From contig NC_092407.1 in assembly GCF_009017415.1 (NCBI RefSeq), positions 1 through 64,000 on the forward strand: 64,000 nucleotides of DNA. The letters are read 5' to 3'. Of the stretch, positions 1-64,000 are shown in pieces. This DNA is from Aspergillus flavus. Its lineage: Eukaryota > Ascomycota > Eurotiomycetes > Eurotiales > Aspergillaceae. A program made the position numbers and the translations under genes. Below the pieces are notes generated by a model. That model was not told the origin of the DNA. It searched no databases and was given only the letters and a program-made list of their open reading frames with translations. Numbering within the stretch: the first letter of the stretch is position 1; each line of letters starts with the position of its first letter.

Positions 1-130
1 CCCTAATGTTGACCCTAATGTTGACCCTAATGTTGACCCTAATGTTGACCCTAATGTTGACCCTAATGTTGACCCTAATGTTGACCCTAATGTTGACCCT
101 AAATGTTGGCCCTAATGTTGACCCTAATGT
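1..130. repeat. Telomeric repeat tract, chromosome end
   Basis: Tandem 12-mer CCCTAATGTTGA: eight perfect units, one 13-nt variant with an extra A and a terminal G in place of A (97-109), one more perfect unit and a partial one ending at 130. The complement is TTAGGGTCAACA, the dodecamer telomere repeat described for Aspergillus oryzae. Position 1 is therefore a true chromosome end with the C-rich strand reading inward. The degenerate unit lies at the centromere-proximal side, as is usual for old telomere repeats. Confidence 0.97.
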
Positions 131-690
131 AAAAATATTTTAAAAATCTCTTTATTAGAATAATTAATTAATTTAATTTTTATAATATTTAATTATATTA
201 ATATTTATTTAAATATTATATAAATAACTAGTAATCTTAATAGAAATTTTCTTAAATATTTAAAAATTTTAAAAAAAGTAGTTTAATTTAATATATAAAT
301 AAATATAATTTATATATTATAATATATATAGATAATTAGCTATACTTTTATTATTTATATTTATTTAATAATATATAAAATATATTTTAATAATAAAAAT
401 AAAGCTATATTTTAATAAAATTCTATTTAAAAATATAATTATTTTAATCTATAATTTAATAGTCTTTTTAATAGTCTAACTAAATATAAAATATTTTAAT
501 AATATTTAAATATCTACTAGTTTACTATCTAAAATTTTAATATAATCTAATATTATTTTATATAGTATAATAAGATTATAAAAAAATAGTATATTAAAAT
601 CACTTGCAAAAGCTCGCAGCTAATTATAGATAACTCTTTTATTTAATTCTATTATAATAAGCCCTGCTTATACCACCGTCCCTGGATTAG
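131..690. other. AT-rich subtelomeric spacer
   Basis: About 530 bp of very AT-rich sequence, rich in TTAA, ATTTAA and AATAT runs, follows the telomere. There is no open frame and no recognisable repeat unit. The composition would fit an old repeat ruined by C-to-T mutation, but no parent element can be identified. GC rises abruptly near 660, just before the first gene-like sequence. Confidence 0.7.
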
Positions 691-693
691 AGA

Positions 694-1514
694 GTGGAGC
701 CGCTTGCCAGGGAGAGCCAAAAGCTTGAAACAGACTCGGACGACCTTGCTGGCGCCCTGAAGGAGCTCATTGATAGATTTGTAGAATGGGCCAAGGGCAA
801 AGAAGGCGAGCTCACTAGGGAAATCCAGGCAATCAAGGCTAAATTGATTGAGCTTGAAAAGAAATTAACAGATATAGAGACTGCGGCCCAGGCTGTCTCA
901 CATCTGGCCGCAGGCATTATTCCAATCACTGACTCACTGGCCACGCTCTACCCTCCCCATAACAATGCGATTACGGTATGTTTCACTCTATGCATGGATT
1001 ATCCTTAGTCTGACAACTCCTAGATTGGAGGACATTGGAGGACTGATCATTGCTGGCTTGGCCCTTGCCACTACCACTGGTCATATGATCCGAGCGGGTA
1101 GTAAGTTTAATCTTGTAACGATTGCATTGTCTGCATGGCTGATCAGAAGCACCTAGAGGTGAGAGCTGAAATTGCTGCAAAGACCAAAGAAAAGGCCCAG
1201 TTGGAATCGGACCTTGAACTGGTCAGGAGAAGCAGACAGGCAGTTGAACAAGTCGGATTAACGGATCTTGCTACTTTCAAGACTGTTATCCGGGCAATCC
1301 CCGCGGCTGCAACGGCATCGTCGGTGGATGCAACCGAAGTCAAATCCTGGCTTGAGAATGGAGCCAAAGAGGAGGTGAGGATCGTTGCCTTCTTTGATTT
1401 TTCGTTCCCCCGACTTACCTTGATAGGACCGGCCTCGGTATATGGACCTGAACCGGAGAAAGGGAGTGAGGAGTTGTAAGTCTTTCCCATGCCATTTAAG
1501 ATGGAGCTGCAGCT
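694..1514 (+). CDS. Small multi-exon coiled-coil protein with a hydrophobic segment, unknown function
   Basis: The best gene model starts at ATG 694 and joins exons 694-975, 1031-1100, 1157-1374 and 1427-1514. The introns begin with GTATGT, GTAAGT and GTGAGG. The first acceptor ends in GAG and is weaker; the last exon is uncertain. The product has an amphipathic, highly charged helix (about residues 15-60), a hydrophobic glycine/alanine-rich stretch (around residues 95-115, beginning DIGGLIIAGLALA) and a second charged coiled coil starting VRAEIAAKTKEK. A helix, hydrophobic hairpin, helix layout is seen in alpha-helical pore-forming proteins of the ClyA/HBL kind, but I see no diagnostic motif and do not assign that function. 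It could also be a decaying gene. Confidence 0.42.
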
Positions 1515-2081
1515 AACCCTTGAAGACAACTCCATGGCGTCGTACTTGCGAACCTACGGCCGGGCAGAAACATCCATGCAGAAAAAACAGTAAGTATGAT
1601 GGGTGGCCGAAGGGAAGATTGTGCAAAGGTCTTGGAAGAATGTGTGCCTTGCATGTAAAGGAGATATCATACACCAGAGTCCTCAATCTAGCCCAATATC
1701 AAAGCGTAGAATTCCGCTTCGTCCTTGAACCATTATGCCGTTGTGTGCTCACTTGACCAATTCACCAATCTTCTCCGGCATGTCATGCGAAGAGCTCGAT
1801 ATGGCTATCCACTCTAGATTAGCAAAGGCCATACTCGGCATCCTCGTCCACTACTTCGTGTAGGCTTCTGATGATCTCCCACGGCCCATCATTCTCTTTC
1901 CACTATTGTACGACTTTTAGTACATATCCTGCCAAAAGCCTTATCCAAACCCCCAGTTCTTGATGTGTTGGCAACCGACCCACTTCTACCCCTGGTTGGC
2001 TTGGATCATCTTATGGCGCCATCAAAACAATGACCCAAGCCAGCTGTGCGTGGCCATTTCCTGTTTACAACCGCTCTCATA

Positions 2082-3985
2082 ATGGAATTCGATCCAGAAA
2101 CCATTGAAAAGGAGCTCTGTGCACTATGTGCATGCCTCGAGTGGACCTACGCCTTCAAAATTCAACTGGAAGACCGAGATCGAGATTACTATGTACAAGT
2201 CTCATTCAGATCAAGACTTTCTGTCAATTCTCCAAAAATTCTTCTTCCACACCGATTGCGGTCGCTGCCCTGACGTTGATGGCGACTCTTTGTGCCAGAT
2301 ATGTCGTCACCTGCGGCTCGGGCACATTGCGCGCTGTGGGCTGCATGGTATATTGCGCAGGAAAAGCTGAGGGACTGAACTCTATGATGCTGGGTTCATC
2401 TTGTGGGTTGGGAGTCTGGGAGAGGTCAGGGAACGGGCTGCTTCGTGCAGCCTCTGCCACATGTTAGTCCGTGCGTTTCCACCGGTGTAGGAAGCAGTTC
2501 CGTGTAGTCCGGTGCGGATTAGCGTTGACTTGTTTGGGCGGACGCTTTCGGAGATGAAGGGTGGGTTTAAGATGGGGTTGGATCTGCGTGGGAGTCTGTC
2601 TTTCTTTCTTTATACCTGGTGAATTGACACAGGTTGATGGTACCATTAAACAGAGCTCCCGATGCCTGGCTCCTGGGATTATTTCCATATAAATTGGAGG
2701 TCCTGGCGGAGATACCGAGCTGGGAAGATTTGTGTCACATGCAGAAGCCTCAACCGGAGCCGGTGGTGAATTGGGAAAGAGCTGGGAGTTGGTTGCAGCA
2801 GTGCTCTTCAGGAGCCTGGCAATGTTCACCTGAGTTTCGCCTGATTGACGTTCAAGAGCAGTTGTCAAAGTGGTTGTGGCGGAGAAGTATGCAGCGTTGA
2901 GCTATGTATGGGGATACACGGCCAAGTCGGATCTCCAAGGAACGATGGAGAATATCAGCCAGATAGGGTTCCAAGGACGATATAAGACACTATCACCGTC
3001 TGCTCCAAGATGGGTATTCCGTATCTCTGAGTTGAAAGATTGTGCATTATACAAGAGGAAAATCAAGGGAAAAAAGATCAGATCAACTCGATGGGAAGCA
3101 TCTACGCCCATTCGTTAGTGACCATCGCACAGTTGATTGGCGACGGTGCCCATGACGGCTTGTAAGGTGTCTCCAAACACAGAGAGCCATTGCTGCAATC
3201 ATACCACGCAGGTATCTATTTTGCCAGACAATATGATTCATACAAAAGCCTCATTGATCGTTCAAGATGGGCCACTCGAGGATGGTCATTCCAGGAGGCG
3301 ATGCTGTCGTCCCAAAGACTATTCTTCTCCGATCAAGGCGCCACCTTCGAGGACGACAGCACCCGTGAACCGCAGATGGAGGACTTGATCCTACACGAAC
3401 TGCACTATGCGCCGGTGAACCTCTCATGGTTCGGCCTTGTTGGCTACGGAACTATGGTGGATACCTTCACTCAAAGGGAGCTTTCTTTTGATTCTGACAT
3501 TCTTTCTGTTTTGATCGGTATTTTGGAACTTCTTTTTAGTGGCAGGCATTACTCGGTGTTCGATTGGAGGGTTTTGGAGAAATGCTCCTCTAGACGGCAT
3601 GCGATGCGACATGCGATGACAACCATACCCCCCGCATCCCAGCACAAGGGAATTTTACTTCCCTTCTTGGTCCAGATGGCAAAAGTCATTTCTTGACTGC
3701 CGACGGAAGGAAATTGACTCGCTGGAATTTTCATGCTCCAGTCAGAGGTATCTACAGGGGATTTATGGCGAGACCGAGAGCGTTTGGTTCGACCTAGCAA
3801 TTTCGATGCAGGGCACATGGTCATTACCTAAAGATAAAAATGCATCGTTGTACGAGGCAGTGAGTCACGATAAGGGGGTTCCGATTGATATGATGTTTGT
3901 TGATACCAGAGAGGGCGTCAGTAGAAGGGTCGCGGTTGGGCACATCTATTTGGAGAGCTGGTGGCCTACAGCACCTTCCACCTAG
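2082..3985 (+). pseudogene. Broken HET-domain (heterokaryon incompatibility) gene
   Basis: Pieces of a HET protein lie in order on the plus strand but in different frames. They are: an N-terminal Cys-rich part starting at ATG 2082 and continuing in another frame with a CQICRHLRLGHIA segment near 2290; FRLIDVQ near 2835; the core motif YAALSYVWG near 2885; a later block with RGWSFQEAMLSSQRLFF near 3275-3325; and a C-terminal DTREGVSRRVAVGHIYLESW near 3905-3960, before a stop at 3983. At least three frame changes are needed, for example between 2845 and 2870 where the FRLIDVQ and ALSYVWG parts meet. HET proteins trigger non-self incompatibility cell death in filamentous ascomycetes. This copy cannot make one. 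Its end is about 36 bp from the convergent gup1 gene. Confidence 0.8.
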
Positions 3986-4020
3986 CCGCCCTTTGCCAAG
4001 ATGGCTGCTCCAAACAACTC

Positions 4021-5935
4021 TTAACATTTCAGATTGATCCCCTGTCTCTTCTCCCCCTCTCTATGCTCAAACATGATCTGCGCACTTACAAAAAGGCACA
4101 TCACAGCCGCCGTGACGAAGCCGGCATTAAACCAGCCTGCGAAGATGCCCTTGACCATCTCCTTGACATCGTCGACACCCATTACGAAACCTACGAGGCT
4201 TGCCACCATCATCATGAGGATGTTTCCTGTTGCCCCTATGCCACAAAGGATCCTGAACGTCTCTGGCCAGTCCCTCCACTTGCGTTTTGGGAAGATAATC
4301 ATAGCGATCACCTCAGGCAGGATGAACAATGTAGTTAGCCAACCCCACGCCAACAGACGCAGATTGATGTCGTGCCAAAGGGCGATGAAGGTGAATACTG
4401 CCAGGACATTCAACATGGTTTTGACCTTGCCACCTCCGTTGCCGCCAAGAGGAACGTAGATATACCGGACAATCCACCTGTTCAGGCTTCGATGCCAGCC
4501 ACGCCAAAATGCTAGTGTCGAATAATTGTCAGACATGCATCTGACCATGTTCTCCGGCGCGTCAAGTCCATCTACCAAGGCCCACAGTCGGAAGAAACGC
4601 CAAGGGATAAGCAGCTTCAGCCAGACGACGTGCAGGTTGAAATATCCAAGCATGGCGAGCTGGTAGGGAGTATATTGTGTCCATGAAGGTGAACTCTTGA
4701 TGATGGCCACTGCGTAAGAGTAATGCAGAACCAGCTCCATACAAAGGACGGTGATGAGGAAGCGCAGCCCGTAGAGAGAGGTCCTGACCATGGTTGTGGT
4801 CGGCAGGCAATTTCGCGACTGAAAGACGAAGTCGTTGAAGCTCAAAATTGGACCCGCGAGGTAAAGAGGTGCGTATAGCGTATAGGCAAAGTAAGTTTTG
4901 AGGTTAAAGTCCCGTAAAGCGACGCCATATGAAACTCTATCACGTTCGCTAAGGAACAAAGCGGCTACATGCTTCTTCTTAGGTTTAATTAGCGATTATC
5001 GTCGAGGCTTGCATGAATTCAATACTGACCTCGGTCAAATTCGAGTTACCCTCCGCTTGAGCCCAATAGTAGTCCAAATTGAATGAGATCAGGCGTAATA
5101 TCGAGATCTTAAAGAGTACCTCCCACCGAGGAATGAGACCACTGTAGCTGTCGATTCTTGCTCCAACATCTTGCGCAGCCTTGATATCCGGCAATAAAAT
5201 CCGAGCGATCACGGACAAGGGATATCCGCGGCAAAACTCGTTCGCGAACAGAATACCAACATTGAAGACCCAGGTGGCGACAGGCACGTAGCTTCTGGGA
5301 AGCTGTGTCGCAATCTTGAAGTTGGCATAGAAGATCAGAAAAACTTTTGCCGCCGAAACGCCGTGCAGCGCAATGAGAAAGATAATCCCGAAGCCAAAAT
5401 CAAAGAAGGTCCGACGCTGCAGTCTGGCGTCTGCAACGGCCAACGAGGATGGATCATGGGACAGACTGTTGTTGCTGCCATCCGGGAGCTTGTAATTGTC
5501 AATTCGCCAGAATGTGCCATACAGCTTGCGAAACAATGGATGCAGTATAAGAAGGGTTATGAGGTAAGATAGGTTGTCCCGAAAATTAGCGTACTGTGCG
5601 TCAGAGTTGTCAATCTGGCGACCAGGGATCCAGCCCCGAGACAATCTTTTCGAGAAAGAGTCCCAGCCAGGGCTTCCCGGTTTTGATATGTCATAGACCT
5701 GCTTCACCATTGTCGGAATAACGATGATGAAGACAAGATAATAGATACAGTACTCGATTGTCCACCATTTGGACGGTTTCGTGCCGGATAAGGGTGAACG
5801 TTTGTCCAGCTTTGAAGCAGAAGTTCTGGAAGCGTCACTTGCGGAGTTCTGAGACGCGGTAGTTGATTTTGCAAAGCGCATATCAAGGGTTTCTAAAGAG
5901 TAGAGCGACTTCGAAAAGTTATTCAGCCACTGCAT
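4021..5935 (-). CDS. gup1: GUP1-type membrane-bound O-acyltransferase
   Basis: Two exons (5935-5030 and 4977-4021) flank a 52-nt intron with a GTCAGT donor, giving 620 residues, the usual size for Gup1. The chosen start is the ATG opening MQWLNNFSKSLYSLETLD; a longer in-frame ATG at 6013 adds 26 unlike residues. The protein has many membrane segments and the MBOAT signature: LAGPILSFNDF, then YSTLAFWRGWHRSLNRW and FTFIALWHDI with the conserved catalytic histidine in ALWHD. Gup1 in yeast adds a very long acyl chain to GPI anchors in the ER and affects glycerol uptake, wall and lipid-raft order. A subtelomeric copy is probably a paralogue of a core gene; that is an inference. The reading frame is intact. 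Confidence 0.92.
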
Positions 5936-6678
5936 TGTGATATACTGGGCCGACGAGGTCGGGCCAACGAAAGCAGCGCAGACCGCGCTCAAATGATGAG
6001 GGAGGGACCGCAAAGGATCGGCTAGTTTGCGTCTGAGGGGCTCAGTGAACTAGATCAATGGCGAATACGTCTCATCAGCAAAGCGCGCATGGGGGAATGA
6101 TGGTGAGGAAAGAGGAATAGGAGAGCGAAGAAATGATGGGAAGTTGAAGCAATCTTGACTGAAACGTGGCAGGGAATGTTGTAGACTAAGAATAGGCGCG
6201 CTAAATTGCATCACGTGCCTGGCTTCTCAGGGTTTCTGGAAAGCATGCGTCCTCAGACGGTCTGTCGGCAGTTTTAATACCTGATTTCTGAGAAGACTTC
6301 AGCATACGATCTATATCCTATACCTTACTACCACTCGTCCCTTGTTAGATAAGGTCGATGACCACCCCGCGGCCTGCTTCCGCCCGAAAACTCTGTATAT
6401 TCTTGAGTCCTCTGAGTCCTTTCAGATCCCACTCCTCCCTTGCAGCTCTCTGAAACGAAGAGTGGTTGGCCTCATTTCCAACCAAAAACCGCCTGCTACG
6501 AAATTGGCAGCTATCCCTGTTATGGCGCGTGCCCTGTCCACCGGCTAATAGATTAGGGCAGCCGTAGATGATCAGCTTTAGAAATTGGCCATTATTATTC
6601 TATTATTATTCTGCCTTGTGTGTCCGCCTTTGATGAGGTACGCTAGACAAGGGTCTGTAAGAATCCCCAATATACTAG
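5936..6678. other. Upstream region of gup1, no gene seen
   Basis: About 740 bp lie between the gup1 start and the first recognisable helicase codon at 6679. No open frame resembles a protein I know. The part near 6340-6548 is open in one frame but has no recognisable content. The region probably holds the gup1 promoter and the worn 5' end of the mobile element to its right. Confidence 0.5.
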
Positions 6679-8720
6679 GGTATAGATGAGGACCTGCACG
6701 ATGGAGATCTGTATCCCGAGTCAGACAATGAGGGCTCCTGCCCTGATTCCAATATTGATGAGACTTTTAGTACGGAGACCCTTCTAACTGCCTTCTCTTC
6801 AATTAGCCGACTCTGGGACCGGGTACTACGTGATGCCCAACAACAAATTACTGCCCTGGCTGCACTGTCTCTTCGATGTCATTCCTTTTGGTTCGAACAT
6901 GTTCAACCACTTGACATTGCGAGCAATGTGCTATGCAAAGCTGCCGGTCTCAAATTTGCTCCTGCCATACTCCTCCAAAGCTGGGAGGCATGTCTCAGGG
7001 ACATCAATGCTCAAGCCGACCAAGATAATACTATTGGACCTGCTCCAGATCTAGATGACTTTAATGACAAAATTACTGACGGCATCTTGCTGCCGCTTCT
7101 AGTTGAGCCTGAAGCTATACCAGACGTGGAGGAGCGCGGGTCACGCGTAGGGGTCGCACCTACAGGTGCTTCACTGTCCAGTCTGGTCAGCGAGATCATT
7201 CCTTTAAACAGAAAGCAAGCCATAGTTGTCCAAAGGATTATTTCCGAGGCGCTCAGCTGGGCCTGTTTCCCATATGATTGGTCTCAGCGACAACAAACAC
7301 TTCTTTATGTAGGTGGTGAAGGGGGCGTCGGTAAAAGTCAAATAATCAAGGAAATTGTCGCAGGAATGGACTTGCTTCGCTGCAAATATGAACTTATATT
7401 TATGGCCCCGACAGGAGCCGTAGCTGATCTTATTTGGGGTAATACTTACCATACGTCTCTGGGCATTTCCTTAAACTGTTCTTGAGCCGCAGTGAAAGGC
7501 CTAAGAGTCCGTCGGCTGTGGTCACGTAAAATCATTATGGTTAATGATGAAGTTAGCATGACCGATCGTTCCACACTCAATACTATCAACAGTCACTGTA
7601 AATCGGCCCGATCGCTCGATAGAACATCTCCCGACCTGTTCAGTGGCTTACCGATCGTCATTCTCATGGGAGATTTTTACCAATTTCCTCCTGTTCGGAG
7701 TCAGCCATTATGGAAACCACCACAGAATGATGTAGATACCGACGGCAGACTTATCTGGCACCGGTTCAGTCAGGTCATCATTCCAGACGAACGGATGCGT
7801 CAGACGGAGGACGTGCCATACCAGTTACTACTTAGACGTGCACGAACCGGCAGCTTAACATCTAACGACGTTCTGATGCTGAATGGAAGAGCCATTACTT
7901 CGCTCGCAAATTCCCATCCGCAGGATACAACCGCCATAGTCACGCTCAATAGTCTTCAAACATGTCATCAATCGCCACCAAACTGAGAACTTCGCCGTGA
8001 TCAGACACCAGACTATCTACGTTTTTCCTTCCCTTGAAACGCGAACGAGATCGTCCGGCCTAGGAAACTCGAGACTCCGCGCAGATGACGTTCTTCACCT
8101 TCCTGACCACGGTACGGCAGGTCCGTTCCCTGAGACTCCTTCTCTATACCTATTTTATGCTAGTCATGCTATTGACAAATATAAACACGTCGGCTGGCTT
8201 GGTCAACGGGGCAACAGGCACAGCTGTAGGAATTGTTTTGGATCCCATAGGAAAGTTCCCTCGCAAATCGCATTTATATATCATAACTGGGCCAGCTGAG
8301 TTCTATACTTTGAATAATCACTATATTTTCTGCAACAAACCTCTAGTGTATCTTCTCTTCAAACCAGATCGCCCAAAGCTGATTTCACTCCAATCACTCG
8401 ACTCCAACATATTGCCTATCTTCCCACTTGAAGCTTTCCTGTCTCTAGAAGACTACTCCATTCGAAAAACAGATTCCAATCTTCCCGGCCTTTTGCTTGA
8501 CCAACTATAAAGTCCAGGGAAGAACACTTACGTCCGCCATTCTTGATTTCAAAGACAACCGCATGGCGCGAGGCCAACATTCGCACCGAAAATACTGCTC
8601 TATGTATGTCCAGCTTTCCCGGCTCCGATGGCTCAATGGACTCCATCTTCTACAGCCAGTCGACATGAAAGACCTCGATCGTCAACCGGACCCCCGCCTG
8701 CTGGAGGTGCGACATTTATA
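6679..8720 (+). pseudogene. Decayed Pif1-family DNA helicase, probably from a mobile element
   Basis: An open stretch from 6679, lacking an initiator ATG, runs into helicase motifs: Walker A GGEGGVGKSQII near 7315, APTGAVADLIWGNTYHTSLGI near 7405-7465, Walker B NDEVSM near 7545, GDFYQFPPV near 7668, and motif VI sequences NYKVQGRT and YVQLSR near 8500-8620. This is the order of Pif1-type helicases, such as those in fungal Helitrons. An in-frame TGA at 7483-7485 splits the gene between motif Ia and Walker B, another stop falls at 7984, and frames shift before the last block, so it is dead. I did not find a Rep/HUH domain or clear element ends, so assignment to a Helitron is only likely. Confidence 0.8.
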
Positions 8721-9608
8721 GGCCCTAGAGGAAAGTACTCTGAATGAGTGGCAGACCATTCCAAGCAACCCGCCAATGACCTAGGTGCACGTATAAGTCT
8801 TCATGTTACACAGGCCTACAGTATGCACGAATACGAAGGCCCGCTGATGTCGCAGTATACTATTCAAGCATCCTCAACCATTCACGTTCACATAAAACAA
8901 GAGCCGAGATTATTCTGATCTATCATTTAATATCACTAGAGCATGAAGTTACTCCGATCATTAAACTAGCTACCATTATAAATGGTTTAAATAGACCAAC
9001 ACCTGCCCACTTGTAAAACTATCCGACTGATCTATTATAAACACCGGTTGATACAACGACTGCCCAATATCATGTCCGGATATGCCGCCAAATAGGACCT
9101 GTCCAGCTACTATCCACATTCGAGACTTTATTGATTGTGTTGAACCTGACCCGACACGCCCCAGTAAAAACCTTGCGTTGCAGTTACGCCTTTCCCTGAA
9201 CATCCCGGATAGGGACGAATAATCGGACGATGTTAACCAAGGGGATATTCCGACTCTGATTCGATTCTTCAGCCAAACAACCCGATCTTAAATCTACCAG
9301 CTCAATGTGTTCATCTACGCCTGGGGTTCCTTCCTAACGGCCATGCACTGCTTAGAGGCCGTGCAACCGACCGTTATATTCCTTGGCACCATCTGCGAGC
9401 GTGGAGGGCAGCTGAACAACGGGTCAACGCTATTTCATTACCGGCTTCAATCAACAGTTTACCATACCTCCAGTCGAACTCACCATACCTTCCCACTACC
9501 CGCCTACTTCAATAATGGCCAGCGCTGGGTCAACTTCCATCGCTGTCCATTAACGCCCAGGTATTCATCACCGGCCGCATCTTCGGGCTCACAAAAGAAA
9601 ACCAGCAA
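8721..9608. other. Degraded sequence downstream of the helicase
   Basis: Short plus-strand open pieces (for example 8823-8918, opening MHEYEGPLMSQYTIQ, and 9307-9608) suggest further worn coding sequence of the same element. None can be joined into a protein I recognise. No terminal repeats were found. Confidence 0.35.
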
Positions 9609-9964
9609 TTGGCGATTATGACAGAAGACGTACACTTTCTACCAGCACCACCTCAGCCTTTGCCCCCCACTCCTTCCTCAACCCTCGGCAAGCGAAAACG
9701 AACAGACCGGTGGACCCAACGAGCTACACCTAGCACCCCATCCAAGTCCGCTCACCAACTTGACCATCATCCATCACCTCATCACAGCCACCCGGACGAA
9801 GCAATCGAATAGAACGAGATGATGATACGGAAACTCAGTTCACTTGGACAGAAACGGCCGATGAAGCAGACTATTTACCCCAGCTCACCTCCCCTACACC
9901 CGAGAGACGTTCTCAGAGTATGCGGAAAACTTCATATGCAGATATTCTTGCCCAATCAAAATAG
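9609..9964 (+). pseudogene. Remnant of a proline-rich, acidic-tailed ORF of the mobile element
   Basis: The first part (9609-9812) encodes a proline-rich basic stretch with LPPTPSSTLGKRKRTD. A change of frame near 9800 is then needed to enter an acidic part (from about 9812, beginning ERDDDTETQFTWTE) that ends MRKTSYADILAQSK at a TAG at 9962-9964. The two halves read as one small nuclear or nucleic-acid-binding protein split by a frameshift. It lies on the same strand as the helicase relic and ends just before the repeat TAGTTAACTAGTTAACTAA. I take it to be an accessory ORF of the same dead element; no function is claimed. Confidence 0.4.
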
Positions 9965-10257
9965 TTAACTAGTTAACTAACCTCCTTCGACTGCTTTTTC
10001 ATCACCCGCAACGTTCACTTTTCCATTCAATCCGTTTCGATAGCCTCACGTCACTCTTTCTCCCTCCCCTTTTTATCGTTTCAGGGCCACAGCGTGCGCA
10101 GCGCGCGTCTTCCAGTTGAAATACACAACAGGATAGATATTCCATGACTTGCCAGTTACATTTTAGCTGCGTTTCAAATGAGGTGTCAGAAAAGTAATCA
10201 GAAGTATAAGCATTTGCACCAGTATTGCATCCAGCTGTATGGCAAGCCAGTGCCAAA

Positions 10258-10536
10258 CTACCAACCGCAGTTCCACGAAGACCAGCCAGACTGGCTCTCA
10301 CACTCAGACTCGAATTCATCAGCCTGATCCTGAGTATCAAACTCGCAATACGCTTCAGCCTGCCTGATACAGTTGCACATATCGCCTCCAACATTATCAC
10401 AGATCTCCTTGGTTCTCGTGTAGTCACCGCTGACTGGACCATCCTTATTTTTGCATCGACTTGGCCAGCCACCGGTCCAACAGGCAGCATAGGTAAAAGG
10501 AATAGAGGTCAGAAGAATGATAGTGAATGCCTTCAT
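10258..10536 (-). CDS. Small secreted cysteine-rich protein
   Basis: One intact 92-codon exon. Residues 1-17 (MKAFTIILLTSIPFTYA) form a typical signal peptide with an AxA-like cleavage site. The mature part of about 75 residues has eight cysteines (CWT, RCK, ICD, MCNC, YCE, ECE, NCG), enough for four disulfides, and is rich in W, G, D and E. The ATG is the only in-frame start giving a signal peptide. Small secreted eight-cysteine proteins of this size include fungal effectors and antimicrobial peptides, but I do not recognise this family. Its place beside decayed repeats in a subtelomere fits a fast-evolving lineage-specific secreted protein. Confidence 0.72.
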   Translation of the reverse strand: MKAFTIILLTSIPFTYAACWTGGWPSRCKNKDGPVSGDYTRTKEICDNVGGDMCNCIRQAEAYCEFDTQDQADEFESECESQSGWSSWNCGW

Positions 10537-11176
10537 GTTGACAGCTGGTGTAATATAATTATTATTTCAAGCTTCCAAGATTTTGTATCTGAATCACAAG
10601 ATTCAAAATGAATAGTGCTTCTTCCATTGCATGAAAAGGATTAGACTGGGATAAATGTGTCTTTTTATATCTCCCACTGAGTAATGTAAAGGTCTAGAGG
10701 GAGGGATTCTAACTAATCTAATCCTTTTTAGTTGATAATGGTCATTATGACGTTCACAGAGCTATTGCTATATGCGGCGACCATTACTATATACAGTAAC
10801 TGCTAGTATGTCACCTATATATTCATAAATCTAGAACAGCTATGGCCTATACTGAGATGGCGTCATGGCAAGAGCCATGACATAAAAAGAAAGTCTGGTA
10901 GAATGTAGGTCATTTTCACTTATTTTACATGCACATCATGTCATCTATTGAATTATTTTCCTTCGACAACTGCTTCCACAGGACCTCTACTCAAGAGTCG
11001 AGACATGCGTGGCGATGTAACCTAATATTAAGTTTTTCTTTTATATTTCCTTTTGTGGGGCAGAGGCTGTGGGTTATCTAGCCAGTACTCAGTCCTATCA
11101 CTCCTATGGTTTTGACTTTATTAGTGGCACCATATATGATATCAAAGCTTGGCTGCAAACGGCTCTATAGTTAAGA

Positions 11177-11263
11177 TCGACCGACCTGCCGGTCCTACAT
11201 GCTTATGACATAGCATGCCATGGACCATGGTCTGAGGATCTCAAGCAGCGCTGCTTGGCCTCA
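11177..11263. repeat. Cluster of short inverted repeats
   Basis: Several self-complementary units crowd into under 90 bp: GACCG...CGGTC, CATGCT...AGCATG, CCATGGACCATGG and the perfect 14-bp palindrome AAGCAGCGCTGCTT (11243-11256), the last enclosed by CTGAGG...CCTCAG. This could be a hairpin at an old transposon end. No partner end was identified. Confidence 0.45.
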
Positions 11264-13849
11264 GGAGAGGTTTTTACCCCAGTGTACGAAGTGAGGCGGC
11301 CGTTGGGTTTTCCCTAGTAATGGTGTCGTGAACGGAGTCCACGGGTCGCATACTGATTATGGGCGCCCAGAGTGCCCCCACAGTGCAGAGTCTATGTTTT
11401 ATTTCCACACCTGCCTATCTACTCTGGAGTCTATGCTTTTATACTATCCCATGCTATTGTGATATTGATAGGTATGTGTGTGTTTTCGTTGACGTCTGTG
11501 GGACATGCAAAAATATCTAGTGACCAATATTAATTATATAATTAGTAGTTAGACCTCTATATTCCTTGTAGTTTAGATTAAAATATAAAAGGGAGTGAGA
11601 GTATCACAATAATTATACAGTAGATATAGGGTAGCTACTAGCCTACTGTTACGACACCAACACCGCCGCATTAGCGTGAGGCGGATGTGACAGGCAGAAT
11701 TGCGGAACAATGACAACCAACCAAAACCGCCTGGTTCAGCGCCTTCGGCCCCTAAAGGTATATTCAATAAGTAGCATACCTTGGTAGTAGTGGACCAGGT
11801 GCTGCAGGCATAGCAGCAGGCATAGGCATAGGCAGAAGCCTATCAGACTTAGAGCTGCGTTTAGTCCGAGTTTGGACGAGTCCAACCCCAGTTGGAACCA
11901 AACCTAACCTATTCAAATATCAATCCAATATCTATAGGATTAAATGAGTGGTGACCAAAGGACGTTTTAAGACCAAACTAATTGTCGGTTGATATATATT
12001 TGTATATATACCATCCCTACTTTTATACAACCCCAAAACAGAAATGAATATCCCCTTATATCTTATCAACCCCTAGATATTTTGAATTGACGTTTCATAT
12101 TCAGATAAGCTAAATACTAGATATTAGTATGTTTACAGGAATCCTAGAAATAGTGATTACCAAGCAAAACAGTGATCTGACTGAACTCAAATCGGTTTCA
12201 CCCAGGGAAGCCGAAACCGGTACGATTTCTTAGGCTAGGAACTGAACCCTCACCGCTGCGAGTTTGGTAATGCATGGATTCGATCTACTTACGTCGCGGT
12301 CCATGTTCGCTGGGTTTCGTCGTAGGGGAAACATTTTGAGGTTGAGTTGCTCTTGTTTCCTGCGGTTTCTGGTGAGGTGGTGGGACATATTGTCAAAGTG
12401 ATGTTAGTTAGGAAGGTGTTAGCTACTGAAAAAAGAAAAGCTTATATCAACTGGGCTTCCTCTCTTGTGATATATTTGGTATAAAGTATTACATAGTTTA
12501 TATTCACGTGCATAATCCATGACGCGATATAATGGTCACTCAACTCACTCCCATGCTGCAGGCTAATTGTAGTCGAATAATCGGCCTTTACAGAGCGTAA
12601 AAAGTCCGTGAGGTAATATGACGTCTGCCACAGTGCAACCCCCAACTAAATGCTGGTCTAGACTATATCGCCAATTGGTGCGTCCGGATGCTCCGGCATC
12701 ATCCAAGTAATACGCGGTGTGTATCATATTTGTACTATGATGAGGTCTAGGTCATTGTGCTGCACGTTATATCTCCACTGCATGTGGACTACACTAAAGC
12801 ACCATATAACAATACAACCAAAATCCTATTGATAATAGTGTTATGAATCATACCTGTGAACCTATGATCTGACCTTAAAACCTACTCATAGCTTGTGTGA
12901 AATTGATGCCAAGTTAAAATCAGTTAAAGTTTGGTTGACCAGCATGGTTCTCTGTTGTGGTTGTATCCGCAAACGGCGCCTATCCTGTTCAGTCAGGGCC
13001 TAGACCACCAGATTTTACAATTCATATGACCCATGTGGACTGATCACCTACCTAAGCCTGGTCACGGCAATTCTCCACAGCAAGTGCCCGGCTAATGGTT
13101 TGATCTGACTGGAAAGTTTGTCCTATGTCGCCTGCTAATGAAGGTGGAATATTGTTTTGATAACTTATGTTTACATTCTTATCCTCAGACAAATTCCTCT
13201 TGCAACTATTAGAGCGCTAGTAAATACCTACTGTATCCAATTCGATCCAAGGGAAGGCAGAAACAAGATCTACATGTTAGTGCGAAGGGATTGACCTCCA
13301 TAAAGGTGCCTTCGAGCCAGCTGGAATGGAAGGAGACAGTGGTATTTTATGACATGGGACTCAGAAGTAAAGGATAGCTTATAGGAAAACGCCCAATGAA
13401 GGATGCGTAACTAAGTCACAGTGCTGAGCTCTGACAAGCACAAGTACCTAGTCACGAAAGAACTATAGTTAAAAATTGACACTGAATAGTATAGCCGTTG
13501 AAAAGATAAGCCAAGACCTTAGACCGTCAGCATTGGATAATAATACAGTGCTGTTGGAAATGGTTATCATTATTATAGATATATTCTATTCTTTTCAGAA
13601 ACTGTTTACTAATATATCAGAGGCTTTAGGTGTGCTGGATTTCGCTTTACTCCCAGTTACGATCAGAGTACTAGAACTGGAATCCTTAGCAGAACTATTT
13701 ATCAAGTTTATTTTAGTCATGTTATAAGTCCAGTAACGAGTTGGTCTTTATAAGGGTGATTACTATTAACTGCTATATTAAAGTTGACAACCTACTAATA
13801 TCTGGAGAGAGATCTATTAAGGAGATTAAATTGGCTATATATATAGCCC

Positions 13850-13990
13850 TGAACCCTTTCGGGTCCCCTAGATTTAGGCGGGTTTTGACCCTGGAACCCG
13901 AAACCCGCGGCGGTTCCTAGATCTAGAAACCGCCCCCGACCCGCAGCCGGTTTGGGGCGGGTTCAGGTCGAGTCCAGCGATTAAACCGTA
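13850..13990. repeat. Dispersed GC-rich repeat, copy 1 (possible hAT-type element end)
   Basis: The sequence has GGCGGGTT and CGACCC motifs around GATCTAGAAACCGCCCCCGA, followed by GGTTTGGGGCGGGTTC. The same order (GATCTAGAA, then a CCCC run, CGACCC, AGC, a GGGTTGGGG run) occurs near 56830-56905. GGGCGGGTT-rich ends are common in hAT transposons, but no transposase or 8-bp target duplication was seen, so the class is a guess. Confidence 0.5.
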
Positions 13991-14304
13991 CCACTCTAGT
14001 TAAAATTAACATAGTAAAAATTAATAGCTAAGAAATGTTATTAGCTATAGCGAATTTTAACTAGATTTTTTGCTTTAACTTCTAGTTATAATAATATACT
14101 ATTTAAAATAATTAATACTCTATAAACTTGATAATAGATATAGCCTAGTTTAATAAGAAACTAGATTAAAAGGAAACTTTATCTAACTTAAGAATCTATT
14201 AGTAGTCTAGAGAGAAAGATTAATTCTAGTATATATAAACCCAATCTACCTACCAAACAGGGCGCGTTCCAATTCCAACGCACTATCTTGCTCCACCCCC
14301 TCTG

Positions 14305-16696
14305 GGTTAGGGGTGGAAAGTTGGGGTTGAGGGTATGAGGCATCCCTGCCTGTGGTGGTATGGTACCCTTTTGAAACATGAATATGCTCTTGAGCAGAGA
14401 AGACATTCCTGCAGCCTTTGGTTATTTAGCGTCTGCCAATGTTGAGCTTGACGTCGGTTACTCACTGCCCCACTGTGGCCGAGGTTCGCCTTGATGGCTC
14501 CTACTGGCAGAAGCTCTCCATCACGCCGCTTCGAAAAGACACTGGAAACCGCTCCCATTTCTGCTTTATCGCCAACCTGGGTACCCGTTCCATTGATCTC
14601 TACATATGAGATATCCTCTGGAGTCACGCATGCCTTTCGAAGGACCTTATGGAACAATCGTTCCTGGGCAGCAGCGTCAGATGTTGTGATGGATGTAATG
14701 ACATCGTCCAGTCGTTTTAGTACCACAGCACCACTGAAGTCGGCGCGACAGTAACCATCTGCATCATCGCGATACGTCTTGCAATTCCCAGAGTCGGACA
14801 AGACTCCCGACCGGCTCAGACTGGTGAATGAATGCGAATGGATAATACGTTGGCGGCCCCTGCTACGGCCATATCGATGTCCTTTGCCGTTAAGCTCATG
14901 CAGGCAAGATGGATACGTGAACTTGTCGCTGCACATGCAGCATCGAGTGCATAGTTCGGTCCCTCCCAATTGAACTGGAAGGCCAGCCGACCCAATCCGA
15001 ATGCACGCTAAACAGCCTGTAACGTGTAGGCATCACACCCCAGTTTGCGATGGCCAACTACATGCCACTCATCATTACATTGACCGAAGAACGTCGCGAT
15101 CTTGGTCGGATCCGTCCACCTGGTCTGGCCATCCGAATATCCGGCCATTTCTAGGGCTTCGTATGCGTTCATTAGGAACAACCGATGGGCGGGGTCCATC
15201 AACATGGCTTCCTTGGGCGAGATGTGAAAGAATTTAGAATCGAAGTGTCCGGGATTATTCATGAAGCACCCGTGCCTACAGGTCATGGTGCATTTGCCGG
15301 GGCCTGCCGGTGGATGCTTGGGGCAGTAGTACTCCTTCACGTCAAAGCGATCGGGGGGGACCTCTTGGTGGAGGTCAACACCTTTCAAGATCACGTTCCA
15401 GAATCCTTCGAGGTCATCGCTGCCTGGTCCTTTTCCGGCCATGCCGATGACGGCGATACCGTATCTACTCTCTGGGGTCGGCGGCTTTGCAGATAAATTA
15501 TCGTCAAATAGAAACTTCCCTTCCTGCAGTCTGCAAAGACTTGAAAAGATAGGCTGCGTGGCTGCTGGGACCCATGCCTTTAAATCAACATGCCTTTATG
15601 TCCCCAGATTGGCGTTGAGCCGGCTTACGGCTTGCACAATGTTCAAAGGCCGTGACAAAGTTTGTGATACTGAAGCCCTCAGCAGATGACTCCAGCCGGA
15701 GTAAGCGGCGTCATGACGATCCTCATCCAAGCCGCATATCTTATATCCCAGGGGTAAGGGCGTATCCAGAAGTAGAGAATTCCCAACAATATAGTCAATA
15801 TCAGCTTCGGAGATGCTCAAGGTATGCTGAAGGGCATGAATATCGAGCTCATTCTTTGGGAGATTCTTTTGTGTAGGACATTCGTTCAGCACAAGCTCCA
15901 AGCTAGAAGGTGGTCCTATGACGGTGCTCCATCTGTCTTCATTGACACCAACCTTGGCTCTTTTAGGAGACGGAACTCCCTGTTGGGTCTTTGAGTCAGC
16001 CTACCACCGCAGGCTAGAAAAAGCCGGGGCATGGAAAACAAAGATCTTACCATGACATTTTGAAACTGTTCCAGTGTTTTACCTAGTTCCTTAGCCGGTA
16101 TTCCGAGGACGGCCCACCCCCAGGTTCCAGGGCACTCCTCCATGGCTCTTAACCTCACCAATATGAGATTACAGAGTCTTGCCCACACTCGACCCGCCTC
16201 TAGACATGCATCATAGAGAGACTTGAGATTCGTAGAAGTTGGCACGACTGCAGCACTGGATAGACCCCCGGGGATACCAATCACCTCCGGTCTGGGTCGG
16301 TTCGGGTCAAGCAATTGTGGCTCGCGGTCGATAGCCCTTTAAGTGGTCAGCAGTGCAGAGGTACATAAACCGCATGTCAACGAGGGAACAAAGCACATAC
16401 TTCAGTAGGTCCACGGCTCTAATGACGTAAATCAGCATGGCATGCGCCATCCCAAACTCGTCGCCGGTGTATCGATATTTCGCAGGGAGCTCTTGAAAAC
16501 TGGAGCAATTCCTAAGACTGTCTTGCATGGCTCGGTCCATAGCCCTGGTCCCCGACCTAATGGCCGAGAAGAGGCTATCCAGGAACGACTGAAGCCATGG
16601 TTTGGTTGCGGCTTGACTGTAGACATAGTCAATGCTGCTCACCCATCGATCTGTGACGTCTCCGAAAAGGAGGACCGTATGATGATTGGAGTCCAT
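14305..16696 (-). pseudogene. Truncated non-reducing polyketide synthase (SAT-KS remnant)
   Basis: Reading leftward from ATG 16696, the N-terminal half of a fungal non-reducing PKS is clear. The starter-unit acyltransferase (SAT) domain is split over three exons (16696-16401, 16336-16051, from 15988) with clean 64- and 62-nt introns. A ketosynthase follows, with GKCTMTCRHGCFMNNPGHFD, MDPAHRLFLMNAYEALEMAGYSDG, the active-site motif LDAACAATSS, GNCKTYRDDADGYCRADF, NGTGTQVGD (the usual His is Asn) and IKANLGHSGA. It is dead: in-frame stops TAA at 15596-15598 and TAG at 15008-15010, frameshifts near 14850 and 14455, and homology ends at about 14305 with no AT, PT, ACP or methyltransferase downstream. 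The KS resembles the clade of CMeT-containing NR-PKSs. It is the likely partner of the highly reducing PKS at 22.7 kb. Confidence 0.88.
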
Positions 16697-17820
16697 TGCT
16701 CGAGTCAATGGATACCCAGCAATAAAGGACTCTCACAATTGAGTATAAAGGCAATATAATATTGAATCTATGACACAATTTCAGTTTTTCGGGGCAGAAT
16801 AATCACACAATTATTTATAGCCATGGAACCGGCAGAACAAGATAATCTCTGAGGGACGAGTTGAATTTCTAATCTGGCATTGAGACGGAGAAATGATGCG
16901 AGTAAGGCAGTGTTCGGTGCCAATGAACATTGCTGTGTTGGCGAGAAGGCAATAGTGGTGTACTGTCTCCCCTCACTGGTACTGCTCGTATAATGATATT
17001 GTACTCATACACCCTTACCGGGATGATAATCTTCGTAAGCCCTAACTAGCTAGTGCAACGCCAAGGAAAGGATCTATGAGCCGTCTCTTTTGTTTCTCCG
17101 GCGGACGTGCATATCCAGAGGCTATGATTGACAAATGCCAAGTAACGACACTATTTCCGAGTACGGCGGAGGGTGGTTTTTCGGTCGAATTCGACCGCAG
17201 TTGGGGGCCAACTCTGGCTGGCTCATAGGATTGGACTATGCAGAGTACATGGGCTCGAATCCCACCGCCAGCATTGACTCATTGGTAAATCTCGGATGTC
17301 CTTATCATACGACTCTAATGAGAGACGGACCGAGGAAGAGTGACGCCATCCTCAAGCATATTGTAAATGCGAAGAATTAAAACCTTAATAATGCATGAAG
17401 TATACATTACTGGTTACTTGACATACATCTTTCTCGTGTTCTGATGCTTTTAAGTTCTAGCCTAATATATGTTATCTAGTAGTAGGAGATACTCAGGATT
17501 AAAAATATGTAACATACCTGGAGTTTATATGCTGGTCCATTGTGATGAAGATTACCCGGGTAATTAAGGAAAATTCGAATCTCGCAGTTCTAACCTTATC
17601 TTAATGTCAGACCTTAAGTTTTGAGTTGATTTGACTTGAATTGATGGAGATAGTAATTGGTAACTACAGCACAGACGTTATGGAGTTGCCGATCACGTTA
17701 TCTGAGGTTGGGATCACCTGAGGCTTCCCCTCTTCGTTTGTTCTCTCCTTTCCCAACCACTTCCACGAAGCTTCACACACATCTCCATTTCCATGTCCAT
17801 GTCCATGTCACTCATCCACC
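16697..17820. other. Divergent promoter region between the NR-PKS and the regulator
   Basis: About 1.1 kb separates two divergent starts. A short open frame at 17135-17380 has no family features and is not called. The region contains the 16-bp palindrome at 17182-17197, and close to the regulator start a TCCATG repeat (about 17790-17808). Confidence 0.6.
17182..17197. promoter_or_regulatory. Palindromic CGG-N10-CCG site, candidate cluster regulator operator
   Basis: CGGTCGAATTCGACCG is a perfect 16-bp palindrome with the inverted CGG triplets typical of Zn2Cys6 dimers. It lies between the divergent NR-PKS and regulator genes. A copy with one mismatch and three further half sites occur in the transporter/HR-PKS promoter near 22.24-22.47 kb. 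Binding is inferred from this recurrence. Confidence 0.65.
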
Positions 17821-20005
17821 ATGTCTGTTCCGCATGTTGCTCCGTCACATGACGGTTACTGGCAAGCGAAACGGCGAAAGGTGCGCAAAGGCACCCACAG
17901 TTGCTGGGAATGCAAGCGGCGCAAGATGAAATGTCGATTCGATCCGCGCGTTGTTAGTTCCTCCTGCAACGGCTGTCGACGACGCGGCTCCCGGTGTATC
18001 AGCCAGGAGTTCCCCGAGGACCTCGCAAATGTCCTTATGGGTATGGGATCCACTACCAGTGATGGCACTCCCTTTGACGGTAGCACTCGCGCTGCCACGC
18101 CCAGTGAGAGGGCAGATCATAGTATTCCCACGCCCACGTCAACGAACATGGAGCCTTTACGATACCATAAATCTTCCGAGGTCCTCTCTTCCACGCTTCT
18201 CCCCACTAAGAATTGTACAATTGTTACTGACTGCTTTCCAGCAATATCTTACGACCACCAGGAATGATCCCTCATCACGTAAATATGAGGGGTTGTCTCG
18301 GTTCTTGCATGAATTACTACCGTCGCGGGAGGATACGGAGAGGATCTGCAAAGCCAGTCGCCACTCTTCCATCCTCTCCCACGAATTATTGACGACGTCA
18401 TACACGACCCTCTACCAGGACGGCCTCCAAACCTCCGACAGTTTGCTGATGTCTCCGGAACCCACCATGCATCCTGTTTTGATCGCGAGGTACATGCTCC
18501 AGCTCGCCCTTTTCCTACAGCATCTTCCCCCGGATCTTCACAAGGAGATTCAAGGACTGTCGGAATCACCTCGAGCCATCATGGAACGTTTAGCAGATGT
18601 TGCAATCTATCACGTCACGACCAACGAGGAACTTATCGGCAGCATAGAGAGCCTCGAGTGCATCATGCTCGAGAGTTTATATCAGGTGAATATTGGGAAC
18701 CTTCGACGAGGCTGGGTTGCGGGTCGGAGAGCTATCAGTGTCGCCCAGTTGATGGGCCTTGATCGATCGGATAACCAGACCCGATACAAGGCGCTCGATC
18801 CCAGGACGAAATACAACCCACAGCTCATGTGGCTCCAGATCATCATTGTAGACCGCCATCTCTGCCTCCTCTTAGGTCTGCCCCAAGGCTGCACTGACCA
18901 TAGTATGGCCACTGAGACCCGCCTCGCCAACGACTGCCCCATGGGCCGTCTCGAGCGCCTGCACTGTGTGGTGATGTCCCGGGTGCTCGAACGTAACGCA
19001 TCCAAGCCCAGCTGTCCAGACCTTGCCGCCACCCGCGCCATCGACCTGGAGCTGCAGAAAGCCGCTGGTAACCTCCCGAGCAAGTGGTGGATGGTCCCCA
19101 AATTCGACCGGGCCGCCACCGACCTGCAAGCCGTGTTCTGGGATACGCGCCGCTTTGTCGTGCAGATCTGTCACTACAACCTGCTCAACCAGTTGCATCT
19201 GCCGTATATGCTGCGCTCCTCGTCGGCGGGGAGCCCATCCGAGTATTCGCGGATCATGTGCGTCAATGCGTCGCGCGAGGTTCTCTCGCGCTACACCTCG
19301 CTCCGCAGCTTCAACCGCATCGCGTACAGCTGTCGCACCGTCGATTTTCTCGCGCTGATGGCGGCCATGGCGCTCCTCCTCGCACATATGGATAGTCGTC
19401 GCGACGGGGCGGAGAATCTGCTTGCGAACCAATATTTGAGCGATCGCGGGATGATCGAGCAGGTGCAGGAGAACATGAATGAGATGAACCGGCTGAATTC
19501 GGATGAGCTGAGCGCGCAAAGTGCGGATTTGTTGAAGGCCTTACTGGCGATTGACGTGGACAAGGGGATTAGGAGGGTGAGTGTGAGCGAGGCGGGGAGT
19601 GAGAACTCTAATGACCTGGGGCTGGAGGAGGAGGGCGTGGTCCGTGTGCATATTCCGTATTTTGGGATTATTCGCATTATACGCGATGCGACGACAGGAA
19701 CCATGCATCGGGATGAGGTCCATCGGTTCGGCACCACCACGAACAATACTCCTAACACCCTCTCCTTCCAAGTCGCCCACACCGCCGATTCCCATGAATT
19801 CCCCACGGCTTTCGCGCACCACGACCATCAACAGCAGCAACCATGTCAAAATACCTTATCTGACCCCGGTATTTCCCTGACACCATCCCCGCCGACGCAG
19901 GGCGGGTATCCAGAACTAGCCGCAGGCGGCGAGGACTGGGCGTTTCAGGGGGTGGATATGGCGTTTTTCGAGAGTATCATGAGGAATGCTGGGGGCGAGG
20001 TTTGA
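17821..20005 (+). CDS. Zn2Cys6 transcription factor, likely polyketide-cluster regulator
   Basis: Exons 17821-18180 and 18242-20005 give 707 residues. The acceptor has a good CTGAC branch and CTTTCCAG; the donor GTCCTC is weak, so the junction could move. Residues 28-59 form the binuclear zinc cluster: C28-x2-C31-x6-C38, then C49-x2-C52-x6-C59, with a basic KRRK patch before it. The middle (about 150-450) is the helical fungal-specific regulatory region (MLQLALFLQHLPP, SLECIMLESLYQVNIGNLRRGWVAGRRAI, LMWLQIIIVDRHLCLLLGLPQ). The C-terminus is polar and Q/P-rich. The frame is intact although both neighbouring PKS genes are dead. The gene ends tail to tail with the transporter, 240 bp away. The likely targets are the CGG-N10-CCG sites in this cluster. 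Confidence 0.88.
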
Positions 20006-20244
20006 GCCATGTGTTTGAAGGAGTATGGACACTTGGTATGTTTACGCGGATACTGACCCAATGACACAAGATTCAATTGCTCATGTTGAGTTGGATACAT
20101 TAGAGATAAAGCGATTAAGGGAAAAAAGGGTTCAGTATATAAAAACACTAATAAGATTTTCAAGTCTGATGACTCATGTTGGCAATAACATTGTTGGTTT
20201 TTTCTTTGCCGAAGCTCGCCGATTGTGCACCATATCGAGCGGCG

Positions 20245-22082
20245 CTAACTAACCACTTGATTCTCGCCATCGACTACCTCCGCCTTCTTCGCGTCTGCAC
20301 CCTCTGTCGCCGGCTTCTTCCCATGATCCGGCAGCTTCTTCAACGGAATAATCAGCGTCAGGAGGACCGAAAACGCCGCGCACGCCAGCGAAAAAGCAAA
20401 CACATCCTTGATGCCCACCATGTACGCGGCGATCACCGCCGTCAAATCGTCCCCGCCGAACGCCTTTTGGAGTTCTGAGGCGCCGGTGCCCAGGACCAGG
20501 GCGGGATCGAGGTGGGATGCACTGGTGAGGACGGTCTGTAGCATGCGGTTGGCGAAGAGGGATTGCGCGATGGCGACAAAGTAGGCGCCGCTGAGTGTCT
20601 GGCACACTGGTGGGGGGGTTAGGACACACTAAGGGCAACGTGCGAATGCTGGTTGCATAGGGAATACTTACTAACCATGATTCCGGTAGCACTGGAGACG
20701 TCTTCAAGCTTTGAGAAGCCCTGCACAGCCGTCATGGGGACCTGATTGCAGATCCCAACGCCAAAGCCAAAGAGCACCTCGGCACCAATGTACATGGCTT
20801 GGGAAGAGTTGACATCCAGGATGTAGATCAGGGCCATGCCGGCGGTCATGATGAGGGCACCGATGAACTCGAAGGGTTGTGTGTAGCGAGTCTTTCCGAT
20901 CACACCACCGCTGACCACGGCTCCTAGGGCGAAGAAGGCGAGGAAAGGGAGGGTGTTGACGCCGCTCCTGACGGCGGATTGCCCGTGGATGGACTGGAAG
21001 TAGATGGGGAGGTAGAACATGACTTGGTAGAGGGCGGCGTAGGAGCTAAAATGTTGACCCCAAATGTTAGCCATAGCTGGGATATGAATCCCGAGGAATC
21101 ATGAGCGACCTTACATGTAGCAAAATAGCGCATTACTCCATGTCATGCGCTGTTTCAGAATGCTAAAGGGAGCCATGGCGCGCGGGCCCTGTAGCCATTC
21201 GGTCACGAAGAAACCAATGGTGAGTACAATCCAAAGGACCAATGTTGCGATGACAGAGCCGTCATTCCATGCTTTAGTCTGTCCACCCCATTGTAATGCC
21301 AAAGTCAAGCATACGAGAGACACGAGGATCAAGCAGAAGCCCGGGAGATCAAGGGTGAGGAGGATCTCCCTCCACGTGGCGGGGACGCGCTTGATGTGCT
21401 CGGGGATGCGAAGGAATAACAATAACAGAACAATAATGGGACCACCAACGGGCAGGTTGATCCAGAAACACCATCTCCAGGTCACTCCGCTTGTGAATGC
21501 ACCACCAATCACTGGCCCAAGAATGGTCGACACCATGAAGACCGCCATCCAAGTTCCGATGAGAAGCGGATGATTTCTCGGCGGAGCCACATAGTTGATG
21601 ACGATGAGCGTGCCTCCGAGGACACCAGAGGCTCCCCAACCTTGAAGGGCACGACCGACTATGACGGACACGCTATTTGAAGCTGCAGCGGCCACAATAC
21701 TGCCCACCAAAAAGATCCCAACCGCGCTGAGATACGTCCACTTCACGTTGGCATACTTGAACAGCTTGCCCCATAGCGGCGAGGCAGCGGCTGCGAGGAC
21801 GAAAGTCGCGCTTCCATACCAGCCCACGTCGTCGAGCCGGCGGAAATCGTTGGTGATGCCGGGAATGGCGGTCGCGATGATACCAATCTCCAGGGAAACG
21901 AGGATGGTGCTCACAAAGATAGTGAACATGATGAGCCCAAGTCGGATGCCCGTCACATACTCGGGCTCGGTCGTGCCATTGGGCTCTTCAGCTGGAAAGT
22001 CCTCGCCCGTACTGGTCGAGCCAGGCTGGCTTCCGTCCAGCTCGGCTTTGTTGCTGCTCTCGAGGTCCGAACCGTGTGCCAT
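20245..22082 (-). CDS. DHA2-family MFS efflux transporter
   Basis: Three exons (22082-21115, 21045-20672, 20606-20245) with 69- and 65-nt introns join in frame to give 567 residues. The protein has a polar N-terminus of about 45 residues, then some 14 membrane segments. DHA2 signatures include GWYGSATFVLAAAASPLWGK, VGRALQGWGASGVLGG and LGPVIGGAFTSGVTWRWCFW (motif C plus WRW). Later segments contain FYLPIYFQSIHGQSAVRSG and SSATGIM...CQTLSGAYFVAIAQSLF. Such pumps export drugs or secondary metabolites (AflT and the asperfuranone-cluster transporter are of this kind). It is intact and divergent from the HR-PKS, sharing a 620-bp promoter with several CGGTCGAA motifs, so it probably exported the cluster product. 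Confidence 0.93.
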
Positions 22083-22240
22083 TTTCCTTAGATGTCAACA
22101 CATCGATGGGATGAGAGGCTGGGTTCTCGCAACTTGTAGTCTTCAGTTGACAGAAAGACATGCTGTCGATGACAAAAAACCACATTTCGATGACAAACAA
22201 GCACACCCGGGGGTTGAGGAGGAAAGACATACAATTGACA

Positions 22241-22273
22241 CGGTCGAACCGAGAGAACTAAACGTTTCGACCG
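22241..22273. promoter_or_regulatory. Paired CGGTCGAA half sites near the transporter
   Basis: CGGTCGAA (22241-22248) and its complement TTCGACCG (22266-22273) face each other 17 bp apart in the shared transporter/HR-PKS promoter, about 160-190 bp upstream of the transporter ATG. Each is one arm of the perfect palindrome at 17182. Confidence 0.55.
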
Positions 22274-22334
22274 CCGTCTTGGCGCTATCCAGCCTTTTCG
22301 TCCGCCGCAGTGCTGACAAAAGCTTAATAACCAA

Positions 22335-22350
22335 TGTTAATTAATTAACA
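22335..22350. promoter_or_regulatory. 16-bp AT palindrome
   Basis: TGTTAATTAATTAACA is a perfect palindrome midway between the divergent transporter and HR-PKS genes. AT-rich palindromes of this kind can bind homeodomain-like or other dimeric proteins. No second copy was noticed in the window, so function is unknown. Confidence 0.35.
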
Positions 22351-22433
22351 TGGCAGTTCATTGTTAAGTAAGTTAAGACTACTAGTAGTTACGCAGCGAA
22401 GCAAGCATTATATTCCATCTGGAGTTTGGTACC

Positions 22434-22467
22434 TTCGACCGGCCCATCTCACGGTTGAATTCGACCG
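22434..22467. promoter_or_regulatory. Near-perfect CGG-N10-CCG site plus a half site, HR-PKS promoter
   Basis: CGGTTGAATTCGACCG (22452-22467) differs at one base from the perfect palindrome at 17182-17197. A further half site, TTCGACCG, lies at 22434-22441. Both are about 240-270 bp upstream of the HR-PKS ATG. This supports one regulator controlling all the cluster promoters. Confidence 0.62.
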
Positions 22468-22701
22468 ACGTTTGCTGACTGCACGACATTTAGGGCCAAC
22501 ATTTCTCATTCTCCCGCCGCAGCCTCACGGCGCTTTCTTCGTCTAACTTGGTTCTTCGTCTTACATACCTCTTTGTAAAAGACATAATTATTAATGAGCC
22601 GGAGCACTCGCACGCGTAATGAATTTTTTTGCGATCTCCTGTCCGGTTTGTCCCCTTCTAAAGACAGAGGGCTGTAAAGAGAATGTTTCTCAGACATCAA
22701 G

Positions 22702-25700
22702 ATGCCTTCTGCACACACCACGGTGGACGTCCCAATTGCGGTGGTGGGCTTAGCATGCCGTTTTCCCGGCGATGCGAGTTCCCCATGCAAGTTCTGGGAC
22801 ATGCTAAAGAATGGCAAAGGTGAGCAACGAGCCTTTTCAATCATGAAATATGCTGCATTGGCAGTGGATTGACAGGAGTCCTAGATGCATACTCACCAAC
22901 ATCAACCAGATGGAACTCGAATGCTTTCTACCACCCAGGCGGCGACCGATCGAATGTACTCCCCACAAAAGGTGGTCACTTTCTGAGAGAAGATCCTTAT
23001 GTGTTCGATGCCGCCTTTCTCAATATCACCGCCGCGGAAGCCATCGCCCTCGATCCCAAACAGTGGATCGCCATGGAAGTGACATACGAAGCCTGTGAAA
23101 ACGCTGGCATGTCTCTTCAGCGGCTTTCTGGCACCCAGACAGCCTGTTACATCGGCTCTGGTGCAAGCGACAATCGAGGAGCAGTCGAGCGGGACTTCTT
23201 GCACAATCCAAAACATCATCTCCTCGGGACCGGAGATGAGATGATTTCCAATCGCATCTCTCATTTTTTCAATATCCACGGTCCCAAGCGCCACGGTGCA
23301 GACCCCCTGCTCGTCCAGTTTTATGGCTACCCATCTGGCCTGCTAAAGCTTGAAGTCAGGGGAATCACAGATGGCCATTACGGGTGGCGTCAGTCTGATG
23401 CCCACTCAGGACTTCACTACACATCTTAATAATTTGAATTTCCTCAAGCCCGAGGGCCGGTCGAAAGCCTTCAATGAGAGTGCGGGTGGATATGGCCGTG
23501 GTGAAGGTTGCGGAATCATCATCCTGAAACGGCTGGCAGATGCAATCCAAGAAGGCGATGACATCCGTGCCATCATCCGTGCCACTGGCGCTAACTCCGA
23601 TGGCTTTACACAGGTTGGTAAGTATACTCTGGTGTCAACAGCGCAGTATAGGGCTCATGTGTCCCCAAAACTGAACCAAGAGTTGCTAACGTTGTTGTTT
23701 GCAGGGTCATGCCGTCTCTGGAAGCACAGACTGCACTCATAAACACGTATACTCGTACAACGGGTTTGACTACTCGACACAATACCGTCGAAACACACGT
23801 AAGTAGAACATCCGTCAGATCCAGGGGGTTTACCGTTACCAACCACAGCCTTAGGGGACGAGGACCAAAGCCGGAGATCCAATTGAAACCAAGGCCATTC
23901 ATAGCATCATCGGGAAAGGCTCATCAAAGTCGCGCAAGCTGTTGATAGGAAGTGTTAAGCCTAACGTGAGTCTGGTGGATTGCTACTGACATCATGTCTA
24001 AGGATGCTGACCTGAAATCAGATCGGCCATCTCGAATCTGCTGCTGGGGTATCGGGAACTATTAAAGGCATCCTATCTATGGAGTACAATCTTAGATGGA
24101 CATCTCGCTTGATATCCCTGGAGATGCTGGGTATGTCCTGCCAGTGCTGTGCGAGTGTAAGAGACATGGCTTCAAAGAGTTGTCGTCGAATATCTACACG
24201 TTTGATTGTACAATGTCGAAGCTCAACCTATCTGTTATTGACTTTCGAGTCTCGGAGCTCGAGAATGACGCGGGTGAGCAGGAGAGCCAGCAGCTTGAGG
24301 TCGATCCGGCTGAGATCACCTCTGAAGTGCGCTGGAACTATGGTCTTGAGGTGCTGGAGCCGGACGGAATCAAGAGGGTGGTGTCGACTGTTGCGGCAGA
24401 AGATCGTGCCGTCGAGGTAACCTTTTTCGTTTCATGATTCCCCCCTCACCGTCATCCTGCATGAGCGGCACGGTGGCTCCTACTTGAACCAGACTAACAA
24501 GCACTGCAGCTAATCCGTCTGTACCTCCACAACAACCCGGCAGCCACCGTGATTGAGCTCGCGCCACAATACGAGGCTCTTAATCATGCGACAATGTCAT
24601 TGCTGCCCCGCGGAACCATTCCCTCCAGCCATATCAAGTATGCTGTAGCAGGTATTAGTAAGGAGTCTGAAGAGCAGGGTGCCAGCACAAACGTGATTGG
24701 AAAGTCCTTCGACCTGGGTGATTCGGATGACCCATTGCCCGCAGACATTGCGGCGGCTGATTTGCTAGTTGTTCCGCTATCTATCAGCAATCACAAGGAT
24801 TTGGGCGTGTTACTGCGTCGTTTCTCAAGCCTAGGCAAGCCCGATGCAAGCCTGGTTCTTGCTATGGACAGCAGTTTGAATGTATCTGCCGCCATCTTGG
24901 AGGCTGAAGTATTTGAACGCATCTTTGATGTTCATACGTCAGTTGCGCTATACAAGAAACGGCAAACTGAGCATGCCAACGGGCCCACTAACGGCTACAC
25001 TAAAGGCACATCTACCAAATTCGACTTGGTGATAGGCGAGCCACCTGCAACAAGCAGCGGCAGCAGCTCTTTCTGCTGTGCTCTGCAAGCCACTCTCGGA
25101 ACCAGACTTTCACAGTGTCCGCAAGCTGCCGCCGAACAGCGACCGCCTGGTCTGGATCACAGCCGGCAACAATGCGTCCATGGGTGTGGTCGACGGCATT
25201 CGGAGGACTATGAGGAGTGAGGTGGCGGGTCTCAAGTTCCAGATCTTGCATCTTAGTAACCTTGAGACAGCGTTGCAGTGGGTCCAGCCCTTGCAGGTCG
25301 TATTGTGATGTCAGATACTACAGATGATGAGTTCCAGGAGCGGGATGGCATGCTCCAAGTTGCTCGTATCTTCAACAGTCCCGTGGGAAATGAGGGCGTA
25401 CGCCGCTGCCTGGAGGCCTCCGTTCGTATCCAGGGGATCGGAGATCAAGAAAGATTCCTATTGCTCACAATATTGAAGCCAGGACTATTGGACACTTTGA
25501 CATTCATCGAGGACGACCGCATGAAGGTGCCACTTGGAGAGTCAGAGATCGAGGTCGATGTCAAAGCAACAGGTGTCAAGTAAGTCAACCTGCCCAGATT
25601 GCCCGAACGTATCCGTTAACGCGTTCTTCAGCTTCAAAGACATCATGGCGGCCATGGGCCTCGTCGCAGTCTCCCTCATCGGCAATGAAGCCAGCGGCAT

Positions 25701-26550
25701 CGTCACCGCCAGCAGTAGTGCCGCAGCCTCACGCTTCCAACCTGGAGACCGCGTCACGCTTCTTTGGGAGGGCATGCATGCCAGTAAGCTCTGGATCGAC
25801 CACCGGCTTGCCGTGCACATCCCTGACTCGATGTCTTTTGACGTTGCCGCCTCCCAACCCTTGGTCCACGCCACCGCCCACCACGCACTCGTCAACGTCG
25901 CCAAACTACGCCCAGGCCAATCCGTCCTCATCCCCCTGCCGCTGGCGGCGTCGGACAAGCTGCGCTGCAATTAGCTGCACACCTACACCTCGTAGTTTAT
26001 GCCACAGTTGGTAGCGAGGATAAGTGCCGTCTCCTGATGGAGAAGTATAACGTGCCAAAAGGGCATATCTTCCACTCCCGTGATGCTAGCTTCGTCAAAG
26101 CCGTCAAGCGTGTCACAGGCGGCCGCGGTGTCGACTACGTACTCAATTCGCTGTCCGGCGAACTACTCCGTGTCTCATGGACGTGCCTCGCGCCCTTTAG
26201 CACGTTCGTCGAGACTGGGCTACGCGATATCACAAATAACATGCGCCTTGAGATGCGTCCGTTCAGTCGTAGCACGACCTTCGCATTCATCAATATGGCC
26301 AATTTCTCCAATGCTGAGGGTCTTGATGTGCTGGGGAAGATCCTATCTGACGCCTTTGCCTTTGTGCATAAGGGTGTTCTGGGCGCAGCATACCCGCTGG
26401 CCGTGTACCCTGTGGCGGAGCTTGAGACGGGATGTACCGCTATGGAGTAGATTCGCTGTTGGCGCTGGAGGTCCGCAATTGGATTACAAGGGAGCTGCAG
26501 GCGAATAGACAATCCCAATCATACGGAGATATTGGGTGTAGTCCCCTAGC
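22702..26550 (+). pseudogene. Deleted highly reducing polyketide synthase
   Basis: ATG 22702 opens a typical PKS start ([19 protein letters not shown]) and a 56-nt intron follows. KS blocks are clear: STRWNSNAFYHPGGDR, LREDPYVFDAAFLNITAAEAIALDPKQ, DEMISNRISHFFNIHGP, ESAGGYGRGEGCGIIILKRL. Damage includes a one-base frameshift near 23285, an in-frame TAA at 23344-23346, PCSSS where ACSSS is usual at the active site, and GTRT in place of GTGT. At about 24092 the KS jumps straight into the C-terminal part of a DH domain, so the rest of KS, the AT and most of DH are gone. A degenerate methyltransferase/pseudo-KR region follows, then most of an ER domain (FKDIMAAMGLV, GFQPGDRV-like and GGRGVDYVLNSLSGE motifs). 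The KR is missing, and an ACP end (YGVDSLLALEVRNW, about 26435) closes it. Confidence 0.88.
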
Positions 26551-27328
26551 TTCATAATCTTTATAGTGTTCCGCTACATAGGAGTTTCGTTCTCTTATGC
26601 CATCACCTACATGAACTCGAAATTAAAGTCTAGATTACCCTCCTCTAACTTCCGAAGTACCGATCACGTGCGTATGATACTTATACCTATAACATATTTA
26701 ACAATACCTTCAGACATGTAGCCATCATTTCGGAGTAGACATATATTTTGGCCGCAAGGGGAAGTGGATTATATATCGTGGTAGGAGACAGGACGCTGGA
26801 GATGTGCGGAGATGGTTAAGTGTTGGGTACCGACGAATACACTCCCAGTGGGGTAGATAGATTAAAAGGAAGTTGATCGATTGATTGATTCAATTGTCTA
26901 ATAAACAAAAGGAAGCCTGTATAGGGCTGTGGGTCAGGTGACCGTTACGGAAAGCTGATCAGCTGATCTCAGAAGTTGTGACCCTCCAGATGAGATCACG
27001 TGCGCAATAAGCCACAGAAGGGACCGCCACAATGAGGCCGTACCGTAACTGGAGATGATCCAATCTGTGTAATACTGAAGTCGTATTTTGCCTTTCTTAT
27101 ACTTCGAACTCTGTATAGAGAGTGCCAATAGGATTGTCTATTCAATAGCCGTCACAGGTCCCACCGTCCAGCAACCGAGGTTCCAGCAGTCCAGCCGAGG
27201 GGCGCGAGTGGGGTTTATACTTAACGCTTTCTGGCCAAGGGTCTTCTGAGGTAGGATTTATATGACAACTTTTACACTACAGAGCGTCTGGAAGAGACTT
27301 GAGTGTGATCAGCACCGAGAACAGCATC
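26551..27328. other. Intergenic, no gene seen
   Basis: About 780 bp between the HR-PKS remnant and the kinase gene. No open frame with recognisable content was found. The right part is the kinase promoter region. Confidence 0.5.
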
Positions 27329-28555
27329 ATGGCCGGCCCCGTCAGACAACCCATTGACGTGGTCGCCCTAGAAAACTATATTGGGCAATACGACCTGGGA
27401 ATATCGCTACCACTGAACCTGAAGCAGGTAACTAGTTTACCCCCCAAATTATTCCATACGAGCATCCCCGAGGGTACGCAAGAAATTAAATCTTCTTCCC
27501 CACCTTGTAGTTTGGATTTGGCCAGTCCAATCCGACATACCTAATCAGCGATGCAAAATCCCAACGATATGTGCTTCGAAAGAAGCCACCGGGCGAGATC
27601 ATGTCCAAAACGGCGCACCAGGTGGAGCGAGAATATCGCATCTTACATGCACTGGAGAATACCGAAGTGCCAGTACCCAAAGTCTATATTTTATGCGAAG
27701 ATCCGACAGTAATCGGTACCGCGTTCTACATCATGGAGTTCTTGAACGGTCGATTTATCACCGATCCCTACATGCCGGGAGTGACAGCTGAACATCGTAA
27801 GGAAATGTAAGAATTCATTATTTTTTCCAATCATCTCCCACGGGCTGATTGAGAATAGGTGGAGAGATGCAGTAAGAACTCTGGTCAAACTGCACACCCT
27901 CGACTATAATACAGTCGGGCTAGGTGGACTAGGAAAGCATAATAAGTTCTATGATCGCCAAATCCGAACTTTTACAGAGATAGCAAAAAGGCAATCAAGG
28001 GCAGTGAATGCCAACACGAATGTCCCCCTGGGAGAACTTCCACACCTGGAAGAAATTGCCAGCTTTTTCAAGACCAACCAGCCCAAGGATCGCTCTGGCA
28101 TCGTTCATGGGGACTTTAAGATCGATAATATCGTGTTTCACAAAACAGAGCCAAAGGTCATTGGTGTTTTGGACTGGGAGATGGCTACCATCGGGCATCC
28201 TCTATCAGATGTCGTCCACCTTCTTTCTCCAATCTTCCAAGAATCTGGACCCGCCGCGCCGGTCCTCCGTGACGGCGGTAGGCACTCTATCCCCGGTCTT
28301 CCTGGTCTAGAGGAGTCTTTGAGGTGGTATAATCAATCAGGATACGAGGCTCGGCCGGACCTTGACTGGGGTATTGCATTCGCTCATTTTCGAGGCTGTG
28401 TCATCGCACACGGGATAGCAGCAAGATACGTGACAGGCCAATCGAATAGTCCGGGCGCCAAAGAATGGGCAGACAGTCTTGATTCAAGAGCACAGATCAT
28501 GTGGGAAACAGTTAAGAAGTTGCGAGAGAGTTATATCCGAGAGAAGAAGCTGTAA
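27329..28555 (+). CDS. APH/choline-kinase-like phosphotransferase, ACAD10/11 kinase-domain type
   Basis: Three exons (27329-27427, 27511-27806, 27859-28555; introns of 83 and 52 nt) join in frame to give 363 residues. The start is ATG 27329 ([18 protein letters not shown]). Kinase-fold motifs appear in order: [12 protein letters not shown] (nucleotide loop), [26 protein letters not shown] (Lys and helix C), [13 protein letters not shown] (catalytic loop, HGDxxxxN) and [15 protein letters not shown] (metal-binding D). This is the form found at the N-terminus of animal ACAD10/ACAD11, which phosphorylates 4-hydroxyacyl-CoA. Here it is a separate gene 320 bp before an ACAD11-like dehydrogenase on the same strand. 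The role in 4-hydroxy fatty acid breakdown is inferred from that pairing. Confidence 0.88.
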
Positions 28556-28874
28556 ATACCACTGTTCGTGTTGTGTAGAGTCTAGATGAAGTCACAAGCG
28601 GTTCTCCTCATATATGGAATCTCCTTCCGTCCAGCTAGCAGTTTCATGATCTACTGGAAGGTCCAGAGGCACATCCAGTGCAGCAGTCGTAAACGCAATG
28701 AACTAATGCCAAAGTTGATATGCTTGGTCCAGCCCAAGTGGAGCAGCCGAGCCGAGACCGAGGTAGCGCTGCGGGGTTGAACCAAGATCTAGATTTATAT
28801 CCAGTACAACACATTGATCACAAACCATTGAGTACCGAACAGATTGGAAAGAAGATCAAACCCCTTGCACCAAC

Positions 28875-30334
28875 ATGAATTTTGATTTGCCTCCGCCCTT
28901 AGTTGCCCACCTTGACTCCCTCGACCAGTTCATTCACTCGACCATTCTCCCTCTGCAACATTCTGAAGATAATAACCGTTTCTTCGATCATCGCCGCGAA
29001 TATGCGCGAACAGACTGGGCTAAGGACGGTCTTCCATCGCAAGAATGGGAGGAATTACTAGGTACATAGCAATGCCCGTCCCTAGCTCAACCACCGTCAG
29101 CGAGACTGAAGATACTAACAAAGAATCAGGCAAGGCCCGTCGTCTCGCCGATGAAGCCGGCTTCTTTCGCTTTGCACTTCCCAAAATCTACGGTGGGCAA
29201 GGTCACCCGGACACCAACCTATGGATGTCGGCCACGCGCTTCCATATGGCCTCCAATCCAGTATATGGCGGCGGCCTGGGGCTCGCCAATGACCTGCAGA
29301 ATGAACACAGCGTCATCGGAAATTTTCCAGACATCCTCATGCTCCATCACTTCGGCACGGCCGAGCAAAAGCTCACCCTCATCCCCGCGCGACTCCGCGG
29401 GGACTTCCGCACTACATTCGGTCTCACCGAGCCCGACCATGGCAGCGATGCGACCTTCATGTCGACGACGGCGACGCGCGTCCGGGGTGGGTTCGAAATC
29501 AACGGCGCAAAGAAGTGGCAGACGGGCGCCCATCACTGCACGCATATGATCTTCTTTGCCCGGACATCCGGCCAGGATGGATCCGCCAAGGGCATTACCG
29601 CGTTCCTGATTCCCCGCGAGACGGAAGGGGTGGAGATCGCGAGCTACGAATGGACGTTTAATATGCCCACGGACCACGCGACGGTGACCCTGAACGGCGT
29701 GTGGGTGCCTGAATCGGCGGTGCTGGGGACGGTCGACCAGGGCTTAGCGATTGCGCAGACCTTTGTGCATGAGAATCGCATCCGACAAGCAGCTAGCTCG
29801 TGCGGTGCGGCCAAGTTCTGTCTAGAGCGGGCAATTGAGCGCGCGCGGAGTCGGACGGTCTGGGGCGAGGGGAAGAAGTTGGCGGATCACCAGGCGGTGC
29901 AGTTTCCGGTTGTTGAGCTCATGACGCAGGTGGAGATGCTGCGGTTGTTGATTCTCAAGACGAGCTGGGAAATGGATCGGGTGGTGGCGGAGTCCCAGGA
30001 CAAGGCCTGGATTGCCATAGAAAGACGGTTGAGTGATAAGGTGGCTATGTGCAATTTCTGGGCGAATCGACTGTGCTGTCAAGCCGCGGATCGAGCGATT
30101 CAGGTATGTTTTCTGCTTCGTTTCCTTTTTGGTTGAGGATTGGTGAGGCTGATTTGATAGATTCATGGCGGTGATGGTTACTCGCGCCACTATCCGTTCG
30201 AGCATATTTATCGGCATTTCCGTCGGTATCGCATTACAGAGGGTGCAGAGGAGATCCAGATGCGCAAGATCGCGGCGTATTTGTTTGGATTTGGGGAAAA
30301 GGTTGGACGGGAAAAGGCGAAAATGAAGTTGTAG
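28875..30334 (+). CDS. Acyl-CoA dehydrogenase, ACAD10/11-like
   Basis: Exons 28875-29061, 29130-30103 and 30161-30334 (introns of 68 and 57 nt) encode 444 residues. Seen in order: an N-terminal helical part (ADEAGFFRFALPKIYGGQG), the FAD/substrate motif FGLTEPDHGSDATFM, EINGAKKWQTGAHHCTHMIFFART, QTFVHENRIRQAASSCGAAKFCLERAIERA and, near the end, HGGDGYSRHYPFEHIYRHFRRYRITEGAEEIQMRKIA. The Glu in ITEGAEE lies where MCAD has its catalytic base. The protein should oxidise an acyl-CoA with FAD, probably in mitochondria or peroxisomes. With the kinase just upstream it forms a split version of ACAD10/11. The frame is intact. Confidence 0.92.
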
Positions 30335-30568
30335 ATAACTTTTCACTGCCTAAATATTCACAAGAATAATGACACCCCAGAATATTGTAGTAAGACCAGC
30401 CGTTGGAACTTAGAACTGCATTAATCCAGAACCGGAGAACCGTAACAATACTCTATTGAGCGCGAGTATGTTATTTGTCTTTACCACCCAAAGACCTGAC
30501 GATTCATGTGGATGGGGACGAGAAACAAAATCAAAAACCTTACTTGAGGGTCAATTTGCACTAGTAAC

Positions 30569-30983
30569 CTAGTTACGAGGCGGAGCCAATAAATATGGAC
30601 ACTCACTGAACATATGCAGAGTGGAGTGGTACACGACGGCCAATTCACCAAGTGATTGAGTCATGCAGTGAAGCACAGAGGCAGTCAGAAGCGAGGCAAT
30701 GAGTAGTGAGGCTGGGCCGCCATGCTTGAGAGAGGTAGCAGTTCCAAGCCAGATCCCCATGCATAGAAAAACTCCCTACGAGATCATTGTGAGATGACGC
30801 GTACCCAAGGTGCGGTGCAACTGGATATCTGCGGCATGATCAATATTCTCACTTTGAATTATAAACATTATCCACATGTTCAGTAGTTGTTGTATCCTTC
30901 TCGCTGAGCTCGTCGTCATGGGTATTGACCGCTCCTAAGCTCCCACCTGGGCTAAGATTGTTGTTCGCTGAAGTTGATATCAT
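30569..30983 (-). pseudogene. N-terminal fragment of an amino-acid permease gene
   Basis: ATG 30983 opens a polar tail (MISTSANNNLSPGGSLG... ELSEKDTTT). After a frame change near 30860 comes DIQLHRTLGTRHLTMIS, a stop, and GVFLCMGIWLGTATSLKHGGPASLLIASLL, followed by a further membrane segment with SLGELAVVY. This is the start of a fungal YAT/APC amino-acid permease, through the second helix. Homology then stops, so most of the transporter is missing. The stop and the frameshift show it is dead. Confidence 0.75.
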
Positions 30984-31473
30984 TTGGTTGGTGCTCTGGG
31001 GAACAGTGCATGCAGAAAGCCGATAACAGAAGCATAAATGAGGACATTATGAGGACATTATGCAGGAAGGATTGCCTCTGTTTTATCCTTTACTGACAAC
31101 TCAATTCAATAAGCATGATGAAGGTTGTCTAGAATGGTTATCAAAGTAAGCAATCATGGTAGTTTGGCCTCTACCACCACCTGTTCATAGCTAGGAAAGT
31201 CCTTGGCCACTCATCCCTTTAGCGTTCTCGTGATTATAATTTGAAAAACCAAGACATTCATAGGTATCTCTACCTTTTCTCTGTATTTCCCCAGAAGATT
31301 GCCCATCACTAACTAGTGGTGTGGAGACGAGGAGGATAGATTTAGTCGGCGATGACGGAAAACCAAGGAAACAACTCCCATTTGGATAAGGAAAAGACCA
31401 AAAGTTATGACGGGTTTTGCCGAATTGACTTCAGTATTCGATTGTGGTGAATGACTCGAGGGATGACCACGAG
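30984..31473. other. Intergenic, no gene seen
   Basis: About 490 bp between the permease relic and the end of the HET gene. No recognisable coding or repeat content was seen. Confidence 0.45.
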
Positions 31474-33749
31474 CTAAACAATCTCCAGTGTCCGTTTGTT
31501 CGCATGCTGATCGATATGCTGGATCTGAGCCGGAACATCACCGACTCCTGGTTTCCAAGACTCGCTGACGACCATGATGCCCACTCGCCTATATCTATCA
31601 TGTGCCTCAGGCGATTCCCGGAGAACGAGGAAGACCTTCACAGATTGTGAACGTCCCAGCAACTGATATGTGGATAGCTCCAGGCAAAGTACTGCTTGGC
31701 CATTATACAGGCGCTCATCTTCTTGAATGTTCTCCCACTCATTCGATGATTCTGGCCACTGCTTAATGTCCGCTATCATGTTGTATATTTTGCCATCTAT
31801 AATAACCTCGACGTCGAGTGGAATGCCTGAGTAGCCCTCCTGCAACCGAATAGTGGCGTCCACTATTTTCGAAGAAATCACTAGGGCACGAGAGGAAAAA
31901 TCACTATCAGGTGCAACGCCACTCGGGGACCTCAGGATGTCACAGACGCTAATGCTCTGATAGGATGGGGAGAAATGATGATAGTTATAATGGCATTTAT
32001 GGTAGACTGAAGCCCAGGACCACGTGGGAAGATCTAGTCTTCGTGACTCGCCCAATGTCGCAATCGCCAATCTAGTTGAAAATGAAGATTCTCTCCCCAC
32101 ATACCATAAAAATAAGGACCTAGTCCAAATTGTTGGAATTTTTGCGCGATGCCCTCCAGAGCAACCAGTCGGTCTCTGGAGTATGTGAACTGGCAAGAGG
32201 AATAGGCCACAGTTAGCTCTTGCCATTCACGTAAGGGGCTGTTGGTTCGGTCCCAGGCTTCAGAGACACCATTTCGGAGACGACCCTCCACAACCTTCTT
32301 GGTATCAGGAATGCTTCTCAAATGACCATGCACCTTTCACGAAACGTTTGGGCGTGTATATGGTACCATAGATGCACACTCGCAACGGATGTCGCCGCTA
32401 ACACATTCCCATGCTAACTCCTCGCTGCTACAATGTAAAAGGCGCCGGGACAAGATTCGTTCCTGAAACGTCCACCCTCTTCCCAGGATGGGTAACACTT
32501 CTTCTTCCTGGTAGCCGTTGCCGAATATGTTGAGATGCTCAAACAAACCAACGTATGTCGTGGAGCATGCTTGTCGCATGTAGATATCGATGTTCTCCAT
32601 AGACGCGACATGGGTACGCAGGTTGTGCCTATGGGACCGCTCGCCACAGAATATACCACTGGTTGTATTTGGGGATGCAGTTACGCTGACCGTAATTAGT
32701 GCATCCCTATAAACAGAGCCGAACTTGGAGGCCTCCTCCATCCAGTCAACTGGGTCGTCTTGTATAATACAGAGAGCATCAATCCAGATAAACTCCACAC
32801 CAAGCTCAAGAGTCAACTGCATTGCATCCTTCAGAGTTTGGGGGATTTGACTCCAAGGTATACCGGCCTTATGGGACCGAATGGTATTTTGAGTAGTCAG
32901 GAGATGCTTTTCACCTCCCCAGCAATAGCTAAGCGCGACATAATCTGCCCTTTCACCATGGGATGTTTCGTACAGTACAGGGCTCATATTATAAGAAGCG
33001 AGGCGAACAACCCGCTTGGGAAGAACTGGCTTCTCTCTATTGGAACAGGCTTGATGAGAGTCAGTGCACTGTTTTAGCCATTGACCCGCCTTATGAGCTG
33101 CCACTTTACAGTTCATGGTCGGGCGGACATGGTACCCTCTGGGAAACGGCATCAAGGGCTTTAATGTCTGCGAGACCTCTACATCAACGTTAGAAAGGCC
33201 AACCGAATGCCCTAGGCTGAAAAGTACGTACGTACCTTGGGTAGTATAAAATTCAATGGCTCTTTGTTTGTATGAAGTATCATAGTAGGTTATGTCCAGA
33301 CGGATCGTCGATGGTAGGCCGACCGTAAGCTCGATATGGTAACAACTCTCCATCCCCTGCGGGCCTAGAAAGCGGACTAAGCCCTCCAGCAGGATGGCAC
33401 ATAATTGGCAACGGGTAGCAGAAAGCTGAATGGTGTCAGGCTCGAAGCTCACCCTTACAGTCTTTGTCGAGCCATCATGGTCGGAAAGCCTATCCAGGGC
33501 CTCTATTGAGGGATGTGATCTCTCCCAATATCGTAGATCCAGACATGTATTGCACGCCGGAGCAGCCTGAGGCATCGTTCGGCTCATCTTGAACCTCCGA
33601 TAGGCAACCAAGACGGACAAGCGGGGCAATCCCGGGTATTCCGAGGTAGTCCTGACATGAACTCTTCTTCTGGATAGAAGATGTTGCAACAATAATAATA
33701 GACTAGATTGTTTACTCCGCGGTCGATCGGTTAATTGTTCCCAACTCAC
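31474..33749 (-). pseudogene. HET-domain protein gene with a stop and a frameshift
   Basis: A nearly complete HET protein of about 700-750 residues. The likely initiator is ATG 33590 (MSRTMPQAAPACNTCLDL); a longer frame opens at 33749. HET-domain blocks are well kept: ADYVALSYCWGG, LGVEFIWIDALCIIQDDPVDW and SKFGSVYRDALITVS, then GRGWTFQERILSRRLLHCSSEELAWEC. An in-frame TGA at 32337-32339 interrupts it. The frame continues without change to about 32050 (SRDRLVALEGIAQKF), then shifts by one frame into SRRLDLPTWSWASV and runs to a stop at 31474. A tiny non-standard intron at the TGA cannot be fully excluded, but no good donor and acceptor pair was seen. It is probably an inactivated incompatibility gene. 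Confidence 0.82.
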
Positions 33750-33866
33750 TGATGATTGGCCGCTCCCCGCAATCTGGACGCGTGACCAATATAAATCTTC
33801 TCACATGACCTCTTCTGGTTAGGGCTTCTTTTGGCCCTTAATCTCCGAGGCCAACCTTTCCTTATG

Positions 33867-33914
33867 GAATTAAGCATTGAATTAAGCATTCAACTAAGCA
33901 TTAACTTAAGCATC
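33867..33914. repeat. 12-bp minisatellite, four units
   Basis: Four tandem 12-mers of form GAATTAAGCATT: two perfect, then CAACTAAGCATT and AACTTAAGCATC. Looser copies with the AGCATT or ACATT ending continue to about 33985. It lies in the HET/abfB spacer. Confidence 0.75.
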
Positions 33915-34300
33915 AAGTTTCTTGATGGATAGGCATGGAACTACAAGTGAGCATTGGAATACAACATTGGATCTAGCATTGAACTGAGTGTCGATAACCA
34001 TCTGATCAGGACTTCATATTAACCCTATCATGTATGAATAAGTTGTGAAAACATTGAGTCTGCTCCATGGACTACAGCTCCTGGCACTCAGGTCACCTTT
34101 ATAGGTCTAGGTACCCCTCAGAATGCCAGTAGCGCTGTCACTCTGCAGCGTTGTAACAAATTCTCATTGAGTCTTAGAGGTGGATTAAAACGACCCGGCT
34201 AACGAAACCACAAGCCGCCAAAAAGCCTCGAATTCGATTTCCCCGCAATTAGCTCCGGTTCCATATTGATGTGTGTACTCCGGGGTATTATCGACTCAAA

Positions 34301-34307
34301 TTTAGCC
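34301..34307 (-). promoter_or_regulatory. XlnR-type GGCTAAA motif upstream of abfB
   Basis: TTTAGCC on the plus strand is GGCTAAA on the minus strand, the XlnR consensus of Aspergillus. A second copy lies at 34643-34649. They are about 855 and 515 bp upstream of the abfB start. Seven-base motifs arise by chance, so this is weak support for xylan/arabinan regulation. Confidence 0.35.
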
Positions 34308-35027
34308 AACTCGAAACCGAAACAGGCAAAGAGCAGCAATAGAGTCAGATATCCACTAATATCTCGGTCATTGAATCAGTGCACTGAACCACGTAGTCGA
34401 ATCCGCGCTATAAACAAACACAAAACAGACCGATCTTTCTTGCAAGTGGCATACCGATCTACCCCAAGCGGGGGATGTACGCCGATCGTCATTTATGCAG
34501 ACACCTTCATAGAGTAGTTCTCCGGGGCAAGCTCTATGCCTCTCTCAACATGCAAATTAACCGACCCATCGGCGAGGACCGCCAGCTCCGCAGGAATTTA
34601 TGCACGGACTTGCGAATCTCCCCTCTCCACACGTTCGAAGCCTTTAGCCGCCAACACTGTCATTGTCGAGCTATGTTGTGTTGCATTGGAAGTCGTAGTT
34701 ATTTGCTTCGTGTAGTATTTTTTGCAATGACCCCCTTAGCAACGTGAATTGGCGAAATGTTCAGCAAACCCTTTCCAATACAAATCTGCCAATCTTGGGC
34801 AGGAAACTTCATCTCACGACAGCGCTTATATGGTCTTAAGGCTTGTGTCGCATTAGTCTGGAATCGAGCCTAGTTTCCATATTAACCGAGCTCACAAGGA
34901 CTAGGATTCCGCGATATTATCGACTAGATAGCGTATACTGGATCTAGAACCATTGGAGGAAAATCCTTGCTGCTTTAGTACCTACCGTATACCCCTCTTC
35001 AACTACAGAACGGACATCGCGAAAGAT

Positions 35028-35034
35028 TATAAAA
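35028..35034 (+). promoter_or_regulatory. TATA box of abfB
   Basis: TATAAAA lies 127-133 bp upstream of the abfB ATG, a normal distance for a strongly expressed Aspergillus enzyme gene with a leader. Confidence 0.55.
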
Positions 35035-35160
35035 GGATACACAGGATGCACCAATGTCCCACGAATTACTTACTCTATCACACTGGCTCTTCGAGTATCT
35101 CCGCGCCGGCTTTGAAACACTCACAGGCGTGACCGCCTCACCCTGGGAAAGAGATCAAAC

Positions 35161-36681
35161 ATGTCCTCAGGATTAAGCCTCGAACGTGCCTGCGCAGTTG
35201 CTCTGGGCATTGTTGCCTCGGCATCTCTTGTCGCTGCTGGGCCTTGTGACATCTACTCCTCCGGCGGCACGCCCTGCGTCGCCGCGCACAGCACCACTCG
35301 TGCCCTATACAGCGCCTACACCGGCGCACTGTATCAGGTGAAACGAGGCTCTGATGGTAGCACAACCGACATCGCTCCTCTCTCTGCTGGGGGTGTTGCC
35401 GATGCCGCCACCCAAGACTCCTTCTGTGCGAACACGACCTGCCTCATCACTATCATTTATGACCAGTCTGGTCGCGGTAATCACCTCACCCAGGCTCCGC
35501 CCGGCGGCTTTAATGGTCCCGAGTCCAATGGCTACGACAACCTAGCTAGTGCGGTTGGTGCACCAGTCACGCTAAACGGCAAGAAGGCGTACGGCGTCTT
35601 TATGTCACCTGGTACCGGCTATCGCAACAACGCTGCCAGCGGTACAGCTACCGGCGACGAGGCGGAGGGCATGTACGCGGTCCTGGACGGCACCCACTAC
35701 AACAGTGCCTGCTGCTTCGACTATGGCAACGCGGAGGTCAGCAACACAGATACAGGTAATGGCCACATGGAGGCTATCTACTATGGCGACAACACCGTCT
35801 GGGGAAGCGGCGCTGGCAGTGGTCCTTGGATTATGGCCGATCTTGAGAACGGCCTGTTCTCTGGCCTCAGTTCTAAGAACAACGCTGGCGACCCGTCCAT
35901 TTCCTACCGGTTCGTGACAGCCGTCGTCAAGGGAGAGGCAAACCAGTGGTCAATCCGTGGCGCCAACGCTGCATCCGGCTCGCTATCGACGTACTATAGT
36001 GGCGCGCGCCCAAGTGCTTCTGGCTACAATCCCATGAGCAAAGAAGGCGCCATCATTCTTGGCATTGGTGGTGATAACAGCAACGGTGCCCAGGGCACGT
36101 TCTACGAGGGTGTGATGACCTCCGGATATCCGTCCGATGCCACCGAGAACTCGGTGCAGGCGGACATCGTAGCTGCCAAATACGCCATCGCGTCACTGAC
36201 CAGTGGCCCGGCGCTCACCGTCGGATCCTCGATCTCGCTGCAAGTTACCACGGCTGGTTACACGACTCGCTATCTCGCACACGACGGGTCTACGGTCAAC
36301 ACGCAGGTAGTCTCGTCGTCAAGCACCACCGCCTTGAAACAGCAGGCTAGCTGGACGGTTCGCACCGGCCTTGCTAATAGCGCCTGTTTTTCGTTCGAGT
36401 CGGTTGATACTCCCGGCAGCTACATACGGCACTATAACTTTGCCCTTCTTCTCAATGCCAACGATGGCACGAAGCAGTTCTACGAAGACGCCACGTTCTG
36501 TCCACAGGCTGGTCTGAATGGCCAGGGCAACTCGATTCGATCCTGGAGCTATCCGACCCGTTATTTCCGCCACTACGAAAACGTTCTTTATGTAGCCAGC
36601 AACGGTGGTGTTCAGACGTTTGATGCCACCACTTCATTTAACGATGACGTGAGCTGGGTTGTCAGCACTGGCTTTGCTTAG
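35161..36681 (+). CDS. abfB: Secreted alpha-L-arabinofuranosidase B (GH54-CBM42)
   Basis: A single intronless frame of 506 codons, the normal AbfB length. Residues 1-26 form a signal peptide ending VAAG. The GH54 catalytic domain starts at GPCDIYSSGGTPCVAAHSTTRALY. The nucleophile Glu229 is in ADLENGLF and the acid/base Asp305 in GIGGDNSN; both fit the Glu221/Asp297 pair known from A. kawachii AbfB with an offset of 8. The C-terminal third (from about residue 345) is a beta-trefoil arabinose-binding CBM42 with repeated YIRHYN/YFRHYE-type motifs. The enzyme releases terminal arabinofuranose from arabinan, arabinoxylan and pectin outside the cell. The gene is intact. Confidence 0.97.
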   Translation: MSSGLSLERACAVALGIVASASLVAAGPCDIYSSGGTPCVAAHSTTRALYSAYTGALYQVKRGSDGSTTDIAPLSAGGVADAATQDSFCANTTCLITIIYDQSGRGNHLTQAPPGGFNGPESNGYDNLASAVGAPVTLNGKKAYGVFMSPGTGYRNNAASGTATGDEAEGMYAVLDGTHYNSACCFDYGNAEVSNTDTGNGHMEAIYYGDNTVWGSGAGSGPWIMADLENGLFSGLSSKNNAGDPSISYRFVTAVVKGEANQWSIRGANAASGSLSTYYSGARPSASGYNPMSKEGAIILGIGGDNSNGAQGTFYEGVMTSGYPSDATENSVQADIVAAKYAIASLTSGPALTVGSSISLQVTTAGYTTRYLAHDGSTVNTQVVSSSSTTALKQQASWTVRTGLANSACFSFESVDTPGSYIRHYNFALLLNANDGTKQFYEDATFCPQAGLNGQGNSIRSWSYPTRYFRHYENVLYVASNGGVQTFDATTSFNDDVSWVVSTGFA

Positions 36682-37406
36682 ATGCTGGTCCAATCTCTAG
36701 GAGATATGTTGGAGTGGGTCATAACCGTTATGAACGTTTCTTCTGGTGTCCGTAAAGAGAACAATCGATGATGGACCAGGGCATACAGACCCTTGGTCTC
36801 ACCTTCTCCCTTCCCATCGGCCTTTGCTCTGCCGAGTCAAACCCCTTTTATGTTGAACTCAGATATAGCTCATAATGTTCACAACCAATGCTTTTATTCA
36901 AACTTGTATCGATTAGACTGTTGGGCACATAGTAGAGAATATAGGGTTATCATTGCTGCACATTGACCGGGATTTTGTGTACACACCGTCATTGAAATAT
37001 TAGCCTCTAATCATGAGCCTTAGCCATCTTTGCCCCTAAAAGGACTGGCACGAGATGGTCCTGGCTTAGCTAACTGCGATCGGCTGGGAGTAAAGTCGAG
37101 AACGGAAATGGCGAGGAATCGAAATCCAGAGAATATACTTTCGTAGCTAGTCAACTTTGCAACCATGCTCATCTCATTCCATTAGATCATCATCACTAAA
37201 AGGGTAGGCGCCTTGAACTAATAGTTTCCAGCCCAAATAGCCAAATAGGAGTGAAGCTGTTTGATAATATCATCTGAACAAGCTATCATTACCCTCGTTG
37301 CCTCGATCAACGCCGTCCGTCCCAAAGCCCATGATATGCCAGTACCCTCAAGAAACAAAGAAACTTAATACAAGCGATATGAAATCAAAAGCAAAGGTCC
37401 TGCTCA
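36682..37406. other. Intergenic between abfB and the LOR gene, no gene seen
   Basis: About 720 bp containing the two 3' ends of convergent genes. No recognisable open frame or repeat. Confidence 0.5.
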
Positions 37407-38083
37407 TCAGTCATTATTTTTCTCGTCGAAACAGACACAAAGGGCCGTGATTAGTGCCAGATCCACCCCCGGAGCGACCATCACAACATAGGTCTGCTGG
37501 TGGAAGAATATTTGGCGAGCGTTGAATCGCTTGCGATCAATCTGCGCGACCACTGCCCCCGTCGCAGCATCCACAATGGCTGCTTTACGAGACCGCCAGT
37601 TCCCCTTCATATTCAAGGAGACAAGGCCCTCGGTAGTAGAGGGTGTAAAGATTACAGTGGCGTTCGAGCCGATCACTGTAAGTAACGATTAGCCAAAAGG
37701 TAAAATATAAGTAAGAGATGAAGTTAACGCCGCTGAAAACCACAAGGGGAAGACCACTTACAGGAAAAGCTACTCTTGACCTCGAGTAACTTGCTTCCAT
37801 CTAGGGCTTGAACCACGTAGGTGGAATGGATGTGCAGACGCTCCTTGACGATATCAATCAAGTGATTGTCCGCCATATCAAAGACCGATTTGCGACCCGA
37901 GATACTCAGGGGCTTGCCTTTGATCCGGAAGATAGGTTCACCAGTAACCAGCTTCACATCAAAGCTATCCCCCGAGAGGGAGAGGATCCTTTCCTTCAGG
38001 ACCAAGGACTCGGTTTGTTGCGCAATGAACTGGTCCGTGATCGCGACCGGGGTCTGGACCGGAGGGAGTTGTATGGAAGCCAT
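37407..38083 (-). CDS. LURP-one-related (LOR, tubby-like fold) protein
   Basis: Exons 38083-37762 and 37675-37407, split by an 86-nt GTAAGT...CAG intron, give 196 residues. The sequence shows the LOR pattern: LKERILSLSGDSFDVKLVTGEPIFRIKGK, a middle strand pair with VVQALDGSKLLEVKSS, then VSLNMKGNWRSRKAAIVDAATGAVVAQI and YVVMVAPGVDLALITALCVCFDE at the end. LOR proteins have a tubby C-terminal-like beta-barrel around a hydrophobic helix and are thought to bind membranes; their function in fungi is unknown. The gene shares a 340-bp divergent promoter with the DUF3632 gene. Confidence 0.85.
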
Positions 38084-38424
38084 TTCAATTCGGGGAGGTT
38101 TAAGAAATTGTCTTGATTCGGGGATTATTCTCGAGCTACAACTCTAGAATACAGAACGGAGGATAAAAGCTTAACCTACCCCATAGTTTTATAGTGAAGA
38201 GGGTAAGGCTTCGCCTCAATAGATCCACAACCCTAAGCATGGGGGCGAATATCAAAGCTTAGTAGCAATGCGCATGGCACTATTCCTTATCCGGGGCCCA
38301 AGATGCGATACTAAACTAAATCTATACTAGTAGGTTGGACTTCTAATGCCGTCCAACAACTCAACTTCCAGAAGAGTAGTAGGATTTGTACACAGCCTGC
38401 TATCCCTCGACTCAATCGATTGCT

Positions 38425-39356
38425 ATGGATCAAGTTCAGCTAAGAATCGAAACTCCCGCCCCTCATGACTTCGAAGCCCCAATCCAAACCATCATCAATG
38501 CAGCAATCCAATCCACCAACCCCTCTCCTGCCAAAGACGCAGCTCTCACTCTAGACGCGGTCTACTTGGATTACATAACAAGCCCAAACAAGGACCCAGA
38601 AAGCGTCCTCACTTTATTCTGGGAGTTGATAAATAGTTTCGCTAGCCAGATACCCTATGAAAGCCCTGCACAAGAGAAATTGGTCAACATCGTGCAGGAG
38701 CTGGCGGACATTACTTCGGAGCAGACTATCCTCAACCAGAAACTGTGGAGGAACCTCCCCTATTTTTCCTCCGAGTTTCCGCAAACATGGGAAGGTAGGC
38801 TCTTCTTTTATTACTGTCCAACCATGGTGAAGCCTTGCGACGCTAATGACTGCTAGTGGTGAGTCCTAGCGCCGACGACAAAGAGAAGAAACGACGGTTC
38901 GTTAATCTCCAGGCTTACGCGGCTCGGATCCTTGGGCTCGGTCTCTCCTCAGTCGAGACGTATGCCATCTGGGCCTTATCAGATGTCGCAGAGGGGGTCA
39001 TGATTCCTGTTCGGGGCAGTCCCGATCTTGTTTCGGCCGATCTAAAGGACGTCGATCAATTGCCGTTTAAAGCTGCGGCGGCGGGAGTGTGGATTCTGTA
39101 TGCTGGACACGCTCTACACGGACGCGATGAAGCCATTGGGGGCACCCAGGGAGGCCCGCTCTGGATGCTGCCCAAAGCCGAGAGGAGGAAGCTGAGGAGG
39201 AAGTTCAGAGGTACCCAGGGATTGTGCCTTGATCGGTGGTTATTGTGGAAGCAGCAGTTTGCTGCTATTCGGGATTGTGGGTCTGTCGACACAGAGACGA
39301 GGAGGATTGCAGAGAATGTCGTTGAGACGATGGATAGGGTTGATGGTCATAGCTGA
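38425..39356 (+). CDS. DUF3632-family protein
   Basis: Exons 38425-38794 and 38857-39356 (62-nt intron) join in frame to 289 residues starting MDQVQLRIETPAPHD. The pattern is that of ascomycete DUF3632 proteins: an acidic N-terminal helical part, a central VNLQAYAARILGLGLSSVETYAIWALSDVAEG and a C-terminal AGVWILYAGHALHG...RWLLWKQQFAAI. No catalytic motif is known. These proteins are cytosolic and of unknown function. It ends about 90 bp from the end of the convergent UstYa-like gene; I do not count it as a sure member of the RiPP locus. Confidence 0.78.
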
Positions 39357-39446
39357 TACGTTGCACTCAGCGACGATAACATTTCGTGTTCAGATCATAC
39401 TTTCACGTCTCTAGTTGCTCAGTACGTACAAGATAGTTGGGGTGGT

Positions 39447-40139
39447 CTAATAGCCCTTTTCTTGCTTATCCCCTTCATGACCATGTTTCTTCGCAACAAC
39501 CATTCGATCTGAATGCAGTGACACACCCGCCTCGGTCACAATCGTATCCAACGCATCACGCTTCAGAAACATCATCTCACAGTGGTTGATATGAGCAAGA
39601 TTATTATACCGAGCTTCAATCACCGTATCCATCTCAGCAGCTAAGAACATCTTCTTCCAGTAGTATGCACAATGGACAAGATGCCACTGATGTGTGGTAA
39701 AGAAGTGCGATCCAGTCTTTGGGAGCATGGACACTTCTTCAAGTGATAGAGTCCGTGTCTTATTTTTATCGGCATAGTACATCCAGCTTCCATCGGGGTT
39801 CGGGCCTGACGTCTCGAATTGCGCTAGAAGTTCGTCGTTTCGACAGGCTGGAGGGAGCCAAGCAGCTGCAATCGAGTCATATTTACAGCTATTAGCAATA
39901 GCTTCTTCAACAGTCTCTCCACAATTACACGATATTGGCCTGCGTGATTGGATCAAAGTGTATGTTCGGTATGTCAAATCGAGGAAGCCGAATGTGGCTA
40001 ATAATATAAGGAAGGTATATCTGACTCGAAAGGCAAGCGTCGGACGTTGTTTTGGGATGTGGGGGACTTTGTAATGAGCTTCAAAATGCTCACAACCATC
40101 CGAGCTATCTTCCTCCAGAAGGGGTTTGTATTTGGTCAT
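39447..40139 (-). CDS. UstYa-like (DUF3328) membrane oxidase, RiPP locus member 1
   Basis: One exon of 230 codons from ATG 40139 (MTKYKPLLEED); the frame stays open upstream but has no earlier ATG. A single membrane helix (about residues 40-60, TFLILLATFGFLDLTY) is followed by a lumenal domain with CNCGETVEEAIANSCKYDSIAAAWLPPACRNDE and two HxxHC motifs, HLVHC (about 153-157) and HINHC (about 183-187). Paired HxxHC motifs behind one helix define the UstYa family, which catalyses oxidative cyclisation of dikaritin RiPPs such as ustiloxin. It lies 730 bp downstream of the precursor on the same strand. The domain is a divergent member, so the exact reaction is open. Confidence 0.8.
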   Translation of the reverse strand: MTKYKPLLEEDSSDGCEHFEAHYKVPHIPKQRPTLAFRVRYTFLILLATFGFLDLTYRTYTLIQSRRPISCNCGETVEEAIANSCKYDSIAAAWLPPACRNDELLAQFETSGPNPDGSWMYYADKNKTRTLSLEEVSMLPKTGSHFFTTHQWHLVHCAYYWKKMFLAAEMDTVIEARYNNLAHINHCEMMFLKRDALDTIVTEAGVSLHSDRMVVAKKHGHEGDKQEKGY

Positions 40140-40869
40140 TTTTCTGGACGATCGAGTTTGGCTCAGCAAGGGTCTCTCGGTAGAGGCTGTAGTGCTTTGC
40201 AATAGAGCTGAGATGGTCGTGGTGAGGTAGTCAGACTGAGGCTACTTAAGATGGTGCTCTTGTACTAAGGTACATAGGACTCTCACGTAAGACGTAATAG
40301 CTTTGATCTAGAAAGAAATCCTACTACATTTATATCGAATACATGCACCCCGCTCGAGCGAAGGGCTCATGGAGGCAAAAGTACTACTGCCCTTTTCTCG
40401 CCCCAAGTCAAGGCTACGGATCCTTGCCACAGACCCCGACGTTACATTGAAGGATCCGATGTGCACCGGCCAGCGGGCGTAGGCACTGAATCGTGGAGGC
40501 AAACCAATGCCACGTAATAGAGAGCCATCGGTCAAGACTAGGCTGAAGATTACTCTGGGGCGGGGGTAAAGAAATAGGAGTTCCTCAGAGTTGTGAATAC
40601 TGAGCTCGCCCATGTACTACAAGGTTCGATTCAAGCAGATTAGACCGCTCTCTTATAATCTAGAACTCCTTAGTGGGTTTGAGCAACGGCGATAAGTACA
40701 TCGGATACTAAATTACACGACAGGCTTGATGCAGCATTTGGCATGGATAGGGTAGGGTCTAGAGACATGCAGAATAGCGGAATATTGGACCATGGAGACT
40801 TTCAATTCCCGGTGTACTATATGACACAAAGCCGGTCATACTGTATGGCACTTGTGATAACAGCAGTGA
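40140..40869. other. Spacer between the RiPP precursor and UstYa-like gene 1
   Basis: This region probably contains the promoter of the UstYa-like gene and the precursor 3' region. A minus-strand open frame at 40308-40613 (101 codons with an ATG) has no recognised features and is not called as a gene. Confidence 0.45.
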
Positions 40870-41258
40870 CTACTGATAGAAGGGGATGGCCTCACTCTCC
40901 TCAGCCCGCTTTTCATAGAAAGGAATAGCCTCACTGTTGTCCGCACGACGCTGATAGAAAGGTATGACTTCACTTTCTTCCTCCCGCTTCTCATAGAATG
41001 GAATGGCCTCACTGCTGTCTGCGCGACGCTGGTAGAATGGGATAGCTTCGTTATCCCCCGCACGCTTTTCGTAAAACGGGATGGCTTCACTGTTGTCGGC
41101 ACGTTTTTTGTAGAATGGAATTGCCTCGTTGTCCTGGCCAACTACATAACCAAAGTCAGAACTAGAATCATTGATTTGGCGGTCATTTTACCTATGGGTG
41201 ATGTATAAGCCAAGGGTGCACCAGTGGCTAGGAGTGCGACAATCATGTTAAACTGCAT
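40870..41258 (-). CDS. Dikaritin-type RiPP precursor with seven EAIPFY repeats
   Basis: Exon 1 (41258-41192) encodes a signal peptide, MQFNMIVALLATGAPLAYT. A 50-nt intron (41191-41142, GTAAAA...TAG, branch CTGAC) leads to exon 2 (41141-40870); total 112 residues. After a short linker come seven units. Cores are EAIPFY six times and EVIPFY once; each core is followed by K, E or Q and, except the last, by KR or RR, then a variable acidic linker such as ADNS or AGDN. Six of the dibasic sites suit Kex2 cleavage. Signal peptide plus near-identical repeats cut at KR is the design of ustiloxin, phomopsin, asperipin and epichloecyclin precursors. Two UstYa-like genes flank it. The core-terminal Tyr is the expected site of ether or C-C crosslinking. 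I do not recognise this core from any named compound. Confidence 0.93.
40873..41133 (-). repeat. Tandem 39-bp coding repeats of the RiPP precursor
   Basis: Units lie at 41133-41101 (33 nt), then 41100-41062, 41061-41023, 41022-40984, 40983-40945 and 40944-40906 (39 nt each), and 40905-40873 (33 nt). Codons for the IPFY core vary at third positions (ATT/ATC/ATA, CCA/CCG/CCT/CCC, TTC/TTT, TAC/TAT) while the amino acids do not. This points to selection on the peptide, not just recent duplication. Confidence 0.92.
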
Positions 41259-41364
41259 GGTGGTGGATGATTCTCAAAGGAAGTGTCTCAATGGTAGTTG
41301 GAATGAGCACAGCAATGGGTCACGGAAGACGATACGGGCCTATCCTCCAGTGTCTATGGACAGG

Positions 41365-41371
41365 ATTTATA
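41365..41371 (-). promoter_or_regulatory. Candidate TATA box of the RiPP precursor
   Basis: TATAAAT on the minus strand, 107-113 nt before the precursor ATG, in the divergent promoter shared with UstYa-like gene 2. Confidence 0.5.
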
Positions 41372-41934
41372 TGAGAGCTGCTAACAGATCTGGGACGTGT
41401 GCTGAAGTGGAGCGACGTACAACTTGCGCATAGGTTCGAAATCTAGATTCGATTTTCGACGTCCTGACGGTGGTCACAAGGATGGTAATACTGAAGAAGG
41501 ATTATACTGCTTTACTCTAAAGGGCTAGGATACATGGTCAGAATATAGTGGATGTAACATGGATGAGGGTCCGGTGTATCCTACAAGCCGGAACATCTGA
41601 GGGGAAGCCCTAAGCCCGCATGAAGGATCTATATCTCCTCTTCGCCAAGTTTGCCAAGGGTTGTTGTCGCGGAATCCCGACGGACTTTCTGGGCTACGAT
41701 ATCCCGCCCTCATGTATTGCTTGGGCGTGACAGCACTGGTATCTTCGTCTAGCTGGTTATTCCAAGCCTTCAGTACCTTTCAGGGCGGTTTATGCGATAT
41801 TGCGACCGGTAACGACGCGCAGCCTTCCTCACAGCAGCCATTTTCCCTCCATCTCATAAACCTATTTCACAAACCTGAAGAGCTCTGCCACTCTTGATAT
41901 CCCCTTGGTTTTATATCGCTTGTCTGACTAAAAT

Positions 41935-42941
41935 ATGCGGAAGGCCCAAGATGACTTCAAAGGCTTAGACGACGGCATTTGTTCGAGCTTGAGTCAAGAG
42001 GATCTAGCGAAACCACTCCTGATTGGCAATGACATTGCCGATAGACATGATCATGGCCAAGGCAGGTGGATAACGAGAGCAACACAATGGGCGTACCCCA
42101 AGGGTAACGCCATGATGCTATGGCTCACCTTCCTAAATCTGGTGTTGCTAACAATATCCATTATTCTCTTGAATTTGGCATTCTCGCGTCAGGCCTACGT
42201 CCAGTACTTGAGCGATCAGGAGAAATGGAAGTCAACATCTCATTACGGTAACACTGGATTAATCCTCTACTCAGTTTACACCTAACACTGACCTTCTCAG
42301 CACCTCTGCTTGACCGTGTCGATATTCCAAGAGTTACCTTAACCCCAAATGCATCATTGTACGACACTGATCCGCCTTCGATTCTGCGGATACCGTCAGG
42401 GCCTGAAGCCGACGCCGAATGGTTCCGCATCGGCACCGGAGTCATGCCAATTATCATATCCTCCGATGAAATCTACAAACTCGGAAAGGACCCCTCTGTT
42501 GCCGTGAAGATTCCAGAAGAGCATGGATACGGTAACGATGCGTACATCGCACAGACGGAGGTGTTCCATCTCCTTCACTGCCTGGACATGTTGCGGAAGG
42601 AGATATCCTACGAACATTACTATTTCCCTCGGTTTGGAAACCATCCGGATGCTGAACACATCGCACATATTAGTCATTGCATAGATATTCTGGCCCAGGC
42701 CATTAAATGCTCCAGTAGCGTTGACGTGATCCTATTCAACTGGGTCGAGGGATGGGAGCAGCCCTTTCCTGATTTCAACAATCAGCATGTTTGTCGGGAC
42801 TTTGAGACGCTTCTGAGATATGTGAATGAGAATTCGGTGTCACGCTCCGTGTGGAAAACTATGAAAGAACCCCCTGCGGGTTACGTGCGTCTACCGGAAC
42901 CTGCGCCGGCAGGACCAGCTGAATCAGATAGGAATATTTGA
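41935..42941 (+). CDS. UstYa-like (DUF3328) membrane oxidase, RiPP locus member 2
   Basis: Exons 41935-42247 and 42301-42941 (53-nt intron, TCTCAG acceptor) give 317 residues. A cytosolic tail of about 60 residues precedes one membrane helix (MMLWLTFLNLVLLTISIILL). The lumenal part is a textbook UstYa domain: LTPNASLYDTDPPS, then EVFHLLHCLDMLRKEI (HxxHC at about 194-198) and HIAHISHCIDIL (HxxHC at about 227-231), followed by a Cys-containing tail with FNNQHVCRDFE. UstYa and UstYb act together in crosslinking the Tyr of ustiloxin. This gene is divergent from the precursor with 676 bp between starts, suggesting shared control. Confidence 0.9.
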
Positions 42942-44559
42942 CACAACGCGCCTTTTATAGACCGTTCGTGATTCAAAACCTCTCCTCTGTTATCGCGCCT
43001 ACTCGCGAACACCATCAGCTGTGTGGGAGCCAACGGGTCTGTGTGTGCTATCGAATAAAAATAGCAATGGGTAAACGGTTGTATTTAGACTCCCGGAAGG
43101 AAGCCCCGTATGTACATCAAGCGTGCTGTTGTTATCTCGTAGAATTTGGCTACAAACAAATAGATTGAACCTAGAGTGAAGCTCCACGAATGTAGGATCC
43201 GTTCACTTCTGACTCTAATTCGTCTTTTCATTCTCATATTTGTTTAATTTTTTTTTTTTTTTTTTTTTTTTGGTTACTTTGGGGGTGGGAGGGTGTTCTG
43301 TTTTAATAGTTTGCGCGGGGTAGAGACAAGATATATATTTCCGAAGCTTTAGAGGATCAATTCGAACAGCTGCCGTCTCGAGGGGATTTTATTGAGTTCT
43401 TGAATATTCGTCAGGAAATGCCAGCGGTTTTCAATTTCCTAATAATTTTTACTAAATTGTGTTCCTCAAGCTTTTGTATTTTTTTTTTTCTTGTTCTTTT
43501 TTGCCGGCCGTCAATCATGATCTACATTCCTCCAACATACTATACAAGCTACTACTTAGGGCAAGCAAGTACATACGACCATAGGGTGTGGAGAACAGGA
43601 CTTTCTATCTGCTTAGCTAAGTATGTACCTGGACTGGGTGGTGAGAAACACGTCCAACTGCAATACCCACGAGCCATCCCGGACAGGATCATAAGCTCAG
43701 GTTCGATTTATTATAACATCACACGCAATATTAAAGATGCCTCGCTATGATGTGGCTGTCATGGTCAATGGTGAGACGCTAGCGTATGCTTATAGCCGCC
43801 ACTCCGAGGACAGGTTCGTCATGCGGGGTGCCGATTTGGCTGTCAGTAAGTAAGATAGCACGTCTGAATAAGGTCTGGGTAGGTGGTATGGCGACCTACT
43901 TCACGGATGCAGAACTAGCCACCATTTCAAGTTACGAGTGACAGGAAGTTGGGCTGTGGTTTATCATAGTACAAATGAAAGATACTGTACTGTCTGGCCT
44001 CGCTTATTACTATAGTCTCGAAGTAAATTAAACCAGGACCGTAGGATTCAGGGCTGCGAAAGTAATCACAGCCGTTTTGTCATCGGGGCGAACTGTGGTG
44101 GCACCCCCGAAAGCCCGTCCTGCCGATTTAACCAAAGGTGGCTGGCGATTACTTCACTCATGTGCCGAGCCCACAAGATTTTGGCCCATTCTCTTTTACT
44201 TGTGAGCTTCAAATCCGAAGGACTAGCTTTATGAAAATATATAGAATCGCGGTGAATTGCCGAGCCATATAGCAGATATCGAGAACACCAAAATAACATG
44301 ATACATAAAAAGCCTCTGCATTTGCATGACAATACAGGGAAACCAACGTGGGAAAAACCAGTATCGAGGCAACAAACAAGATAGCTATTCCCAAAGAACA
44401 TAAAAGGCAGTAAGTCAAGATAAATGTCTACAGAAGGCCTGGCATAATGTTGAATTATTCCAGAAGCCGTCATATCATAATGATATACGCATGGTGTACG
44501 GAATGTTGAACCACCTTCAAAATAAAAACCAAAAGCTCAAGGAAAAATTGATGGGCCCG
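42942..44559. other. 1.6-kb spacer, no convincing gene
   Basis: Contains a 24-T run at 43248-43271 followed by a G-rich stretch. Short open frames at 43400-43750 and 44066-44473 have no family features. A 38-codon frame beginning at 43738 (PRYDVAVMVNGETLAYAY) looks protein-like but is too short to judge. No further RiPP-pathway gene (P450, tyrosinase, methyltransferase) was seen here. Confidence 0.5.
43248..43271. repeat. Poly(T) tract
   Basis: An unbroken run of 24 T residues. It could be a processed-element tail on the opposite strand or plain slippage; the exact length is likely to be uncertain in the assembly. Confidence 0.8.
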
Positions 44560-46932
44560 TTAGATACCTACTTGTCTCACAATATCCAAGGCACTCTGAT
44601 ACCTCTGGATTCTGGAGAGCAGGTTGTTTCGAATTGTGGAGGTCGCAAAGTTTTCTTCGGCAACATCTGCTAGCTCCCTATCAGTCATTCCACCAGCAAG
44701 ATCAGGAGAAAGGAGGCGAATGGCTGCATCTTGGCCTAGTAAGCATCGTTCGGTCACCTGAAGAATGACGGTATCACAAAATCGTTTCAATGCCAACTTG
44801 TAGTATGCTTTCAGAATATCGTGTATGTCATTGACGGCTTGTTCGTTGCTCAGGTGAATTCCACTTAACACATCCGTCACGTTCATTGGGACACCTTCTA
44901 GGTCTAAGCTCCTGAGCCTTGCCATAACGCGTTCTTGCCGTGTTTCTGCAAGTGTATCTGCAAAGTAGTGGTTCACGGTCTGCAAGATTCCGCCTCGCTC
45001 GTCGCTGAGAATGGTGGACAGTATCTCCATGGCACGGGTAGAGGTCGTCGTCTGCCTTCGGACGATCTGTGACATCAGGCTGGCTCTTACCTCATCGTCC
45101 CCAACGATCTTCTCGAGGCTCATCCGAATGAAGTCGGAGGTTTTTGAAGAAGCCTTCTCAACATAGTCCTGGGCGATCTTTTCCCAGGGAGATGATTGCT
45201 GCCGGAACATATTCTCGAGAACAGCTGGGTTTACTGTCCCGGGAAGTTCGGCACCACGCGAATCACGGTACAGAGTTCGGATCCACTCATAAATATTTTG
45301 CTGATCACCAGCGCTCCGGTCGAAACTACCGTCAACTTCTCCTGAGACTGTCTGGAAAATTTTTAAATGCCCGTAATGTGCCATGTCTTTCGCAAAGAGT
45401 TCGTTGAGACTATGAATGTGCATGCGTAGCTTCAGCGGACTATTGCTATCCCAAGTGGGATCGTAATTGCCACTGAGCGCATTGCCCACGTGCCTTTCGT
45501 ATAATGTTCCAATCTGAGTCAAGTATCGTCTCTGATCAACAGTCGTCTGGCGAGAAGGACCGAGTAGCTCCAACTCTTTCTGTGTCTCTTGCGAGAGATC
45601 TTCAATCTCCTTTACCATCCCTGGAAATTCCCCTTTGATGTGACTATACAAAAGTCCTCCAAGGAAGAGTTTGAGACATTTAATGCCCACTCGGTCCTTG
45701 CTCAGTTTCGTCCAAGGATGTTCCGTGGAAAAGAAATGGCTCTCTATATGATGGCGTCCTTCGATCGTCACCCCGTTCTGTATCTCCTTTGTTGAACGAT
45801 TGCGGACCGCAAACCAACCGTGATGAAGCTTCTCCACTTCATTTTGGGCAATTCTAATGACCTTGTCCTAGTCAGTTTTGAATCATCCGAGGGGTAGCTA
45901 GAGACTCACGTTCTCTTCATCACCCTCTTGGACAGCATCACACTTCGTTATGATACCGACGGTTCGGCTACCTTGGGGATCTGCACTCCGGGCCATATTG
46001 AATCTATCAAGTCATTTAGCTTCAGAAGCAGAACTCACTCTATCCAGCTTACACTTCTTGATTGGCAAGATTGTTTCTTGCATCCATCACGGCTCTAGTA
46101 TAGTGTTTGTACGCTTAAAAGACGTATTGTAAGATACGTACAAGATGATTGTGCGCTTGTCGGTGATGTATTTCTCAATCAGGCCACGAATAATTGCGCG
46201 ATCCTCAAGGGTTTGGTACTGGGTCGGATCTAGGGCGAGTTAGCCTTCGAGTGTGACAGAAAAGGGCCGGCAAAACGCCGTCATACTATGGAAGAGCCCA
46301 GGAACGTCAACAACACTCAGGTGTCTTTGCTGTGGACCCGAAATTTCGATTTTCAGAATGTCGTCTGAAAAGCGTTTATCAAAGTGCTCTGGGTCCGTTG
46401 TATTCGGTCCAGGGACACCCATGTGGCGAGCGGCCTTCACTTCACGTGGTTAGACAAGCAAGATAAATCAAGACGCGTCCACTCGCCTCGTTAAAAATGT
46501 CTGCAATCTCGCTACTATCGAGATCTTCCTCTTGAGAAGACCGTTCGAAGCTAAGTAGGTTTTCCCTGTGCCCGTCACTGGCACTCGGTCCGGGAATGAT
46601 TGTGATCCTAGTTCCAGAATCCTCCGGCTTCGTGCGGCGAAGGACAATCTGGGTCACATATCTTGTACATAAATCACTAGCAATTGGAAAGGAGAAGCCA
46701 GTAAGACCCTCAAGAAGGGAAGATTTCCCACTGGATTGATCTCCAACAACCACCAACTCCACGGTGTCAGCTGGAATTGGATGCTTTTGAGGGGGCGTCA
46801 GACCTGTGGAAGCGAAACATTGTCGTTGATTCCCAATACTCGAAGGTTGTCTATTACCGCAAGGAGACGGACACGGCCTTCATTGTCCATGTCGTCGACG
46901 TTGGTCAGCATTGGGGCTTTTTTCTTCGCCAT
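44560..46932 (-). CDS. Dynamin-like large GTPase
   Basis: Seven exons (46932-46804, 46756-46483, 46439-46287, 46229-46142, 46094-46053, 46003-45910, 45867-44560) with introns of 42-57 nt join in frame to 695 residues. G1 is GDQSSGKS (residues 48-55, in LPQLVVVGDQSSGKSSLLEG), G3 is VVDVPGLFH and G4 is ITKCDA. The long C-terminal exon carries the middle/stalk region and a GTPase effector domain with YYKLALKRFCDTVILQVTERCLL. Fungal proteins of this class are Mx/Vps1-like dynamins of unclear role, not fission dynamins. All motifs are intact. The gene is 1.6 kb from, and on the same strand as, the giant helicase-AAA gene. Two short introns (42 and 43 nt) are at the lower size limit. Confidence 0.92.
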
Positions 46933-48502
46933 ATTGACGTGCTGTAAAAGCCGTTCTTTTGTGGGCCGAGCAGGAAGGAGTAGTAAATGCTTGCCCTGAT
47001 CGTAGAAGAAGGAACGAGCGTAACAACCAAAGCATATAACTACAGGGCGTGCCTTCAGACCATTCAATGGTGCGATTGGGCTCCATTTTATAATGTAACA
47101 GGCGATTTCAGCAAGGGGGACAATTTCAGGTCGCTGTTCGTATGTCGCACAAGCATACCAGTCGCGAACTCGTTATGGTGATCCTGGGTAGTCTTCTGCT
47201 GATCTGCGTAGAGTTAAGAATGGGCCAGCCAAGGCTGTCTATAAGATTTACATTTAACATTCAATATGGTCCGCCTAGACCCTATTCTAAGAATGATATA
47301 ACGCCAAAAATGTATATACGAGTAAGCAGGGAAACAAAGACACTTTCTACATTCTGCGATCTCTCCGAATAATCACCGGTCTCAAATACTAGCTACCTAA
47401 ACCCTAATGAGGTGTATATTAAGGTGAAATTGGCGTTATTAACGCTAAGATCTTAAGAGCCTGATCATAAGTAGCCTTTTAGGATGCCCGCTATAGCAGC
47501 AATATGCTAGGTTATAACATTTTGGATGCAGTGAAGCAACTGGCCACGGTGATTGGGCCACATTCCAGGTCGCCTTCGCTCAGTATTGCGCTTTCCCGTG
47601 TTTTCGAATGTGATCATGCCTCTCGGGTTTTGTACTGCGCCTGGCTGGCAATCCTGATTCTGAATTTTAAATCTGTCATAAAAATGCTAGCCCTTGCGCA
47701 GTTGTCAAATATTGTACCTGTATTCGAGTTTTTTGAATAGAATTCCAACTGTTACCTTATAATGCGTATCCCTTGTATGTTGCACTCCTTCCAAGCCCCA
47801 CGACTGGAGTGAACTCTCCGGATTTATGACCTGCTGAAGTCGCCGCCCCGATCAGATCAGAACCATCATCTGCACCATCGACTCATAATGATATCAGTAT
47901 CAAAAGAGTGGCGTAAACGTTCCAAGACAGACAAGAATGTGTGACCCTGTAGGCACTGCAGACGGCGATAGTTATCCACTTCCGCTGGGAGAGGGTATCC
48001 AGTCCCTCACGAGGCGGCCTTGCTAACATTCTGTCGGTTTTGCAAGGTTGACTACCTGAATCCTCGTCCCAAGTTGGTAGCAGTGCTAAAGCAAGGCCGG
48101 TGGAGAAGACAGATCCTGAGGGGTGCATATTTTCCTCCATATGGAATGGGTAACGTGGGTGACTCATCAGAAGAGCATGAGTAAAGGGGTTGTTCTCATC
48201 GATACTAGATTTAAACCGCTTATGGAGTCTATCCGCAGATTCACTTTCCGGCTGTAAAGCAAGACACCACACCAGAGTGAGATGATGGTGAGAACCAAAG
48301 CTGGGAGGCTTGCCCGATAGAAAACGCACCGATTCCTCATGTTGACCTGATTTTCATGGAACCTTCTAGGTAAACATAGTAAAGCAGAGGGTTACGTTAG
48401 AAAATCGAGAGAGAATAAATATGGAACCGTTGAAATTGGGATAGGGTTCAAATTATATGTAACTTGCAATCTGAATATACTTAAGAAATCACAGCAAATG
48501 AC
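46933..48502. other. Spacer between the dynamin and helicase genes
   Basis: Mostly without recognisable genes. A minus-strand open frame at 47883-48329 (148 codons, beginning MRFLSGKPPSFGSHHHL) could be a gene fragment but has no motif I recognise. The bases just right of 46932 are the dynamin promoter. Confidence 0.45.
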
Positions 48503-51500
48503 TTAAACCCCCAAAGACTCGTTTGATATATAGTGACTCCCTCCCGCACACCGATACCCGTGTTGCTGTTTGATCCACTGAAATCCAGCAACACAAACGC
48601 CCATATGACGAAGCTTCTGTTGAATCTGTTGTTCCTTCTTCCTGGCCTTTTCCTCTGCCTCACGCTTCTTGCGAAGATTTTCCAACTTAGCCCGTCTGGC
48701 TAGCTCTTCTAGCCGGCGCTGTTCGCGCTGTTTCTTTGCTTCCGTGTCGACATCTGAGTCAGACGATTTGACAGGTGAAGGATGAGGGAGGTCGTTAACT
48801 TCCTTTTCCGCGGTGCGTTCGTCATCGAGCAGCTCTTTATATCGATCTTCTGCTGCTTTTGCGGCCTGTCTGTCTTGCTCTAGTTGCTCCCATACTTCAT
48901 CCGATACCCCATCGTCCCTGGTGACAGAGTCCGAAGGGGCCTCGAGTGCTGAGGGTGCTGGAGGCGAACGTTCATCGTTTTCGGCTGAGCCTTTAGAGGC
49001 TGCAGGCGGGTTGAATGTTGTGGTTAGCACTGGCGTAACGGGCTGCCGACCGAGAACCTGGGATTGGAGTAAATCGAGCGTAGGATTCCTTGCCACGGAT
49101 TGATTTGTTACGCGCTTGATGCGCTCGGACATCATGGCGTCAATCTTACTAATGACAAGATCCTCGCAGATGGCGATCTTCTTATCTCGCATCGACTTAA
49201 TTGCAACTCCAAAGATTGATTTCGAGATTGTTTGGATATCACGCGCATTGGCCCAGTTCGCGGTCTGAGTAAGTCTGGTGAAACGACTCCGCAATTTCTT
49301 CGTAAACTCAGGCCGCGGAGACTCCAATGCGTCCAGGTCAAACCCGTTTATTTTCAACCCAAAATCAGATTTCTGTTTCTGAAGTAGCTTCGTGAGAAGT
49401 TTGATGCAATCATCGGGTGTAATACTGGCGAACTCAAGCTCTTCCGGGAACCGACTAGTCAAGCCCGGGTTGATGTTTATGAGACGATTGATGTCCTGGT
49501 CGTATCCTGCTAAAATGATAATAAGTTTCTGGAAGAAGTTGGGTTTTGTAATGCAGTCGACAATTTCATCCATTGCCTCCTTTGCGAATTGTCCTTCCGC
49601 GAGTCTATATGCCTCGTCAATAAGGAGAACCTTCCCAAGTGATTTCTCTAGCAGCTCCTGTGTCTTAGGACCGGTATGCCCGATATATTGCCCCACCAAA
49701 TCGGTTGCTGAGCTTTCGATGACCTCCGCGGATGATAGCAAACCCAAATCATAGTACACCTGGCCCATCTTCCTGGCTGTACTTGTTTTCCCTGTTCCTG
49801 GAGGCCCCCGGAAAAGGAAGTTGAACGGCACGTGTTGCCTTGGGTCAATCTCAAGCTCTCGGAGGTGTTTAACGGTCAGGCGGTAGTCCTCAAGCTTATT
49901 AATTATAGCTTCGCAGCCAATGGTGTCTTGGAATAGCATCCGGACATTTATCTCTTCTCGTTCTCCTCGATCATATTCTGGATCCCAGTCTTGAAGCTCC
50001 AAGTAGTCGATCCCAGGGTTCCCGATTTTGGCAGACCGTCGCTGTTGCTGTCGGACCTTAGCGCCATTCAATAGAATGTCAATTTCTCCTGCATTGCCAA
50101 AGTGCGGACGGTTGCGAGCACGAGCGAGAATTTCTATCGCTACCTTTGCACCCTTGTCGGACGTGATAAACCCCTGATCTTTTAACTTAAGATCAAGGAT
50201 TTGCCGCAGTTCTATATCAGAGAAGTCCTCAAAAACAAAAGCATCATCGAGAGCAAATCGCCTGGATAACCCTGGATTGACATTTTGGAACATCTCCTTC
50301 ATTTGCTCCTCATAACCCAATAATAGAACACAGCGATCATCACCTGGGAGGCTCTGCACCTCTGCGACTATTGTATCAACCACAGCGGTCTTATATTGGT
50401 TGGTGTTTGAGCCGCTTCTGTCGCGAGTTCCACCCCCGAAAAGACCATAGGCTTCATCGATAACGAGAACCTTCCCTAGTGTGGATGCCAGGATACCTTT
50501 CGTATTTTGCTCAGATCCGCCGATGACACTCCCTATGAAGTCCGCTGGGTTCTTGACTATCACTAAAACCATTCACGCTGTTAGACATCTTCTCTACGTA
50601 GGAATGGAGATACTATATTGCTCACCTTCACCGTTCGACAAGTATCCAAGGTCAACAAGAATCTGCCCATAAAGTTTGGCCACCGTCGTCTTACCTGTTC
50701 CGGGTGACCCAAGGAACACGCGGTTAAGTGTGAATTCGACTAAAGGCTTCTCATTTAGCTCGCGCTCGTAATTACTTTGTATACTGTCTAATAAAGCGTG
50801 TACGGTATTCTTGACGGACGTCAGACCAATCATATTCTGCAGCCTTTCCCAAGCAGAACAATGCTGCAATGCTTTATTGGGCTCTGGACCGAGAAGGTCT
50901 TGCTTTGTGAGCAGGAAATCATCGATGGGGGGTTGATTTGGGGCTTTGTTCCTTCTTTCACAGGCTAATCGTGCTGCCTGGCGCGCTGTGATGCGGGCGA
51001 GGACATTTTCCACAGTACGCGCATTCCCAAAGCCTTCATGGCCACGTTGTCTGCCAATCCGACGAGCAACGATCCGACAATATAAACCGTTCATACCGCC
51101 CTCAACCTTCATGTTGCGTCTGAACTTCTTATTGATCTGATACTCAAGAATCCGAAGAAGCTCCTGCTCAGTGTAGTCCTCAAAGATAAATTCATGCGGG
51201 AACCGACTGGGAAGACCGGGATTATGAGCAAAAAACTTCTCCATCTGCCGTCGATATCCTGCAAGAACCACGACCACCTTTCCTGTGAGATTCTCGACTT
51301 CGGCAAGCAGGTAGTCAAGGACTTGTGAGCCGGGACCGTTATTTTGAGCCAACTGATAAGCCTCGTCAATAAAAAGCACGCCACCACCATTGTTTAGTAT
51401 CTTGTTTAGTTGCTTTTCGCAGTCAGACACGCCACCATTGGCGAGTCGCGATCCTGTGGTCTCAGTGATAAAGCTACCAGGGATGATACCCATAGCCGTG

Positions 51501-54500
51501 AGGAATTTCGCGTAGATACGTGCAACGGTAGTTTTACCCGTTCCTGGGTTTCCGAGGAGGACTGAGCCAAATCGGTCAGCTTTGAAATCAATGTTCTGCC
51601 TGAACGCTGCGTCGACTTGGGATTTGATATTGAGAAACTTGGCTTTGATGCTCTCTAGCCCGATCATCCCCATTAGCTGGTCTAACTCCTTGCTTTGTGC
51701 GCCTTCGTACTGCTTTTGGTATAGCCAGTCTTGCTCAGAGGAAGATAAAGCTTGCATCATGTCGGGGCCGATCGTGGTCCCTGACGCTGTCTGGCTGATA
51801 TTCATGCTCCGATCGGGAAGCGTTTGAGAGTTTTGGCCGGTCTGGTCTGAGTTGACAACGCCCGGCGAGGTTTCTCTTTTGCGTTCGGCGCCACGAGTTT
51901 TCAATCGTTCAAGATCGTCGAGGGTTTGTTGAAGAACACGCTGCCGTTCTTTCTCATCCTGCTTTTCCTGCTGGAGTCGTCTCTCATGGGCAATCTCATC
52001 TTGAATTTCGGCTAGCTGATGCGCATATTCTTGCTGCTTGGCTTGTCGTTTTGCATCAAGTTCCATATCCCTCTGCCGTCGGCGCTCAACCTCCCTATCT
52101 TCATCAGCACAACGACGACAATGCCCCATTTTTTGGAAGCATGGCGTTAATTGTTTATGATTGCGCGGACATATCCAATCTGTAGCCGCTTTACATTGCA
52201 TCTTAGAGTGATCTGACAGCTGATGACACCGCTGGGGACAGTCGTGCATTCCGCAGCTTAGTTTTGTTCCACTGTCGCTGATTAGCCTCTGTCGATAAAG
52301 CGAGTATAAACAAAAACAGCAACCCACCACGGCTCTTCGCACCCTCCATCAGGACATTTTGCGTCAAAATCGTCAGGCGATTGGAGAACTGCTAGTCTCT
52401 TGGGATGTTGCTCACATTTCACCGGGAGACCGTCGTACAGATGTCCGCTCGTTTGCAGCTGATCAACAAAAGGCCGCCAAACACATTCCCCTTTCTTACT
52501 ACTAAGAAAAGTCTTCGGGTTTCCGACCATGATTAGGACATCTCGAGCGCGAGAGAGGAGCACGTTGAGCCGCTGTGGGGCCGCCATAAAGCCGATGTCT
52601 CCATTCTTGTTGCTTCTCGTTAGGCTCGCGATCACGATTTCACTCTCTTCACCTTGATAATTATCTGCGATTGGATTAGCACGTACTAATGGCTACCAAG
52701 GAACTCATCTTCTACCGATGGTGGACAATTTAATCGGTCGCTTGATATGCTGAGCGCTCGCTTGGGTCATCAACCCCGCACGGACGAGGTCATAGCAGTC
52801 CAGGTCATTGAGTATAGGGTCTGTTTCTTTACGCAATTCCTCACGGAGAAGAGAAAGTTGACCCAGATAAGGAGTAAGTACCACCAACCTGTCTGTCCCG
52901 TACCCTTGCTGGCCGAGATATCGAACGATCCTGAGAACCAGTTGCACCTCGAAAGGGTTTTGCTTGCTTCCTTTACCACCAATATCATTTCTGTCAGCCA
53001 CCCCACCTAAACTGCCCTCCGGATAGCTATGGCTAATGAAGATGACCCGATCCTGGAGACCTCTCGGGGCGGGCCGGTTCATAGTCTTGTCACCGTCCAG
53101 GAGCTCAGGGTAAGTAAGATTGCGCACGAGCGAAGACACTTCAGGCACCATGCGGTGCTGTTTTGCCAAGGTGGAATGAGGGAATCCCGACAACACCAAT
53201 CGTTCAAAGAGTGACCGATTAAGATTGTACCCCGAACCCTTTTCTACAGACAGGTTATAATTGTTGATCTTTGGTCGCAGTTGCTGGTGGTCACCGATCA
53301 TGATCAGCTGCTTAGTGTGAGATCCTAAGGCAGTGAGGACGTGCGACTCTAGAATCTCTCCGGCTTCTTCTAAGAGCACAATTCCAGGAGAGATAGCACC
53401 AAGGTCTCGAGCATGCATTGCGGCTCCAGTCGTGGTGCATCCGATGATCCGTTTAGTCCGTAGGATCTCGCGTGTTGTTTCGCTCCATAACTCCCCGCGC
53501 CTTTCCTCACACCTGTCCAGTCTACTCATTAGACCTTGGACGTTGGCAACCTGCTCTTCAAGCAGAAGTTTGGTCCAAGATTCCACTTTTGCTTGGCGAG
53601 AGCTTTTGCTCGTTTGCCACACACTGTTGGCTTGCTCGCTGAGGTGACTGGAAATGGCCGTGGGGTAGTTCTTCCCTTGCACCCAGTGATTGTATAAGTA
53701 TTGAGAGGTGACTTCCCTGCCTCCTTCACCAACGAGAGTCATCCCCCCGGGATCAACTGGAGGAGTGAGTGCTTCATAAACGTGCGGCTCCTCGAACTCA
53801 AGGTATTCGAGGATCGTGTCAGGATTAACTTTGAAATTGAAATAGGTACCAAAAGCGCCGTTGAGGACCTCACGCAACTCCCTACTTTTTTCCTTTATCT
53901 GATCAAGAATTCGATAGGTAGCTTGGGTCCGCCTGTTGCTGGAATGCTGTTCAGAGAGCTTGAGCGGCATTATCCGCTGAGAGGATTTGGAGCCGAGTCG
54001 AACGATAGCTGATGATGTGATCCCAATGTCTAGCAGATCTTCCAAGAACTGGTCGAGGGCATGGTTCGTATAGCACATCACAAGCATGGCTTCCCTGCTG
54101 TGGTCAAATAGTGCTTTCGCTATCAGAGCGCCGATGAACGACTTTCCAGTTCCTAACACGAAGGGTTAGCCAGTCGCAGTCGGTGACGAAGATATAGTTA
54201 CCTGGTGGGCCCTGAATCAAGCTAACTTTCTGCGTGAGCCCGGAGACGAATGCTTGCATCTGAGATGAATCGAGATTGATGGGTTTCTCGGAGGTTAGCA
54301 CGTCTTGCAGGGTTCTCACGCCATGGTCGAGATCCTTGATAAGTCTTTCTTCAATGATGTTGGATGAGGAGATCTCGCTGTCGCGTTGGTAGTCTAACAG
54401 GTCCTCTGCAAGAGGAAGCTCCGCTTTCTCCTGAAGGCGTCTTAGAATGGGCTCATAGGCGAACACAGCAGTATCTACAAAGAGGAACATGAGGTCGCTG

Positions 54501-55654
54501 TAGAGTTTGAAATAAGATAGCGTCTTTCTCACAGCATCGTCTCCTATAATTCGCAAGACAATCTTTGGCTCGTCCTCGAGAAGGTAGTCGATTTGTCTGT
54601 CAACCGTGGCAAATGAGACAATCTCTTTACCACGGAGAAGACAGCCGAATGACTGATGGCGTAGATAACCGCGGTCGTTCTTTAGAAAAGCCTTTCGGCC
54701 TTCCTTGTCCCGGGCTTTCAGAGCTTCTAGGCCTTGCAGACAGGTGATCACCAGGCCGCAAGGGGTCATCCGCCTTTCTGTGCCATTGAATATCTCTTTT
54801 ACAGACAGTCCCTTGAGTGTGGTGACTGTACGTCTCTTCTTCCTTCCTTTCACCGCCTGCAGCTCCTCGCGTATGTCCGAGAGCATGTCCTCTCGTAAGA
54901 GCCGGAATTGATTATCGAGATGACCTGCGACCCGCTTTTCAATGGGCAGTTGCAGGATCTCGTCCGCACGCCGATAGAATGGTTTCTCGACCGAGCAAGA
55001 CTCGTCATTAGTTGGATAAATTGCAATTTGGCGAAAGTCGGCGTGGTCATTGTCATGCCGACCTCCTGGAACATAATCGGATTTTTCAATAAATGTGTTA
55101 CTTGCCTTGAGTTCCAACACTTGCTTCAGCTTATGGCCATAGGCGCGGGTTTCAGGTGATGTCGATTTCAGAAGAGAGCCACTGCTGACCACGGTCTGGG
55201 CATCATCCACCATATCTGCCTCATTGGCAGACGCGTGAGTGAGACATTCGATCACGAGCCATGTAAAGGCTTGTACCGCCGGTTCTGTAAGGGCATTTGC
55301 TTGGAGGGCCTTCATGAAAGCGTTCCACAAAGTTCGCGGCTCAATCATAACTTCGACAATATCTCGCAGATGCTGGCCATTACATAGTGTCTTGATAGAA
55401 GGATCAGAAAGGTATTGAAGGAATAAAGCTGTGTGTCTGTTCAAGAAGTCGGGCTTGGTGTTGAATCGGATACCTGCGTGGATGGCGTTTCGGGCAGCGG
55501 GGCTGGCGACGATGCGCTCAACACACGCTGCGTGGTTGTTTTTCTCGAAAATCGCTTCCAGTAGCAGCGTAAAGTTATCGACAGTCGCAACCGGCCGTTT
55601 ACCACTAAGGACAAGGTCGAAAAATTTGGCGAGCCGATCAGTACGAGACGTCAT
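48503..55654 (-). CDS. Giant SF1 helicase (ZNFX1/Hrr1/SAD-3 type) fused to an NFX1 zinc finger and three AAA+ modules
   Basis: Exons 55654-54202, 54152-52716, 52664-52328, 52277-50626 and 50562-48503 (introns of 49-63 nt) give an exact frame of 2312 residues. About 480 N-terminal residues precede a UPF1-like helicase: GPPGTGKSF (about 482), LLEEAGEILE in place of DEAD, GDHQQLRP, LAKQHRM, LTPYLGQLSLLREEL, DNYQGEESEIV and RLNVLLSRARD. A Cys/His-rich NFX1-type finger follows (CGMHDCPQRCH, CPRNH, CRRCAD; about 1076-1130), then a charged coiled coil. Three CbbX/SpoVK-like AAA+ units have Walker A NPGTGKT, SPGTGKT and PPGTGKT (about 1318, 1604, 1880), each with an IDEAY Walker B. The tail is coiled coil plus a Cys motif (VCVAGFQWIKQ...YRCAGG). 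Hrr1 and SAD-3 act in RNA-based silencing; ZNFX1 is antiviral in animals. Confidence 0.92.
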
Positions 55655-56137
55655 CTTGATGACCTCTCAACTGGCTTGAGTTTGTTGATGGAGGGGCTTT
55701 TCAAGTGACAAAAGAAACAGTCAATGCATATAAATAACAATTCAACCACCGGTGACACTGCTTGTTTCTTATGTGGGCTGTGTGGCTCCGCTAAAAGAAT
55801 GATATTAAAAGAGTAACCCCAGAATCGCCCTAGCAAGAGAATACCCCCAGAGTTACCCCAGAACTATATTCTTACTGAGCAACTCTTTTAACCAGAAACC
55901 AAGGGATGCAACTTGATCCTCTCTGGTATTTACCACTACAATAGAGAGTAGGGTAGCAATGCTTTCTTGGGTTTCGTATAGCGGCTGTGATTCGCTAATG
56001 ATGATAGACCTATGTTTTGTTCTTCAGCCGCACGAAGACATTGAAAAGCGGGGTATTTTTTCTAAAAACAAATATTAAAGCAACTCGGCTTTACTTACTC
56101 GAGAAGCTCAGAAACCTGTAATTTCAAATGTTACTTA

Positions 56138-56434
56138 TTGTCAAAACATTCAGTGCTGAACGTACCCAGTAACAGAAAGGCGCCAGTGCGTATGCTGCAC
56201 TTGTCATTTTATGGCTACATTTTAACCACGCAGAGCCCTTTCCATGTCATAAGCAAAATATACATGGAAAGATCGCGTTGCATTGGCTTTAAGCTAAACA
56301 ATCTCCAGTCACTCGACTCAAACATAATATTTATAGTCTGGCAAAGTACGGAATACAGCACTCTTCTATTTTGTAAACTTTTACAAAGGGAGAGCTTGCG
56401 ATATCTAAAGTTTATATATAATTCTTCACTATAA
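56138..56434 (+). pseudogene. Fossil fragment of the Pif1-helicase element
   Basis: A 99-codon AT-rich open stretch contains KLNNLQSLDSNI. The helicase relic at 8.3-8.5 kb has KLISLQSLDSNI at the corresponding place, and the DNA there shares TCACTCGACTC with adjacent similarity. I take this as a second, far more decayed copy. The similarity is short, so confidence is moderate. Confidence 0.45.
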
Positions 56435-56829
56435 ATAAACCTTTCCAGTGGATTCTACATGACTCCTTAATTATTATCAACCTGCCACTTATTCTTAGTT
56501 CAGACGTTTTTCAGCCAAGAGACTATAGCTGAGAGCACTAAGATATATACAACATTACTTGTCAATACAGGACGTTGCCATACTCAGGAAAACCATTATT
56601 TTATTGCAGCCTAGCTCAGTTGCAGCTTAGGGTTACTAAAACAATCCAAGAGTGTACGTGGCGACACCAGTTTCCGGACAGCCTGTTGATCCCGGTAAGT
56701 GACGGATCTACAGGATTGGTGAACCTGTAAAATGACGGGGGCCTATAACATTGAGATTTTGTGGACGTTGTAGTTGATATTACCTTCGATACAACGTAAT
56801 CGGCAAGTGGTCCGGTCACCCACGCGATT

Positions 56830-56905
56830 CGGGGCGGGTTCTTGATCTAGAATCCCCTTCGACCCAGAGCTGGGTTGGGGGTGTGTTGGGGGCGGGTTTT
56901 TCGGG
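56830..56905. repeat. Dispersed GC-rich repeat, copy 2
   Basis: GGGGCGGGTTC, GATCTAGAATCCCC, CGACCCAGAGC and GGGTTGGGGG occur in the same order as in 13850-13990. The two copies align over roughly 45 bp around GATCTAGAA. It is the only GC-rich patch in this AT-rich stretch. Confidence 0.5.
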
Positions 56906-58927
56906 GCACACTTCTAAAGATACGTTATATTTAATTAAGATAGCTAACTGGTTACAGAGTTCTTGGAAGAATTCCTAGCTTTAATATACACATCTACTTA
57001 ATATATCGTACTCCTCACATCAGACACCTTGGCGACATAGTCAGATATCGACCACGATTCCTTAGCTGGTATTTATTGTTGTTCGATTCCTTGTTCTTCC
57101 CAGGTGTTAAAGGGTTCTCCTAAGATCTATTGAACCTGTAATGTAGGTGGCATGGGAGCGATAAGATGCCTTTGGTTATGCTCGGCTCAGAGTGCAACGT
57201 TCATCCTTGTGTTCACACGATAGTACGTGATCATTCCTTCCGGTGACTTATGGCCCATGCTTGAACAGAAAGAGAAGTCTGCACCTGGCCTAACGGGGAT
57301 GTAGTACGCAGCCACTAGACATGCCAGGTGGCTTGCACGGAATGCAGCTTTCTGTCAAAGATATTGGTTGGACGAGTGACCCGGTCCGTTTATTAACGTA
57401 CTCATAGACCAGACACTTAAAAGATCGAGTATATCTCAAAACTCCGTAAAAGGAGATTGAGAAAAAAGAAAGGGCTTCCCCTACTTAGGATCACATAAGA
57501 TACGAGTGTCTATTAAATCTCTGAGTGGAGGTCTTGGCTATGTTTTGAACTGGTATTTTAACAATTCAAGCCTTCATAAATTCATTCCTTACCTTTGGGC
57601 GACATCACCGACGCGAACCTATCGGAATTAACGGGTCTCACTGGCTGCGGGCGGCCCTTCCATAGTAGATTTCCACAGCAGGAAATTGTACGTTTCGACC
57701 TATGTGACGGAAGTGGTGGAGGCACCGGGATTGGCACATACTTCAGTCCTTGTCTAAAAGGCAAGCACGCTGCCACAATAGCGTAGCGTGAGAAAACAAC
57801 CATACCGGGTTCGCCAGAAACAATGGAGATCCCCGCAAGTGGGCATGGTTTCCGGTAGCCTCGGTCTTTTCCAAGAGAAGCCACATTGCGTCGTGATAGG
57901 AGGCATCCTGGTCTTCATATGAGACCATTGGTTTGTCATTCCGCGACTATTACGACTCGACCCCGCTGGTCATATTTATGACCGCCAAGTCACAAGCACA
58001 CGATAATCGTATGTTTTAGCTTGCATCATCATCATATGTAGGACGCATGGCCAAAGTTTCGTCTCTTTCCTTTCAGCTCTGGCACAATGATTGATTCGGT
58101 AGTAACCTTGGGATGAGCACTATATTGTTTGCGGTAGATTAATAATTATCGTTTAGATGGGTTCTCCGGTGGACAGTTTCATTACTCGCAACTATCATTT
58201 CAATCATGTGGCACACTATAGTTGATACCTGCGCCGAGCAGATTGTCTTCCTGTATTATACGCAAGTCCCAAATGTAAGCTTAGCATACCGTGATAATAA
58301 GGATTATCAAAATCTGAAAGCGCGCTGTCAGTTACAAAATTAGAGAGTTTTGATCTCTCCACAAGCCACCAGCCTTCGTCAACCCAAATTAAAAAGACCC
58401 CGCTTGCTGCCTCACTGGTTAGCGAGGCGCCACGGATGACACTCATTAAAACCTTCAATAAATAAACGGCGAAGATTAATAAGAAAGACTATAGAGAAAG
58501 ATATTAAACGCTATCGATATATATCTATGTATTTAATTAGTATTTTATATTCTAGGAAGGAAGGAAGATGATATAAACAATCTAGTAAAGAAGATTCCGA
58601 AAGCCTCATCCCTTTATTCTGCTTTTACAGATCTGCAGTCGTTATTTTCTCAGGAGAAGAGCAGATTCCTCTTGTTTTATTAAAAATCAAGACTGTTGTG
58701 AATAAAGATGGCACTATGCTTTAGGATAAATTTAAATTAAACTTCAAAATGAACAAAAAGGATACAGTTCGTGCTCCAATTAATATTACGGCGGCTAGAG
58801 CCATTATAAGTATCTACCAGCGACTCTGAAAGAACTTTAATTTGAGACAGAGAGCAATATCCCCGAAATACCTGCAGGCTAGCCTAGTCATACGAAATCC
58901 TTCTCCCCTCTCCCCAAACATTCTGAC

Positions 58928-59543
58928 CTAAGACTCGCCAGAAAGGTACGGCTCAGAGAACTCGTCCTCGGTTGTGTTCTCATCATCTGATGGGTTGATT
59001 GTATCCCCTTTTTTCCAACGATCCAATTGACTCCGTTGCTTAGTAGACACTACAAAACGCTCCTCAAAAACCGCTCGCACCGCAGTCCTCGTACCCTGTT
59101 TGAAGGCACCTGTATGTGGGACAACGAATAGCACAGCGTTATAAACCCTGGTAGGATGTTTCTTTTCGTCACTGAATTCGCCGTGTATTATCAGGAATAA
59201 AAGTCGAAATGCCGCATCTCGTACTCTAGATTTATCACCCCTCACGGCTCGATAACGCTTATACTCGAGTTCGTAATCGATTTTGCAGGCCCTCAGATCG
59301 GCAAAAATATTATCAACAGAATTGCCCGCCAAGCACGTCGACCCCAAGAAAGTCATATGTCTCACAAAGTGTGCGATACTGAGGGATATCATTTCGCAAT
59401 GAGCGAAAACATTGCCGATAGCCTGATTCCAGGCCCTTGAGCGCAATATCAAACAAAGGAATATCTTGGTGGATGAAATCTGTGCTTTGCGGCTGGGCCA
59501 GGCGTTGGAACCTAACGAAGGACGATAGATATGGTATCATCAA
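58928..59543 (-). pseudogene. Frameshifted conserved fungal protein
   Basis: The first part (from 59543, MMIPYLSSFVRFQRLAQPQ) reads to LCETYDFLGVDVLGGQ. A one-base shift near 59320 is then needed to continue into DNIFADLRACKIDYELEYKRYRAVRGDKS and FRLLFLIIHGEFSDEKKHPTRVYNAVLF, ending at 58928 with an acidic tail. The pieces look like one protein of about 200 residues, but I do not know its function. TTTTTGCAG, a good splice acceptor, lies just before it, so this may be the last part of a spliced gene that includes the frame at 59589-60749. The shift could be a real mutation or a sequencing indel. Confidence 0.5.
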
Positions 59544-59588
59544 GGTGTCAATACTGCAAAAAGTATCCCCAATCTTTATTTTTGTCTT

Positions 59589-60749
59589 TTAGGAGTCTGA
59601 TCCAATCGCTTGCGCTGATTCCATTTTATTATCGAGCTTCGAATAAAGATCATCTGGTAACATCTTGCTTCCATTTCTCCTCCAAACCTCAAGGTTATCG
59701 CTTCGACCGTCATATTTGATAACAGCGTTCCCGTCATTTTCCCTCGCCACTCTGATGATTTCCTTAATCAGTATAACCAAACCCCTAAGATCACTAGCAT
59801 GGTCTTCTTCCCATTTAGTAATCTCACGAGTGACAGCTTCGACTTCCGGCGGTTCAAATAAGCCACCCTTGTGGTAGGCACGGACAAGATTGGGTGTTTG
59901 CGATACCCATAACTGTGGAAGGACTTCTTGGATATTGATAGGCTTATGAGCCACACGTGTTTTAATCTCAAGAGTTGACTGAATTGATACTTGTTTGCCT
60001 TCTTCTTTCATCACTAGTTTGGACTCGGCGGGAAGGCGAGAGCGACTTTCGAGTTGCGAAAGAGACATGGTTTTCATCATGCTCAGTAAGCTCCCATTTT
60101 CCAATTCCACATTTCGAGATTGAACTCCTGAAAGCTCATCCACATATGCGTCAGTTTCGTAGCGCACTATGAATTTTAAATCACCGAGGTTGTAGGAGAT
60201 AATCCTATGATGCCCAGTACTAGCGGAAACCTGGGTAGTGGTGAACGCTTTCTCAAACTCGTGACCGTAACCCCGGAACTCGTGTGGCCCGATAAACATA
60301 TATGTTTCGGCTTCCATTCGACAAAAAATCGCCGTATTGTTCGTGACCTCGACGTCAATGGTAAAGGGTTCAAGTCCATTTTTAGAGAGATTTGGGTTGA
60401 TGAACGATAAAAGTTTGCGAATATTGTTTCGATCAGTTATTAGGTCAACTAGGCGTATGTTGTATAGAGGATTTTCAATATACAACGAGCGAAAGAGTGG
60501 TTCAAGAGGGCTTTCAGGATGGCGAACCGCGTTTTGAGCGATGTAAATGAGCCCAGAGTCTTTGGCCACTTTCTTGGGGGTTTTGGCTGGGGACCAAAGA
60601 GGAGGGCAGCCGGGGACGGCAATAGTGGGGGTGGACGATTCGATCCAATTATAAGAGGACAAATGCTCCACATCTGTGATGGATGGCCCTATTCTCTCAG
60701 AATTTGTCAGATCTGGGCGATGGATGTCTGCGATCCGAATAGAAGCCAT
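59589..60749 (-). CDS. Conserved fungal protein often named geranylgeranyl pyrophosphate synthetase-like
   Basis: One open exon of 386 codons starting MASIRIADIHRPDLTNS. Recognisable family blocks are SITDVEHLSSYNWIESSTPTIAVPG, SGLIYIAQNAVRHPESPLEPLFRSL, DRNNIRKLLSFINP, EFRGYGHEFEKAFTT, GHHRIISYNLGDLKFIVRYETD and a C-terminal GLVILIKEIIRVARENDGNAVIKYDG. Fungal databases often label this family as GGPP synthetase, but neither aspartate-rich DDxxD motif of prenyltransferases is present, so that label is not supported. Function is unknown. The C-terminus may be altered if the gene splices into the next frame at 59543. Confidence 0.75.
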   Translation of the reverse strand: MASIRIADIHRPDLTNSERIGPSITDVEHLSSYNWIESSTPTIAVPGCPPLWSPAKTPKKVAKDSGLIYIAQNAVRHPESPLEPLFRSLYIENPLYNIRLVDLITDRNNIRKLLSFINPNLSKNGLEPFTIDVEVTNNTAIFCRMEAETYMFIGPHEFRGYGHEFEKAFTTTQVSASTGHHRIISYNLGDLKFIVRYETDAYVDELSGVQSRNVELENGSLLSMMKTMSLSQLESRSRLPAESKLVMKEEGKQVSIQSTLEIKTRVAHKPINIQEVLPQLWVSQTPNLVRAYHKGGLFEPPEVEAVTREITKWEEDHASDLRGLVILIKEIIRVARENDGNAVIKYDGRSDNLEVWRRNGSKMLPDDLYSKLDNKMESAQAIGSDS

Positions 60750-62819
60750 TGTTGCCTTGGTTACTAGATGGGTTCAAGATAACGGGAATGGAATTAAAAA
60801 TTGAATCATATAAGGTATTCATTTCAGCACAACTCACATGTTTGCCATGGACAAGTCGCATTTGACAACACATACTTGCATACATTGACCAATCTTGGCT
60901 TGGTTTACGAAGCGGGGAACCCTCTTCTACAAACCTGTGGCACTTCCTAACCCTGGTAATAAAAACTTTACCTAACAAGTCAAGTAAGAACTGCCTTACC
61001 TGGAAGAAGGGCCAACGTTCTTTGTGTATTGTAATACAACGATCTGAAGTGTACAAGTCATATGGATACATGTATTTTTATTAGGATATATTGGCTGTGC
61101 CAAGCAGTGATCTATGACCCACGCTAACCTTCAATAGGTCCTCTAAACTATCAATCGATATATATGGTTGAGAGAGGGAAAAAGAACCCTGTATTAAAGT
61201 TTTAATATGTTTCTAGATCCAGTCCGGTATCTTTTGTTTCTAGTGGTCCTATAAGGTACCTAGAACGTCCCTATGAATTAAATAAACAAAGTTAACTAGT
61301 ACCTGATGGAATTGTGTATATAATATTGCTAGTTGTAGTTCCGTTTGATATCAGTTATTGCTACTGGTAATTGGATACCCGGAATAGTTTAATCGGCGTT
61401 TCTGGACTAGTTTAATGATTGTCTTAGGAGTAAGCTTAAGAATAACCTGGCTACTAGGGTGGAAGGAAGATATATATGCTTCGATATAGAAAACCTTATT
61501 TTCTAGGCTTGGCGGGAACGCTACTGTTACTTCTATCCGGTCTATGATGATTAGGGGGATTGTTTTGCCTAGGATTGATTCTTAGTCGAGAGTTGTATGA
61601 GGCATTTCGCAGGCTGTTCCAATTAGATCTGGGGGACTGTATTAGAGACTGCTTATATAACTCGATGAATTGACTGGTGTTGGTGTTGGAGAACGTGAAA
61701 CGTTACTAAGTAAAGATACAGCCGGTGATTTAGCCGCGGAGAGCTGGTCTTCTGCGAAGGATGGCTCGAGAGCGTTTCGAGTGATGTTTTTATTATTATT
61801 CTAGCGATAGACAGGCTTGCACTGTATTCGACGTAAGGGAAATCGTACTGACTCTGCTACTAAAGGCAGTGTTACAGACCCTTGTCTAGCGTACCTTATT
61901 GAAGGTGGATATATAAACACCATACTGCCGGAGTCCATATAAGCAGTATGTATCCCCCTATCTTGGTATGATGAAGACGAAGAGAACAAGTTCCCCGAGG
62001 TAACATCCAAATGTAATGTGCAGTTTGACGTGGTCACGCAAGTACCCTTGCAAAAAAAGATGTGTCTCCCGCGCCCAGGTATAAAATATGTGGGGTTCCT
62101 ACAACGGATCCGCGGGGTTCGCGGGGCCCGCGGTTCGTCAGTTAAACTTGCCACTGGCATTTGCGGGAGGTTGATGAATCTCTGAGTCAAGTTGTATTTG
62201 AGTTCCAAATTCGTTTCAAACATTCGGCGAAAAACTGTAACGTGGTCTGCTGCGCAAATGATAGTATTATTTTTGTGACAAACTGATGTGATTCCTTTCT
62301 AGGAGTCACCTAACCCGCTCAGCCAAAAGGCTCACAAGTGAATCCTGAGCAAGGATTCAATCGGTTAGGTGATATATATATAGGGTAGTATTACCTAGGT
62401 CTGCCTACCTAGAACTACACTGATAATGTTATATTAACTAAACAAAGAGGAAGAGAAAGAGGAGGAGGTAGATTATGGGAGGAAGTACACTTAATACTTA
62501 TCTATCTGGACCAAGTCAGGAAAGAAATGGGTCCACCAGAATTGACTGTTCTACATGCTCAATTCCTAGGCGCCACAATGGACGCCGACAGGATTTTTCT
62601 CTTCTTAAATACTATGAAAATGGAAGGATTGACAAGTCTCCATATGCAGAAAGAGAGGATTTGACCTGATACTACCTCTGGTATTTACTAGCTTCCCTCT
62701 CCCCCCTATATCCGCGGGTGTCTTCCAGTCAATAATTTATGTAGAAGTTGAATTATGAAAAGCTAGAAAGGCATTTATGATACGTGGAGTAAATTGACTG
62801 GAGGATTTTCTATTCAGGG
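60750..62819. other. 2-kb spacer, no convincing gene
   Basis: Includes the promoter of the gene at 60749, AT-rich sequence, a GC-rich patch near 62105-62135 and the inverted-repeat structure at 62306-62372. Open frames at 60697-61071, 61801-62223 and 62475-62669 carry no recognised features. Confidence 0.5.
62306..62372. repeat. Cruciform-forming inverted repeat with a tRNA-like A box on the minus strand
   Basis: TCACCTAACC (62306-62315) and GGTTAGGTGA (62363-62372) form a perfect 10-bp stem. Inside are two smaller hairpins, AGCC-AAAA-GGCT and GAATCC-TGAGCAA-GGATTC. On the minus strand TGGCTGAGCGGG matches the RNA polymerase III A-box consensus, but no good B box follows. It could be a SINE head or an element end. 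Confidence 0.5.
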
Positions 62820-64000
62820 CTATAGTCTCTGTTTGTTTAGCTTGATAAAGACGTCACGAGCAGCTTGTGCGCCGCTCGACAGAGCACCCTCAATTGAGCC
62901 CGGCTCACTCGCCGAAACATCGCTGCCTGCAAAATGAATGTTGCCATGTGGCCGTCGGAGTTCCGCAGCACCGGTTGTAAAGAATCCGGGCCGATTCATC
63001 ATCCAGCCTCCCTTAGAAAATTCATCGCCGACCCAACTATGGTACGCGAAATCGACAACCTCAATACTCGGTATGAACATCCGCAGCGCTGCTTGCACGC
63101 CCACGCGATCCTCGCAACAAATAGAAGCATCATCAGAACACATGCAAAGAACGAGCGTATCCCCATCAAAGTACTTCTCCGTTCTCGCGGCATTGAGCGG
63201 GTATTTCCCAGCTGGTGCGTAGATACTAAAGGGTTTGATTTCGCCCCGAACTCGAATCCAAAGTTTACCAGCCATGGTTGGATTCTTTCTCGCGATCATC
63301 GATCGTGCCATGTCGGGTAACCGCGGTGTGATCTGCACGTCGCCAATGGTATTGAGTGGAAGTGCGACTATCGCCTTCCGAGCATGGATCTCCTTGCCAT
63401 GCCGAGTTCCAATGATAACCCGACAGCCTTCATCGGTAATGGAGCTCACCGGAGTCGACGTGAGTAGTTTGGCACTTGTTTCAGCCATGATGGCATCAAT
63501 GAGTCTCTTCGTACCACCCTGAATACTCCACGTGCCGGCCGTTTCAAAAAAAGCATTGAAATTGCCAAAGTAGGTGGCGACGGCGTGCAGCAGTTGTGCA
63601 ATGCCATGATCTTTGTAAGAATGCACCACACCGGACAATACCCCCTCCAGAACATCCCGCTCATAGGAGGAGAGGTTCAACGAATTGATGCGGTCCTCGA
63701 TCGACTCTTTCTCGATCTCTGTGTTGTCGATCGCGGTGGGATTGCATGGCATCGGGAATCGATCACGACTGTCTGCAAATAGTCGTTCCAGAAGGGGCAA
63801 TGCGGTTTTATAGAAATCAGCAGCGCTGCCCGTGTGTACAGCGCTATCGGCCAGCCAGTAATGCATGCCTTCCTTCATTGGGGGGTTGACGGATATTCCA
63901 TGGCGCTGAAGCTCGCACCAGACGTGCGGTTGTGTCCAGTGTACGTAGCCTCCCCCTAACTCAAGAATACCACCACACGCATGGTCCATATAGGTTCGAC
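62820..64000 (-). CDS. Flavin-containing amine oxidase, C-terminal part (cut by the window edge)
   Basis: An open frame of at least 389 codons runs from the right edge to the stop at 62820. GGILELGGGYVHWTQPHVWCELQRHG near the right edge is the segment that follows the FAD-binding Rossmann start in monoamine-oxidase-like proteins. Later motifs are WSIQGGTKRLIDAIMAE, KAIVALPLNTIGDVQITPRLP and the C-terminal FAD motif NIHFAGSDVSASEPGSIEGALSSGAQAA. The N-terminal GxGxxG part must lie beyond base 64000; the frame continues upstream of the ATG at 63989, so that ATG is probably internal. The enzyme should oxidise an amine with FAD, releasing aldehyde, ammonia and hydrogen peroxide. Substrate unknown. 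Confidence 0.88.
   Translation of the reverse strand, partial: RTYMDHACGGILELGGGYVHWTQPHVWCELQRHGISVNPPMKEGMHYWLADSAVHTGSAADFYKTALPLLERLFADSRDRFPMPCNPTAIDNTEIEKESIEDRINSLNLSSYERDVLEGVLSGVVHSYKDHGIAQLLHAVATYFGNFNAFFETAGTWSIQGGTKRLIDAIMAETSAKLLTSTPVSSITDEGCRVIIGTRHGKEIHARKAIVALPLNTIGDVQITPRLPDMARSMIARKNPTMAGKLWIRVRGEIKPFSIYAPAGKYPLNAARTEKYFDGDTLVLCMCSDDASICCEDRVGVQAALRMFIPSIEVVDFAYHSWVGDEFSKGGWMMNRPGFFTTGAAELRRPHGNIHFAGSDVSASEPGSIEGALSSGAQAARDVFIKLNKQRL

Follow-up and report, generated by a model that had tools for sequence, protein, structure and literature searches.

Organization of the locus

The window analysed here, i.e., the whole stretch of DNA under study, comprises the first 64,000 nucleotides of contig C3 (C3:1-64000) from the 37.7-Mb, 8-contig genome of Aspergillus flavus. 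A telomere-type repeat with a 12-bp unit occupies window positions 1-130, at the start of the contig, and the three genes described below lie near the chromosome end, in a subtelomeric position. Their features are the following:

39447..40139, minus strand: gene A, 230 residues, single exon, with the motifs HLVHC and HINHC; most likely a remote UstYa relative
40870..41258, minus strand: precursor gene P, 112 residues, with a signal-like N-terminus and seven E[AV]IPFY cores with KR/RR sites between them
41258-41192 and 41141-40870, minus strand: exons 1 and 2 of the predicted model of P
41142..41191, minus strand: predicted intron of P, 50 nt, GTAAAA...GTAG, at a position that matches the C7 paralogue
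40873..41127, minus strand: Kex2-site repeat array, in which seven cores recur every 39 bp; the interval starts at the base that opens the first core and closes with the final sense codon
41935..42941, plus strand: gene B, 317 residues, UstYa (PF11807) by its profile match, with the motifs HLLHC and HISHC
41935-42247 and 42301-42941, plus strand: predicted exons of gene B, separated by a 53-nt intron (42248-42300)

The precursor gene sits between genes A and B, and all three predicted reading frames are intact. The initial annotation had described a compact locus at 39447..42941, formed by a minus-strand precursor with seven EAIPFY/EVIPFY cores between KR/RR sites and by two flanking genes with paired HxxHC motifs; both the coordinates and this content hold, and two such motifs are present in gene A and gene B alike.

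The surroundings of the trio were characterized by scanning 30 open reading frames of the window against Pfam. The trio is flanked on one side by DUF3632, LOR and arabinofuranosidase proteins and on the other by a dynamin-type protein; farther off are HET, AAA and helicase-type proteins, ketosynthase pieces, an MFS transporter and an APH-type protein, as well as an acyl-CoA dehydrogenase at 29.0-30.1 kb and a flavin amine oxidase at 62.8-64.0 kb. No methyltransferase or peptidase was found among these 30 reading frames. A tyrosinase and a P450 had also been reported as missing from the vicinity: for the tyrosinase (PF00264) there are indeed no matches in C3:1-64000, with 15 listed genome-wide, and for the P450 the statement stands to the extent that none lay in the window among the 92 of 262 candidates that were scored, with 108 matches listed genome-wide. 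Since none of the neighbours of the trio in the window was matched in the stretch of contig C7 described below, they are not counted in the pathway; a distant helper gene may serve the trio.

The precursor and its repeated cores

The N-terminus of the predicted precursor is hydrophobic (best 11-mer hydropathy mean 2.07), and the precursor relatives from C7 and from Polytolypa have similar N-termini; these two features are the basis for considering it a putative signal peptide. The remainder of the protein is dominated by seven units in which the core, EAIPFY in six cases and EVIPFY in one, recurs every 13 residues; in the gene, TRF detected a 39/78-bp array. Six of the cores have KR or RR one residue downstream, and between the seventh and the stop codon there is a single residue. 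By the criterion of one survey (PMC7329392), a KEP has at least three tandem repeats of at least 8 residues between Kex2 sites; the C3 precursor has seven such units and six KR/RR sites. Its predicted 50-nt intron is backed by the C7 paralogue, where the predicted exon 1 has the same length (67 nt) and the intron is located at the same place. Among 543 protein candidates no self-match of the C3 precursor was found, and it seems to be unannotated in the protein collection searched.

Several Pfam/NCBIfam matches in the repeat proteins (TPR_7, EncFtn, Cpf1 and others) were rejected as repeat artefacts. TPR_7 reached a summed score of 30.7 bits on the C3 precursor, against a cut-off of 27.9 bits; for this match and most of the others no single stretch passes alone, and the three weak matches that do pass as single stretches (two in the C8 precursor and one in the C7 precursor) are all below their cut-offs.

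The cores of the C3 precursor are under strong purifying selection. Eighteen of the 19 base differences that separate the seven core copies from their consensus are synonymous; when the same number of random changes was placed in each core copy, none of 200,000 simulations gave one amino-acid change or fewer (minimum 5, mean 13.4). Variation is present in the third position of all six core codons, versus a single variable column in the first and second positions. The pN/pS value is 0.02 for the cores and 0.35 for the spacers, where both values are indices and not rates because synonymous sites are nearly saturated. The pattern of substitutions suggests an old array that is translated and whose core is under selection.

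The two proteins with paired HxxHC motifs

Judged by its profile match, gene B is clearly a UstYa gene, scoring 187 bits against PF11807 with a cut-off of 25, and it is the one that places a UstYa gene next to the precursor gene. Over its entire length, the spliced gene B model shows 100% identity with the public A. flavus protein F9C07_2281309, and a search with it returned 58 protein relatives (E ≤ 1e-30).

The initial annotation spoke of two UstYa-like proteins, which is accurate for gene B but has to be modified for gene A, a remote relative whose score stays below the PF11807 cut-off. Gene A gave no match to PF11807 at E ≤ 0.01 or even at E ≤ 1, short of the curated cut-off of 25 bits, and no Pfam match at all. 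Matches to PF11807 at E ≤ 1 were obtained for six of the 65 members of its family, the best with 0.0059, and two relatives on contig C8 match PF11807 over the region of the two HxxHC motifs (0.0034 for the one at 740k and 5.1e-5 for the one at 470k, both below the cut-off). When the profiles of the gene-A and gene-B families were compared, they aligned across both HxxHC motifs with a probability of 64% and an E value of 6.5e-5, which applies to this one pair. The double HxxHC motif has been reported to be the suspected active site of DUF3328 proteins (PMC12048977); in the 65 sequences of the gene-A family all six motif residues are at least 90% conserved, the cysteines C85 and C99 are invariant, and C71 and C73 are nearly so.

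In the predicted structure of gene A, a long helix at the N-terminus is accompanied by two further helices that carry the HxxHC motifs. The helix predicted at residues 35-65 is likely a membrane anchor. The predicted models matched no solved fold and the catalytic site can therefore not be read from them. A search with gene A returned 64 protein relatives (E ≤ 1e-3), the close ones in other Aspergillus species being 94% to 81% identical; its profile found no relative in viral contigs or in the genomes of prokaryotes, in keeping with a fungal family. From these comparisons, the protein of gene A is most likely related to UstYa at a remote level and has conserved cysteines of its own; it would be better assigned to a double-HxxHC family that is distinct from UstYa and distantly related to it.

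A second trio on contig C7

A genome search revealed a match to gene A at C7:806123-806680 that covers residues 38-223 of A with 73% identity, and a match to the precursor exon at C7:807725-808132, with 50-53% identity. No PF11807 match in the genome is stronger than the one located beside them, at C7:809105-809839. The order and strands of these genes (A' minus, P' minus, B' plus) are those of the C3 locus. The predicted C7 precursor has 151 residues and ten EA[IV]P[FY]Y cores, of which eight are EAIPYY, one EAVPYY and one EAIPFY. In the 17 core copies from the two A. flavus loci, position 3 is either I or V, position 5 is either F or Y, and the Tyr at position 6 is kept in all 17.

The open reading frames of the window (of at least 40 residues) were compared with a 20-kb stretch of C7, and each of the 18 rows that matched (E ≤ 1e-3) fell within the genes of the trio. 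The suggestion that the pathway is minimal is supported by this result, given that A, P and B are everything that the window and the C7 stretch have in common. In the gene-A tree, the C3 and C7 copies fall in different groups, each with one A. arachidicola protein, which places the duplication before the split between A. flavus and A. arachidicola. A match on C6 to the IP[FY]Y-plus-basic-site pattern was discarded as no better than chance (in the control with the reversed pattern there were one forward and two reverse matches).

Related loci in other fungi

The precursor search, with its 543 candidates, gave a single relative at E ≤ 0.01, AJ80_09370 from Polytolypa hystricis, with the cores EVIPFY and EAIPFY and one EAIPFC, in which Cys replaces Tyr. 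Its locus tag is flanked by those of a gene-B relative (AJ80_09369) and a gene-A relative (AJ80_09371). It had been set as a test of the initial proposal that the precursor should cluster with UstYa genes elsewhere, and it does so both on C7 of the same genome and in Polytolypa.

Relatives of genes A and B are also found close together without reference to the precursor. Of the 64 gene-A relatives, 15 apparently share a contig with a gene-B relative, as judged from the longest contigs listed; the listing gives one contig per cluster, and 49 of the 64 are unpaired. The locus tags of A and B are serial, with 0-2 tags between them, in seven of the 15 pairs (Polytolypa, Emydomyces, A. arachidicola, A. 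bombycis, A. tanneri, Parahypoxylon and Knufia), and the gene between A and B was identified as a precursor in Polytolypa alone. In A. steynii the relatives of A and B are listed with contigs that differ in length. Labels for a gene-B relative on the same contig change twice on the gene-A tree, against a shuffled mean of 3.8; with 49 rows unlabelled, this carries little weight.

Relatives of gene A at other loci of the genome

Gene A has seven matches in this genome, three of them with at least 40% identity (C3, C7 and C8), and a KEP is found near each of these three. The relative at C8:740k is 40% identical and lies approx. 1 kb from a predicted precursor of 83 residues, found as a single case with the repeat filter, that is hydrophobic at its start and carries three DDGAIRIPVKGVPEP units, with EKR after the first and the second; none of the three contains Tyr. 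No PF11807 match was obtained on C8 at E ≤ 0.001 in the genome search. In the gene-A tree the C8 protein is placed on a weakly supported (89/35) long branch, in a tree where long-branch joins were flagged. The four distant A-like genes, at C4:219944, C3:4260443, C8:470385 and C2:4571051, have no KEP within approx. 5 kb according to the same filter, which argues against a general link of gene-A relatives with KEPs; the one at C3:4260443 is located beside a PF11807 match. As background, ascomycete strains have on average 5.25 KEPs each (PMC7329392).

The C8 locus suggests that the gene-A family accompanies Kex2-repeat precursors beyond UstYa loci. A wider proposal, to which we give somewhat less than an even chance, is that gene A represents a second family of RiPP-modifying enzymes in fungi, outside the Pfam UstYa family, which accompanies Kex2-repeat precursors either with UstYa, as on C3 and C7, or without it, as on C8 with its DDGAIRIPVKGVPEP units. 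If this is true, fungal surveys that rely on DUF3328 to recognise RiPP loci would pass over the kind that lacks UstYa, and the gene-A family would be a marker for RiPP loci overlooked by DUF3328-based mining.

Relation to known fungal RiPPs

The pathway for asperipin-2a, also from A. flavus, is likewise compact, with a Kex2-repeat precursor and a UstYa-type oxidase; its core, FYYTGY, contains Tyr, and the pathway is not known to include a tyrosinase. It has one DUF3328 gene (PMC7329392) in a cluster of four genes (PMC10512285). The C3 locus differs from it in the EAIPFY core and in the second, divergent double-HxxHC protein, and also in that the paralogous C3 and C7 loci have no common partner beyond the trio. 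UstYa-family enzymes are also part of the epichloecyclin and victorin pathways, whose cores are unlike the C3 core. Epichloecyclins (GigA) and victorin are both RiPPs from Kex2-repeat precursors and are counted as dikaritins (PMC10512285).

Phomopsin and ustiloxin share with the C3 locus Kex2 repeats and UstYa genes, their precursors have a signal peptide, which is putative in the C3 precursor, and the phomopsin core YVIP has Ile-Pro in common with the C3 core (PMC7329392). Both loci are larger than the C3 trio, with 15 genes for ustiloxin and five DUF3328 genes for phomopsin, and both need a tyrosinase, unlike the C3 window, where none matched. In addition, Tyr precedes Ile in phomopsin and ustiloxin, whereas it follows Ile in the C3 core.

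In the literature searched, which did not extend to the 2016 Aspergillus survey or the 2020 supplement, no fungal IPFY/IPYY core is named; an earlier listing of the C3 precursor in such surveys is possible, and the product of the trio is not yet linked to any named one. The 2020 survey, based on annotated proteins and Pfam matches, counted 1758 KEP genes that have a DUF3328 neighbour, across 1461 strains (PMC7329392). One of its types, G-6 (#13), contains Y and has DUF3328 neighbours in 46 of 49 cases (PMC7329392). Its genera overlap with those of the C3 family in Aspergillus, Colletotrichum and Monosporascus. The Onygenales presumably belong to this overlap as well. With its similar host range, type G-6 may be the C3 precursor family. 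By the published criteria, i.e., repeats, Kex2 sites and an adjacent DUF3328 gene, the C3 locus is, as predicted from its sequence, of the dikaritin type and one of many so predicted; its second enzyme, gene A, is less usual. Reports up to 2022 covered only five dikaritins (PMC10512285). The very small duplicated unit, found in a studied species and offering IPFY and IPYY as two natural variants of the core, is well suited for asking about the role of each HxxHC protein.

Proposed product and alternative explanations

The three genes, the repeats, the selection on the cores and the recurrence of the trio are established from the sequence. Taken as a whole, they are probably explained by a compact RiPP locus of the dikaritin type (ust-RiPS), the design that was originally put forward, and which fits the Kex2 repeats, the adjacent UstYa gene and the recurrence of the trio on C7 and in Polytolypa. 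Such a locus would probably make a small ring-shaped peptide. According to this proposal, the precursor would enter the secretory pathway, and in the Golgi a Kex2-type cleavage after KR/RR, with carboxypeptidase trimming, would release peptides like ADNS-EAIPFY-E; up to the Kex2 cleavage these steps are as in the published ust-RiPS model (PMC7329392). The core would then be oxidised by gene B together with gene A, and general proteases would trim the ends. The most likely crosslink would join the phenol of the invariant C-terminal Tyr to a β-carbon, e.g., that of Ile3, which is suggested by the presence of only the β-branched I or V at position 3, with F or Y at position 5 and a constant phenol at position 6. 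We infer both the formation of this Tyr bond and what gene A adds to gene B. KEPs with DUF3328 neighbours have Tyr in 65.6% of their repeats, versus a comparison value of 38.2% of repeats (PMC7329392), which also favours a dikaritin-type product. Certain observations point the other way: the window lacks a match to the tyrosinase that ustiloxin and phomopsin require; the core reads Ile-x-x-Tyr, the reverse of their Tyr-x-Ile; one core copy in Polytolypa has Cys for Tyr; and the linkage of A and B is not universal, given the contigs of unequal length listed for A. steynii and the 49 of 64 unpaired relatives.

It is rather unlikely, and still the foremost alternative, that the enzymes modify the peptide without cyclising it through Tyr, with one or both of them desaturating, hydroxylating or otherwise oxidising it to a linear product. 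UstYa homologs of the phomopsin pathway are reported to be needed for desaturation as well as for cyclisation (PMC10512285), gene A is divergent, and the repeats of the precursor close to its relative on C8 have no Tyr; however, the retention of the last-position phenol in 17 of 17 A. flavus copies is what would be expected if it is used, as in the crosslinked dikaritin-type product.

Less probable by a clear margin of judgement is a linear secreted signalling peptide, i.e., a pheromone-like KEP encoded beside unrelated UstYa-like genes. In the survey, 78% of the KEPs have no DUF3328 neighbour and the yeast mating factors, which are among them, are linear, but KEPs whose annotation is mating factor or pheromone almost never have DUF3328 neighbours, with three exceptions (PMC7329392). 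The occurrence of the trio twice in one genome and again in Polytolypa, and the proximity of A and B relatives in other fungi, likewise speak against it and agree with a dikaritin-type locus.

That the C3 trio is a decaying, disused subtelomeric copy of a working C7 locus is highly improbable, since its subtelomeric position on a contig with the telomere-type repeat at 1-130, its seven cores versus ten on C7 and its more variable spacers have to be set against three intact predicted frames, a nearly invariant core protein with variable third positions at all six codons, and close gene A relatives, 94% to 81% identical, in other Aspergillus species.

Other candidate loci in the genome

Elsewhere in the same assembly, further loci that resemble the peptide trio, or parts of it, include the following (L021, L022 and L027 are 10-kb stretches, within which feature positions are counted):

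L027 (C5:116001-126000) 5989-6780, plus: large Kex2-repeat precursor with GTTVDDISEALYGAWGGI units
C5:4100758-4115396: a P450 in close proximity to a tyrosinase and two PF11807 matches
L022 (C8:735001-745000) 5033-5740, minus: gene-A relative
L022 6747-6998, plus: predicted Kex2-repeat precursor, near the gene-A relative
L021 (C3:4256001-4266000) 4431-5300, minus: distant gene-A relative
L021 5751-6152, plus: adjoining PF11807 match, head to head with the former

The L027 locus is a candidate for a bigger dikaritin-type system; several PF11807 matches (C5:114463-121277) surround its precursor, and the genome search revealed a tyrosinase match in the same region, at C5:128300. The core of this precursor bears a loose likeness to the YVW[G/A][G/S] motif described in PMC6339444. 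The gene make-up of the second C5 group is compatible with a candidate ustiloxin-type cluster. The predicted precursor on C8 has 83 residues and three DDGAIRIPVKGVPEP units, and lacks tyrosine; among the matches listed in the genome search, none to PF11807 was on this contig. For the L021 pair, a repeat precursor was not found within about 5 kb.

Other features of the window

A further group of genes lies outside the peptide-trio finding:

14310-15595 and 22824-23426, both strands: ketosynthase matches
21114-22094: MFS transporter, between the ketosynthase matches
17722-18264: Zn-cluster-like ORF, score just under its cut-off, also between them

Positions 1-130 consist of a 12-bp telomere-type repeat, CCCTAATGTTGA, in 10.8 copies, so a chromosome end probably lies at the start of the window.
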